Below are positions 1 through 64,000 of a stretch of DNA of 64,000 nucleotides, piece by piece (positions within the stretch are counted from its first letter, which is position 1; the number at the start of each line of letters is the position of its first letter). Location of the stretch: positions 1-64,000 of the forward strand of contig JADGJA010000008.1 in assembly GCA_027596035.1 (NCBI GenBank), given 5' to 3'. Below the pieces are notes generated by a model that was not told where the DNA came from, did not search any database, and worked only from the letters and a program-made list of their open reading frames with translations. This DNA is from Thoreauomyces humboldtii (lineage: Eukaryota; Chytridiomycota; Chytridiomycetes; Spizellomycetales; Powellomycetaceae). The position numbers and the translations under genes were made by a program.

Positions 1-242
1 CTACCCCGTCCCCTGCCCCTCCCAGCGTTTCTCCTCTGCCTTGCTGGAGGTGCCGGTTGTCCCCTCCGGAACGCTTCTGGTCTTCCGTTCCTGTGCAGAT
101 GGGACTGGACGATGGTTCTCATGTTGCGGACGCTCAGGGTGTCGCGGTTGAAGTAGACTTGACGGCCTTGGTAGTTGACGCCGAAGGTTTGAACACATGA
201 TGGGTGGTCGCACCCCAACAAACCGTGGACGTCATCCAACTG
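1..242 (-). CDS. Partial 3' or internal exon of an unknown gene at the left edge
   Basis: On the minus strand one frame reads without a stop from about 242 to the window edge. It gives a protein-like stretch (GCDHPSCVQTFGVNYQGRQ, then YFNRDTLSVRNMRTIVQSH) followed by an Arg/Gly-rich run. The gene continues beyond base 1, and its start and upstream splice site are not fixed; AG acceptors lie near 243-248. It would be transcribed away from the aldehyde dehydrogenase. I do not recognise the family. Arg/Gly-rich ends often occur in RNA-binding proteins, but that is only a guess here. Confidence 0.35.
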
Positions 243-598
243 TCCTGTCCTTGCCCTCCATGGCCGTGGGCTGGGAGACGATGATACCGGAGTGTTGTCG
301 GCATTCCAGTGCTTGCGATTCGCATATCATTACGACCAGAAGTGAAACTCCGTTGAAAACTACCACTGTTGGCATCGCGAACTAATGATAAAAACGCGCA
401 GAGGCTATACGGACTCAAATTGTATAACGAATCTCATTGAGCGTCTTGGCACCATGCTCGTTTCTGGCGCAAGACGTTGGAGGGACCCTGGAGGGATCCG
501 ACGTCGGTTCAAACGCCGGTGGGGTCTTTCGGCAGCGGCCTGTACCGGTATGCGTCACGTCACGCCTACAAGTACGTTCGAATTTCAAATTCAACAGT
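243..598. other. Intergenic region upstream of the aldehyde dehydrogenase
   Basis: No reading frame here looks like protein. It lies between the outward-reading left-edge gene and the aldehyde dehydrogenase start at 599, so it probably holds both promoters. I see no clear TATA box. Confidence 0.4.
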
Positions 599-2163
599 AT
601 GTCAAACGGTCCGGACCTCGAGCTGCAGCAAGAGCTGCAACCCTTTATCTCCTCCCTCTTTGACTTCATTGAAGGCGTCAAGGTACAGGAAAGCGGCACC
701 GTCCCTTAGACTCGACGCTGAGAAAGCATTCATACTTCAATCTCCAGGCCATTCCTTCAACGCCGTGTGACGAATCCTCCGTGGATCCCGACGGTGTCAC
801 TCGGGATGCTTCGACGCTCAACCCCCTCTCGCCGATCGTGGCAACGTCGGACGCAGACGTTCGAAGAGCTCTCACAGCCGCCGCCGCATTTCACCATGAT
901 GGCTCATGGGCTCGTAAAAGTCTCACGGAGCGTCAAGTCTACTTTGATAGACTCGCGCACGAGCTGGACGTCCGAGCCCATCTCGTCTCTGCTGCAGAAG
1001 CTACGGACATCGGAGCTGTGAGGGAGCTCTGCGACATGGCTGGCGGGATCGGGAAGAAGATCTTCACTCGAGACCTTTCCAAGCTCTTCGTCGACCATCC
1101 GGCCGAGAAGCATGTTATGGTGGACGACGAGCAGGTGGCAACGCTTCAATGGATCGCTCGAGGTCCTGCCGTCGTCATCTGTCCATCCAACGGACCCGTC
1201 CTGTCATCGCTCGTTCAAGCCGGAATGGCAATGCAGGCCGGATGCCCCGTCATTATCAAGCCATCTCCATGGTCTCCTCATTCGTTCAACGTCGTAGCGG
1301 ACGCTCTGGCCGCTGCGGACCTTCCGTCCGGTCTCGTGCAGATCGTGCAGGGCGGTGCCCGCGTCGGTCGGACGCTGGTCGAAAGTCCGTTGACGAAGAC
1401 AGTGTGTTTCACTGGTGCCGTTGCCGCTGGACTCAAGGTCGCGGAGACGTGTGCGCGGTCACTCAAGCCTTACGTTCTGGAGCTCGGTGGTTCCAACCCG
1501 TTCGTGGTCATGGCGGATGCGGATCTCGATGCTGCCGCCTCTGCCCTCTTGGAAGGATTGATCACCGTAAACGGAACTTACTGCTGCGGACCTGGGAGGG
1601 TTTTTGTCCACGCCGACGTGCACGATCGCTTCCTCGACATCGTAGGGGACGAGATGAAGGATATACGAATCGGTCTGCCCATGGATACCGCTACCAAGAT
1701 GGGACCAGTCTGTGTGGGACTCGCCAAACCGCTATTGGCAAAGCTGGAGCAGATGCGGAAAGAGAACCCCGACATGAGCTCATTTGCCAAGACCCCAATC
1801 CCGAAAGATCTGCCTGAGGGCCACTTCATGGCCCCGACACTGCTCCTGAACGCTCCGACCATGTCCGCCGACGAGCTCTTTGGCCCCGTCGCTACTCTTA
1901 CCAAGTTTACTACACATGCCGAGATCGTTTCGATGACCCACGCAGCGCAGAGCCGGCTGAAAGGATTCATCTTTGGCAAGGACGAGGCTGCCGTTCGGAA
2001 GGTAACCAACGCGGTAGAGTGTGCATGGTGGGACTGGAACGTGTTTCAAATGGGAACCCCGGGAATCAAATCGGTCGGTTTTGCGGGCCTCAGCGGCTGC
2101 AACGATCTCACTCCGGACGTCTTCATGTACTCTCGCTACATCGCTCGTCCCCATAACCAATAG
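599..2163 (+). CDS. Aldehyde dehydrogenase family protein
   Basis: Two exons, 599-682 and 748-2163, joined in phase 0 across a 65-nt intron, give 499 residues, the usual length of an NAD(P)-dependent aldehyde dehydrogenase. Visible hallmarks are the cofactor-binding segment (IIKPSPWSPHS), the FTGAVAAG loop, the general-base glutamate in LELGGSNPF, and the catalytic cysteine region NGTYCCGPGRVFV. The common GQxC context is replaced by YCCGPG, so the active-site surroundings are unusual. The start ATG at 599 was chosen because a standard donor follows 28 codons later and reopens the same frame. It should oxidise an aldehyde to an acid; the substrate cannot be read from the sequence. It is not one of the classical ALD2/ALD5-like sequences. 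A MITE-like element begins 54 bp after the stop codon. Confidence 0.85.
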
Positions 2164-2217
2164 AACTTTCGCATCGATCAGTAGATAGACTGGTAGCTGG
2201 GAATCGGCGACCTAATA

Positions 2218-2241
2218 GGGGGTTTCAAAACGCTCGAAAAT
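2218..2241 (+). repeat. Left terminal inverted repeat of the MITE
   Basis: These 24 bases match the reverse complement of 2757-2780 exactly. The identity stops after base 2241. Confidence 0.9.
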
Positions 2242-2756
2242 CGCGTTTTTCGAGGGCGAGTAAACTCACGGGTGAAGTTTCACGGGCACATCCCAAGCAC
2301 TCGGTTGTATGGTCCCAACGACCGACAGAGTGGTGAAAATGGCAAAACTCCAAGTTTTGCGAAAATTCATCCAAATCCTGAGGTAGCTCGCGAGCTACCG
2401 CAGCCGACTTTCACGAAACAAAGCTCCTTGACTTTTACCGTCCCCAAACCTTTTCCCTCCATCCGAGATCCCTCCATCTTGACATCCCCCGCCATCTGAA
2501 CGCCCTTGGCACGCTCGACTGCTCTTCTCAGGCCCACATTGGCGACCGTCGCCGTCGCGGTCACCTTTGATGTTGCCTTCTGTTTTCGGACGGGCGCGCT
2601 CACTCCGAGAGACGGTCATCTCCTTCCGGCGGGCAAGCGGACAGGCGGACGTTACTCGCGAGGAGGAGTTTCGCTGCTTTCTCGTCACTGCTGCGAGATG
2701 CTCTCAAGGTTGACTGGACAATCGCGCAAATTTTTGGCACATCGCCAGAAACGTCC

Positions 2757-2780
2757 ATTTTCGAGCGTTTTGAAACCCCC
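2757..2780 (-). repeat. Right terminal inverted repeat of the MITE
   Basis: This is the inverted partner of 2218-2241, ending in CCCCC, followed by the TAATA duplication. Confidence 0.9.
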
Positions 2781-2861
2781 TAATAAGAATCTGAATGACC
2801 TGAATCTATTGCGAAGAGACCATGCGAAACGATAGTAGAGGCAAAATCCTCACGCTTCTCC

Positions 2862-4533
2862 TCAAGTCAATTGTGCGGCCTAAAACGCGAAAATCGTAAG
2901 CTACGATTGAAAACACTGACGCAAAACGCCTCAAACCACGAGCTTACCTTCTCGTACAGAGACTCGACGACGTTGCCCATGTTCTTGATAGTCTCCAAGG
3001 CCGAGTCGTACGTTTTCTATTCAAGATAATTCTTTTTAGGACAAGCGAGCAGTCAAAAAGGACCCCTCGCTGTCACTTACGTCAACCTCGGTTTCATCAA
3101 ACACCTCCAAGCATCCTGCTCCCTGGTCCAGGATACCGTAAAAGACCTTGTCCAGAATCATCTGCGAAAGCCTAAAAAGCGCCGGTACTCGTCAGCAACC
3201 AAAGGTACGGACGCGATGGCTGCTCCCATTCTTACTTTGTTTCCACGGTAGCGGTAGGCAGGTTGACGAGCTTCGCCACGTGAGCGATCTCAACCCTGGA
3301 AAAGGGTTCAATGATGCGTAGCAGGTTCTGCTCGAACAGGGTATCGTAAAGAGCCGTCAGGTGGTGATGAATGATGGGATCGTTAGAGATCTCTGCAAGT
3401 CAGAGAACCGGCGGGTAAGCCTCTATGAACTCAAAATAGTTCGAAAGCCTGTACAAGAGAACTTACCCTCCTTGTACTTCGTCCAACATTGTTCGAACTC
3501 GAGGAGTGACCGATTTTGGTGCGCGGAGGCGATGGCACGCATCGCTTCCACCTCCGGGCCAGCATATCGCAGCGCAAGCTTGCTGTTCACGATGGCGTTC
3601 ACGTCCGATGACTTTGAGCAGAAAAAGAAGGGATAAGTAGGCGCTTCGGGCTGCCCCGCAAGCTCTCGGGCGCACCAGGTTCAACATGATCTTGCAAAGG
3701 AGCATGTACTTTAGCGCCTGAATGGCGCGCTTGTCTTCCTGCGTCGCGTAGCTTTCGAGCGTCTCATAGAAGTAAGAGTAACTATAAAGACGAGCGAACT
3801 TCAGTCTGGGGATCTTTATAGATCTGTATGCACGCGCAGAAACGTACGCTGTCTTGAAGTCCTTCTCTTCAGCGTGCAAGATGCCGCTCTGCATGTCGAG
3901 GGCGGCCTGCATGTAGGGAGGGCAGTAGATAGAGTTTGCGCTGGTCCTAGCGCTCGTCAGGGCCGCACGACTCTTTGGCAAGGCATTGAGAGCATGATGC
4001 GCCTTGCTCTCCAGAAGCTGCACTTCCATCAAAACGTTCTTGTCGTCAAGACGCTTGAGCTCTTTGAGGAGCTGCGCGGTGAGCGCAAGGGCTTCCGCGT
4101 GCATCTTGTTCTCATGGTAGAGACCGGCGAGACGGGTCTCGAGGGCCTGACGGAGAAAGATGCGCTTCTCGTCGGTGGCCCATTGGATCGACTCCTTACA
4201 GACCTGGACCTGGAGCGGGAGCGAGTCTGGCACCTCGGCGAACGTATCGAGGAGGGCTCGGATGATCTTCGCCGTCTTCGCTTTGGAGGTGTTTGCAAGA
4301 GCTGCTGGCGCCCCTCGAATGAGGGCGGCAAGAGGTTCGGCCTGTTTCGTGTCGCGGTAGAGCTCGCCAAGCTTTACCAGAGCAGTCTCGCGCGTCAAGA
4401 GGTCGGGGGAGCCGCTGGAAGTGGGCGCGCCGAGGATAGCTTCATATTTCGAGATGGCTTCATTTGGAGAAGTCTTTGCAAGTTCCTCGATCGCAGTGAG
4501 GCTTGCCGCCCCTGACGTTGTCGTTGCAACCAT
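2862..4533 (-). CDS. RPN6: 26S proteasome lid subunit Rpn6 (PSMD11)
   Basis: Seven exons (4533-3848, 3781-3676, 3611-3467, 3392-3236, 3171-3081, 3016-2948, 2879-2862) give 423 residues, matching the family. The protein is an N-terminal array of helical TPR-like repeats followed by a C-terminal PCI domain. Diagnostic stretches are [47 protein letters not shown] and [20 protein letters not shown], and the short last exon ends AAQLT. Rpn6 clamps the proteasome lid to the core particle. I took the ATG at 4533; upstream in-frame codons are unlikely to be used. Intron 1 (3782-3847) is 66 nt and has no stop in frame, so retaining it would insert 22 residues. Confidence 0.96.
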
Positions 4534-4959
4534 TGGTAGTCGTGCTGGGAATGTTACGACGTAGGAGAGGAAAGCGGGGAAATGACAAGAAGGAGCAAGC
4601 AAGCTTGAGTAACAGCAGTTGGTTTCCAGGTATCAATCTGAGTTGTTCCTGACGATGTATATGGTGTTATCGTCGAAGTCTGGCGGTCGCGGTGATGGTA
4701 GGGATCGCAGGAAGATGCTTGACTTTAGGTGACCTGGACGAAAGTCGCGGCACGCGGCAGAACCCTACACCTAACCAAGGCATCGAAGTCTACCTCGCAG
4801 GCTCGGCCACCATTTCCCAGAACATCCCTGCCCGATGCAGATCTCGCACTCTTCTGTGTATCTCTGAATGAAAAGTCGTCTTGGTCTTATACGATGCCCT
4901 GTCTTTGAATTGACTATCTTGAGGACATTCCTTCCTCCGCATCGCCGTTTTCATTCCAG
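4534..4959. other. Intergenic region upstream of RPN6
   Basis: No convincing coding frame was found. It contains the RPN6 promoter and, at its right side, the end of the small minus-strand gene that stops at 4960. Confidence 0.4.
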
Positions 4960-5320
4960 CTAAGGGTGCGATACGCACCATACCAGCGTGACTAGCATTG
5001 ACAGCAAGGATGGTACGAACATTTCTGGTCTGCCTTGTGTAGCTTCTTCGAAGAAGCCACTAACTAATCCTTTGACCACCACTTAACTACTCAACTCTGC
5101 TTTGCCAGCCCTAGACATGCTTACCGAAGGGTCCGACTAGGGAGAGGAAGATCTGCGCTCCAACTGACAGACTTTTTGCGAAGGAGCTTTGGGCTTTGCG
5201 GACAGGCTGCGAATCCGACAGAGCGTTGATGGACTGCTGCGCCTGAACCGCTCCATCATCGCCTGACGTTTCTCCCAACGGTTTGGTTTGGTCGTGCATC
5301 GGGAAGCATCGCCGCGGCAT
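4960..5320 (-). CDS. Small predicted single-pass membrane protein
   Basis: Exons 5320-5125 and 4991-4960 join in phase 1 across an intron with a clear GTAAGC donor and a CTAG acceptor, giving 75 residues. The first half is polar (TKPLGETSGDDGAVQAQQS). The end is hydrophobic (VGAQIFLSLVGPFVTLVWC) and stops after SHP, as in small tail-anchored or organelle-complex subunits. Phase closure and the membrane-like end support a real gene; I do not recognise the family. It is divergent to IMP1, whose ATG is 140 bp away, so the two may share a promoter. The stop position depends entirely on the proposed splice. Confidence 0.45.
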
Positions 5321-5460
5321 GTAGACTTCGAAAACAACAAGATTCTAGATCACTTTCAGATCCACCTCACGCGTGCAGGATCAAATCTGAGCAGTACATA
5401 GAGGGGCTTGGCCTGCGACATCCCTTCACTTAGCTAGATCCCTGTTCCGTTCAATACAGC

Positions 5461-6249
5461 ATGAGCTTTCTGGGTCGGCCACGGACCCAGCAAGCCATGC
5501 GCTTGTTCTCATGGGCTTTCCAGGGAGGCTGCGTAATGCTCCTCATTCAGACGTACGTTGGCGAAGTCACCATGGTATGTATGCGGCGAACTTCCAGGTG
5601 TGTAAACATGTCTTACCGTTTCTCCTCTTGTTAGTGCATAGGCCCTTCGATGCTACCCACTTTCAACGTCGCAGGCGACTTTGTGGTCGTGGAACACGTG
5701 TCCCAGAGATTCAAAAGACCGGAGCTAGGCGACGTGGTTGTCTGCGTGTCGCCTTCCAATCCACAAAGATCCATATGCAAAAGGGTCTTGGGACTGGTCA
5801 GTAAGGAGGGCTCTTGATCCTGACAAACTGACGCGTCTGGATGGCCTGTGGGCTGACAGTGTGCTCTTCGTTAGCCCGGTGACACCGTATGCGTGGATCC
5901 TACGCTTCCGAAAAGAAGATACGTGACGGTAATGGGCTCGTTTGACTCTGCTCCTACTTGTGATGCATTGGCTCATCGTTCCGTGACAGATACCGAAAGG
6001 GCACATGTGGATACAGGGGGACAATTACAGCAACTCAACTGATTCAAGAAAGTACGGGCCGGTATCGATGGGATTGCTGAGAGGCAAGGTCTTGTGCAAG
6101 GTAGGACCGAGCCTAGCCATCAAAGTGACGAAAAGGTTTCTGATCCACTGTTGCTTGAGCAGATATGGCCGACGTGGGAGTGGACGCGCAACGGATTTGA
6201 AGATTCCGTGACCCAAACATCCGACAAAGTGTTTCCCGTGGAGATGTAA
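5461..6249 (+). CDS. IMP1: Mitochondrial inner membrane protease subunit 1
   Basis: Five exons (5461-5574, 5635-5796, 5875-5928, 5990-6100, 6163-6249), all in phase 0, give 175 residues. This is a type I signal peptidase of the S26 family. The catalytic serine sits in GPSMLPTF and the catalytic lysine in [11 protein letters not shown]. The third conserved box is [19 protein letters not shown]. An N-terminal hydrophobic segment ([12 protein letters not shown]) would anchor it in the inner membrane facing the intermembrane space, where it removes sorting signals from imported and mitochondrially encoded proteins. Length and box spacing fit Imp1 rather than Imp2. No frame or residue defects are visible. 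Confidence 0.94.
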
Positions 6250-6479
6250 ACCCATGCGGCGCGTTGCTGCTGCTGCAATGAAGGTCACGTTTCCGATATC
6301 CGCCGTATGCTGCGTGCGCGGAGACCGTCTCTTTTTGCCAGTGAAGCACACGGTCGCGCGATGAGAGAAGAGGCAATGGCATCGGGTTCTGGATCTCGAA
6401 CGTTCAGCCTTTCCAACGCCTGATCCATTGCATGCCGACCTCTCGCCTACCCACTGGCCTTAGCTCGAACATCTCCCCT

Positions 6480-6560
6480 GGGGCATACCCAAGCGTCGGA
6501 AAGCCACATAGATGTCAGAAAGCCACTGGAAAGATGTCGGAAAGCCACTCGAAAGTTCGG
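6480..6560 (+). repeat. Short imperfect direct repeats around GGAAAGCCAC
   Basis: Three spaced copies of a (C/A)(G)GAAAGCCAC-like word occur with related ATGTCGGAAAG flanks, between the convergent IMP1 and SWD1 ends. No coding potential. It may be a decayed tandem repeat. Confidence 0.4.
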
Positions 6561-6674
6561 TCAAAGTTCCCGAAGTCCGAGCGTAGCCCTACGGTAGCTC
6601 TACAGATCCCAACCGATAGACATCATCGCCTTTATAAATAGCGTACATACATGGAAGCTTAGGCTGGAACGAAA

Positions 6675-8566
6675 TCACACTTTTATATGCCATTGCCATG
6701 GCGGCTCGTCGGTCTCGTGTGTTGCAGCCTCCTGGCTTCGGAAGTTGATAGGAAGAATAAAGGCATCAGCGGTGTCGCCATCGTCGTACGTATTGACCCG
6801 GGCGATGGTGACGATGTCGATATCTTGTGCGTCGGCAACCTCTTCCTTTCGCCTTTTGAGTGGTTCGTCTTCGTCCTACCAGACGATGCGATGCAAGTCA
6901 AAATCCAGGTATGCAGAGTCGAGAAAAAGCGCGGGGCACTCAAACATACGGTATCGAACTCGCTCTCTCGTTCCTCGTAGTCCAAGTTCTCTTCAAGTTC
7001 CTGGAATTCCGGCGCCAGCGCCGAGTACCGAGGTTTGAAGTTTGCCGTCCATATGAACACCTTGCCAGATGCACAAACAGATGCCAACATGGGCTTGTAA
7101 GGGTGTGCCTGTTTTGCCAGAAGCTGCCGCGTCAGCTTTGATACCAAACTTTTGCAGGAGTTTCCTTCAGAAGGCGGCGTACCGAGAGATCGGTCAGGCC
7201 GTCTCTGTCGCCGTCAAGGACCTTGACCAAGTTGCCAACATGTCGGTTCCACATGTATATGCGGTGAGCGTATTTGACATCGGAACCTATCGAGACAACT
7301 TTAGTTCTCTAGGATCACGGATCACGCGGCAGATCATGCGGCTCCTTCAGAACTTACCGCCGAGTACAAATTCCCCGTCGGCGCTAAATGTCGCTTGTGC
7401 CCAAGGCAGGGGATTGACAGAGTCTAGGAATCGTTGCTCGTTTTCCAAAAGGATCTCCCCGGCCTCCTCGCGGACGGTGAAAACTCGAATGGACTTGTCA
7501 TTTGCGTTCACCACTAGATCTCTAGTTTGACGAAGGTGATGTTTAGCCTTGGTCCACTCTATGCAGGTAGAGTTGTGCATTTGTCACGTACCGTCCCTTT
7601 CCGTCTAGATGCAATCCCCGAATTCCAGCTGTACAGGCGCGATGTACTGTCCGAATCTTGATCGAATGCGTTTGAGAGACTCTTCTCAGACTTTGATGCC
7701 TCATGGGCATTTACCGTAAACGTCTCGAAATCCAGAATCACGATATTTCCCTTATGCGTGCCGATGTATATGTATGCGCCTTTCGGGTCGATGCAAGCAC
7801 TTTTGCATTTCTCTTCTCGCGCCTTTCTGAACAGAGAACATCAGCACGTTGACTCGTCCGCTTCTTGGATAATTAAAAAAGTTCACCTGTGTTGACGTGG
7901 TTGCCTTTGCAAACGCATCTGCCAAGCGCAATCGTGTGATCTTGCCTTTGAAGTTCTCCGGCAGCTTGACAAGCTCGGCAGTCCCGCTCGTGAGGATCAC
8001 TATGAATGCGTTGCTACAAAGAGGTCATCGGCTTGAGGAGGCTAAAAGTATGACCCAGTTCGTCAGACGATGCTTCTACCTTTGGGTAGCATGCATGCGC
8101 GCGGACTCCACGGGGCAATCGAAGCGGATGGTACGAGCTCTGCTGCCATCCTTCAGGTCCCACAAGATGCAGTTCCAATCGGCGGATGCGGTGAGAAGGT
8201 ATCGACCTGACCTGCTCCAGCTATTCTCAGGGGCAACAGATCAGACCTGAGGTCTTTGTGTGGTGGTCGGGGAACATGGCGCTACCTCACGGAGGTTATT
8301 CGCTCAACGTGTCCCACAAGAGTCCGGGCGGTCCCCCGAGTGTCCATGTCCCAAACAGTACAGGTGCCACCGAGCGAACCTGTTGCCAGCAGGTTCCCCT
8401 TGAAGTTGAATTCACAGCATACCGCGACGTCGCTGTTGGATAGGGTGCCTTCCACAACCTCAGGGCAATGTTGCCCGAACGGGTCTAGAAAGAGGATGAG
8501 ATATTCACCCAAAGAGAATCTAAGACAGCTCGAATTAGCCAGCGTACCTAGATGCTCCAAGTTCAT
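6675..8566 (-). CDS. SWD1: COMPASS histone methyltransferase subunit Swd1 (RBBP5)
   Basis: Ten exons (8566-8548, 8484-8286, 8220-8080, 8013-7887, 7822-7715, 7656-7592, 7521-7358, 7286-7183, 7108-6950, 6875-6675) close in phase and give 428 residues, against 426 in yeast. It starts MNLEHLDPFGQHCPEVVEG, the family signature. WD blades follow, including LTASADWNCILWDLKDGS and KPMLASVCASGKVFIW. After the propeller comes the acidic ELEENLDYEERESEFD segment, which in RBBP5 contacts the catalytic module, and then a basic DEDEPLKRRK stretch. Swd1 acts in the nucleus in the Set1/COMPASS complex for H3K4 methylation. The first coding exon is only 19 nt. Confidence 0.93.
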
Positions 8567-8866
8567 ATTCAAAGTCTTTTTGTGTGCGAAGATGGGGTTC
8601 TCTTTCCACGTCGGATATCGATAGTCATACTGCCTGCGTGGTGGGGAAGATGTCCGAAGCTTGCGTGGCTATGGTCTCCCATGCTATTTGCCCAGAACGG
8701 GACAAGTTGAAGGTGACTCACACGCGTAAGGATTTCCGACTTTTCCCCCCCCCCCTCCCCTTCAACAACAGGCACCGCTTTCCCTGTCTCCTCTAAGCAT
8801 AGACGGTCAGCAACCAGAACATTACAGTCCCCAAGTAGCCTCCCCTGCCATATATATCTAGCTTCA
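8567..8866. promoter_or_regulatory. Divergent promoter region between SWD1 and TYS1
   Basis: About 300 bp separate the two start codons. It contains an 11-base C tract (8745-8755) in a longer pyrimidine run that faces the TyrRS gene. A TATATATC stretch lies 11 bp before the TyrRS ATG. No coding frame is supported. Confidence 0.5.
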
Positions 8867-10188
8867 ATGGCTACCAAACTGAACACCGATGAGAAGTAAT
8901 CTGCGTGGGTATTTCTGCGACGCCCATCACAATCCAAACTTACTGGTTTCCCGTTACTTCAGAATCGCCCTCATCACCCGGAACCTTCAAGAAACTCTTG
9001 GCCTTGACATCGTTAAGAATGTCATGGCCGAGCGAGATCTCAACGTCTACTGGGGAACGGCTACCACTGGGAAGCCTCACATCGCCTACTTCGTGCCCAT
9101 GTCCAAGATCGCAGATTTCTTGAAAGCTGACTGCCACGTGAGTCGGGGATACGTTCGGCACCCGCCGCGCGGCAGAAGCTGACGTACTGCATTGCCAGGT
9201 CACTGTCCTCTTTGCGGATCTGCACGGCTACCTGGACAACATGAAGGCGCCATGGGAACAACTCGCCCTACGAACAAAGTACTACGAGCATCTCATCAAA
9301 GCCATGCTCGTGTCCATCGGTGTGTCCATCGCTAAGCTCAAGTTCGTTGTGGGAACGGACTACCAGCTCTCCCGAGAATACACTCTGGATGCGTACAAGC
9401 TGCTGGCCATGACGAGCGAGCACGACGCGAGGAAGGCAGGTGCTGAGGTCGTCAAGCAGGTCGAATCCCCGATGATGTCCGGGCTCGTCTACCCACTCCT
9501 GCAGGCCCTCGATGAGGAGTACCTCAAGGTCGACGCGCAATTTGGAGGAGTCGACCAGCGCAAGATCTTCACTTTCGCGCAAGACGCGCTTCCCCAACTC
9601 GGCTACAAGAAGCGTGCTCACTTTATGAACCCCATGGTCACGGGCCTGCGTGGCTCCAAGATGAGCGCTTCCGACCCAGACTCCAAGGTGGATCTGTTGG
9701 ACGACCGAGAGACGGTCAAGCGAAAGATCACAAAGGCCTTCTGCGAGCTAGGCAATGTCGAGAACAACCCGCTCCTCGAGTTCCTCAAGATCGTCGTGTT
9801 CCCGGCCCGAACTCTCACCAATCCCGACTACAAGTTTGTCGTAACCCGCGCCGAGAAGTTTGGCGGAGACCTTTCCTTCTCCACCTACCAAGAGATCGAG
9901 GACGCTTTCCGCGAGCAGAAGCTCCACCCTACCGACCTCAAGATGGGCACCGCAGATGCAATCAATGCGCTTCTTGAGCCTATCCGAGAGACCTTCCAGA
10001 ATGCGGAGCTCCAGAAGCTGGCGGCGGATGCCTACACTGAACGAAGCGCAGAGTCAGATGCGGCCGTCAGTGAGAAGGACGCCAAGATCGCGGCAAAGGC
10101 TGCGGCAAAGGCAGCGAAGATTGCGGCCACAAAGGCCTTCAAGCTCGCCAAGGCGGAAGCGGAAGCCGCGGTCACTTCGAAGGCGTGA
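8867..10188 (+). CDS. TYS1: Cytosolic tyrosyl-tRNA synthetase
   Basis: Exons 8867-8895, 8963-9137 and 9199-10188 give 397 residues, the expected size. It is a class I synthetase of the eukaryotic/archaeal TyrRS type. The HIGH-like motif is PHIAYF after YWGTATTGK, and the KMSKS-like loop is [18 protein letters not shown]. Other family blocks are [20 protein letters not shown] and [10 protein letters not shown]. The last 40 or so residues are an Ala/Lys-rich helical tail ([15 protein letters not shown]) that may help tRNA binding. It charges tRNA-Tyr in the cytosol. The first coding exon is only 29 nt, so the spliced start, not the ATG at 9241, is the true one. Confidence 0.95.
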
Positions 10189-10388
10189 TGAAGACCTCCT
10201 GGCCATTCTTTTCACCCTCCACTGTACACATTACCCTGCGAAACACCTGACTGTCAAACGAAAGCTTTCTGTTGCGTTTCTCTGCTGGCACTCGAAAGGA
10301 ACCATTTGAAGGTACGCTCGAGCAGCAATCAGCCGCCAGGGCCTCCTTCTCCAACTCTTCACGAAATCGTCTTTTTTTTTTCTGGGCA

Positions 10389-11017
10389 TCACATCGCGGA
10401 TAGAACGCGTTTGACGGTGTCCGCCACCAACTTCTTCGGTGCTACGCTATCGTCCACCTTTGCATTCACCTCCTTCATGACCTTCCCCAAATCCTTCACC
10501 GACGTGGCCCCTACGCTCGCCGCTGCACTCCTCACGATGTCGCTCAGCTCCTCTTCCGTCATCTGCTTGGGCAGATACGTGGCCAGACAAGCAGCTTCCT
10601 TCTCCTCCTGCGCGGCGAGATCGTCGCGCCCTCCCGTTCGAAACGCTTCTGCAGCGTCCTGACGCTTTTTGATGGATCGTTGTAGAAGCGTCGCTATGGA
10701 GATGTTGGATGTGGAGGCGGATTTTTCCTGATAGGTGATGTCGGAGAGGACCGACTTGATGACGGTGGTGTTCAAGGTGTTCTTGGCTCGCATCGCTGCT
10801 TTCAGATCGGTTTTCAGCCGAGTCCGGATGGCTGTGTGTATGGAACAGAATCAGAAGACGGAGGCAAGGTGGACCGGACACGGGAAGGAGTACCTTCATT
10901 GAAAGAATCGGAAGCCGCGCTGCTTTGAGATCTAGCAATCCCGCGCGACGAGATGAACTTGAGAGTTGTCGGAGACCGCTGGACATGGACGCATCGGGTA
11001 AATGTGCTTCGCAACAT
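10389..11017 (-). CDS. AIM41: AIM41-type GatB/YqeY domain protein, mitochondrial
   Basis: Exons 11017-10894 and 10831-10389 give 188 residues, close to yeast Aim41. The first 40 residues are basic and Ser-rich (MLRSTFTRCVHVQRSPTTLK), typical of a mitochondrial presequence. The body is a YqeY-like helical domain: LKTDLKAAMRAKNTLNTTVI, LLQRSIKKRQDAAEAF and CLATYLPKQMTEEELSDIV. This domain also forms the tail of the GatB amidotransferase subunit and is thought to contact tRNA; the precise role of Aim41 is not settled. The gene converges with TYS1, with 200 bp between the stop codons, including a poly-T stretch near 10372. Confidence 0.88.
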
Positions 11018-11158
11018 GGTTTGCTGATGCGAAGATGCTTGCAGGTTGTCGGAAGTTGCACCCGACACTACAGTCGTGCGAGAGACAAGAATAATTGCTT
11101 GATGGCTGTGCAAGTAGTTTCAAAAATCTACGTAGGAAGACTGCGCAACCAGGATCCA

Positions 11159-12160
11159 TCAGCCGGACAGGCCTTTTGCCCCGTCGTCCTCCTCATCGTC
11201 ATCGACAATCACTTCTCCTTGCGCGTCTGGGAGCATGCGGGCGATCCATTCGACCGTCGCTGCTTTGATGCTTACAGGCATGACATCGGTAGAATCTACA
11301 GCTATCCGACCGAGAAGATCTCCTATGCGACGATCTAGAGCATCTATCTCGTGGCGGGCATGCTGGGTTGCGATGGCATAGTCCTCCGCTTTCCTCCCCC
11401 GCGGAGTAAGAAGTGATTTTGCATGACTCAGCGCTCGCATCGCCAGCGTCGGAGCCGTGGGCTCGAGGACAGCCGCAAGCTCCATGTACACTGTAGGATC
11501 GTTTGGTCGTGCGATATCAAAGCGCCGAAGAGCGTCCATTGCATCTTCCAAACGACCTTCGATCCGCCGCAGGACCTGTGCACAAAGCAAGATCCAGCCT
11601 GGTTCCCTGGAGACGCCCGCTCCGCCTTGAGCGTCGAGCGCTGCGGCGGCGGCGTCCGGTTTGTCCAGTCTCATCTGGGCACGTGCGAGTATCTCCACGA
11701 CCTCGAACGACTTCAAAGGTGATGGACGCTGGTTGTTCGCGGCGAGGAACGCGGTGGCGAGAGTTATCGTCAACTGATAGTCCTTTAAGACGTATGCGTG
11801 CTCCATACTGCTAATCAGCGCGTTCGGTCCCGTTTTCTCAGCGAACATAGTGGGAATGTCCGAGGGTGACTTTGGATGAAAGCACTATTGACGATCAAAG
11901 AAGAAAGATACCGTAGATCGTAAGGAACAAGCTCAGTTCGGCGGCCAAGGCATCTACTTCAGTTCTGTCTCTGTTTCGCTTACGCCGTCCGTGGTGGCAC
12001 GCATGACGTGGGACCGGTCAATGAAATGCCGCACGACCTTTGCGGGCGCAGCGTCCTCTTCCGCAGCGAGCAAAGCCTCTATGAGATCCTCATTGTCGTC
12101 CAGTCCAGAAGCGGGAGCCTCGAACTGAAAGATGCCGTGCGACTCTGCGGCGGTCGTCAT
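11159..12160 (-). CDS. Hypothetical helical-repeat (TPR-like) protein
   Basis: Exons 12160-11984 and 11869-11159 join in phase 0 (donor GTAAGC) and give 295 residues. The alternative acceptor CAATAG upstream would add five residues. The N terminus is acidic (GLDDNEDLIEALLAAEED). The rest is a series of amphipathic helices with TPR-like spacing (VVEILARAQMRLDKPDAAAA, WILLCAQVLRRIEGRLEDAM, TVYMELAAVLEPTAPTLA). It ends in an acidic run (VDDDEEDD). I do not recognise a named family; a scaffold role is only suggested by the fold type. Both exons lie in the same frame, which supports the model. Confidence 0.6.
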
Positions 12161-12537
12161 TCCGCTCCTTGCTTTGTGGGAACTTGGAAGGTTTGGGTCT
12201 AAAAAAACACGCGACTGCTCAAAACCCGAAGGCTTTCTCCTTGTTTGCAAACGCCGCAGTTTCGTCGCATCTTTCCATCGCTGTTCTTGCTTGCATTTGC
12301 GCTCGTCCCCGCCTGCGTTCCTCTCAACCTGATATCTCACCCGCATGATCATCGTTATCGAAAGTCGCGAACGCAGGATGGCCCAGTCCAAGGACATGGA
12401 CCACATTCCCGATCGCAAGACTGCCAAAGACTGGCTGGTGATCCTGTTCCCCAGTTTTATCGACCGACCCCTGGACTTGGAGTTCTCGTCCAACGGGCGG
12501 GCTCTGCAACAGGGCGAGGACGTCCCAACAGAGCTCC

Positions 12538-13803
12538 ATGACCATTACGGTGAACCTCCCTAGCCACACATTCGGAGAGTTGGCCCCCAGCGAACCTGAG
12601 TTCAACCCTTCCTCTCAGCCGGCCTCGAATGTCAGCACCAAGCGGGCTTCGCCCGTGGAAAGTCCCGCTTCCAGAGGCAAAAAGCTGAAAGCGTCACTTG
12701 ATCTTGCCGCTGTTGCAACCGCCTTGGAAGCTTACGACTCACAAGCTGACGAAGTAGCCGCTCCGTCCCCAACCGCCCGCGACCACCAAAAAGACCGACA
12801 GACGTTTCAGAGAAGCCTGGCCCACCTCGCCATGGTACGCGACCAATGTTGCGTCGTGACACGCAATCCGCTGGAGGATCTTGACAACAACTTACCGTGG
12901 GTCACGCTCGGGAACTGCGTGAAGACGAAGACTGTGAAATGTCCGTTATTTCCGGTGATGGACCACAAGAATCTGTCATATGCAGAGTGGAGGTTGCGGT
13001 CGAGCATGATTACGTTCCGGATGTCGAACGACGGGCAGGAGTCCGGGCCGGCGCCAATTCTGTTTATGGTAGGAGTACGCAATGCGCAGGACACGCAATG
13101 CGCACATGTGCTGCCACCGTCAGTTGCCGAGAGATTCTTCAAGAGACCTGGCGCTCCGTATCCTGCATGTACTCCTACCATAAACAGAATTGGCGCCGGC
13201 CCGGACTCCTGCCCGTCGTTCGACATCCGGAACGTAATCATGCTCGACCGCAACCTCCACTCTGCATATGACAGATTCTTGTGGTCCATCACCGGAAATA
13301 TCGGACATTTTACAGTCTTCGTCTTCACGCAGTTTCCGAGCGTGACCCACGGTAAGTTGTTGTCGAGAACCCCAAATTTCGTCAGTCTAATTCATGCTGA
13401 CCCGAATCAAAAAGGTCAGCGAATCAGATTTCCCCCACTTCTGGAGGGAGCCCCAGAAAGTGGCAAAACTTTCTATGCGAGGCGCTTCCCGGACGTGCGG
13501 ACTTTCCGTCATCACTTTGAAGAAGCGGTTCGTCGGTGGTTCCGGGCAGCCGGAGAGCGCGAGGACGACACCGAGGGTGGCGGGGCGGAGGCGACGGGAC
13601 TGGTGGACGAGGAGACAGAAAATGCTTCTGTAACCACCGTTGCGTACGACAGTGGCGATGATTCCGACCGAAAAGGTGGAGAGGACTCAGGGGACACCAG
13701 ACAGATGACCATGCAAGACCTCATGGACTCCTGGAAACCACTACGCCGAACGGAAAGCAGCTTGACCATCGCGGATCTTTTGGGCCCAGAGATTGATGAA
13801 TGA
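12538..13803 (+). CDS. HNH-nuclease-domain protein interrupted by an internal inverted duplication
   Basis: An open frame of 421 residues runs from ATG 12538 to TGA 13801-13803. HNH_2-like elements are visible: DQCCVVTRNP, then CAHVLPPSVAERFF, then NVIMLDRNLHSAYDRF. This family is common in basidiomycetes and of unknown role. Between the first two elements lie about 65 residues encoded by the antisense copy of the later HNH segment (see repeats), which splits the domain. A 63-nt stopless intron is likely at 13352-13414 (donor GTAAGT). An overlapping frame at 12345-12563 may be the original 5' end, joined by an unseen splice or frame change. The tail is acidic. Activity is doubtful with the HNH core split. 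Confidence 0.6.
   Translation: MTITVNLPSHTFGELAPSEPEFNPSSQPASNVSTKRASPVESPASRGKKLKASLDLAAVATALEAYDSQADEVAAPSPTARDHQKDRQTFQRSLAHLAMVRDQCCVVTRNPLEDLDNNLPWVTLGNCVKTKTVKCPLFPVMDHKNLSYAEWRLRSSMITFRMSNDGQESGPAPILFMVGVRNAQDTQCAHVLPPSVAERFFKRPGAPYPACTPTINRIGAGPDSCPSFDIRNVIMLDRNLHSAYDRFLWSITGNIGHFTVFVFTQFPSVTHGKLLSRTPNFVSLIHADPNQKGQRIRFPPLLEGAPESGKTFYARRFPDVRTFRHHFEEAVRRWFRAAGEREDDTEGGGAEATGLVDEETENASVTTVAYDSGDDSDRKGGEDSGDTRQMTMQDLMDSWKPLRRTESSLTIADLLGPEIDE
12883..13078 (+). repeat. Inverted-repeat arm 1 (antisense copy) inside the HNH gene
   Basis: These 196 nt are the reverse complement of 13169-13364 with about two mismatches. The copy includes the antisense of an intron donor (AACTTAC), so it arose from DNA and not from spliced RNA. 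This arm appears to be the inserted one, because it separates HNH motifs that are normally close together. Confidence 0.9.
13169..13364 (-). repeat. Inverted-repeat arm 2 (native HNH segment)
   Basis: This partner of 12883-13078 lies across a 90-nt spacer that holds the AHVLP motif. It encodes the conserved NVIMLDRNLHSAYDRF block in the sense direction and crosses the predicted exon/intron border at 13351/13352. Confidence 0.9.
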
Positions 13804-14614
13804 ATTGGCCACAGGCAAGGCCGCAGTGGCCAGGTGCAGGCAAAGCAGTGTATGCAGGAATCTACATTGTAATCTTGCGATCTTAACCAGTGGACCGACA
13901 TGCACGACATGAAGGCCGATATAAACGGGCTTGCGCAGACCTCAACCATGGGCAGACGATAGAACTAGGCTGGTTGTCATCTGCACATTGACGAAGGGGA
14001 CGCCAGAGCCATTGGAATAGGCTGGTTCTTAGCTCACCACATTGGTATAGGGGACGCCAGACGGTGTCAAGGCATCATGAGTGAACAGCGCCATGCAAAC
14101 CTGCATGCCTCTCGGAAGCCAGGATGACCTGAAAGAGCGCAGAGGTTCACCCGCTGGCGGAGGTCCCAAACATTGAGATTCCATAACACGCCGGTGCGAG
14201 CTGCCCGTTGTTTAACCCTCACGACATCCATTTACAGCCATGGATTCAATGAATGATGCCACTCACTGTGCCTGCCCCAAGGGCACCGAGACGCTGGGTG
14301 CACAGAGACTGCGGAGCTGTTAAGAGGGATAATGTATCGGTAAAGGAGAAGTTACAGTGTGCCTCTTCCGTGGAAGAAGTAGAGGAAAGAGGGTTACATA
14401 GGGTAGGGTCGAGCTCTGGATGGGAGCGAGCTCTCGGAGCAGTCCTTCCAACAGGAGCAGACCACGGGTGTACGATTGGAGTACAGTCGCTCACGTCGCT
14501 CAACATCACACCATCCCACCACTCTCCCACCTGATAGAAGCTTTCACCCGATACCTTTACGCATCTCTGGAGCGCCTTGCAACCCCGGATTTGTTTGCCT
14601 CCTCCGACACCGCA
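13804..14614. other. Intergenic region between the HNH gene and SPP2
   Basis: No coding frame is supported. It contains the imperfect tandem repeat listed separately and the promoter of the G-patch gene. Confidence 0.4.
13964..14062 (+). repeat. Imperfect tandem repeat, two units of about 50 nt
   Basis: Each unit begins near TAGGCTGGTT and ends in AGGGGACGCCAGA. The second copy diverges in the middle. Only two units are visible. The function is unknown. Confidence 0.6.
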
Positions 14615-16309
14615 ATGCATCGCGCAACGTCCACTGCTGTGAGCAACGCCAGCACTCGGGAGCAGCCTTCCCGCCCTCGTTTCGAGCACGCGGACGATGA
14701 CACCGACGAAGAGGAAGACCGGGTCCGGCGAGCTCGCGGCGGAGACCAGTTGGTCGAGGAGATATCTGGAATGGACTTCGTAGGGTAAGTGCTGGAGATT
14801 TTGTGGAGTCCGTCAGGAAAGGCAAACTAACTGCAACGGGTTAGATCGCATACAGAGAAAGCCCGCCCAGCCATGGTCATTCCACTGATAAAGAAAAATA
14901 ACTGGAGGGGAGTGGAGGAGGCAGACGCGGGTGGTATTGGGGCCGAAAGTGTCGCCACGAAACCGGCTTACCTGCCAACGGAAGGACAGCCTGCGACCAA
15001 AAAACGGAGCGCGGACGGAGATTTGGATCCACTTCCTGCTGGCCCGAAGGCAGGGCTGCAGTATGGTCTGCAAATCATGAAAAAGCGGAAGATCGTTGTT
15101 GCGGACCTGACAACGTCCGGAACTGCAATTACAGCTACCACTACCACAACCGAGACGACCACAATCGAAACCGAAACGACTGTACCACCGCCGTTGGAGC
15201 CTATGAGCGTCGACGATGAGGCTCGCGCTGCAGTTATCAACGATGCTCTCGGCAATACAGCTTCCACCCGCACCGCCATAGCATCCCTTCCTTTGATCGC
15301 TCAGAATGCCGTCCCCGGCCTTGATGCTCTGGAAGACGTCGTCGAGAAGTATCGCCACGATGTGGCTCTTCGACCCGCAGAATCGACGCTAGACGATTAT
15401 GCGCGGGTTCCTATCGAGGAGTTCGGAATGGCCTTGCTAAGAGGAATGGGTTGGGAACAGGGGCGCGCAGTGGGAAAGAATCCCGACGGACTGACGGAGC
15501 CTATCACGCTGAAAAGCCGGCCTCAGCTGCTCGGTCTGGGCGCGACGCCTGCGCCTGTTCTGGAAGTCAAGCAGAAGAAGTACATACGACCAGGGGAGAA
15601 GCGCAAGAAGGATCCTCTGGCAGACGAGCTTGCGGTGCGGCCGCCAAGACGGGATGAGGAAGACGCGCCGCGCGACGCGAAGAGGGATGAGAGAGATGCA
15701 CCTCTTCGTTCCGGTGATCGCGTCACGGCCTCGGCAGGCAAGCACACGGGCAGTCACGGGATGATCGTCGAGATCAAGAAGAGAGACTCGGGCACTGTTG
15801 CTAAGGTCCGTCTAGATGGATCCGATCGAGATGACTTCGCACGGATATGGATCGACGAGCTCGTACGGTTTCGACCCAGCTCGAAACAGCACAGCAGGTC
15901 GACCGGTTCATCACCCCGCCGATCCTCATCATCATCCACGTCTTCCTGGCTCCGACCGCACGTCCGCGTCCGGATCGTCTCTCGTTCTCTGGGCTCCAAG
16001 CACCACAATCGAAAGGGTGTGATTCACGATGTGCAGTCCCCAACTGTCTGCACGGTGCGTTTGGATGGAGACCGATCGCTTCTCGACGACGTGGCAGCTC
16101 GGCATCTCGAGACGGTGGTACCGGCCGTGGATCGATCGGTCCTGGTCGTCCGCGTACCGAGAGGCATGGAGGGCGAGGGCATCAGGGCGGGAGACACGGG
16201 TCGCGTCAAGGAGAGGGATCCGGACAACGGCGTCGTTACGGTGCAGATGGACGAAGGGTTGCAGTACATCGAGTTTGGGTTTGACGATGTGGCCGAGTTT
16301 GTTGAATAG
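14615..16309 (+). CDS. SPP2: G-patch and KOW-motif splicing factor (GPKOW / Spp2)
   Basis: Exons 14615-14784 and 14845-16309 (CTAAC branch site visible) give 544 residues. The order is an acidic N terminus (HADDDTDEEEDRVRRARGG), a conserved block (KKNNWRG), a long Thr-rich linker, and the G-patch (VPIEEFGMALLRGMGWEQG). KOW-type segments follow (GDRVTASAGKHTGSHGMIVE; VRIVSRSLGSKHHNRKG; RAGDTGRVKERDPDNG). In human GPKOW and yeast Spp2 the G-patch activates the helicase DHX16/Prp2 during spliceosome activation. The several KOW motifs make it closer to GPKOW than to short yeast Spp2. A strong splicing-factor gene suits an intron-dense genome. Confidence 0.9.
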
Positions 16310-16817
16310 TTGGTTCTTCCAATGACATGTGCATGCTAGTCTCGTCGCCCAAGGGCCAGCTCGGTACACCAACGATTTGCAGCAGCTGCACAGAAACCTC
16401 GCAAAGTAGACCATGTCGTGATGCTTGCTAGCCGCGGGCGGCCAGCAGGGACGCCATTTGTCACCACATGTACCGAAACCGTGCTCCTCTTGCTTGTAGT
16501 TTCGCGGTAGCACCGCCCTGCGAAGATCGCAAAGCTGGCGAATTTTTGACAGATGGGCATGGAAAAAACGTGCGAAGACCCGACCCAGGAGGGTCCCCTG
16601 TCAACTTCGTCTCCGACACGTGGGGCTAATACGGGTAGGTGATCCGTCAGGTCCGACTTTGGCGAGGAAGCATGAGAAAGAAAAGGAGATAAGAAGAGAT
16701 CTTCCGACCCAGCATCGGCGACTGAGAACATTCCGCGCCGCTTGATGCAATACGTTTATATGTCCTATGGCCGCGGGGCGCGCCCTACTACTACGGGAGT
16801 GCAGCCGGCTATCGACA
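16310..16817. other. Intergenic region between SPP2 and the PhoD-like gene
   Basis: No supported coding frame; it should hold the SPP2 3' UTR and the promoter of the phosphatase. No clear regulatory motif was seen. Confidence 0.35.
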
Positions 16818-18116
16818 ATGCTTCCAGCTTTTATCATCTCATTCCTGCTGGCCAGCACCGCAGTGGCTCTCCCAAAGCTTGCATCTACTTCCAAAGGCGT
16901 GATACGGAATATTGCTTATGATTCTCCTCTGATCAATCACCCTGGCCTGGCCGTGGCCAAAAAAAATCGCCGGGCTTCCCTTGCCGCGCAGGAAGTAGGA
17001 AATGTTCAATTCCTACATGGTGTCGCATCCGGTGATCCTCTGTCCGACGCCGTCATGTAAGGAGCTCCATTCCGCAAATGTTTTGCAGCTTGCGCCAACT
17101 TTCCTTCTCTTTGTTTGATGATTCAGCATCTGGACCAAGGTAACCGGGTCCGACCCTGAGATCGACGTGACATACCAGCTCTCGACCAACAACGAGTTCA
17201 CCGACAACATCGCCAGCGGAACGGTCTCGACAACGGCCGATGTAGACTTTACTGTGAAGGTTGATGTCACCGGCGTCGAACCCGCCACCACGTAACTATG
17301 AACCGGCGCTTGTCAGAAACTGCCCTGAGCTTATTCGTGTTCGCCAGATATTTCTATCGATTCACTGCCGGTCCGCCGACCAACGTCACTTCCTCCATCA
17401 TCGGACGCACACACACCATTCCGACAGCTTCGGCCTCCCTGGCTAGTTACAAACTCGCCGTCTTCTCCTGTTCAAACATGCCGGCAGGCTTCTTCAACGC
17501 CTACGGTGGCGTAGTAAAGCTCGACGATGTTGACCTTGTACTTCATCTTGGCGATTACATCTACGAGTACGCAAACGGCGCATACGGCGACGGGACTGCC
17601 CTCGATCGCATCCCCGCTCCCAATGTACAGCTCAACTCGCTGAGTGACTACCAAACTCGTCATGCTCAGTACAAGCAAGACCAAGACCTTATGGCCGCCC
17701 ACCAGCAGTTCCCTTTCGTAACCATCTGGGACGATCATGAGTTCGAAGACGATTCCTGGACAGGTGGCTCGGAGGGAACGGACAAGACCAACCTTCCTCA
17801 AGACCCCACCTCCTGGAACGCCCGGAAGCTCGCAGCCATGACGGCGTACTTTCAGTACATGCCCATCCGTGCCGCTCTGATCGACGGAGTTGGAAAGATC
17901 TACCGTAACTTCCCCATCGGTGACCTCCTCGACTTGACTATGCTGGACACCAGGATGAGCGGTCGAGACCAGACGGACGTCCGAAACCCCTTCACCATCG
18001 CCGAAGCCAACCGCACCATCATGGGGTTCCCTCAGGAAGCATGGTTCAACAAGCAGCTCTCGACCTCGCAGGCTCGTGGCGCAAAGTGGCGCATCATTGC
18101 TGCTGTCGCTTCGTAG
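16818..18116 (+). CDS. PhoD-type alkaline phosphatase, C-terminally truncated
   Basis: Exons 16818-17056, 17127-17291 and 17348-18116 give 390 residues. A signal peptide is clear (MLPAFIISFLLASTAVALP), so the product would be secreted. The PhoD N domain (GVASGDPLSDAVIIWTKVTG) and the start of the catalytic domain are intact: KLAVFSCSNM, VDLVLHLGDYIYEY, FVTIWDDHEFEDDSWTGG, LDLTMLDTRMSGRDQ. The frame ends at AKWRIIAAVAS. Full-length relatives continue for well over 100 residues and include a late Gly-Asp-x-His metal site, absent here, and no continuation was found downstream. The product is probably inactive, so this is a recent pseudogene, or the 3' exons were replaced. Confidence 0.8.
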
Positions 18117-19059
18117 TGCGCTGTCGTTTGCGAGAAGTGTCCCAATGGCTTCGACGAGGAAAGGGGAAGGCAAAGACTTGAAGGGGTGGGGGGAGGCTGT
18201 GACGTCGCAAGACTGACACAGTGGCTTGCTCAGGACAGGACTGCGACGGCACGCAAGCAAGAGGCCGCTGTTACCATTGTGTGGGAACAAGGTAAAATGT
18301 CTCATTGTCTCGGGGTCTCTTTGTGGTCTCTGTTATCTCGTGGTCTCCCACGATCGTGCAGACATCCGGTCACCGGGATGAAAGGGCAGAGATGACAACG
18401 ATAACAGGATAACAGATTTCTTTGTTTCCGGATGCACAAAGATCTCCACCGAGGTGTCAAAAAAAGAACATGTCCATTCATTCTTGCTCGTGGATGAAAG
18501 GAACGGTTCAGACAAGGGATGAAGGGATGAAAGGGCAGTATCACATGATGCACGTATTCACGAGAACGTGTTCACGAGAACACAGCCACGAGAACCGATG
18601 AGACGAGGCTGAGTGATGCCCCCCATGCCTCACCGATTCACATAAAAGCAGCCTGCTCTCCTCCTCCCCTCTTGCTTTTCCCTTGCGATACCCCTCAGAC
18701 CAGCACCAGACCACCCAACATGTGCACGAGAAGCCGCATGCAACAACCGCCATATCTCCTCTAACCGTTTCAAAGCCTGTCACTCCTCGCTCCATCACAA
18801 CTACCACCCGGGCTCCTACAGGTACGCATGCATCTCATTGTACGTATCACAATGGATTACTTATAACCCTTGTCCTCGTATTCACCTGCAGCCAAGACCA
18901 AGGGTGGGAACTGGGATGTGGGTCGGGAGCCGACGGGTCGGGGAGGAGAGAACGGTCCAGCAAGGGGAGGAAAACCAACTTCCCAACACACCTCACCAGT
19001 ACGGAGATTTTCTCCAGGATTGTAAACTTTTCATTGTAAACGAAGGTTTCCACCGAGTA
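18117..19059. other. Intergenic region with short repeats and a promoter-like segment
   Basis: A GGGATGAAAGGGCAG word occurs near 18376 and again near 18525. A promoter-like layout follows (CACATAAAAGC near 18640, then a C/T-rich run), but the ATG at 18720 opens only a 14-codon frame. No convincing gene was found on the plus strand. Confidence 0.4.
18559..18595 (+). repeat. Three CACGAGAAC boxes at 14-nt spacing
   Basis: Copies lie at 18559, 18573 and 18587. The even spacing suggests a protein-binding array or a small tandem repeat. Confidence 0.6.
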
Positions 19060-20198
19060 TCACCTGTTCAGCACGATCCTATCGCGGGACGCTGTCGAGA
19101 CGGTTGTCGCTGCCACCTTCGTGATGGTACCGTCGTCATCGGTATCCTCGTCGGGGTTGTTGTCCTCTTCGGCGTCCTCCTCGTCCTCCTCGAGGAGATC
19201 GTCCGGTTCGGCGATCTCCTGCGGGTCCTCCTCCGTCTCGGTCGTGATGCGGTCGACGGAGGTTGAGCTCTTGTTCCGACGAGGTGCGGCGAAGAGCGAC
19301 TCCTTGGGAACCGAGACCACTTTCTGGTGGTCCCTGGTCGTCACTTTCTCCAGCCAGTCGTCGACGGTGGTAGTAGCGCCTCCCGGGACTGTCAGGTCGC
19401 CTCGCTCTCTGACGTCGACAACCGTCTTCGGCTTCTTCGTGCCATAGACGAGGTTGACTCGCTCCTTCATGTTCAGCGGGCTGCGCTGTCGCTTCGAACT
19501 GCCAGCTCCAGACCGCACAGAGGCCGTGCGCGAAGGGCCCGAACGTACCGACTCGCGATCGTCCTCCTTTCCAGTGCTCTTCGCCAGGGTGCTCTTTATA
19601 CGCGCTAGCTTCGCGCGGAGTTCGGCGACCCGTTCGATACGAGCCTGCCGAGCCAATCCTCTCTGCTTTAGCGTGCTCTATCTCGAGGAGGAGGAGTTCC
19701 TCCTCTTCCTCGAGTTCCTCGTCCGACTCATCCTCGTCGTCTTCCACATCCAGCTTCCCCTCTCGCATCTTCGAGGGAGGTTGGTCCGAACCGACATGAT
19801 GGTTGTCCGACGGGCCTAAGGGGGAAAGCGAGACTGTGTCAGCGCTGGTTCTTAGATGCCGTATGACGCTCGGCAATCCACTCCCCCTTCTCTGCGAGTA
19901 AGGTCCGTTGTGGATTGCGAGGTGTGACCCGCATCTGGTGCGGGTCTGGGGGAGCGCGCCCGCTTGCCCATTCTGGGTGTAGTGGGAGACGCTCCTCTCT
20001 TTCGCTACGTGAAGCTCGTCCACTTGCCCGTACGGGTGGAGTGGAGTTCTGTTCACCTCCGCCTGGACGTTGACCGGGTGCAATCGCACCCCGCAACTTG
20101 CGGAATCGCCCATGTTTGGGTTCGTAAAAAAGAGGGTGAAAACCCTGGTGCACTATACCTTGTTCGGCTGTTTTCTCGATGAGTTCCTCTACGATCAT
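19060..20198 (-). CDS. Acidic coiled-coil protein of unknown function, with an apparent +1 frame break
   Basis: Proposed exons are 20198-20159, 20062-19868 and 19815-19060. The third exon reads SKMREGKLDVEDDEDESDE then a Glu-rich helix ending EIEHAKAER. At about 19657 the frame must shift by one base to continue as LARQARIERVAELRAKLARI. Dropping a single A there restores one long coiled coil. The C-terminal part (NMKERVNLVYGTKKPKTVVD, then very acidic EEDEEDAEEDNNPDEDTDDD) is clearly protein-like up to the stop at 19060. No family was recognised; acidic and Ser/Arg tracts suggest a nuclear protein. The first two exons are less certain than the last 200 codons. Confidence 0.45.
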
Positions 20199-20521
20199 GT
20201 TTGTAGCGTTGTTCGTAAGGTAAGTATGTGTGTGCTCGAGTGAAAAAAGAGATAAAGGACATAGAGTAGAGCAGCGCAGCGCATACATCCTTTTCTTTAA
20301 CCCTTAGTAGAGTTACACTCGAGTGGAATATGATGTTAGCTTGCACAGCACCTTCCGACGAACGGAGTAGATTGCCAAATATTTGATGCCACAATGTACT
20401 GTAGCCAGACCTCCTTATCCCGTTTTCAAACAGCGGACGGGTCCGACGTGGACGCTTTGCAAATGTCGAAGCATATTGTTCAAGAAATGAGGTACCACAC
20501 CAGAAAATCTCCACAGCCTTT
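20199..20521. other. Intergenic region between the acidic coiled-coil gene and GST
   Basis: No coding frame or repeat stands out. Both neighbours are on the minus strand, so it holds the coiled-coil gene promoter and the GST terminator. Confidence 0.35.
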
Positions 20522-21244
20522 CTACTTTGCGGCGGCGGCAGCAGCAGTCTCCTTCCACGACTTGCGCTCGCTGATGCGCTGGTACCAAGCCGCCAGGTTC
20601 TTGCGGCTGGTGATCAGGTCACCGAGACCAGCCTGGAAGAGCTTGGAAGCGTAAGGCAGGTGGGACAGATCGGCCAGGGAGAACTCGCTTCCGGCGAGGT
20701 ACTGGTTGCCGGAACTAGCCAAGTGCTTCTCGTACACGTCGAAGGTGGCCGAGAGCTTCTCGATGTACACCTTGCACTTTTCCTCGTCAGCCGGTCCACC
20801 GCCGAACATGGGCTTGAAGACCTTCTCGTAGATCAGTGGGGCGGCGTGGGAATGGAAATCGGCTTCTTCCGCGGAGAGCCACTGCTCGACGACAGCACCC
20901 TCCTTCAGGTCGGCGGGAAGGAGGTCGGTGCCCTGACCTTGGAACTTCTTTGCGATGTACCGCGCGATGGCCCTCGATTCTGTGCGCGTGGAATATCAGG
21001 GACCGGGTCATTGGTTGGTCGCTCTTCCAAATGTGTAGAACGCACCGAAAAGCTCGAATCCGTCGTCCACAATGAAAGGAATCTGGCCGAAAGGCTGGTG
21101 AACGAGGTGAGGAGCGCTCTTGTGCTCCCCAGTGCTGAAATCGACATCGACGATCTCGAAGGGAACGTTCTTCTCGCGAAGGGTCGTGGCGACGCGCTGG
21201 GTGCACGTGGACATGGCGAGACCGTGAACCTTGATGGTGGACAT
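20522..21244 (-). CDS. Glutathione S-transferase
   Basis: Exons 21244-21046 and 20979-20522 give 218 residues. The thioredoxin-like N domain has STCTQRVATTLREKNVPFEI with a Ser/Cys-rich active-site start, the cis-proline block FGQIPFIVDDG, and the glutathione gamma-glutamyl binding ESRAIARYI. The all-helical C domain includes QYLAGSEFSLADLSHLPY, the usual N-capping box. It most resembles phi-like fungal GSTs. It would conjugate glutathione to electrophiles in the cytosol. The tail ends in an Ala-rich AAAAAAAK. The upstream region (21350-21385) carries three TGACAAA boxes, which fits oxidative-stress control. Confidence 0.93.
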
Positions 21245-21332
21245 TGTTGCAAGGTTGGATATGGGGAAGGATTACTGCTGGTGATGTTGTAAGTTCTTAT
21301 ATCGTGCAGATGGGGGACGATCGAGTGTCGAA

Positions 21333-21385
21333 CCCTAATGACACCCTAATGACAAAGCCCTAATGACAAAACACATCTTGACAAA
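21333..21385 (+). promoter_or_regulatory. TGACAAA box array upstream of GST (Yap1-like sites)
   Basis: TGACAAA occurs at 21350, 21364 and 21379, at 14-15 nt spacing, 106-141 bp upstream of the GST start. Three overlapping CCCTAATGACA copies start at 21333, 21344 and 21358. TGACAAA is one of the described yeast Yap1 response elements; use by this organism is inferred. Confidence 0.5.
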
Positions 21386-21641
21386 GCGACCATAGCCACA
21401 ACAGTGATTTGATATCTCATTTGACTGCCCCGAGTTCCTGAACTTGCAAGCAGCAGGCGAGGCTGACATATTTGTTGCATGAAGTGGGATGTCGCTGATA
21501 AGCCGTCAGGCGCAACATATGTCCAGATGGCCTGTACACAACTGCTTTATGATCGCTGATCTGCGATAAGCTCAGCTAATAACTATTAGAATATCGCCGG
21601 GACGAAGTGCTTTGTACGCCGGGACGGGCCATTGGCTAACG

Positions 21642-23569
21642 CTAATCAATCCCAGAATCCTCCTCCAACTCATCCACCCTCGCTTCCGTTGAGAGTTTCT
21701 TCTTTTTCTTCTTCTTCTTGTTCTTCTTCTTTGCCTTTTTGGCCGCTGGCTCCCCCGAATGTGCCTTCACTTCTCCACTCTCAGCTTCCAGCGGTCGCTT
21801 CCCGAACAATGGCAAAACTGCCTCTAAACCCCGGTCTTTCGTGGACATGCTAACTGTTTTGCGCTCAAAGAGCGCGACAAAGAAGCCGATACAATTGTCC
21901 TCCTTCGGATCTGTCCGTACCAGGTGTTTGGCTGTCGAGATTGGCGAGATCAGCAAAGGTATGCATGGCTAGAAAGAAAGATGACAAGGCATAGAACTCA
22001 CCTCCATCAAAAAGTGGCATTCCTCGCCTCTCCCAGCCGGGAAAAGCACCTTCAGCCAGTCCGAACTTATCCTGGTCCTTCAGCACCGCCATGACGACGT
22101 CCTCGTTTTCCCTTCGATACTTCGAGCACGTTGAATAGACGACCTTCTTGACGTTCGGGAACGTGAAAGCGTGAAGGATGGCCTTCTTCTGAAACTCTGC
22201 CAGGGCCTCCACGCGAGCCTCACCGGCTTCGTTTTCGAGGAGGGTTGGATCTTGTTCCGTGAGATGATCCATTCGACCTACGATCCCGGACCCCGAACAT
22301 GAAGGATCGAGCATGATGTACTCAACGTTGCTGTATCGCTTGTCCGTAGGTTCAACCTCGAGGAAGTTGCCGAGGGTCGGCTTGATGTCTAAAAGATCAC
22401 CGAATGAGAACCCCAAAAAAAGCGCGATCATTCACTGCGTCGGTGAACCTACTCTTGCATCTGGCCCTCCCCGTCATCTTCTCCAGAATGGTCAGTCTTC
22501 GCTTGTCCATGTCGAACGCGAAGATCTTTCCCGTGTTGCCCATAATCGCAGACAGATGGGACGTCTTGTTCCCTGGAGCGGCACATGCATCGATGCACAC
22601 GCTGTTCTTCGGGGCGTTTAAGATGAAGGCCGGAAAGCATGAAGCCTTGTCCTGGATAATGATGTGACCTTCCAAGAGCAGCGGATTGTCGTGCAGGTCC
22701 ACGTTGGAAGGAAGAAGCAAAAGCTCCGGGATGTGTGGATCACGTTGGTAAACTTTTCCTCTGATGGAGAACAATTAGTTTTGGTGCACGCATGCAATGC
22801 AGTCCCCACCCCTCGCGTACTTCAAGTCGGATGGAGGAGATACCGTGTCCAGCACATATCCCATCTCCACAAGTCTGTTTAGGACTTTGTCCACGGTGGA
22901 CACGAGAGTATTGACTCTCACCCATCGAGGCAACACGATGGCATTACGGATATGTTCTAATAGGCTCGCACACACAACGATCAATAGGTGGCCCAACTTC
23001 ACTCCGGACGTCCTGTGACCCTCCCACCTGGTATCAGCTCCTTGTTGTCCTTAACCTTGCGCTTGATCTTTAGCCTGACAAGCTCAGCTTGGAGGCGTGT
23101 TTTGTGCTTCTGAATGATCTCCTTGTAGTTGCCGCTGGTCTGCAACCCTCGGCCAAACAGAAAGTCGTACACGAGGACGGTGGCAACTCCAGCTCGCAGC
23201 AGTTTCTGTTGAACATCAGATAAGAGATGTGAGCGGTAGCGCGTCAGGATCAGTCTGCTCGTTTCCCGAAAGTCCTCCCTACTCGATGCTTTTCAGAGTC
23301 CAGAAGACCGCTCTGCTTGATGATGGTTGCAAGCGCATCCTTGTCTGCCATCCCCAGTGACACTTCGATCAGCCAACGTGGACACCTTGTCCTCCACCCA
23401 AAAAAAAAACAACAACAACGTGCAAGCCCATACATTTCAACGACTCGCACACCAAGGCATAAGTACGCTTCTTGTCGACTACGTCGTCGGAGAGACATAG
23501 ACTGCGAATGGTGCCTTTCTGCTGCTCGAGCTTGTCCAAGATTTCCCCAGCCTTGTTGTACAGTGCCAT
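21642..23569 (-). CDS. RCM1: 25S rRNA m5C methyltransferase Rcm1 (NSUN5)
   Basis: Seven exons (23569-23434, 23362-23283, 23205-23028, 22956-22821, 22760-22453, 22388-22002, 21931-21642) give 504 residues. The N terminus MALYNKAGEILDKLEQQKG is the NSUN5 signature. The SAM fold follows: LPRWVRVNTL, the motif I region CIDACAAPGNKTSHLSA, and KIFAFDMDKRRL. The two catalytic cysteines lie in YIMLDPSCSGSG and YSTCSKYRRENED. The C terminus is a Lys-rich nucleolar-type tail (KKAKKKNKKKKKKKKL). It methylates a cytosine of the large-subunit rRNA in the nucleolus. All seven junctions close in phase, including one with acceptor GATCGAAG. Confidence 0.93.
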
Positions 23570-23888
23570 CCTCAGGATCCTAGCTTCACTCTTTTGACCT
23601 TGGCAAAGTGCTCTGCTCGCCCCTTGACGGTTAAACGACCTGGGTGTGAACGTCAGGCCAACCTAATGACGAGCGGAGTGGGTGAGGGAGATTTGAGGCC
23701 TGTATAACTCTTTCAGTTTTCGGGTTGAATGCACAGCCTCCCTCCTCTCTTCCATCTTCCCCTCTTCTCCTCCTCCTTCTTCGGTGAAATTGATTACCTC
23801 ACAGACACCCCTTCGCAACCCGTCGGAACTTGCATTGTGCCTCTTTCTTTGGTCGCACCATCATCACCAAACAACGCCGTCTTGGAGA
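23570..23888. promoter_or_regulatory. Divergent promoter between RCM1 and MTM1
   Basis: 319 bp separate the start codons. A long pyrimidine-rich tract (about 23737-23785) faces MTM1, typical of fungal core promoters near the transcription start. No coding frame. Confidence 0.45.
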
Positions 23889-25450
23889 ATGTCGGCCATG
23901 CAGCTGAATCTTGAGCTTCCTGAAAAACATAGGGACATCGAGGTAGCTACCGCTTTCTTTCAAGTGCAACTGTTTCCGGAATTCGTCGGAGCGGAAGTTC
24001 TGAACCAGCTCTGTGTTCCAGACACCACTCGATGCCTCGATAGATTCACGACCGTGGCAGCCATCCACGCACTATCAAAAGATCATATCCGCTGGAACTG
24101 GCGCCATCCTCACCTCACTACTAGGTACGGCGCTGCTTTCGTACCAAGGGTTGCTGGCCTGAGCTAAATACGCCAACCTACAGTCACCCCGTTCGATGTC
24201 GTCAAAACACGGATGCAATCCTCTCACGCGGTGGTTCCCAACGCCGAGAGCGCAGATGCGCGGGCTCGACGACCACGATCCCAACTAGCCCTGACGGTCG
24301 AAGCCGGCACGAAACCCCCTCACACAGCTTCGACGACGGATCCAATACGGGGCTTTGCGAGTAGCCGGGATGCCGTGAGAACTGCTGCCACCAGCGCGCA
24401 GATCAGCGGCACTTGGGATGGGATTGTGAAGATCGCACGTCAAGAAGGCATCCTTGCTTTGTGGCGAGGGCTTTCTCCGACCTTGTGAGTAGAGTTTCCG
24501 GATTTGCACGACTACCGAAAGTGAATGGCTCATCTTCGTCTTCACTTAGAGTCATGTCTGTACCGTCCACAGTCATATATTACATCGGCTACGAGCACAT
24601 CCGAGATGCTTTCGCGCTACATCTTCACTTCGACAAGGAAGCGGTCTACTCCCCGCTCTTGGCTGGCGCAACCGCACGCAGTAAGCTTCGCCTGGTCACC
24701 TCTTTCGGCCCCTGGTATAGCAGACTTACCATTTTTACATCTGCAGCACTGGCCGCAACGGCGATATCTCCGATCGAGCTCGTACGCACGCGGATGCAGT
24801 CTACTGAACTTCCCCTGACGCTGACCACCACCTTTCGCAACGTTCGCTCGATGGTGGTGACCGAAGGCTACACGTCTCTTTGGAGGGGCCTTGCACCGAC
24901 ACTCTGGCGAGACGTGCCTTTTTCTGCCATCTACTGGATCGGCTATGAGGGGATCAAAGCTCGGTTGCAGAAGCGAGAGCGACCCGTCTTGTTCGACACG
25001 TCGAGTCCGACGGTGGCCGAGTTCCAGACGGCGTTCGTTGCGGGGGCCGCCAGTGGGACGGTTGCGGCGATTGTCACTACGCCTTTTGATGTGGCAAAGA
25101 CGCTCGAGCAGATATCGAGCGGGGCGGGATCCAGGATGGGCATGGTGGACATTATGAAGGGCATCGTAAAACGGGATGGCTGGATGGGACTGTTCAGCGG
25201 TAGGCTTGGCGACCGCAATGGTAACTGAGGGCACAAGCTGACTGACAAGTATCTTTACAGGTCTCTCACCACGAGTCGCTAAAGTTGCGCCTGCCTGTGC
25301 CGTCATGATATCGAGTAAGTCGTAGAATCGCAGTACGACCATGAAGGGGATGATGCTGACGAGAACAATCTCTCTTTCGTAGGCTATGAAGTAGGTAAAA
25401 GGTTCTTTGAGAACTCAAATGCTGAACAGCGTCTGGTTGCGAACCGGTAG
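23889..25450 (+). CDS. MTM1: Mitochondrial carrier Mtm1 (SLC25A39/40 type)
   Basis: Seven exons (23889-23942, 24022-24124, 24184-24484, 24550-24680, 24747-25199, 25261-25314, 25383-25450) give 387 residues. Three carrier repeats are visible, each with a Px(D/E)xx(K/R)x(R/K/Q) signature: TPFDVVKTRMQ, SPIELVRTRMQ and TPFDVAKTLEQ. The aromatic-basic motifs are GILALWRGLSPTL, GYTSLWRGLAPTLWRDVPFS and GWMGLFSGLSPRVAKVAPAC. The long polar insert after the first repeat (about 24220-24400) is typical of the SLC25A39/40 group, shown in animals to import glutathione; yeast Mtm1 was first linked to manganese and SOD2. The sixth exon is only 54 nt. Confidence 0.92.
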
Positions 25451-25551
25451 CATACATATGTAGCACTTTATTTTCGGAACCATCTGTACATTTCATCACA
25501 CGTAGATCAATTTTGAACCAGCGACTGCGCTGTTAATTTAATGACGGTTAG

Positions 25552-27334
<1,783 letters not shown>

Positions 27335-27547
27335 TTCAGATCATCAGTCCATCTTTTCGCCTTCTTTACTCAGCATAGTTTACATTGATCTCGTCAAAAT
27401 CATACTTTCCGCTTTTGCAAGGCTCAAGGCCAAAAGCCAGGCCGCATCGGCAGCTGTTGAACGGACGGCCTCCGTGTCCTGTGTTGGAACCAATTTGTAG
27501 GATCACATTCCTCGCGGGCGCTCACAATTGCCCACAAACAACCCAAC

Positions 27548-28562
27548 ATGGGTTCACACGGTGGAGGCCACTCCTCTACGCACAGAAAACGGGACCGGTC
27601 TCGGTCACCAGGAGCGCATCAATCTTTACGCCGGCGTTCCTCAGTTGAACCCTCCCCTTCACGTCACCGGCGAGGATCTCGTGACGGTGAGTACCAGGAT
27701 GCCTTGACCTCACTTCAAGAACGACCGTGGCTTATGAACCCTCGGCTTAAGAGTCCCCAGTAAGAGAGTCGAAAACGCATAAATCCTCCTCCTCCTCCTC
27801 CTCGCGTCGCCGCTCGGATTCCCGTGCAGGAAGTCGCTCCCGTAGCCCGGACTCCTCGCGCAAAGGTTAGCAGATGGGAAATGTTGCTCTCACGAAGTCC
27901 GCCGGGAACAGAGAGATAACGATCTTTCTTTCTCTTCAACTGATTGCACACATGCCATCATCCATCACGTCTCGTCCATCCCACCGCGACTTCGCTCCAT
28001 CAACCTGGTCAACAAACCTTGAAATCTTACTCCTTGCGGGGGATGTTATTTTACTCTTGCCTACGGCTATGATGTCCGGCAATCGCAGAGAGCGAACGGA
28101 GACGGAACAAGTCGAAACGGAGACACTATCGCGATGACGCGTCTGATGGGTCCTCATCCGGGAGCGACGAATCGGACGTGAAGCGGAGGGGAAGTGGAAG
28201 CAAGAAGACGAGCAGTAAAGACGTAGATAAGAAAAAGAAGGAGGTAAGGATGGTGACGCGAATGCTATTCTCGGCGAACTTTCACAATTGACTCTAAACG
28301 CTGGTCGAACAGAAGAAGCACAAATCAAAGTCGCAAGCGAAGGCAAGCGCGACACCCACCGAGGACGAGATCCGACGAAGCGCAATCACAGGGAAAAAGA
28401 TCAAGCTGAAGGTACTCACGAGGGACCTTGCTAGCGTGAGACTGATATCCGAGTCCTGACATCCTCTTCCCGCGATCGCAGGTTCACAAAACGAGCGATG
28501 ACAAGGCTCGGGAGATGAATCGTACTCAGCTCTTACAACATCTGAACCAGATGTATGACTGA
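27548..28562 (+). CDS. Small SR-type (Arg/Ser-rich) nuclear protein
   Basis: Five exons (27548-27686, 27761-27865, 28089-28243, 28313-28411, 28482-28562) close in phase and give 192 residues. The first two thirds are RS-rich (KRDRSRSPGAHQSLRRRSS; a run of seven Ser; SRSRSPDSSRK), then Lys-rich. The last third is a conserved-looking block (EIRRSAITGKKIKLKVHKTS and then DDKAREMNRTQLLQHLNQMY). There is no RRM, so it is an RS-domain accessory protein, probably linked to splicing. I do not recognise the named family. The second intron (27866-28088, 223 nt) is long for this genome and could hold an alternative exon. Confidence 0.7.
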
Positions 28563-29471
28563 TACATGTCTTGATACTTATGAACACACGCTTGGCGAAC
28601 GCTCAACGACGCCTGGCTGCTTTGGGCTTGAGGAAACACCTTAGCGGACTAGTATCCAGAAACTCACCTGACTAAGAAACGATCTGCGATCAAGGAAAGA
28701 CTAAGCTGCACAAGTACACAATAAAGCCCAGGACAGCCTCACCGCTTTATGTCCTGGTTTGCCCATCAATGGTCTACCATGTCATTGACTGTTCAATCGA
28801 CGATCACGCCCGCAGTCAGAGGTGTCTGGGTGTCCGTGCCCGACGGGAGAAGTGAGTGAGCAAGTGGCGCAGCATTCTTGACGGAGCCACGGAGCCGGAG
28901 GCGGAGCCGCGGCCTCCGCTCTCACTTTGACAGGCGCGTGTGCAAGGAACCTTTGACAGGCAAAACCGGCGCTTCCCTGCTTCCCCCCCCCCCCTTACGA
29001 TCGACGGGCGAAGGCATCATGCAGAGCTCGCTTTGCCCCACACGATGGCGGGGCGCCCCTTGCCGCTATTCCCGGTTTCGCCCTTCCCTTTGTTGCTACC
29101 ACCCGCTGCTCCCTGCTCCCTGGGGGCTCTCCCCACACAACTCCTTCCCCAACAAGGATGAGGAGTTCAAGGGTTCCTAGAGGACCGTGTCTCTCTTTAC
29201 TCCTGCGACCCTACCATTGTTTCTTACAATTTGCTTCCCTTTTCTTATGCCCCGTTCCCTGACTCAAAAGGATTCATTTCCTACAATTTCCCGCAGGCAG
29301 CACACTTCCTGAATACCTTCTCTTTCCGCACACTCAAAAGGTCGAGACGCGTCCTTTGTTCCTGACAGTCGTTATAACCCTTCCCACCCTCGATAGCCTC
29401 TTCTCAGTCAGGACTCGAATCTTTCAGAGGCATTGTCACATATCTCCGATCGTGCTCAACTTCCTCCTGCT
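28563..29471. promoter_or_regulatory. Long upstream region of the C2H2 transcription factor gene
   Basis: About 900 bp without a supported gene. It contains a poly-C tract (from about 28985), several C/T-rich runs, and repeated TTCCC and CTCAAAAGG words. The length and composition fit a regulated promoter with a long 5' leader. Confidence 0.4.
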
Positions 29472-30716
29472 ATGTTCTTTTTCGCCGGTCGTGCATCCTA
29501 CGGCCAAGTCGTCAACCTCCTGAGTGAACCCTCCACACCTGTGCTTTCTTTGGAGCCTTGCTCGGCGCAGTATGATCCGTGTCGTCGCCGCGTCTCTTTA
29601 TCTACAGCTTTATCTTGCTCGCCGATTCCACCCCCTTCGCCCGACTTGCTTCACGAATCTACCCACCACGATCCTGGTTTCGGCGCTGACAAGCATATAC
29701 TCAACTTCGAAAGCTTCGGTGAGTGGTGGCTCCAATTGACCACGCTCGGTTTTTCTAGAATCTCATGTTTTTTTTTGCACTGCGCCGCAGACGCCTCGGC
29801 GAGAGTGTCAGGTTCGGCGGTCCACCAACTTCCCACTACCCATATCAAGCATTCGGCCGAAGCTCAACCGCAGATTCAAGAAATCTCAACTCCCTTTGAC
29901 GACCTCCAGATACCCACAGCACTTTCGCCGTCGAATCTCTCTCGAAAGCCGATGATCGCGCCCGAACAGCCACCCACCTATGACTGCGGGTCTTTATCGT
30001 CCGCCAACGATACATTGCCCGCACAGCCAGCAGGTCGATCTCCGTCGAAAGGTCGCACACCGCACACTGGATCCGTCAAGAGCAAGAACGAGGAAACAGC
30101 CGTTCCGTTTGGCAGCAAACCGCGCAACTTCCTGTGTACGACATGCAACCACGCCTTCGTAACATCAGGACACCTCACTCGGCATCTGCGGTAAGAGTCG
30201 GTATCAAAACGAAGAACTGTCCAATCCGTAAGCCTCCCTGAGGAGGCGGGAACCCACGCTGACAAGGCCTCGTTTGGTCCATAGTATCCACACAGGAGAC
30301 AAACCTTACGCATGCCCGTGGCATGACTGCCTGTCCAAGTTTTCACGACAGGATAACACAGATGCAGGTAGTCGGGAGGGATGCCCAGACTTACTTCGGT
30401 TCTGTTCCTCCAGCACTCACCATCGTTGAATCCTTGACAGCACTATCGCACACACGTCGTGAAACTGGAACGATTGAAAGGAGAGCAGAAGGCCGCTCTC
30501 CACGCTATGCCCAGCTCCCCTCGGAAGACATCACCTTCAAGGAACTCCCTGTCAACTCCTTCTACAACATCGAACTCCAACGAGATTGTCAAACTCAAGA
30601 TCCATGATGACATGACCGGGCTACATGACGAAGGAACGAGTCTCGAAACTGCCCACCGACGAGAGCGGAAGAGATGCCGGAAGGAGCAGCGTGCGACCGG
30701 CGAGAGCAGGTCATGA
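29472..30716 (+). CDS. C2H2 zinc-finger transcription factor, frame broken inside the second finger
   Basis: Exons 29472-29718, 29791-30190, 30285-30367 and 30441-30716. The N-terminal 210 residues are Ser/Pro-rich, as in activation regions. Finger 1 is FLCTTCNHAFVTSGHLTRHL and finger 2 starts YACPWHDCLSKFSRQDN, then should reach QHYRTH as in fungal Msn2-like and Azf-like factors. After the splice the HYRTH codons are one base out of phase with the first half. Removing one A near 30358 would give DNQMQHYRTH with the correct twelve residues between Cys and His. Either the sequence has a one-base error or the allele is broken. The tail is basic. It would bind DNA in the nucleus; the targets are unknown. 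Confidence 0.75.
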
Positions 30717-31074
30717 AACCTCCAAGAAGCGTCGAAAGCGTGAACAAGACCGGACTATGGTAGACAGCTGTTTTCCCCGTCCTCCTCCTGCACTCGATGT
30801 ATGACATTGTCTGGAAAATTCTGTAACGTAATTCAGTGTATAGCTGTAAACGTTTCCACAACTCTCAAACGCACATAGGTTTCTACCATCGCCTGCGTTT
30901 CGGCTAGCAGGCTGGAAATGGATCTCGGCGCGGCCCATTGCTCAGATGCTGATTGTCCGTCCCATGGTGATGGATCCATCTTCACCAATACACTTCCGTG
31001 TGCATTCATCCCGGATGTTGATTGGACCCAAGCGATGTTAATGAATGTATTCCCTTCTTGTTCTCGCAAAGAAA
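30717..31074. other. Convergent intergenic region
   Basis: 3' ends of the zinc-finger gene and the cytochrome b5 reductase gene meet here. No coding frame or repeat was noted. Confidence 0.35.
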
Positions 31075-32319
31075 TTAAAATTTGTATACATCAGACTCGG
31101 CATACCCGAGCTTCTTCAGGATCCCGCCAACCTGTCCTTGGGAGAAGTCTTTCGCCTTAGTCCCAGAGATGGCTGCGACCATGGGGTTGGGTCCACACAC
31201 AAAGACCTTGCCAGTTCCAGGAGCGGGAGCGACCTCCTTGACGAGCTTCTCGCTGATGTAACCCGTCTCTCCCTTCCAACCCTGCGGGGGCTTCTCGAGA
31301 ACGTATCGAACCTCGAACTGACCGGGGTTCTTCTTCGCGACAGCGTCAAAGTAGTCGCGGAGGATGATGTCCTCTTCGGCGATGTTCGCGAAGACGAGGG
31401 TCATCTTGGTCTTGTCCTCGGGGTTGGACAGGATGCGCTGGATGAGTTGCACCATGGGGGTGATGCCTGTTCCTCCTGCGAGCATGGTGATCTTTTGGTA
31501 CTCGTTGGCCTTGTGTGCGTGCTTGGCGATGGGTCCCTTGACGTCGAGCGTGTCTCCTGGCTTCAGCGACCAGATGTGCGTGGACATGGGTCCGTCTGGA
31601 CAACGGCAACGGGGAGGTCAGAACTGCGGCTTTGCTGTATGCGTGCACCAAAACACTTACTAGGGTACTTCTTGATGATCATGTCGAAAGTGCCAGTGTA
31701 GCCATCGGCGGGATCTTCGACTGGTGTGTAAGGACGGATGACCACGTTAGGCTTTCCATCAGCCTTGACCCCGTCCACCATCTTTGTCACAACAGCGGAA
31801 GCGGTAGGCAGACCGAGCTCCGTGGTTCCTTGGGGGAGCGCAAATCGGAAGCGCTTCGTGTTGTGGTTCATATCCTCAATCTTTGGAGTTCACGTTAGAA
31901 ACTTTCACGAAAATGACATAGCCCAAGTGTCAGGCTGACCTCTTTCAGCGCAAACGGGATGAAGGTCTACGAAAATGAGTAGGAGTTAGTTCTTTCGTTC
32001 GGTCAAACAAATAATCAACGGTTGTGCGCGGTACCTTGCCATCCAGTGCAGGAACAGGGTTAGCTTTCGCATTGGCGTCCAGCTTTGCCTTTATTTTCTG
32101 GGTACTATCGGCTTGCTGCTGGGTGTACAGATAGTAGGCGCCCGCCGTGACAACTCCAGGTACGAGGACCATCTTGACGAAGGTGCTCAAACCGCTGCTA
32201 CCCTGAGGGGTCGGGCCAGCACCTGAGGCGCCCATTCCCGCGCCTGAGGTGGTGGACATGCGCATGCCCCCGAAGATGGGACTCGCCGAGAGCGTTCGAG
32301 CTACAGTACGGTAGAGCAT
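31075..32319 (-). CDS. MCR1: NADH-cytochrome b5 reductase, mitochondrial type
   Basis: Exons 32319-32035, 31966-31940, 31880-31661 and 31595-31075 give 350 residues. The second exon is only 27 nt (TFIPFALKE). The N-terminal presequence (MLYRTVARTLSASPIFGGM) is followed by a membrane segment (FVKMVLVPGVVTAGAYYLY), as in Mcr1. The FAD-binding motif is VIRPYTPVEDP. The second flavin block is GPMSTHIWSLKPGD, and the NADH site is LAGGTGITPMVQLIQ with VFVCGPNPMVAAISG. It moves electrons from NADH to cytochrome b5 or related acceptors at the mitochondrial outer membrane or intermembrane space. No defects were seen. Confidence 0.93.
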
Positions 32320-32755
32320 GATCGATGTGAACTGATACTTGAAGCGTACGAACGTTCAGTATGAGAGATGATCTGTGGATAATTAATTGCGTCGAAGAAT
32401 CGATTTGGGATCGGCGAGGTTCGTCACCGGCAGGGGCGGAATGTAAGGTGGCTGGGGGGTTGATTGCCTTATTAATCATTGCAGACCATCTGGGGCACTG
32501 ATATTTCTAGCGCACTGACTTCAATCCCCACAGACCTCGGGAACCAGAAGGGTCGACTCCTTGGAGACGGTGGTCCTCTTCTGTCCGTACTCGTATTAGC
32601 CTAGAGTGGATGGAGGCAAGTCAGATGATGGAGGGAAATCGAAAGAAAGAGACTGAATCGACAGACAATTCAATCGCAGACAGGAAAGGCAGCAGAATGA
32701 AAAATAAAGTGATGTATGAAGGTTCACAGGGTGATAGATACAAAGTCGGCTCGAG
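32320..32755. other. Intergenic region between MCR1 and the GPCR-like gene
   Basis: Promoter side of MCR1 and terminator side of the receptor gene. No supported coding frame. Confidence 0.35.
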
Positions 32756-34298
32756 TTATATCGAAGAGTCTCCACCATCATTGATAAACACAAGGTCGGT
32801 CGCTGTCGCGTCCGAGTCGTTGAATTGCCGGACGACGTCGGCCCGTCCGGCCCGAGACATCTCCACCTGCGGATTGCCAGATGGTCCGTCTGATCCTTTC
32901 TCTGCGTCTTCGCTTGACGATTGTGGAGGCAGTCCAAGCTGTTCCCGCGTCGCGGCTCGCCATCGCTTGTCCAGAAGCATATTGTAGATGAACGTACACG
33001 TCGGGCTGGAAGCACGAAGACAAGGTTAGACGATTTCGGGAGTGAGGGGTCGCGCGATGGATCGGGGTAGGGAGTCTTACTTGTTCAGAACAAGAACGAT
33101 TCCGACGCAATCGACAGCGAAGGGGACTCTGCGCCCGGCAAACATCGAGTAGATGATAATGACGCAGTACACACTCCAGTTGGCCAGGAAAGTGAGCACG
33201 AGCACAAGGGACTTTTCGGCCACGAGCTGGCAGTACTTTGGCTTGTGCCAGTTCACGAGGTCGACGGTTCCATCTGAAGTCGAAAAGGCTCCGCTGCAAG
33301 ACCACTCCAAGGCGTGCGCTCGGAGTCGAAGGACGAGCTGGATGTAGCTCCACGTGAACAGAGCAAGGGTAATCGCAAGCGTCAGAATGCAAGTCAGCGT
33401 ACTAAAGTACGGGTACGTCCAGTCGAGCGTGCAGTAACTATGTGCGGCGAAAAGACCGTTTAAGTATGCGTCCACTGTCCAAAAAGCGCATCAATGTCGG
33501 CAAGCAACTTACAGGCCCGACGGCTGAAGTACATAGTGCATATCCCTGGGATCGCTCCACCAGGTCGATGACGTTGAGAAGATGGCCCATGAAATGTTGA
33601 TTGTCAACAGCAAGGCCAGCCATCGCTTTTTCAAGGTTTTTTGCCGGACGATCGAAGTGTAACGTTCCAGCGCCATCGTCGCAAGGCCGGCCACACTCAC
33701 ATGCTGACAGAGACATGTCAATTGCGTAATTTGTTACTCGTGCTGCAGTAGGCCATAAACATACGTTCATAAGCACAGTAAGAGTCCCATCAATCTCGCA
33801 TCCTGTTCGACCCCATGGGTATCCTATCGTCATGAGAAGACAATCCATGAGTCTCCTTCTTCAGCTTAAACAGCAGTCATGATGTCCCTACCTCGGCTAG
33901 AAAGCGTTCCTACCGTAAATACCAATCGACACAGGCAGAGAATGAAATCAGATCCAGAAAGTACAACGAGAAGAACGTTCTATTCGTGGGAAATTATGAA
34001 AGACATCTCGTCAGCCATGGAGATCATCCCTCACAGGTCATTTCCTGGGTTCCAGTCAAAACTCACTTGTGCGGTGCGCAGAGCAGAGTTTTTATAGAAC
34101 AAATAGTACATGAAAGCATTGCCACAGATGGTGATGCTGCATAGAACGCATACGAGCACTCCCGTTGCGAAGGCTAAACTCGGTGTGGTATGAGTATGAC
34201 GCACTTTTTCAGTCGTAATAATGATAGATGCGGAGGGTACCTCCATCGGTTAAAGGCTCAATCGCGTCGTAAGCATCATACACTGACGAAGTGCTCAT
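32756..34298 (-). CDS. Rhodopsin-like (class A) seven-helix G-protein-coupled receptor
   Basis: Seven exons (34298-34241, 34173-34067, 33979-33933, 33852-33765, 33703-33513, 33437-33081, 33005-32756) give 365 residues. TM1 has the GN motif (SITICGNAFMYYLF). TM2 has an Asp (LLVVLSGSDFILCL), at the usual 2.50 place. A cysteine precedes TM3 (GRTGCEIDG) and pairs plausibly with YCTLDW in loop 2. TM3 ends in the ERY triad (AGLATMALERYTSIV). TM4 has a central Trp (LTINISWAIFS). TM6 has FLANWSVYC and TM7 ends NNPTCTFIYNML, then a basic helix 8. The tail is acidic and Ser-rich. The third intron (phase 2, acceptor AAGGAG) is the least certain. It should act at the plasma membrane; the ligand and G protein are unknown. 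Confidence 0.72.
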
Positions 34299-34969
34299 GG
34301 TGAACCATGCGTTGCGACGGCGGACAAGACGGCGGGGAAACGTCCACGGGCGGATTGAGTTTTTCGATGGACCGGGTGGAGCTGGTAAAATTCAGACTTT
34401 CGATCCCGAAGATACGGTAAATAGGAGCTGGGAGATATGTCAGAATAGCGGGACAACGATGTTCTGGACCGAAAGGTTTCCAGGTAAGTGCGAAATATAA
34501 AGGAAAAGGGAAACAGAATGATGACTTCACTTTTATGATGCTCGGACAGGAGCCAAGGAACCTCAAAGCAGAAGCCGAAGAGGAAGAACCACGGTTTGAG
34601 TGGGGAACAATGACACGTCCCAATGATTTTTCAGGGCTAAATGCAATATCATTGACTGCCTCGGTGGAGCAATAGAGCCGCGAACTCGGATACAGTCGCA
34701 GTTCCGCATAAGGCTCCGATGTCCCTAGGAACGGCGCCCCAGGAACCTTAACACGAAAAAAAAAGGGCTTGGGTGAATCTCCCAAGAAATAGCACTTTCG
34801 GAAATCTTCAAATGTTCCCGGGTCGTGGAACCGCGTTCATCGATACTCTAAGATGAAGGGGACAAAGACTATGGGTGGCAAGACACCGCAATTTCAGAAA
34901 TGTTCCGGCGGTCCGATGAAAGGAAAGAGCACGCCAACCACGGGCACCTACAATGAACCAATGCAAGGA
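34299..34969. other. Intergenic region upstream of the GPCR-like gene
   Basis: No convincing gene on either strand. It should contain the receptor promoter. Confidence 0.35.
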
Positions 34970-35320
34970 CTAGTGGAGTAGGCTGTTAGTCCTTCGTAGA
35001 CCCGTTTGTCTCAGTCGGAGTTTCCTTGCTTTGTAAGCAGGTTTTTCGATGGCTGCGAAATTCGCCCCATGGACTTTTGCCCTATCCTCCATGCACTCTA
35101 GTGTCTTAAAGTCGCCCGGCCTAGACCATGTCAGATCCAACGGCAGATTGGGAAGCTTTGCTGATCTGATTTGCAGACCAGCCAAAAGGTAACCTGTCAC
35201 TTGCAAGCGCATTGACCGATGAGGAAAGGAGTGCCCAAGCTCAGTTCCCGAACTTTCAGAGTTCTGCCTTCCAGTTCCTTTTTGAGGAGCATACTTACGA
35301 TTCCGTTTGTCTTTCGGCAT
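34970..35320 (-). CDS. Possible small basic protein, uncertain
   Basis: An open frame of 116 residues begins MPKDKRNRKYAPQKGTG and ends KARKLRLRQTGLRRTNSLLH, with a strongly basic composition. A good donor (GTAAGT) lies after codon 7 and could remove about 106 nt in phase 1, leaving a shorter basic protein. No family was recognised. It could be spurious. Confidence 0.3.
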   Translation of the reverse strand: MPKDKRNRKYAPQKGTGRQNSESSGTELGHSFPHRSMRLQVTGYLLAGLQIRSAKLPNLPLDLTWSRPGDFKTLECMEDRAKVHGANFAAIEKPAYKARKLRLRQTGLRRTNSLLH

Positions 35321-35784
35321 CTGGTTCTGACGGCATCTAATGTCAGTTATAGTGGGTGAAGTAAAATGGTATTCCGGATGGGATGGAAGTGAAGTCGAGC
35401 TTGGTTTTCAGAGTCAGCCTTCCCTCCCGTTTCTTCGATGCCTTTCCCCTTACCGCTTCCCCTCTGTTCTCTTTCTCTTGCTCCTGATGTTCCATCGCGT
35501 TGCGTAGCCGTGACCAGGCTACTTACTGCACCTGTCCGTTGGACAGGTGGCTGGCTGGTTCATGTCGAAAGTACAACCACGTCACACGGTCAGGAGTCGC
35601 ACACCTTCGGCTTGCAGCCCTCGCTCGATTCAACACACCTCAACAAGCTCCTGCCTCATAAACAGCGTGCAGTTCCAGCTCAGTTCCTCAGATTCAAACT
35701 TCTCAACAAGCTTTTGCAACATCAACAGTGCAACCCGCTTTTCACCGCACTGTACTACTCTTCCTCATCAGTGTCTCTTTTACC
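35321..35784. other. Upstream region of four-helix membrane protein A
   Basis: C/T-rich segments (about 35435-35480) and CAACAAGCTyCTGC-like repeated words near 35640-35720. No supported gene. Confidence 0.35.
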
Positions 35785-36547
35785 ATGAACTCTCTCGTTT
35801 CAAAGGCCAAGGCCGTCCAGATGAACGTGCAAGGTGGCTCTATCCTTCGAAAGAAGCTCATCCTCCTGTTATCCTTCTTCCTGGTACGGTACGAAGTATA
35901 CATCCCGCTTCTACTCACGACGAGGCTGACGTTGCCCTTCGTCTCGCGCGGCTCTATAGGTGACCAGTGTAGTTGAGACCGCCACCATGCCGTTTTCCGA
36001 GCTGCCCACTGCCTCGATCATCGTTGTCGTTTTCTTTAGCTTCCTTGTTACTATTCTCGAGCTTCATGCGGTTGTTAAGGTAGGCTTCTGGCCGGGCAAG
36101 CTTTCGGATTCTTTTATCACCCTGAACTGACGTCTTCTTGGCTCCGTTCCGGTACACCCCTTCTTCAGAGCAAGGTGACGTGGATGAGGTGGATCGCGCT
36201 GTTCGCCAAGATCGGTGCCGTCTTCAACGTTCTCGGAATGGGGTTCCTACTCGTGTTCCTGGGCGTCGTGGCCACCGTTCCTCGCGAGAAACGATGCGGT
36301 GACGTTGAAGACTGTCCCTACGACGCGATTGAACTTTTAAACGGAATCTGGACCCTTTTTAACTCGGCAGTTTACGTAAGCTTGCATCTCTCTTTTCTAT
36401 TATTCTTACTTAACTAATTTCTATCACTCTTACTTAAAGTTGTACTACGCTGTGTGCGCCGTTCGCTTCTACACTGAACTCAAAGAGGACACTGCCATCA
36501 CTGGCGTTTACCCAATCTATCTGCCGGTCGGAAGCGATGAAGTTTGA
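35785..36547 (+). CDS. Predicted four-helix membrane protein, paralog A
   Basis: Exons 35785-35883, 35960-36079, 36169-36375 and 36440-36547, all in phase 0, give 177 residues. Four hydrophobic segments are visible: LILLLSFFLVTSVVE, ASIIVVVFFSFLVTILEL, FAKIGAVFNVLGMGFLLVFL and LFNSAVYLYYAVCAVRFY. A loop between helices 3 and 4 holds a Cys pair (KRCGDVEDCPYD). The N-terminal RKKL and the KSKVTWMRWIAL block are shared with paralog B (37297-37990, opposite strand), as are all intron positions and phases. The topology recalls small tetraspan proteins, but there is no tetraspanin CCG motif. The function is unknown; the two genes converge. Confidence 0.78.
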
Positions 36548-37296
36548 ACTATTTTGGGAGACTTGGCTTGCTGTACTGTAGTGCCTGCGACCCCGTAGTT
36601 TGTAGGTTCCACAGCTTTGGGTCAGAGTGTGATAAAAAGAAGGAGTCCTCTTGTATTGACATTATTTCCGTTGCATTGACGGCTTGCACGGTGTTCATCT
36701 TGGGAACCCGGGTGCCAAACTTCCTTGTACGATTCTCGTCAAAAAGATTGTTTGGCATCCTTGAAAGCAAGACCTGCAAACCATTCCTCTATCTTCTACT
36801 TTCCTATGTTCTTCGTCTCCTCGTTGTTGTCCATGGGGCCTTCTTCCCGGCAAATCATCGGTTATCGGCAATAGGATATCAAATTTTTTCTGCTTATGAA
36901 CTCAGCTGGTGTCAAGCCTCTATGAGATTCGTTTAAATCTTGTCAAAGCCTCAAGTTGACTCTTATCAATGAGAGAGACCAGAAGACAATACTAGACTAC
37001 GCCAGTGCTCAAACACGATGCAAGTTCATAGGCTTTCCTTTAGGACCCAGAGGAGGCATATTGATGATACTTGTCGGAAGAGTCTGAGATGCGGAACGGA
37101 TCATGTCCGAGCGCGTGGAAAACCGCGCGAGGCAACATGGTAGAAGACTCTTTCCAGAGCAAAAGCCCCGTCGACCCAAGAAAAGGAAACCGTAATCATA
37201 CGCATTTTCCAACATCACTTGATGTCCGTGTCCAGATGTGATTCGCCAAAAACGTTGCTCGAATCGAAATTCCCAATTCATGAGCAAGACCGATAG
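36548..37296. other. Convergent region between the two paralogous membrane-protein genes
   Basis: About 750 bp without a supported gene. Open frames here have no protein-like composition. Confidence 0.4.
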
Positions 37297-37990
37297 CTAA
37301 ACTCCCGGATCCAGCTGAACATAGGATTCATCGGGTGCTTGTCTGAGCTCCTTGTAGAAATCTATGCAGCACTTTGCATAGTAGATCTAACCAAAAGACC
37401 TTAGCCAAAGATCCAAATGAGAGGCAGCACATGAGAGCGGTCACTCACGCCAAACACCGCCTGCAGCATGCCCCAGATCCGTATCCAGAGAGGAAACAAA
37501 TCCGCGACGCATTCGTTTGCAGGTGTCGTCGCGTCGCACAAGGATGATCTCGGTACGAAGAGAAACCCCAACATCAAAACGAAAGCGAGGACATTGGAGA
37601 AGATGGAAAACTTGGCAATAAGAGCGATCCAGCGCATCCACCGTACTTTGCTCTGATTACCATAGCGGCCATGAGGTCAATAACGGGAATTCGTCTAAAC
37701 GTTACTTGCTGCCCTCACATCGAAGACAGCGTGCATCTGAAGAGCAACCGAGACGAGAGACACAAGGACCCAGACGACGCCTATCTGCCCTTGCGCTGCA
37801 AAGAACAAGAACCCTGTCACCTGCATATCGAGACGCATTAGCTGACCTCTGAAGGAAATTTAAATAGGTGGGAAGCACTGACCAGACCGAAGCATTGCAG
37901 AAGTATGAGTTTTTTCCTCAACGGCGTTCCTTGCTCTAGCGAGGCTATGGATGTTTGCATCACTTTCCTGGCGGCTTCGACGACGGACAT
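37297..37990 (-). CDS. Predicted four-helix membrane protein, paralog B
   Basis: Exons 37990-37883, 37820-37719, 37652-37449 and 37386-37297, all in phase 0, give 167 residues. The layout matches paralog A: N-terminal helix region PLRKKLILLQCFGL, second helix VVWVLVSLVSVALQMHAVFD, then SKVRWMRWIALIAKF and helix 3. A loop with two cysteines follows (SSLCDATTPANECVAD), then IYYAKCCIDFYKEL. The last residues are acidic. Shared intron phases and the identical WMRWIAL block show common descent by an inverted duplication. No named family was recognised. Confidence 0.78.
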
Positions 37991-38248
37991 GGTAAGGAAG
38001 GGGAAGGTTAGGCTTTGGGAAGATGGACGTTTTCATGAGAGAGAGAGAGTGGGTGACGGTGAAATGGATAATGCACAGCCTCTCCCTTGGACAGCCCCAA
38101 TGCGCGTCATCGCTGCCCCCTCCCCCCCATCAGCAGCACCAAAAACCTCGCGGCCATTTTCCGCTCAAAACGTCAACAAGGCACGATCGTCAGCAGATTG
38201 ACCACCATCGAGTGCTAGAGACGATCGTCTGCGTTGGTCATTCCACCA

Positions 38249-39910
38249 ATGTCGTCGACTTTACCATCACCCTCCGCGTCGGGAGCAGCTCACGTCGGGA
38301 GGCTGGGTTATGCCTGTCTGAATACGGTACTTCGAGCTCAGATGCCCAGCGTTTTCTCCTCGCGAACCTGTCGTCTCGCCACTATCCAGGCCCTCGGTCC
38401 CGCTCACGCTCATGCCCTCGCCCTGCGGAACGTCAAGGACCTCATCCCCATGTTGGAGTGGAATCACAGGCACAACATCAGGTTCATGCGGCTGTCGAGC
38501 GAGATGCTACCTCTGGCCAGCCATCCCGAAGTCGGATACAACGTGAAAGATGTCGAGGGATTGGTCGACGTCCTGAAGGAGGTCGGAGATCTAGCGAGAG
38601 CGAACGGTACGCGGTTGACGATGCATCCCGGACAGTTCGTGCAGCTGGCCAGTCCGCGAGAGGTTGTCTTCGAGGCGGCCCTGCGGGACCTGGAGATTCA
38701 CTGCGACATCCTGGACGCCATCGGATTGGGAAAGGATTCGATCATGATCATCCACATGGGCGGCGTCTACGGTGACAAACCGAGCACCCTCGAGCGTTTC
38801 CACACTCGATGGGCTCTCGTTCCACCACGGATCCAAGCTCGCATCGTCCTTGAGAACGATGACATGTGCTATAGCGTCTCGGACATACTACCGACGTGCG
38901 AGGCTCTCCAGATCCCGCTCGTGCTGGACTGGCACCATGCCTCCATCATCACGGACGAACACCCACCGGAGTTCTACCTCCCACGGATACTGAAGATATG
39001 GCGAGATCGAGGCATCACGCCAAAGCAGCACGTGTCGGACCCCCAAGTGGGAGCCGTCACCCCGTTCGAGAGACGCAAGCACGCCAAGCGCGTTGCGGCC
39101 CTACCGACAGGATGGACCCCGGACATCGATCTGATGGTCGAGGCAAAGGACAAGGAGCAGGCGGTGTTGCACCTCTATCGGGTCCATGGGATGTTTGAGG
39201 TGGACGAGGAATATCCTGTCAGTGCGGCCAGGCAGGAAGAGCTGGCCAAGCTGGGACGGCGAGCCGAGAAGAAGCCGAAGGTTGAGAAGCTTGAAGTCGA
39301 TGAGGACGGCGTTGCGTTGCCAAAGAAATTACGGAAAAGGCGAGCGGCGAAAGTTAAGAAGGAGGAGGAGGAAGACGACGGAGAAGAACTGGCCGACGAG
39401 GCCGACTTGGCGCTCACTCCTCCAACGCCGGCAAAGAAACGAGCTCCGCGCAAGAAAGCAATAAAGTCAGAACTGCAAGCTGAACCCCTCTCCGAGGACG
39501 TAGCACTCTCCGAAGCTGCGACCACTGGGAAGCGGAAACGAGCAGCAGCCAAGAAAACTAAAGTCAAGGAAGAGATAGCAGGACCCGATCAGCAAGCACC
39601 CTCAGCGAAACGAAAGCGTGCAGCTGTTAAAGTGGAACAGGTTGATGAGGGTTCGTTGGACACCTTGACAACGGACGCATTGTCTGTCCTCTCAACTGCT
39701 AACAAATCTCGTCCACGCGGACGTGGTCGTTGTCCTACTGGTCCTCTTCCAGTCGTACTTCCGCCATCGCCCAACCTTTCGCAAGATGAACCGTTTTCCG
39801 AAGAGCAAATCAAGCAGTCAATGATGCGAGAAATTCTATTGGAGGATATGGAGATCACTGCAGCGGATGCCAGAGCTCAGCGGGCCAGGAGGAGATCGAG
39901 GCCGGACTAA
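38249..39910 (+). CDS. UVE1: UV-damage endonuclease (UVDE) with a long basic tail
   Basis: A single exon encodes 553 residues. The UVDE TIM-barrel begins RLGYACLNTVLR and shows the metal-site blocks RFMRLSSEMLPLASHPEVGY, TMHPGQFVQLASP, MIIHMGGVYGDK, VLENDDMCYSVSDIL and LDWHHASI. It nicks DNA 5' of UV photoproducts without a glycosylase step, giving repair independent of nucleotide excision. After the barrel (about residue 310) a long Lys/Glu-rich tail has basic clusters (KKLRKRRAAKVKK), an RPRGRGR AT-hook-like piece, and several psi-K-x-E sites (IKSE, VKEE, VKVE, VKKE). An upstream exon could extend the N terminus; ATG 38249 is the first in frame. Confidence 0.92.
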   Translation: MSSTLPSPSASGAAHVGRLGYACLNTVLRAQMPSVFSSRTCRLATIQALGPAHAHALALRNVKDLIPMLEWNHRHNIRFMRLSSEMLPLASHPEVGYNVKDVEGLVDVLKEVGDLARANGTRLTMHPGQFVQLASPREVVFEAALRDLEIHCDILDAIGLGKDSIMIIHMGGVYGDKPSTLERFHTRWALVPPRIQARIVLENDDMCYSVSDILPTCEALQIPLVLDWHHASIITDEHPPEFYLPRILKIWRDRGITPKQHVSDPQVGAVTPFERRKHAKRVAALPTGWTPDIDLMVEAKDKEQAVLHLYRVHGMFEVDEEYPVSAARQEELAKLGRRAEKKPKVEKLEVDEDGVALPKKLRKRRAAKVKKEEEEDDGEELADEADLALTPPTPAKKRAPRKKAIKSELQAEPLSEDVALSEAATTGKRKRAAAKKTKVKEEIAGPDQQAPSAKRKRAAVKVEQVDEGSLDTLTTDALSVLSTANKSRPRGRGRCPTGPLPVVLPPSPNLSQDEPFSEEQIKQSMMREILLEDMEITAADARAQRARRRSRPD

Positions 39911-40319
39911 TACGTGTGATTGATAATTGCGTTAATATACCAGACAATTCGTCGCAAATAGTTCATAACAGAAGTCGACGCTGCTCCACCGACGCTAATC
40001 ATGTCTTGCTCGGGGAAATTGGAGAGGAATGTCGGCACGGCGACTACATGCCGGTACAGGAAGTCCATATCATTGTGATGACGAGGTCAGCAGGACCTCA
40101 ACAGGCGTATATGATGTTGCCTCTCCGTGTAACCATAATGCTATCCCAGAATCGCCCAATCTACACTGCTGCGTTGGAGAAGACCTCTGTCAACTTGTCG
40201 CGTATGAAAGCGTTCTCCGTTCGGAGTCGACGTCCAGGTCCATCTTTGGAGACTTCCTGCCCAATTCCGGCAATGATTGTTTGGAAAGAAGATATCGTAA
40301 TAACGAAAGCCAGAACCCC
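39911..40319. other. Convergent region between UVE1 and VMA7
   Basis: 3' ends of both genes. No supported coding frame. Confidence 0.35.
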
Positions 40320-40803
40320 TCATGACTCCCCAAAAAGCCTCTGCACCCGTTTCAAAACAGAGTCCTGGACATAATACGCGCTGGTTAGCTGAATCTGATC
40401 AACCGGAGAATAACGAAACCATTAGCGCCCACCTTCGATGGATCGTACGGCCTGTCCTTGCTGGGGATCTCCAGGATCGTGGGAAATGCCTGAGTGTAGT
40501 CGTCGAGCAGGTGCCGGATCTCGTCGCCGACCTGCTGCGTGATCAAGATGATAGCAATGTCTTTTCGGTTTGTGAATTCCTCGAACGCTTCTTCGATTTT
40601 GGGCAATGGCGTCTTGGAATCCACCACCAAGAAGTTGGGCTTTTGCTTCGTGTCCATGTGCCCGATGCCGGCAAGGAGCAAACCAGTCACGGAATCCTTT
40701 AAACGATAAGATTAGCGTTCGTGAGGGCATTGGGAGGCACGTGTGCGGGTACCTCGTCACCGATGGCCGCAATCAGAATGCGGTCCTTTTGCAGGTGCGC
40801 CAT
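40320..40803 (-). CDS. VMA7: V-type H+-ATPase subunit F
   Basis: Exons 40803-40753, 40696-40433 and 40364-40320, all in phase 0, give 119 residues, against 118 in yeast. The Rossmann-like fold is evident from [20 protein letters not shown] and [40 protein letters not shown] and [20 protein letters not shown] follow. The final exon ends [12 protein letters not shown]. Subunit F sits in the central stalk of the V1 sector and helps couple ATP hydrolysis to rotation on the vacuole and other acidic organelles. No irregularities. Confidence 0.95.
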
Positions 40804-41495
40804 TCTGTCGTATGCAAGCGGAAGGAGCGGGAGGAGTGGTGGAGGTTACTGGGGCGACAGCGCTTTTTTGTTTCAAGATAGTCGGGTTGGAACGGTCAGT
40901 GTTTGTTGGGATTTCGGGATGACGGTGTGAGAAATGACAGAAAGGTCGCCGACGCGCATACGCACCACTGCACATCAACCAATTGCACACAATGGGTCGA
41001 CGAAACCGGTCCCGGTACGTACTGTACTGAGCACATATTAGAATTCCTGCACATCTTCCTAAGCGGGATGTATGCTCTATTTGTCGCATTGGGCATTAGG
41101 TGAGCCCAATACTGAAACTGAAGGAATTCGATTGACCGCTTGCACATCGCCGCACTCTGGAAGCCGCTTTTCAGCATACTGCTTCCTTAGATACTGTACA
41201 TACTGTCTGCCACTACGGAACATCATTTTTCCGACAAAGGGCAACCGTAATATGACCGCCCTGTTGCTCGGGTGGTGCAGAACTTGGTCTATGGTGGGAG
41301 CTGTCGAGACGCGATGCCAGGTCCGTAGCAGGCATCCTCTGGCCTGACGTTGAAGCATCCCCTCAAGCCTGTCCCTCACCTGACGAGGACGACACGGACC
41401 TGACCCTCTTAATCACATAAAGAAACGCAGAAGAGAACACGGCCATCTAGCATTTGGTTGGAGAACCGCGCTCGCTTTCGTACTTACTACCCGCC
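40804..41495. promoter_or_regulatory. Divergent promoter region between VMA7 and TFG1
   Basis: About 690 bp between the start codons. It contains short palindromic GTAC-rich words near 41010 but no supported gene. Confidence 0.4.
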
Positions 41496-43980
41496 ATGTA
41501 CCAAGGACCGCCAGGACCGGGGTTTCCAGCTCCGGCCCCAGCGCTAGTCTACACCCTCCTCTCATCAGCCCCACAAGATCCAATCACCCACAACATCATG
41601 CGCATCCCGGATCCAAAGTTCAACCTCGATACCATGATCCCGCCGGTCCGAATGGTTCGTGAGAAACCTGAGCCCCGAAGACGACGAGAGGACCCAGCCG
41701 CCGCCGCGCAAGCTGGAGACGGTACGATAAAACCAGAGGGTGCAGAGGGCGACGTCGCACCTGCTGATGGAAAGGAGAAGCCCGACACCACCAAAATCGC
41801 ACCTTTCGGGAATGCTATTAAAACCCGTCAAAAGCGATTCCACAAGAAAACAAAGATCTACACACTATCCCGTGACCCGAGCTTGGTACACGGGCCAAAC
41901 GGACCACCACCAAAGAAATACAAGCGGGATCCGGACCGGCATCCATATGTCTTGTCCGATTTTGAGGGTACCACTCAGTACAGCGGTCAGGTGCAGGGCC
42001 AGACGGACAGCACGTACATGGCGTTCGTAGTGCAGGTGCGTGCGTCTCCACGGGGTTCTCTGGCCGACGATCACTGTCGTGCTCACGGGAACGTACCTAA
42101 CCTTTTACTCAACAGGGGGGAACCTTGAAAGCGGTGCCAATCTCGAAGTGGTACAAGTTCATGCCTCAGGCGAAATACCGCACTTACACCGCAGAGGAAG
42201 CCGCCGAAATGATGAAGAAACAGAGTAGAAAGCGTTTGGACACTTGGGTGATGCATCGAAAGAATAAAACGGAAGATGGCGCCGCCGTCAATGTCAAAGA
42301 AGAGCCGACAGATGTCAAGCCGAAAGAAGAGAAGGCTTACATGAAGAAGCTCCTCGGTACCGAGTAAGATATCGCCTTCCTCTTGTGCCCTGGATCAAGT
42401 TCCTTGACTGACTTGAGAACCCAACCGCAGCGGTCAGGATATGGTGCGCGATGGGCGGGACCGGAAAGACGATGACGCTGCGGAACTTGATTTTGAGGCG
42501 GGCTTCTCGGACGACGAGGACATTCGTTTCGGGATGGAGGACGAGGAGGATGAGAAGGAAGCAAAAAACAGGCAGTATGGCAAACACGGGAAGCGGTCAG
42601 GATTTATGGATGACGACGATGCGGACGATGACGATGAGAGGGGCGAACAACAGCGATCGAAGAGTTCATCGGCCGTTGGGAAGGTATGAGAACATGGGTA
42701 TAAAAAGGGCTTTTGTATACTGGGTATACTGGTGACTGACTGACTGACTCTCCACGACTGGCAGAAACTAAAAAATGCATTGAAGAAAGTGGACCAGGCA
42801 GATGAGGTCGATCTTCCGGACGAGGAAAATCCTTACAATAGCGAAATGGTAGCCGTAAATGGTACTACGCTGTTCACCTCCACGACTTCTAATGCCCCTG
42901 CAGGAGGACAGCGACGACGATGAGCCGGAACCAGAAGATCCGGACGTGAAACTGGAACCAGGAGTCAAGCGCAAGGCGGACGGTGAAACGCCCGGTGGAC
43001 TAGCGCCGGGAATGATCAAAAAGCTGAAAGGGGATGGGGGAGTGTCGCCAGCCATGTCGTCACCAGAGTATTCGGCAACAATTGGTCGTAAGAAGAAGCC
43101 GACCCGATCCCCCATGCATCCCGGGGCAATGTCCTCCAGTCCCCTTGGACGCGCAGGGAGTTCTTCTCCAGCTTCTGGAAACAGTCCGATGGGAAGCTCG
43201 AAGCTAGGCAAAAAGCGAAAAGGCGCCGCAAGCTCAGATGACGAGAGGTCTGACAAGGTTTGTCCGGACATGATCCTGCCATTTGATATCCCTTAGTACA
43301 AGCTAACCCGTGTCGTTTCCTCATACAGAAAGCTCGGCCAGACAACCGACCAATCTCGACGGGCTCCGCTACAGAAATGCTCAAACACCTCTCAGGACGC
43401 GCAGCCAGTCCACCACATTCAGACAGCTCTGGACGCCCATCCTCCATTCGAGCCAAGTCAACTATCGGTGGGCGTCCCAAGGGGACTGCCAGTGGAAAGA
43501 GTACGCCGCTTGCGGAGGGCTCGTCGATGGGAGGGCAAGCGTCGCCTGGCGGGCAGACCGGAACTCCCAAAAGCACGGGTAGCGGCGGAGGGGCGAGCGG
43601 CAAGCGAAAAGCACCTGCTGGTTCAACCGGCGCAAAAGTCAAGCGAACTGCACAGACCAGTCCGCTGGCAACCGGTTCATCGACCGGTGCTCCACGTAAG
43701 TTTGCTCGCAATGGTCCTTGTGATGCCGCCTTTTTCCTCACATGCAGTTCCCTGGTGCATTGTAGGCCCTCTTACGGATGCTGTCATTCAGACGGCTTTC
43801 CGAAACTGCAACAAGGAGCACATCGACCTCAAGGAGCTTCTTGCTGAGGTTGTGAAGATCGCCGGAAGTCGGTCTCACACGGAGCTGCGAAACGAGATTC
43901 AACCGGCATTCAAGACCATCCTTAAGCTTGTTAAGCGAGATGAGAAAACCCTTGTCACCCTTAGACAGCCCGGCAATTGA
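41496..43980 (+). CDS. TFG1: TFIIF alpha subunit (RAP74 / Tfg1)
   Basis: Seven exons (41496-42035, 42116-42363, 42431-42683, 42765-42848, 42904-43257, 43329-43695, 43766-43980) give 686 residues. The N domain that dimerises with the beta subunit spans two exons (HPYVLSDFEGTTQYSG; GTLKAVPISKWYKFMPQ; YTAEEAAEMMKKQSRK). The middle is acidic (ELDFEAGFSDDEDIRFGMED) and then Ser/Pro-rich. The C-terminal winged helix is PLTDAVIQTAFRNCNKEHID followed by SHTELRNEIQPAFKTILKLV. TFIIF escorts RNA polymerase II to promoters. The last intron has two possible acceptors (43747 and 43765), 18 nt apart and in the same phase. Confidence 0.94.
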
Positions 43981-44257
43981 GCGTTTTATCTAGTGCGGGT
44001 GTAGTTCTCTTGCGTTATAACCTTTCAAGCGCTGCCACGATGCGTCGCGTCGGCCTGAGCGTTCGTCCGGCAGTTTCGGACTCGTGATGTCACAACGTTC
44101 GGGGCATAATTAGCTCATGACGCATTGGCTCGGATTTCGGAGAAGGGACACTCCCCAGGCAGTCTGCGAGGTCGCAGCGGAAAAACGCCAGGCACTGCTA
44201 CACTACAAATAGTATCGACCCTTTGAGTCCCCCAGAAGATAGATCAAGTTATCGTGC

Positions 44258-44993
44258 ATGCTACTCGCAACTTCCTCCTTCCTGACCGGCGCACTTGTCC
44301 TTCTCTCCGCATCTACTCTCGTCACCGCACAACAGATCGATCTCCCCATCATGGCATCCTCACTCTCATCCGCAGCGGCCAACGCCTCCGGAGCCGCGAC
44401 CGCGAAGTACTCCACCCTGATCACGAACGTCCTCAAACTGTACACCACCCGGGATCCCGCCGTGCAAGCCAAGATCCTTGAGGATCATTACCTGCCGACA
44501 GCGACCTTCGAGGATCCCCTCATGATCGTGAACGGAACGACTTCCATCGTCAGCCAGTTCCATGCCCTCCTGTCCGCCTTCTCCAGCATTGACGCGACCC
44601 AGGGTCTTCCGAACAACCTGTCTGCTACACCGACCATCGAGACCGCCGATGCGGCGTCCCTGTCGAAAGGCATCGAGACCCTCGTCATCCCAAATACCCA
44701 GGTTTACAAGAACGAGAAGGCCAAGATCGGGCCAAAGGAGATTTCGATCGAGGCGAACACGTTCCTCCAGGTCGAGCAGGCCAGCGGAAAGGTCGTGTAC
44801 CACAAGGTATGACCCTCACGCTCAGAATCCTTTCCTGTAGTGCTCCGTTTTCTCATGCATTGTTCTCCTGTAGGACGAATGGCTGAACCACAAGTTTGAG
44901 AACCCAACTCTGATCAAGAAGGCCAGCGGAGCTACCAGCTCTGCCATCTTCAAGCTCTTCAACATCGGAGGGTCCGAGAAGCCCGCCCATTGA
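44258..44993 (+). CDS. Secreted NTF2-like fold protein
   Basis: Exons 44258-44806 and 44874-44993 give 222 residues. The first 25 residues are a signal peptide (LATSSFLTGALVLLSASTLV). The remainder looks like a cone-shaped NTF2/SnoaL fold: LITNVLKLYTTRDPAVQAKI, then YLPTATFEDPLMIVNGTTSI, alternating strands with KIGPKEISIEANTFLQVE, and VVYHKDEWLNHKF. There are at least two N-glycosylation sites (NASG, NGTT). No catalytic residues of a known enzyme could be assigned. A secreted or secretory-pathway product is likely; the function is unknown. Confidence 0.75.
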
Positions 44994-45182
44994 TCTTGCT
45001 CGTTCGCTGCATACTCCTTCGCTCGCGCCTGCTGCTATGCTGTACATTTTATCAATATATCTAAATAACTTTCGAATTGTCGACGTTGCATTATGATATG
45101 TGGGTTCACAACCTACTGAACATGCGCATATCTCACTGCTTTGATTGTGTATGGAACAATCTACGAGCACCCCTCGTGCTAT

Positions 45183-45825
45183 CTAGTTCCCACCAAACAC
45201 CTCGTGAATCCTGTCCCACGTCCTCTCAAAGTGCGTCGCGCACTCATACCCGTTCGGGTTCTTGTCCAGATACTTCTGGTGGTAATCTTCGGCGTTCCAG
45301 AACACGGTTAGCGGCTCCACCGTCGTCGAGATCTGATGGGTGCCGAAGTGGTGTTGAAGATCGTGGACGGCGGCTTCCGCGAGCTTCTTCTGTTCAGGAG
45401 TGGAGTAGAAGATGGCGGATCGATATTGCGTCCCTTTGTCACCGCCTTGACAGTTCTTTGTCGTCGGGTCGTGCATCCGGAAGCTGAAGGAAAGTGTTGA
45501 AATGTCAGGAGATCCAAAGCCCTCTTGCTAGTCGGAGGGGACAGACGAGCTTCAATCCTGATACGTACTGAAAGTCTAGGAGCTCGGCGTAAGAGATCTC
45601 GGATGGATCGTACTGGATGTGGACGACCTCTGCGTGGTCCGTATTTCCGGTGCAGACTTCCTGATAGGATGGTTGCTCGGATTTGCCGCCTGCATATCCC
45701 ACCAGCGTCTTGACCTTTGCTCCGAACTTCTTCTGAAAAGACTTTTCAGAGCCCCAGAAGCATCCTGAGCCGAATGTGGCCACCGCGAGGGTGTCGGAGG
45801 GTGCGAAGCCGGATGCGGAAACCAT
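45183..45825 (-). CDS. MXR1: Peptide methionine-S-sulfoxide reductase MsrA
   Basis: Exons 45825-45569 and 45483-45183 give 185 residues. The catalytic motif GCFWG lies in VATFGSGCFWGSEKSFQKKF. The substrate blocks are VGYAGGKSEQPSYQEVCTGN, HAEVVHIQYDP and FRMHDPTT. GTQYRSAIFY and AEDYHQKYLDKNPNGYECAT follow. It reduces methionine-S-sulfoxide in proteins using thioredoxin. The usual TLNRQGNDVGTQYRS is TKNCQGGDKGTQYRS here, an extra cysteine near the active site that could act in recycling. No organelle signal is evident. Confidence 0.95.
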
Positions 45826-46230
45826 GGTCTTTATGTGATGAATGAAGTGATAAGGAAGGCACGAGACGATCACACAAACGGTAGATACTGAAGTTCGCGG
45901 GAAAGGAAGGATGCAGTACAAAGACAAAGTAAGAGTCTGGTCGATGGTTGTTCGAAAACGGGGAGTTCAATGCCCGCTGTTGGCCTTTATATGGCGAGGC
46001 TGTCGGGAGGCTGTAGGAATTGCGCAACCCTTCAAACGCGTTGCTCAGTTTCCGCGTGGGCGGGGCACAGTCACACCGTGCCGCACAGACTACCCAGCCA
46101 CACGAATGGTTCCCCAGCCCATGCACCGGCAGAACGGCACGAAGTGCGGAACAGAGCCGATGTGAATTATAAAGTGGGATGTCATCTAGAAGAAATCTTC
46201 TGACCGCCAGCATCGAGACCCTCCGTAGAT
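45826..46230. other. Intergenic region upstream of MXR1
   Basis: No supported coding frame. Both neighbours are on the minus strand. Confidence 0.35.
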
Positions 46231-46672
46231 CTAGAACGCTCGTTGACCTGAAATGACTTCCCAGAACATGCGGAAGTCCCCACGGAGCGACCAGACTGGG
46301 TACTTGAAGGTTGCCGGCCGGTTTTTCTCTGTAAGCAAAGCACCGTCCAACAACTTCAGAGCTTTCCTCAAGGTATCCCACATGCCTGTGAAAAGACTAT
46401 AGTTTCGTTTTCCTCTCACCGAAGAAGAAATGACCGACCCACGCGAAACCGTAGCCGATGAGGGGAACGTAAAGGAGCAGGGATGCGTCGTTGAGCAGGG
46501 CGTAAGTGGTGGACGCGAGGACCAGGCCCGATCCGGTGAAATGGAGTCGTCTGCACACGCGGTTTGAGTGCTCCCCCAGGTAGAACGGATAGAACTGTGC
46601 GAACGAGGTGAAACCCAGGGTGGGGTGAGGTATCGGCTTGTAGGTAGGGTTGGCCAAAGTTGAGGAGCTCAT
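46231..46672 (-). CDS. MPO1: DUF962 / Mpo1-like small membrane protein
   Basis: Exons 46672-46420 and 46328-46231 give 116 residues. The family core is FYPFYLGEHSNRVCRRLHFT, a hydrophobic pair (LVLASTTYALLNDASLLLY; GYGFAWVGHFFF), and EKNRPATFKYPVWSLRGDFR. The spliced join FFEKNRPATF restores the motif exactly. Yeast Mpo1 is an ER dioxygenase in phytosphingosine breakdown and is longer (174 residues). This is the short form seen in bacteria and many fungi, so the same activity is plausible but not proven. The conserved histidines (HS, HF, GHFF) are present. Confidence 0.82.
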
Positions 46673-47161
46673 TGCGAGACGAAGGGGCCGCTGGCGCCGT
46701 TGTGATATGAGCCTGTATGAGGTTGTGCAGAGACGGTCGACGGACGAGTTTGCTGGATCCCGTTCGTGATGTGTCGCTCCGTGAACATGCCTTCCTTGTC
46801 CGCCTCGACTGGACGCCTGTTCGACAGCGCGCAGCTCCCCAAGGAAAGCCAGGAAAGCTGATGACGTCCAGTCGGGCAAGCGTCATCTCTCGCGCATGGC
46901 AAGTGTGCGGTTCCTCGATAAAGCCGAAACCACCGTCGCACTCCCGTCGTACCGTACTGTATTCCGGTTACAAATCTCGTCCTCCTCGCCATCATATATC
47001 GATATCAACCCCTCGCTGCCGCCGCCGCCGCCTTACCTCCCTTGGTACTTTGCATCTTACTGTACATCCTATCCGCAACACGTCAAAACACCAGCATACA
47101 CGCATCCATCTCCGCCAATTCACAGACCCACTCATCTCCCAATACATCACATTCCATCGCA
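46673..47161. promoter_or_regulatory. Divergent promoter between MPO1-like gene and ZWF1
   Basis: 489 bp between the start codons, with a CCGCCGCCGCCG run near 47020 and C/A-rich sequence directly before the ZWF1 start. No supported gene. Confidence 0.4.
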
Positions 47162-48884
47162 ATGTCCGACTTTGACCACACCACGATCGTCGTTTTCGGC
47201 GCATCGGGCGACCTCGCCAAGAAGATGACATACCCCGCCATCTACTCGCTCACCAACCAACCCTCCACGCCGCTCGAGACTTCCTCCCTCCACGTCATCG
47301 GCACGGCTCGCTCAAAGTACTCCAAATCAGAGTTCGCAGACAAGATGCGTCCAGGGCTGGAGGCAAAGGACAAGAAGAACGTCGACAAGTTCCTCGAAAG
47401 ATGCTCCTACGTCGCCCTAAAGGGCTACGACGACACAGAGAGCTTTGGACAGCTGGACAAGGCCATCGCCGAGAGCGAGCCAAAGGGGAAAAGGTCCCTC
47501 CGTCTGTTCTACATCGCTCTCCCTCCGAGCGCCTTCGAGGACGTGGCGAGGAACGTCCGGGCAAAGGCCTGGAAGTCGGACGACGGAGTCACGAGCAGAA
47601 TCATCGTGGAGAAGCCGTACGGAAAGGACACGGAAAGCGCAAAGAAGCTCTCCAAGGAACTCGAGAAGAGCTACTCGGAGGAGGAGGTAGGAGCTCTCTG
47701 TCGTATCGTTTTTCTCCGAGCCTTCGGAATGTCTGACCCAGATCTCGGAATCGTCTCAGCTTTACCGAATCGATCACTACCTCGGAAAAGAGTCCGTCAA
47801 ATGCGTGCTTCCCCTTCGCTTCGGGAGCAACCCCTCCCTCTCGGCCACTTGGTCCCGGGAGCACATCTCTCACGTGACCGTCGACTTCAAGGAAGAGTTC
47901 GGCGCGGAGGGACGAGGCGGATACTTTGACGAGTTCGGAATGATCCGAGACGTCATGCAGAACCACCTCATGCAATGGATCGTGCTCCTTGGCATGGAAC
48001 AACCAAAGAGCCTCAGCGCTGAAGACATCCACACTGCCAAGGTGCGCCGGCTGAACATAAAGTTTGTGAACACCGCTTGGTTCATCGCGCAGATATTGAT
48101 GCGTCCATCCTTTGCAGCTCAACTTTATCAAAGAGTGCCGACCTATCAAGCCTGAGGACGTTCTCGTCGCCCAATACACCGAGTCGAAGAAGGATCCCAA
48201 GGAGAAGAAGGCATACGTGGACGACGAGACTGTCAAGGACGACTCGAAGGCCGCGACCTACGCAACTGCCATCCTTTACGTCGATAACCCGAGGTGGAAG
48301 GACGTGCCATTCATCATCCGCGCCGGAAAGGGTGAGTGTGGGGAACTGACTTGGAGATCCGCTCACAAAACTGACATTCCAACTTTCCAGCCCTCGACGA
48401 GACCCGCGCCGAGTTCACATTGAACTACAAAACCCAAGAAAAGTCCCTGTTCGCCACGCCCTCTGCTCCATCCACGTTCACCGTCCGAGACCACCCGGAA
48501 CGGTCGCACGTTCTCACGCTCATCACGAAGCGAGCCGGGTCGGGGTTCAAGATCACTCCCGCTCCGCTCGCTCTCCAGTTCTCGGCACCCGAGACCAGCG
48601 ACGACTACGTTCCCACGGCGTACGAGTCCCTGATCGAGGACGCGGTCCGCGGCGACCACACCTGGTTCCTGCCCCGGGAGGAGGCCGAGGCCGGCTGGAG
48701 GGTGTGGGACGAGGCCATCGCTGGCACCAAGGATCGTCAACCTGTCAAGTACGCGTACGGTGCCAGTGGCGTTGAGCAGGAGGAAAAGTTCCTCGAGCAG
48801 AGGGTTGACAAGAAGGCAGTCTGGGGCACGAAGGCTGACAAGGTCGTTGACGTCGCTGAGAGGTTCGGTGGGCTCAAGATTTAG
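47162..48884 (+). CDS. ZWF1: Glucose-6-phosphate 1-dehydrogenase
   Basis: Exons 47162-47686, 47760-48041, 48118-48331 and 48391-48884 give 504 residues. The NADP dinucleotide site is VVFGASGDLAKKMTYPAIY. The substrate site is the invariant RIDHYLGKE, formed across the first junction (LYRIDHYLGKESVKCVL). Other blocks are RIIVEKPYGKD, GRGGYFDEFGMIRDVMQNHL and VPFIIRAGKALDETRAEF. It makes NADPH in the first step of the pentose phosphate pathway. The segment after the active site (CVLPLRFGSNPSLSATWSRE) departs from the usual LLVLRFAN..WN wording, but the length and spacing are normal. Confidence 0.95.
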
Positions 48885-49396
48885 GTTGACTTCTCATGAC
48901 ATGGCCTTACGCAATGTGAATACTGTAGTTTCCCACGGCAGACTTCCCAACATCCATAGTGTGCTTCGTGATCGAGTCGCTGCTACATTGTATCAGACGT
49001 TTGGATCACCGCCCGAACGGGGCTAATGCCTGTCACGATTTTGTACAACGGGGGGGGGGATTTTGTGTCGACACTGTCGAGTAACTCGAGTTTCCCGCCA
49101 GCAGAAAACACTCACGAGACCATCGCTTCTCACGTTTTGTCGCACAGTCACCGCAGAGACTTTTGACGTCACCGCCGCCCGCAGCGCGCCGCTGTCCAAA
49201 CCGCATCCCCATCGTCTTGCGTCAAGCGTCCAGGCCCAGAGGTGTGTGCAGTACACGCACGCACGCGCAGAAGAAGAAGAAGAAGTACAAAAGGGCGGAC
49301 ACGTCAGCGGGATGTTGGCTCCCACGAGACTCGTCTTGAAGACTCACAGGACTGCTCGGTGCTTCTTGTCTGAACATCTTACACGTAGACTCGGTC
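48885..49396. other. Intergenic region between ZWF1 and the trehalase gene
   Basis: Contains a G tract near 49051 and a (GAA)n-like purine run near 49270. No supported gene. Confidence 0.4.
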
Positions 49397-51684
49397 ATGC
49401 GCTTCCTATCCCACCTTGCCTTCGCGGCTTCTGCGCTGTTGGCATTCCCCTGCAATGTCCACGCCCAGCAGCACTACACCTGCGACTCGCCTTTATACTG
49501 TCCTGGGAAGATCCTTGATACCGTCCAGCGAGCCGCCCTCTACAACGACTCGAAGACCTTTGTGGACAAACCGTCCACGCAGCCGCTGGAAGCCGTGGTG
49601 GCAGCTTTCAACGCCCTCCCTGTCAACGTCAGCAACGCGCAGCTCCAGGCTTGGGTCGATGCCAACTTTGGTCCCGAAGGGAGCGAGATCGAAGCCATCA
49701 CGCCGAGAGATTGGACATCGACGCCGGCGTTCCTGTCCAGCATCTCTGACACGGTCCTGCGAGACTTTGCGTCCACGGTGCACGGTTACTGGCAGATCCT
49801 GACCCGCGATTTCAAGAAGAACACGACTCAGTGCGCAGGTTGCGTGAGCAGTCTGCTTCAGGCCAACCACACGTATGGCTGAAAGGCTGCGTCATCGGGA
49901 TCCTTGTGAGGCCTGCTTTGCTGATCCTTGCGAATGCCTCAGGTTCGTGGTTCCTGGAGGGCGATTCAGAGAGCTTTACTACTGGGACTCGTACTTTATC
50001 CTGTAAGCGCAGCGATCCAAAAGTCAGACTAAAAGTCAGACCATTGACCTGATGGAATAAATCAGACTTGGTCTCGCCAAGAGCGAGATGTACTCCACTA
50101 TGGCCGATGTGATTCAGAACTTCATGGTAAGGACCTTCCCGACCATCGGGTGCATCGACATTGGATGCTTCGACATTGCGCGTGACTGACGGATCTCCTC
50201 CAGGACTTTGTGCAGAAATATGGATTCATGCGTAGGTTGCTCCCGCTTTTGGCCATAAACCATGATCTGCAAGTCTGACATCTTCGACCATGCAGCAAAC
50301 GGATCGCGATTATACTACTTGGACCGCTCGCAACCGCCTATGCTGACGCAGATGGTTAGTCTGTATCTGAACACCACTGGAAACACCACCATGCTATCGG
50401 AATGGCTTCCGATTCTCGACACGGAATACTCGTTTTGGCAGCAAAACCGCACGATCGCAGTGACGAAGGCGGGCACCACGTTCAACCTGTCCCACTACGA
50501 CGTCACAAACTCTGCTCCGCGACCCGAGTCGTATCTCGAAGACGTCGTGACTGTCGAAGGAGCGAACCTCACGACCGCGGGCCAAACCAACCTCTATCAC
50601 AATCTAGCCACTGGCGCCGAGACCGGATGGGACTTTTCATCTCGATGGATCGAGAAACCAGTGAACGACTCGTCTTCTGCGGATCAAGAGACCAACCTCC
50701 GTCAACTCGTTACTTCCTCAATCGTTCCAGTCGACCTGAACTCGATCATGTTCGCCAACGAGCTTACCCTGCAATCCTTGCACATGAAATCGGGCGACGC
50801 GGCCAAAGCCCAGTCGTACGGTCGAGCTGCCGACACCCGACGTCTGGCCGTCTGGAACGTCCTGTACGATGACTCCCTCGGCGAGTTCAGGGATTGGGAC
50901 ATGGTCGCTTCGGCTCCCAACGAGTGGACGTCCGCGAGCTTCTGGCCGGTCTGGGCCGGCATCGCGGATTCCGACCCTAGGAACTCGACCGCGACCCAGG
51001 CCGATCGATGTACCACCATGGCGAGCTCGTTCAAGGTCCTCGACGATCTGCTCAAGTTTCCCGGTGGAATCCCCACCACGCTTGAGCGAACCGGATTGCA
51101 GTGGGATGGTCCCAACAGGTGAGTGACGGGGGAAACTCGTCCATTTGCACAAATGAGTTTTGTCCATCGATCAATGAGCTAAAAAACTCCTCGCTTTGGA
51201 CAGCTGGCCGCCGCAGACCTGGATCGCCATCAACGCACTCACTCGCACGGCTTCTCAATGTCCTTCCATCCCGAACCTCCAAGCCCACGCGAGCAGCATC
51301 ACCACGACCTTCGTGCAACAAGCCTTCTGCTCCTGGCGGAACTCTGGCGGATCCCTACCTGGCGTACCCGCCATCGCATCCGCACCAGCGGACGGTGGGA
51401 TAATGTTCGAAAAGTTCAGCAGCGACTCCGTGGGCGTACCGGGAGGAGGCGGAGAGTACACCGTGCAGGCTGGTTTCGGCTGGACCAACGGAGTCACACT
51501 CGCCATCCTTGCTTCGGCGTTTGGAGAGAACCTCGTCGTGCCCGACTGTAACGGAACCACGACGTCCGCTTCCACGAACTCAACCGGAACGGGAGCCGCG
51601 GCATCTTCGGCTGCGGGACGCCGGGTTGCTCCGCTTTGGACTGTCATGGTGGCTTGTCTGTACCCGCTTTTGGCTTTCCTTTAG
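49397..51684 (+). CDS. GH37 trehalase, secreted and probably GPI-anchored
   Basis: Six exons (49397-49872, 49943-50002, 50066-50126, 50204-50231, 50296-51118, 51204-51684) give 642 residues. It has a signal peptide ([20 protein letters not shown]). The GH37 signature [15 protein letters not shown] is formed across a splice, and the second signature QWDGPNSWPPQTW likewise. DSKTFVDKP and [10 protein letters not shown] are further trehalase blocks. Several N-glycosylation sites are visible. The C terminus has a Ser/Thr/Gly-rich stretch and a final hydrophobic run ([16 protein letters not shown]), as in a GPI attachment signal. It would split external trehalose to glucose at the cell surface. The fourth exon is only 28 nt. 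Confidence 0.94.
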
Positions 51685-52123
51685 TCTTACTCGTTGGACT
51701 ACGTCCTTGGACAAACCGGACATTTGTATATTGAATGATGAAGACTTATTGTTGAAAGGCGTGCTACGTACATACTGGGTTCTTCGAAGGTTCCATGCAT
51801 GGATCAGGGACATTGAAACGACCTCTCCTTTTTACGCGGAAGCAGTCGCTACTGAGCGTACAAAATGAGATATGATGGATATGATGGATATGATAGGGTA
51901 TCGACGAGTGCTACAGAATCTTCCTAGGAGACGTCAAGCGTCGTTTGTTTGCTGGAGAGGACGAGATATCGCGGATATCGAATATCTCTATGCATAGACG
52001 GGCAGCAGCACCTTGTGCAAGCCCGAACACCAACGGACCAATCCATGGGATTGAGACCAAGTACCAGAAGGGAAAGGTGAACCCCACGATGAGAGGTTCA
52101 TTGGCCTCGAACCAAGTCCGCCG
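51685..52123. other. Convergent intergenic region with short repeats
   Basis: A GATATGATG repeat (about 51871-51895, three units) and a nearly palindromic ATATCGCGGATATCG near 51964. No supported gene. Confidence 0.5.
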
Positions 52124-53200
52124 CTAGGTCAAGAAATACTTGTGAACATCATGAAACCGGATGCCGGAGTTCCTGAGGTCTTGGCTCACCTCACTCTTCG
52201 TCATGATGGAACGACACAAGTAAGGCTCGATGAGCTCCCGCTCGAGAGATCGGAAACTCCAGATGCCTCGCAAGAGCGGTCCACGGACAAACTTCCACCA
52301 CGGCGGGGAGACGAGTCCCGCACCGCACAGGATGGCGGCTCGGTTCCAACCGACGGCCAGTCCCAAATACACGAAAGTAGCAAGCGGCCAGATCAGGAAT
52401 CCCGCAAGAGGGATCTTGGAGATCAGATAGATGGGGATGAGCATCAGGATCCTTTTGGCGTAACGCTTGAGGTACGCCGAGAGTCTCAACGTCCAGGATC
52501 GACGACCTCCCAACACTCCCACGGCGGACGGTTCCAAGGATCCGGCGAACCGCGCCACGAAGCGGGCACGGTCGTCCACGACCGTGGGGGTCGGGAGGCC
52601 GCGCAAGGCTTCGAAGAACAGCTTGTCGAGAGGCCCCGGAAACATGTAGCGGACGAGGTAGAGTCCCGCGTCAGGCGTGGCGACCAGGAACCAACTTATG
52701 CATCGATCGATGGCCTCCATCACGTAATCCAACCATCGCACCACCGTGGACCCCAGCACGGGCCTCACCAACCGCTGCGAGACGGCGTGAGCCAACCGCA
52801 AAGGAAGAAATACGGCGTGCGTGGTGATGACCAGGGTGGCCGTGACGAGGACCAAGTACAGGAGCGTCTTCCAGAGCGTGCGTCGCGTTCGCGACGTGCG
52901 GAGTGTCGCCTTCGAGCCGTCCCAGGCCAGAACGACGCCTTGCAGTACCGTTGCAAGCGACCATTCTGTGACCTTAGGAGCGCTGAGAAAGGGAATGAAC
53001 GAGAGGTCTGGGAGTAGCGCCTTTACGTCGTGGAGAAGGTCAGCCAACGCCGGCGGGTTGAATGGCGGAGTTGTTGAGGTTGAGGTTGTATTCAACGGAA
53101 CAGGTTCCGCGTCAACGCTCGAATTTGGGGGGACTGGTTGCAATGGAACGGGCTCGATGTCAGCGTTTGAGCTGAACGGCATCTCAAGTATCTCCACCAT
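52124..53200 (-). CDS. Multi-pass membrane protein resembling Rrt8/Lds/EI24-type proteins
   Basis: An uninterrupted frame from ATG 53200 gives 358 residues. After a Pro/Ser-rich N terminus there are two hydrophobic zones: LLYLVLVTATLVITTHAVFL and, later, ILMLIPIYLISKIPLAGFLI with WPLATFVYLGLAVGW. Between them lies YLVRYMFPGPLDKLFFEAL, wording seen in fungal outer-spore-wall/Rrt8-like proteins of lipid droplets. The identification rests on that general pattern and is not certain. It is one of the few intronless genes of this size in the window. The first ATG in frame was taken as the start. Confidence 0.6.
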   Translation of the reverse strand: MVEILEMPFSSNADIEPVPLQPVPPNSSVDAEPVPLNTTSTSTTPPFNPPALADLLHDVKALLPDLSFIPFLSAPKVTEWSLATVLQGVVLAWDGSKATLRTSRTRRTLWKTLLYLVLVTATLVITTHAVFLPLRLAHAVSQRLVRPVLGSTVVRWLDYVMEAIDRCISWFLVATPDAGLYLVRYMFPGPLDKLFFEALRGLPTPTVVDDRARFVARFAGSLEPSAVGVLGGRRSWTLRLSAYLKRYAKRILMLIPIYLISKIPLAGFLIWPLATFVYLGLAVGWNRAAILCGAGLVSPPWWKFVRGPLLRGIWSFRSLERELIEPYLCRSIMTKSEVSQDLRNSGIRFHDVHKYFLT

Positions 53201-53307
53201 CCTGGTCCTGTAACGGCAGACTTTCGATCGGGACTGCGCGACGCGGGGGGCGGTCACACGTCTGGTTGGCTGGCTGTACAATTAACTAATCTATATTTGT
53301 ATGGGAA

Positions 53308-54702
53308 TCAAAGGTGGTTCAAGAGGCCCTCCATAATAGGCTGGACCTGCTTCCTGCTCGATCTAATGTTCTTCTGCAGGTACAGACGCGCCTGATGCTT
53401 GTCGCCTTCAGCTCCCTCTGGACCGGCGAGGCCCTCACACCACTTCTCGGCCACGATCTTCAGATCCAGCAGGGGGGACGCCTCCAGACCCTTGAGGAGA
53501 CGCGCTCTAGCATCCGCGTCCGTCGCCAACTGGCGATACACGGTAACAAAAAGTTCTCTCTCGAAGCCCTTCTCAGGACTTGTTGCCGAGTTTTCGTGGT
53601 TAAAGGCTGTCATGACCACGTGACAGTCGAGATTGCGGGAGGTCGCGAAGGATTCACATGCTCGTCTCAGATGCTTGCTTCCTTGCGTTTGAGCATCTTT
53701 CCCATCACTTCGTGTTTTTGGCGACGATGGTGGAGATCCTTCCCGGGCGGCCCATCCATCGGCGCCTGAAATGTGCCACGACACGCTGCTGATGCCAAGC
53801 TTGTGGGAGCCGACCAACCACTCCTTGTAATCCTTCCGGAGGAGGTCGTACGATGAGAGATTCGAGATGCTGACTTTGGCGTGGTAGACGCCCTGGTAGA
53901 GATTCGTCAGGAACGCATCGTCACCCACCGCGGTGCTAGCGACGGAATGTTCTCCAGCTCGTGCGAAAGGGAGCAGATAATCGACCGCTCTCCGATCTGC
54001 TTTTGTGACCCGCCCGTATTCCTCCTTGAGGTTGACCGTATCGATGAGGATGGCGCAGATCATGCAAAGCGCTAGTCCAGATTCCGGCTGGACATCATCA
54101 GCGGCCGCCAATTTCCACTGCTCCGCAACGAGCGTCGCGGCCGATCCAACAGGCTCGATAACCCGGGGATCCGCTTCCGGATGCAAGCCCTCGTCAACGT
54201 GGTGGTCTAGGATCCCAACGACCGAGGTTTCGAATCGGCGAAGAGAGGGGGCCAGCTGATTGTGGTCCACCAGAACGAGTCGAAGGCGACTCGCAGAGTG
54301 AAGAGCATCGAGATCGATCTCGTCGAGAAAAGTGAGGTGTGGTGTGATGTCGGTGTCAGGGTACCCTGTGTTAAGGGCGTATGGACATTCCGTTCGTAGC
54401 GCAAAGTCCGCTCGAGGGATGCCAACAACGGGAAGGTACTCAGTAACCGGCCCAGCGGCCCTCCTCTCTTGACGAGTAGATTCTAGAAATGCATACGACA
54501 CTGCGGAGACAACAGAATCAAGGTCTAAGAAGAAAGGCTTCTTAGTAAGATCTGCTTTACGCCGTTTCTGAACTGCGTGGTCTATACCTGCAGCTTCGTT
54601 ACCGATGACGACGGTAACAGGTAATCCTGAAGTTGATGCTGTGGATACCTTCCTCGTCGTGGCTAGAAACCTCGCCAGTCTGGACGTGCAACGTGCAGTC
54701 AT
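53308..54702 (-). CDS. PPX1: Exopolyphosphatase (DHH family)
   Basis: Exons 54702-54588 and 54524-53308 give 443 residues. Splicing restores GNEAADLDSVVSAVSYAF, the DHH-family motif I. Motif III is the signature GILDHHVDEG. The DHHA2 domain follows (DLLRKDYKEWLVGSHKLGIS and CHVVMTAFNH). It removes terminal phosphates from inorganic polyphosphate. An N-terminal basic stretch (RCTSRLARFLATTRKVSTA) suggests a mitochondrial form. The intron (54525-54587, 63 nt) is a multiple of three without a stop, so intron retention would insert 21 residues in motif I and should inactivate the enzyme. Confidence 0.93.
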   Translation of the reverse strand: MTARCTSRLARFLATTRKVSTASTSGLPVTVVIGNEAAGIDHAVQKRRKADLTKKPFFLDLDSVVSAVSYAFLESTRQERRAAGPVTEYLPVVGIPRADFALRTECPYALNTGYPDTDITPHLTFLDEIDLDALHSASRLRLVLVDHNQLAPSLRRFETSVVGILDHHVDEGLHPEADPRVIEPVGSAATLVAEQWKLAAADDVQPESGLALCMICAILIDTVNLKEEYGRVTKADRRAVDYLLPFARAGEHSVASTAVGDDAFLTNLYQGVYHAKVSISNLSSYDLLRKDYKEWLVGSHKLGISSVSWHISGADGWAAREGSPPSSPKTRSDGKDAQTQGSKHLRRACESFATSRNLDCHVVMTAFNHENSATSPEKGFERELFVTVYRQLATDADARARLLKGLEASPLLDLKIVAEKWCEGLAGPEGAEGDKHQARLYLQKNIRSSRKQVQPIMEGLLNHL

Positions 54703-54955
54703 TGCGGAGACTGTGGGGGTGCGAATCAGTGCAGAATGCGGAAACGCTCAAAGAGTTCTCGTCCCCACAACCCTGACTAGGGCTGTCTATCTGGCATGGT
54801 TGATTCGAAAATGTACGAAGATAAAAAAAAAAGAAGACGATGTATCAGCCTTTCCCCATATGTAGTCTTGCTCCCCATGCCTCCCGCACGCAAGGTGCCC
54901 GTTAGTGCTGTTCTTGATGATGATGTAATTTGTATTCCAGATGAATCAGAAGAGG

Positions 54956-57900
54956 CTACCGAAGCTCGCGTTTCAGCTCGGAAAGAAATTCTAAAAGATG
55001 GGACACGAAAGATTGAGTCGGGCCGGTCACGTTGAAAGGCTTCCTTGACGAGGAAATGAGTTCATACCGGCCAGGACGACGCGGAGTCCCTTGCTGTCCA
55101 ACTGCTGTAGCTTGTTGAGGAAGAGTTGAGCAGATTCAGGTCTACACCTTATCGAGGGGAGGTAGGAGTTGCCCAGGTACTCAATATAGTCCGGCCCCTG
55201 CGCATTGTACAGCGTCTTGTGGAGCGACGATATCTCGGTCATCACGAGGTAGCTCATGCCGTCCTTCGGATCGAAGCTTGAGGCAAGCGGCACCTCGAAG
55301 AGGACGGGCAAGATCGATTCGTAAATAAATCGGTCGAAACCAGGAAGGCTGGTTTTGGGGGCCATTGTCGAAAGAGATTTGGCCTTGTTGGCATTGAATG
55401 TCGACGGGGTGGTGATGGAAGAGGCAGACCCAGACTTGTTCATCTTGCCGTTGACCGAGATTGGGTCTTTGGGTGGAAGGGCCTTTGGTCCTGCTCCCCA
55501 GGACACGACGCATTTGGATAAAACGTTGAATGCAATTTTTTGGGAGGTTGGATCAGACCCATCCTTGACGAAGTGCAAAACCGACTGTAGTACGGTTGTA
55601 AACCGGCCCATATTGACTGCAGAGAGGGTCACGTGAGTGACGCTTCCGAGAAAGGCCGATGGGCGATCTCAATTACCTTCCGAAACCAATATGCTCTCCA
55701 TGTCGGAGTTGAAAATCTGAGCCAGTACATTCAGATACCCTCGCCGAAGTTCTTGAAGCGACAAGGCGTCATCTGTTCCCTCCACTGGTTGATTGAGACT
55801 GCTGTAAACACGTTCCAGTAGCGGACCGATCAGCTCGTTCATGATGGGAGTGATGGCGGGCTGAAAAGAGTGTTGCAACGTAAGACAACCGCTTCGCTCG
55901 AAGATATGAGTTAAAAAAGCGACTAACCTTGAATTTATGCGTGATGAGAATGATGAAAGGAAAGAAGTCGATGAGTTCGCTGCGCGTGCTATTAGTGAGC
56001 AGGCCAGCTGTCACAAGCGGGCCAACATGATTCAAGATATCGTGACCCATACAGCCAACCATTCGCTGAAATGCGAATCGAGCCTAACATCTGGTATTTA
56101 GCGCCATGCGTGACATTAATACGCCACCAATGAATTCTTACCGCATTACGAATGAGCTCGCTCTCATGCAAGCGCTCCAAAACAGTGGCGATGGCGCTCA
56201 ATGCTTGCTGAAATACACTGACCCATGGCGGAACGCCTTGAGCCGCTTTAGCGGCGTGATCAACATCAGGGAATCCCTTGCTGATGTTCCCAATCGCCCG
56301 GATGAGATGGTTCAATTGCAAGGTAAAAACAATATTGTCCGGTGCTACGTCTCGCTTATAAAGCTCATTTTGCATGATTTCCTCGATCTGCATCATGAGT
56401 GGAGCCAGCACGGCCTAGATTCGATGAGATATTAGATTGTGCTGACAGGAAGCTTATGGTTTCGCCATTGAATCTTTACCGTTAGCAATTCGGCCTGCTT
56501 CTCAACGGTCAGAGTTTCCAGCGAAATAAGCATACCGACAGCCTCGTAAAGGTAGAGCTGGCTATCAAAGGGGAGATTGGTATAGTCGTCCTCGGAAACC
56601 GGTTTCGCGGGTGCAGGGAGGGAAACAACGAGCAGGTCCTACAGGCCGAGTGAGCTGCCTGAATCGCGGAGTCAGACGAGATGCGTCGGTCATACCTGTA
56701 TGGCATTCAGGACCGTCTCAACGAACGGGGAGAGATTACTCTTCAAGGAGTGAACGAGCCCCCGGAACAAGTAGTACGCCCGCGTTCGGATGTGGTTAAC
56801 GGGATTGTGCAAGCCGCGCTGGTCTACGAAAGCTTCCAGGACACTGGGCAGATACTGCGGACACAGCTCGAGGAACGCGGGGTATCTGGTCACATTTTCG
56901 AAGAAACCGTAGGGAATCGCGACGTGCGGATACTGAGAGATATTGCTCGTGACCATTTTTGCGAGCATCTCCCCCAGTGGTGCCAGAGTCATCGCAGCTC
57001 CCTGTCCGATTGAGAACTGGGAGGGCCCTTGCGTGGATTCCCCACAAAGATATACGAGATGGAGAGCGAGCTCAGCATCCGGCCAGGAAACAGAGCTTGG
57101 GTTACTCCCATATTTGTCGAAGGTCGTGCCAACTACGGAGGTTACTACGGACAGACAAAGGGGCAAATCGATGGAACCAATGGCGTCGAAGATCTTTTTC
57201 AAATTCTGTAACGCTCGAGTATCAGTCGTGTAAGCAGGAAGCGTCAATGCATAACTGCCGTACTGACCTGACGCAGTTCCGAAAATTCACCCTCGGCCCC
57301 CCCAGCCTCTTCTCCGAACGAAAAATCTTCTTCCTCATCATACTTCATCTTGAAGATAATGGTCCGCAGAAGGGCGAGAAGATTCTCCTTCATGGCATCG
57401 CTAACGCCCTGGTCTTGCTTGACCTTCGCTTTCATCAAGCTTGTAAAGGCGGAAAGGTATGGCCCGAGATGGTTTGACGTTTCGCCATGCTCGCTTCCAA
57501 GGTACCGCACAAGGAAGGGAAAGACAAGTTGGAGCAGGTCGTGGGAAGTTTTGCGCATACTCGGAGCAGAACCGCTGTCATCCCAGCATCGGCAAAGCTC
57601 GAGTCCCAGGACATTGACTAACTTCGCAACCCGCTCAGTGGTCTCCTCGTCGTCTCCGTTGAAGCTGTTCAGCACCGATGTCACGTTCAGGGCCTGGATC
57701 AGGTTGAGTTTGTCCGCTGGCAGCATGCCTTTTGCCACAATCTCGCAGAGGCAATCACATGCAGCGGCTTGCAAGGGAGCTGTGCCGAGGAACTGATACA
57801 GCGCTGACATGAAGTTCTCATTTACAACGAGATTGATGTCGATCCAGGATACGTAGCGTCCATAAAGACGCAAACAAGCGCTGGCTATCTCCGGGTTACT

Positions 57901-58603
57901 CTGATAGCTGCCCATCAAAATCTCGCCCCACGCGGACGTTAGCTGCTGGTTGGCGGTTTCTCGCATAGCGTCCTTCAAACGCGTGTTTCGATGAGTCTCC
58001 GAAGCAGGGCGAAAGATCATTTGGTTCGCAACTTCATCGTCGATTGCCAGAGAGATGCGCAAAAAGATGTCTACCAATAATGCTTGCCGTTCGCTCGAAC
58101 CGGATTGGCTTTTCACTAGGGAGATGAGATCCTCAAAAAAGGAGGGCCATTCCGCAGGGTATTGATTGGCAAAAAGTAAGACCAACGCCTGGCTGAATTT
58201 GTTGCGAATGAAAACTGGATCTTCGCTAGTCATCTGCCGCGTCAGGTATTCCCAGAAAGCATGCCGCAAAGCCGTACTCTGGCTTGACTGCAAGGAGCTG
58301 TACCGGCGTCGTAGGACATCCTCCAGCGTTTGCAGGCAGAAGAAGCGTACGGAATCAGAGCTAGAATATTTGGAACCGGAAGAAGTTGGCATTAACCACT
58401 GCGAGACGCCAAATGGACCAAGATTTCGCCCGGTTGGTGAGATTTTACCTTCGCGGGGTTCTTAGAAAGAGTTTCAAACACAGCTGCCATCCATCGGGAG
58501 ACAGCTGAACCTCTGTGCAAAAAGCCGTAGCCTGCGACCTCATTGCCGGGTCAGCAGTTGCGTCCAAAGCCAACGAGGCTGCACGCTCCAGGTTGTCATC
58601 CAT
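54956..58603 (-). CDS. LOS1: Exportin-T (tRNA nuclear export receptor)
   Basis: Nine exons (58603-58449, 58360-57268, 57205-56696, 56638-56480, 56414-56142, 56083-55928, 55860-55677, 55616-55068, 54990-54956) give 1037 residues. This is a karyopherin-beta built of HEAT repeats. Blocks typical of Xpot/Los1 include VRFFCLQTLEDVLRRRYSSL, LLFANQYPAEWPSFFEDLI, SWIDINLVVNENFM and AFNVLSKCVVSWG. The first exon holds the N-terminal helices (AASLALDATADPAMRSQA) and the last small exon gives EFLSELKRELR. It binds mature tRNA and RanGTP and carries tRNA to the cytoplasm. All nine junctions close in phase. Confidence 0.93.
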
Positions 58604-58983
58604 CTTGAAAGTTCCGAATCAGAAGAGAAATTCGAGGTATCAGGAAGCGACGGCGGGAAGAGGCCGGCACAGGACGGGCGTCGGGCACAGTCGCTGAGGA
58701 ACAATGTCAACTGAAATCAGGAATTCGGTATCAGAAGGATAATGACGAGGGGAGGCGCCGCAACAAGAAAGATCCTCGCGACGACTGGAAACTGGGGCGT
58801 TGGCGTGTGGTGAGCGGGTACTAGACGTTGGTGGTCGTTCGGGACGATGGGGAAATGCGGAAACGGCGAAGAGATCTTCGAAAATGGGGAAAGTATCGAA
58901 AAACTTGACGGGACCGCAACTTCAAGCTGTCCGCGTTCCCACAATCTAAAGATTGCCGAGAAGAGCAAGTCAGCGTTCCACTC
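58604..58983. promoter_or_regulatory. Divergent promoter between LOS1 and PFS2
   Basis: 380 bp between the start codons with purine-rich stretches (GGAGGCGCCG, GAAAATGGGGAAAG). No supported gene. Confidence 0.4.
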
Positions 58984-61690
58984 ATGGCCTCTCAACAGTC
59001 GTACTATCAACAGCGGGGAGGAGGAGGTGGTGGTGGGGGTGGGGGTGATAGGCCCGGTGGACTGGGTGGGTTTCAACGACGCTTTGGAGGAGCCCCCGGT
59101 GCCGGATCGCCGTACGGAGGCCAGGACAGACGAGAATATGCAGAAGGCAAACGTGTTCGCAAAGCAATACAACGCCGAACGGTCGATTTCAATGCCTTTG
59201 TTATCAGGCACCTCGAGGTGAGCTCAAAACCTCCATACTGAGGATATGGCATATGGCTAAAGAAGGAGCTTGTTCTTCGTTAGGCTCGTCCATCACAAAG
59301 GAGCTGGAAGCACCACACCGCGATGCAGCCAGATCCAAACTTTATTATTGACGTAAGTGGAGCCTCGTCGCAAGACGTGTATGGATCGGCGTTTGAGCTG
59401 GCGCTCCGGGCGACGGGAGAGGGATTGTGTTCTGATTTCGACCAAAATATATACCCATTTACTCTATCATCGTCATCATTCCGCCGCTATTCGAGGGAGG
59501 CTGGTCTGGCCCTCTGTGTTGTTTAGTCGTGCACGAAGTCCTAACTTCATGGGCTCGGGCTCTTTCACTCCATAAGGGTTTACCTCCGTTCTGCTACCCG
59601 AACAATCCTTCAACTTCTGTAACGACAAAATACATTCACACATCAACAAACAAGATCCGATGTCCCATCAACGCTGTTCGGGTAAATTCCAGATTTCCTG
59701 CTTTACTCTTCTCTCCAACTGCTAAATTGACGACTGTCTCGTAGTGGACGCCTGACGGTCGCCGCCTTATCACTGGAGCTTCCAGTGGCGAGTTCACCTT
59801 ATGGAATGGGTTGACCTTCAACTTCGAGACCATCCTTCAGGTGCGCCCTGGACACGGTTCGTGCTTTCTTGGGACGTGCTGACTCGCGAATCGATTCTCA
59901 CTAGGCTCACGATAAAGCAGTGCGGACAATGGTTTGGTCCCATAATGACACTTGGCTGCTGACGGGTGATGACAGCGGAGTCATCAAGTACTGGCAGTCC
60001 AATATGAACAACTTGAAGGCGGTCGTAGCACACAAGGAAACGGTTCGAGATCTTACATTCTCACCTACGGATAACAAATTTGCGAGCTGCTCCGATGATG
60101 GAACCATCAAGATCTGGTCCTTTGCGGACGGTGTCGAAGAACGCACGCTAACAGGTAAGACTCTATCGGTGAACTTGCGCTTACAAGGCATCAATCGTCT
60201 GACTTTTTCCATCAGGTCACGGCTGGGACGTCAAATGCATCGACTGGCATCCTAGTAAAGGTCTGCTGGCGTCGGGATCAAAAGACAACCTTGTTAAGCT
60301 TTGGGACCCAAAAACGGGAAAAGCGTTGTCAACACTGTAAGGGAACATTGACTTAGGGGACGAGGTTATCAAATCTCACGGATGGCTCTTTAGGCATGGA
60401 CACAAAAATACTATTCTGGGCATTGAGTGGAACAAGAACGGCAACTGGCTTGTGACCGCATCCCGAGATCAGCTACTCCGAGTATACGATATTCGCACAA
60501 TGCGGGAATTGCAACCATTCAGAGGTCATAAGAAAGACGTGCAATGTACGGTCCAGTCAGGAAACGAACGTTACTCGTGGTTTTCTTTGTACTTACCATT
60601 TCTGTTCCAGCTGTTGCTTGGCATCCCTACCACGAAACAGAATTTGTTAGCGGAGGTTCCGACGGAAGCATGATGTTTTGGAACGTCGGGTATGTTCAGA
60701 TGGGGACGCTACTAAGTCACCTGACTCCTTAATTGCTGCATTTTATCATTCAGAACGGAACACTCAGTTGGGGGAATGGAAGGAGCACATGAATCCTCTA
60801 TTTTTGCATTGGACTGGCATCCGATGGGCCACATCTTGGTCTCTGGCTCGAACGACCACACCACCCGATTCTGGACGCGGAACCGCCCGGGAGATGCAAT
60901 GTCGGATCGCTTTGCATTCACCCGACAGTATCCCGACGACATGGGGGGCGGCGGCGGGGGCCGTTCATACAACAACAACTACAATCGTCACGAACAGGGC
61001 AATAATAACCGCTACGAGAACTTCGATCGACACGAAGAGGAGGAAGAAGTTGATACAACACCTGCGTTCCCAATCGAGGATTCCGGAGGGGCACTCCCTG
61101 GGCTGGGAGGCGATCGAATCTCATCACTAGATGCATGGGACGCCCGAGATGGAAGGGATGATGGCCGAGGGCGGAGAGACCGACCGCACGGCCGGGATCC
61201 AATGGCCGCTCATCAGCCTCCGCAACGAGGTCCAAGATCACAGCAGTTCGCACCCGTGAGGCAGCAGCAACCGTATGGGCAGCAGGCGCGGCAACAAAGC
61301 GCTGCCGGTCGAGGTCAATTTGCTCCACCAGGCAACTCCCGCAATGATCGGAACGACCGCAATGACCAAAATAGAGATCGCTTCGATCGGGATCGGGATC
61401 GAGCTCCATCGACTCCTCAGAATCAGCAACAGCAGCGGTGGCCGGAAGGGGGCTCCAACGTATCAAACTATCAGCATCAACCGCAGCGCGCCCATCCTCA
61501 TCAGCAACAGGAACGACCACCGAACTGGCCTCAACAAGTCCCAATACCACCACAGCAACAGCAACAGCAAAGCCAACCTCCTGATGAGCAGGCACAACGC
61601 GTGCTCTCTCAGATTGCCGCTCAGGGGATCCGTCTCAATTCCAATCTAATGAACGCCTTTGGGAACCAAGGCGCTCCTAGACCACAATAG
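58984..61690 (+). CDS. PFS2: Cleavage and polyadenylation factor subunit Pfs2 (WDR33)
   Basis: Eight exons (58984-59217, 59284-59352, 59745-59840, 59905-60154, 60216-60336, 60394-60545, 60611-60689, 60754-61690) give 645 residues. A ten-Gly N terminus is followed by the conserved [18 protein letters not shown] seven-blade WD propeller follows: [60 protein letters not shown] and [20 protein letters not shown]. The long tail is Gln/Arg/Asp-rich. Pfs2/WDR33 reads the poly(A) signal and organises the 3' cleavage complex. The second intron (59353-59744, 392 nt) is several times longer than any other in the gene. Confidence 0.94.
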
Positions 61691-61989
61691 GTCTTTTCTT
61701 TGCTATTTGTTTTTTACTGGTTGAATCTCTATGATATTCATCGATATTTTATCCGCGCCCGTCGAAAAAGCGTCTTCGCAATGCCTTTCAAACATTCCGG
61801 TTGTGTCGTGTCCGAGATCGGCGTCAACCTACCGCATCATGATGTCGTCAATGGTGTCCCTCTGTCCTCCACGACCGCTCGTCCCACGTAATTATCATAC
61901 TGTATTCCTCGTTATGCCTGCCATGAAAAGACCGTGCTTATGGTGGCACATACCGGTGCCTGTGTACTCCGGTAGAAACGTCGAACACG

Positions 61990-62159
61990 TCAGTAAGTGT
62001 AGAAACCGTCCTCTCTCGAATCGTCGTCTTCCGAATCGTCGTCGTCGGACAAACGGTTGATGCTCTCGCCATCCGTGCTGGGATTCAGAACCTCGGCTTG
62101 CATGGCCACCATCGCTCCATTGGGTTCTCCCAACGCGAACTCATCGTCGGGGTCATCCG
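61990..62159 (-). CDS. Probable last exon of an unresolved gene with an acidic C terminus
   Basis: The minus frame gives DDPDDEFALGEPNGAMVAMQ, then AEVLNPSTDGESINRLSDDD, then DSEDDDSREDGFYTY and a TGA stop. The composition is convincing for a real C terminus. An AG acceptor fits at 62160. Upstream frames to about 62960 look coding in pieces (RISRTFKNLIYGKRRNPDP; AHSRVGNSLARHVDRLKAIV; LRELLWGDIVVTRNAYWALE), but I could not join them, and one frame contains an internal TGA. It could be a multi-exon gene or a decaying one. No family was recognised. Confidence 0.4.
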
Positions 62160-62984
62160 CTTCCCGAATGGCGCCAGCAATGCAACAGCGTGATGTCTGT
62201 TTCCTCGTTTAAGAAGATGACTCGGAAGGGCTACACCATGGATGTGGCCTTTCCAACACCAACACGGATGTCCAGCATAATCACAGCATCGCCGTCCGGA
62301 GCTTCTCAAGTTTGGTCCGAGACGAACAGAGGATGCCCTCGATGCTGAAACAGAGTCAATTCGTGTGGAGGCTTCCCACGGACGATTGCTTTCAGACGAT
62401 CAACGTGGCGAGCGAGGCTGTTGCCGACGCGGGAGTGAGCTTGCCAAAAGGTCGTGCTGTTCGTCTTCGTCCCGTCCACATCATGGGGATCAGGGTTGCG
62501 TCGTTTGCCATAGATCAAGTTTTTGAAGGTGCGACTGATCCGCACACTCAAGTGCCCAGTAAGCATTGCGAGTCACGACGATATCGCCCCAGAGGAGCTC
62601 TCTAAGGACGTTGGCGGCGGGGACCTTGCTGACATAAGCGATCGCTCCGACAGCTGCTGTACCCTCCCTCCTTCGACAGACCCCGTCGCGGGAGAGTGAT
62701 GGGTTCCGAGACGAAAGGGGGGGAACGGTAAGCTCCTGTTTCGCAAGGTCCAAGACACCCCCGTCGTCGTCTCCTCGCTCGGCCGGCGGCCAGTCTTTCC
62801 CCTTTGCCGTTCGTCGAGGAAACGGACCACAGAAACCCTCCCCACAAAAGGTACGGATCCAGCGTGTGCCGCCCTCTTGCGTGTTCGACTCTCAATTGTA
62901 TCTTCCAAAGACGACTTCTTCGGTGCCTCATAGCTTGACTCAATATCAACACGTTCCTTCAACTTTAATCAGCTTTCTACATAC

Positions 62985-64000
62985 ATGCTCGGCGAGCCTT
63001 CCTACAGCTGGCCTCTATCGTTCCCAGCTTTCGAGCAATCCAGCGGAGACGACACCTTCGATGTGAAGGTGCAGCTGGACGACATCACACGGCGGTTCAC
63101 GCTTTTCCGCATCGACCACACCGACCTTCTTGCCACCGTTCGCTCCCTGTTCGGCCTGGAAGACGATCTCGCCTTGAATCTCTCCTGGATCGACAACGAG
63201 AACGACGTGTGCTCTCTCGACTCGGCGGCCGAGCTCGCTGCATGCGTGAGGTTCGCCAAGCGCAATGGAGCTGAGGTCCTCAAGCTCCAAGGCCACGTCG
63301 AAGAACGCAGGTTCCGCGACGGGAACTTTGCCGACGACATCTCCGACTCCGAGGATGACTTTGAAACTTACGAAAAGGCGTCCTCGGATGTCGATGATGA
63401 CTCGGACTCGGACTCGGACGGCGAGAGCCCAGCCCATGCTGGCCCTTACTACACACCTCTGCTGTCCAGCACGGCCATAGCACTGATACGTGAGATGGAA
63501 GACCGCGAGATGGAAGAAGGTCTCTTGCCGCCTTCCTCGTGCAACCTGCTCGAGGCATCATGGCACCAGAACTCGATCTCATGCCAGACCGGGGGCGGCG
63601 GCGCCAACAGTCTTCACCTCAACCGAGCGGTGGGAGTCCAAGCATCTGCAATCACCCACGAGCAGTCGATCCAGGTCAACCTCATCAGCCTCGCTCAACC
63701 AGCACACCACGTGAAACCGCGCCCCATCGTGTTCTCCACCAGCACGTCATGCCAGGCGACCACCGGCACCTGCAACGCGTCCACCCTCACATCCCAGACC
63801 TCCACCACCTGCGACTCCGGAACTCAGATGATGGCCCACGTCGCGACGCTGACGAAAGAAGCGGGCACGGAGCGAACGCCCACGCGGACCATCTCCACCC
63901 AGTACAACCCACCGGCTCCCACGGCGGTATCCACGTCCACGCAGTCGGTCGAGACGTCCGACAAGGAATCTCAGCACTTTGCATCCGCCATCGCCGGCGA
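62985..64000 (+). CDS. PB1-domain protein, 3' end beyond the window
   Basis: From ATG 62985 the frame stays open to the window edge (338 codons seen). Residues 20-90 form a PB1 domain: TFDVKVQLDDITRRFTLFRI starts with the basic-cluster strand, and LNLSWIDNENDVCSLDSAAE is the acidic OPCA part with WIDNENDVC. An acidic stretch (SDVDDDSDSDSDGESP) and a Ser/Thr-rich region with repeated STST/TSQT words follow. Having both PB1 faces would allow head-to-tail polymers, as in NBR1/p62-type autophagy receptors; ZZ or NBR1 domains would have to lie beyond base 64000. The identity is therefore open. Confidence 0.75.
   Translation, partial: MLGEPSYSWPLSFPAFEQSSGDDTFDVKVQLDDITRRFTLFRIDHTDLLATVRSLFGLEDDLALNLSWIDNENDVCSLDSAAELAACVRFAKRNGAEVLKLQGHVEERRFRDGNFADDISDSEDDFETYEKASSDVDDDSDSDSDGESPAHAGPYYTPLLSSTAIALIREMEDREMEEGLLPPSSCNLLEASWHQNSISCQTGGGGANSLHLNRAVGVQASAITHEQSIQVNLISLAQPAHHVKPRPIVFSTSTSCQATTGTCNASTLTSQTSTTCDSGTQMMAHVATLTKEAGTERTPTRTISTQYNPPAPTAVSTSTQSVETSDKESQHFASAIAG

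Follow-up and report, generated by a model that had tools for sequence, protein, structure and literature searches.

A gene of seven exons was found on the minus strand of the window, which is the whole stretch of 64,000 bases of Thoreauomyces humboldtii DNA that was analysed. Joined together, the exons formed one intact open frame that started at 34298 and stopped at 32756, which confirmed the strand, start, stop and exon number given in a preliminary description of this DNA. Exon 1 (34241–34298) contained the start codon (34298–34296) and encoded the N-terminus in an open frame with a GT/AG boundary. Exon 2 (34067–34173) encoded TM1, with GNAF at 34123–34112, up to the start of TM2, and exon 3 (33892–33979), which ran beyond the previously proposed end at 33933, encoded TM2 with D2.50 in the motif SDF (33952–33944). 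ECL1 and the start of TM3, including the Cys3.25 containing motif GCEID (33803–33789), were encoded by exon 4 (33765–33823). Exon 5 (33513–33703) encoded the end of TM3 with ERY (33667–33659), TM4 with W4.50 in SWAI (33592–33581) and the start of ECL2. One part of exon 6 (33081–33437) encoded YCTLDW of ECL2 (33436–33419) and TM5, and its other part encoded TM6, with W6.48 in NWSV (33181–33170), and the first part of TM7. Exon 7 (32756–33005) encoded the end of TM7, helix 8 with DKRWR (32971–32957), the C-terminal tail and a TAA stop codon. The six introns were 61–87 bases each.

Intron 3 was the sole intron for which coordinates had been proposed (33932–33853). Rebuilding the gene with it gave a product of 365 amino acids (aa), as previously reported, and an intron whose donor (GTGTCG) and acceptor (GAG) are both unusual. 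A different intron 3 on the same strand between 33891 and 33824 (68 bases, GTAGGG...TAG) gave a 369 aa product and left TAG or CAG at all six acceptors. It also raised the score against Pfam 7tm_1 from 48.9 bits (365 aa) to 56.7 bits (369 aa). An alignment of the TM2-ECL1 stretch of this product, RLVFTVGTLSSRGYPWGRTGCEIDG, with RLVFTGSAVSKRAYQWGKLGCEIDG of the Geranomyces variabilis ortholog (P0002) contained no gaps and 16 of 25 residues were identical. The gain in score, the acceptors and the gap-free match to P0002 favour 33891–33824, so that the intron first proposed is probably wrong on the evidence of the sequence.

According to the NCBI taxonomy, T. humboldtii belongs to the Chytridiomycota, Spizellomycetales and Powellomycetaceae, as does G. 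variabilis. The host is therefore a chytrid and the assumption that the DNA came from Dikarya was incorrect. A protein search revealed the deposited T. humboldtii protein HKX48_008593 (P0001; 211 aa) to be 100% identical to the window product. HKX48_008593 (32756–33541, minus strand) is an exact suffix of the 369 aa product which begins within ECL2 and lacks TM1–TM4, and on its own it had no Pfam match up to an E-value of 10. As the deposited protein lacks these helices and a Pfam match, Pfam surveys of predicted proteomes would probably miss this receptor. The gene lies in the middle of a contig of 89,069 bases, surrounded by ordinary genes. Pfam identified a Cys/Met PLP enzyme (26627–27331, plus strand), an NAD-binding oxidoreductase that reads as cytochrome b5 reductase-like (31078–31617, minus strand), UvdE (38219–39907, plus strand), G6PD (46922–47926, plus strand), trehalase (50259–51119, plus strand), a DHHA2 protein (53311–54747, minus strand) and a WD40 protein (60725–61687, plus strand). 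Ten neighbouring frames of the window were scanned with Pfam, of which three had no match and none encoded a further receptor.

Analysis of the 369 aa product against Pfam gave a match to 7tm_1 with an E-value of 3.2e-15 at 56.7 bits (curated cut-off 30.5). The only other Pfam family listed up to an E-value of 10 was 7TM_GPCR_Srsx, which was below threshold. The full length Geranomyces proteins P0002 and P0003 matched 7tm_1 with E-values of 1.2e-18 and 1.0e-17 respectively. A search of the PDB with the 365 aa version returned 288 distinct sequences up to an E-value of 10, the best 60 of which were all class A receptors or their fusions, with squid rhodopsin at the top (6.1e-12). When a five-row profile was used, squid rhodopsin (5.3e-14) and the mu-opioid receptor (6.0e-14) were tied, so no animal subfamily was singled out and the preference for opsins was weak. 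Structure was predicted for the Geranomyces ortholog in place of the window protein, from an alignment that included two animal receptors (P0007 and P0008) and the class A protein P0009. The five models had pLDDT values of 44.6 to 72.9, and fold comparison showed seven helices in a class A fold. A prediction from four close relatives alone reached a best pLDDT of only 40.3 and was discarded. The Pfam match, the PDB sequence matches and the fold of the ortholog model agree with the class A membership first proposed, with no other seven-helix family above its cut-off, and we conclude that the gene encodes a rhodopsin-family (class A) receptor.

Three protein searches, in which scoring was limited to the 7,997 or 7,998 candidates with the most words in common with the query, yielded nine distinct proteins. 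The candidate limit explains why these searches did not return the sequences that Krishnan et al. described from Spizellomyces, and their absence has no bearing on kinship. The window protein, P0002, P0003 and a partial protein from G. michiganensis (P0004) form an ortholog group. A paralog group comprises P0005 (T. humboldtii HKX48_000344) and P0006 (G. variabilis HDU87_008485), which come from the same genera and share with the window protein ERY, a YC-x-I/L-DW motif in ECL2 and W6.48. P0005 and P0006 differ from the window subfamily as a whole in that both have kept N1.50, D2.50, P6.50 and (D/N)PxxF, and their 7tm_1 scores (95.5 and 94.1 bits) exceed the 56.7 bits of the window protein. The best PDB match of P0005 was dopamine receptor D1 (1.8e-11).

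Pieces of the paralog group were also found elsewhere in genome G000. Contig C324 matched P0005 with 74–78% identity (three rows) and contained, between 26 and 611 on the minus strand (L011, L013, L015 and L017), the 5′ portion of another class A receptor gene, which is cut by the contig end; the joined 119 aa piece matched 7tm_1 with an E-value of 1.9e-12. Contig C358 matched P0005 with 47–90% identity (four rows), and the 3′ exons of a class A receptor resembling P0005 lie between 4522 and 5308 on its plus strand (L014, L016, L018 and L019). No match to TM1–TM4 of P0005 was listed on C358, so this gene may be incomplete or decayed, or its 5′ end may have diverged further. P0005 itself is encoded on a 7,110-base contig and the exon matches to it in G000 were just 33–90%, which indicates either that there are several paralogs or that the contig of P0005 is absent from G000. 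A weak class A-like frame on contig C215 (23588–24016, plus strand; L020 and L022) has LCRERR at the expected place of ERY. This piece (E-values of 0.00709 with P0005 and 4.9e-4 with P0006) had no Pfam 7tm_1 match and was not counted, and a 7tm_1 match on contig C237 (0.617) appeared from its translation to be due to chance. When 7tm_1 was searched against the genome exon by exon, even the window gene was not listed, so this search cannot count the class A genes of this genome.

Residue positions were taken from a MAFFT alignment with Drosophila dopamine receptor 1 (P0008) and P0009. The window protein contained N1.50, D2.50, C3.25, E-R3.50-Y, W4.50, the ECL2 Cys and W6.48; GN in TM1, the TM2 Asp, the Cys before TM3 with its partner in ECL2, ERY and the TM4 Trp were therefore present as first described. 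C3.25, E-R3.50-Y, W4.50, the ECL2 Cys and W6.48 were common to the window protein, P0002 and P0003, and ERY at the end of TM3 was also found in P0005 and P0006. Cys3.25 of GCEID and the ECL2 Cys of YCTLDW form a putative disulfide pair in the window protein. N1.50 was replaced by T in both P0002 and P0003, and D2.50 by S and T respectively. P5.50, P6.50, N7.49, P7.50 and Y7.53 were missing from all three proteins; the lack of the usual TM5 proline and of the CWxP proline in TM6 had already been remarked upon. Position 6.50 was V in the window protein and M and L in the two Geranomyces proteins, with W6.48 retained. The TM7 sequence NNPTCTFIY had been read as NPxxY-like, but its NP aligned at 7.45–7.46 (NN in Geranomyces) and not at 7.49–7.50, and positions 7.49–7.53 read TFIYN in the window protein, against IVIYT and IVVYT in the two Geranomyces proteins. 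A shift of one residue in TM7 would place the following Tyr at 7.53 and still give no NPxxY. NPxxY and P6.50 of CWxP are typical of class A and are not universal. LLDKRWR of helix 8 and YCQLVAEKS before TM6 were identical in the window protein, P0002 and P0003. None of the five fungal sequences had lysine at position 7.43: the window protein had L, both P0002 and P0003 had F, P0005 had V and P0006 had N. The window protein has nine lysines, and only K300 is near TM7, within the DKRWR with which helix 8 begins. An Arg at about 2.57 (R73 of the 369 aa version) was common to the window protein, P0002, P0003, the C324 piece, P0005 and P0006, and an Asp at 3.28 (D96) to the window protein, P0002 and P0003. 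We take both positions to be near the ligand pocket of class A receptors, and these residues hint at a charged ligand.

Among the publications found for Thoreauomyces none concerned GPCRs by title, and none was found for Geranomyces with GPCR. Of the fungi in the related literature, Spizellomyces belongs to the Spizellomycetales and C. fioriniae is an ascomycete. A 2026 review described fungal class XV as uncharacterized and took its example protein from C. fioriniae (PMC13308352), so some 7tm_1 matches are claimed even in Dikarya. In the account of Krishnan et al. (2012), 12 Rhodopsin-family sequences were reported, eight from Spizellomyces punctatus, one from Batrachochytrium dendrobatidis, three from Allomyces macrogynus and none from Dikarya (PMC3251606). 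Ahrendt et al. (2017) modelled an S. punctatus type 2 opsin-like protein with a retinal lysine (PMC5410147). 'A light-sensing system in the common ancestor of the fungi' (2022) described a type II rhodopsin-like GPCR in a range of zoosporic fungi and inferred that Dikarya lost it (PMC9616733). In 2025, 984 Rhodopsin sequences were counted across 1357 fungal species and named class 15 (PMC12842992), and in the same year Rhodopsin-like GPCRs of fungi and amoebozoans were reported in eLife (PMC12716839). The window protein shares 7tm_1, D/ERY, the two extracellular cysteines and a zoosporic host with the chytrid and blastoclad receptors of Krishnan et al. (PMC3251606) and class 15/XV (PMC12842992, PMC13308352). 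As judged from the published description of the Krishnan set, the window subfamily differs in lacking NP at 7.49–7.50, one of the motifs given there as shared (PMC3251606), and in varying at D2.50. The S. punctatus opsin-like GPCR is also a class A receptor of a spizellomycetalean chytrid and was compared with squid rhodopsin; unlike the window protein, it reportedly carries the retinal lysine (PMC5410147). As such receptors have been reported in chytrids since 2012 (PMC3251606), the suggestion of a poorly described sensory system in Dikarya did not hold; the gene encodes a divergent orphan within an established family rather than a sensory system new to mushrooms or yeasts.

Several other readings were weighed. 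The protein could be a type 2 opsin, a retinal-binding light receptor like that proposed in S. punctatus; squid rhodopsin was its top sequence match, the first 26 Foldseek rows for the Geranomyces ortholog model were opsins, and the Asp of CEIDG is at 3.28, which we take to be the position of the bovine rhodopsin counterion Glu113. Against this, lysine was absent from 7.43, which makes a retinal opsin very unlikely, and the sole lysine near TM7 is at the start of helix 8. Ahrendt et al. hold the retinal lysine to be most critical (PMC5410147), and the tie with the mu-opioid receptor weakens the opsin preference. Membership of another fungal 7TM class (cAMP-receptor-like, Git3/Gpr1, Ste2/Ste3 or microbial opsin) has a precedent: Krishnan et al. 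moved eight sequences with borderline 7tm_1 matches, of which six were fungal, to the cAMP-receptor family (PMC3251606). The 7tm_1 match of the window protein was, however, far above the cut-off, and ERY contrasts with the NxY in TM3 of the reassigned set (PMC3251606). Other fungal 7TM Pfam families were not listed up to an E-value of 10 for the window protein, P0002 or P0003, with HMMER filters that drop most weak matches, and neither was Dicty_CAR for the window protein, with filters that drop most matches above about 0.1. Such a placement is extremely improbable. Class A receptors are found mainly in animals, which would suit contamination or a recent transfer from an animal. The gene is mid-contig among ordinary genes with six short introns, its best relatives are in Geranomyces, also of the Powellomycetaceae, and the named animal matches reached only 7.6e-4 and 2.1e-3. 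These chytrid orthologs weaken an animal origin, the chance of which we hold to be negligible.

A closer alternative is an atypical receptor, such as a decoy or scaffold, that has kept the class A fold and lost G-protein coupling. NPxxY, P6.50 and P5.50 were lost in all three full length members and D2.50 and N1.50 in two of the three, in agreement with this reading, but ERY, W6.48, LLDKRWR of helix 8 and the pre-TM6 YCQLVAEKS were identical in all three, and we regard such a receptor as distinctly unlikely.

The gene most likely encodes an orphan, probably chemosensory GPCR that belongs to a subfamily of Thoreauomyces and Geranomyces whose activation switches are altered. We consider it likely, taking the statement as a whole, that this is a functional divergent chytrid class A GPCR which is at the cell surface, binds a small non-retinal ligand and activates a G protein. 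The receptor would be in the plasma membrane, where a small diffusible ligand other than retinal may bind among the bundled helices, and a heterotrimeric G protein would be activated through the ERY end of TM3; the ligand, membrane site and coupling are proposed from knowledge of the family. The G protein may in turn act on a cyclase pathway, and the zoospore may be where this happens. As candidate signalling partners, the same genome had 20 G-alpha matches on six contigs, 13 of them above the cut-off (1 of 14 controls matched, below the cut-off), and four RGS matches above the cut-off (0 of 14 control genomes). Twelve cyclase domain matches were found on eight contigs; 5 of 14 prokaryotic control genomes also matched, so the cyclase domain is no specific mark of G-protein pathways. 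With the switch residues missing and N1.50 and D2.50 not kept in Geranomyces, normal switching is not assured, and this loss is the main reason for doubt about the proposed mechanism. Activation of the G protein by a switch unlike that of animal class A receptors, with the CWxP proline and NPxxY dismantled and the sodium-site Asp partly so, is conceivable but doubtful. If true, a subfamily with an altered switch would keep ERY, W6.48 and helix 8 alongside a paralog group with the standard switch in the same genera.

The HKX48_008593 model, which hides one such receptor, suggests that chytrid class A receptors may be undercounted in surveys of predicted proteomes. Class A is the largest receptor family of animals (PMC3251606), and its fungal members bear on the origin of the family before the split of animals and fungi.
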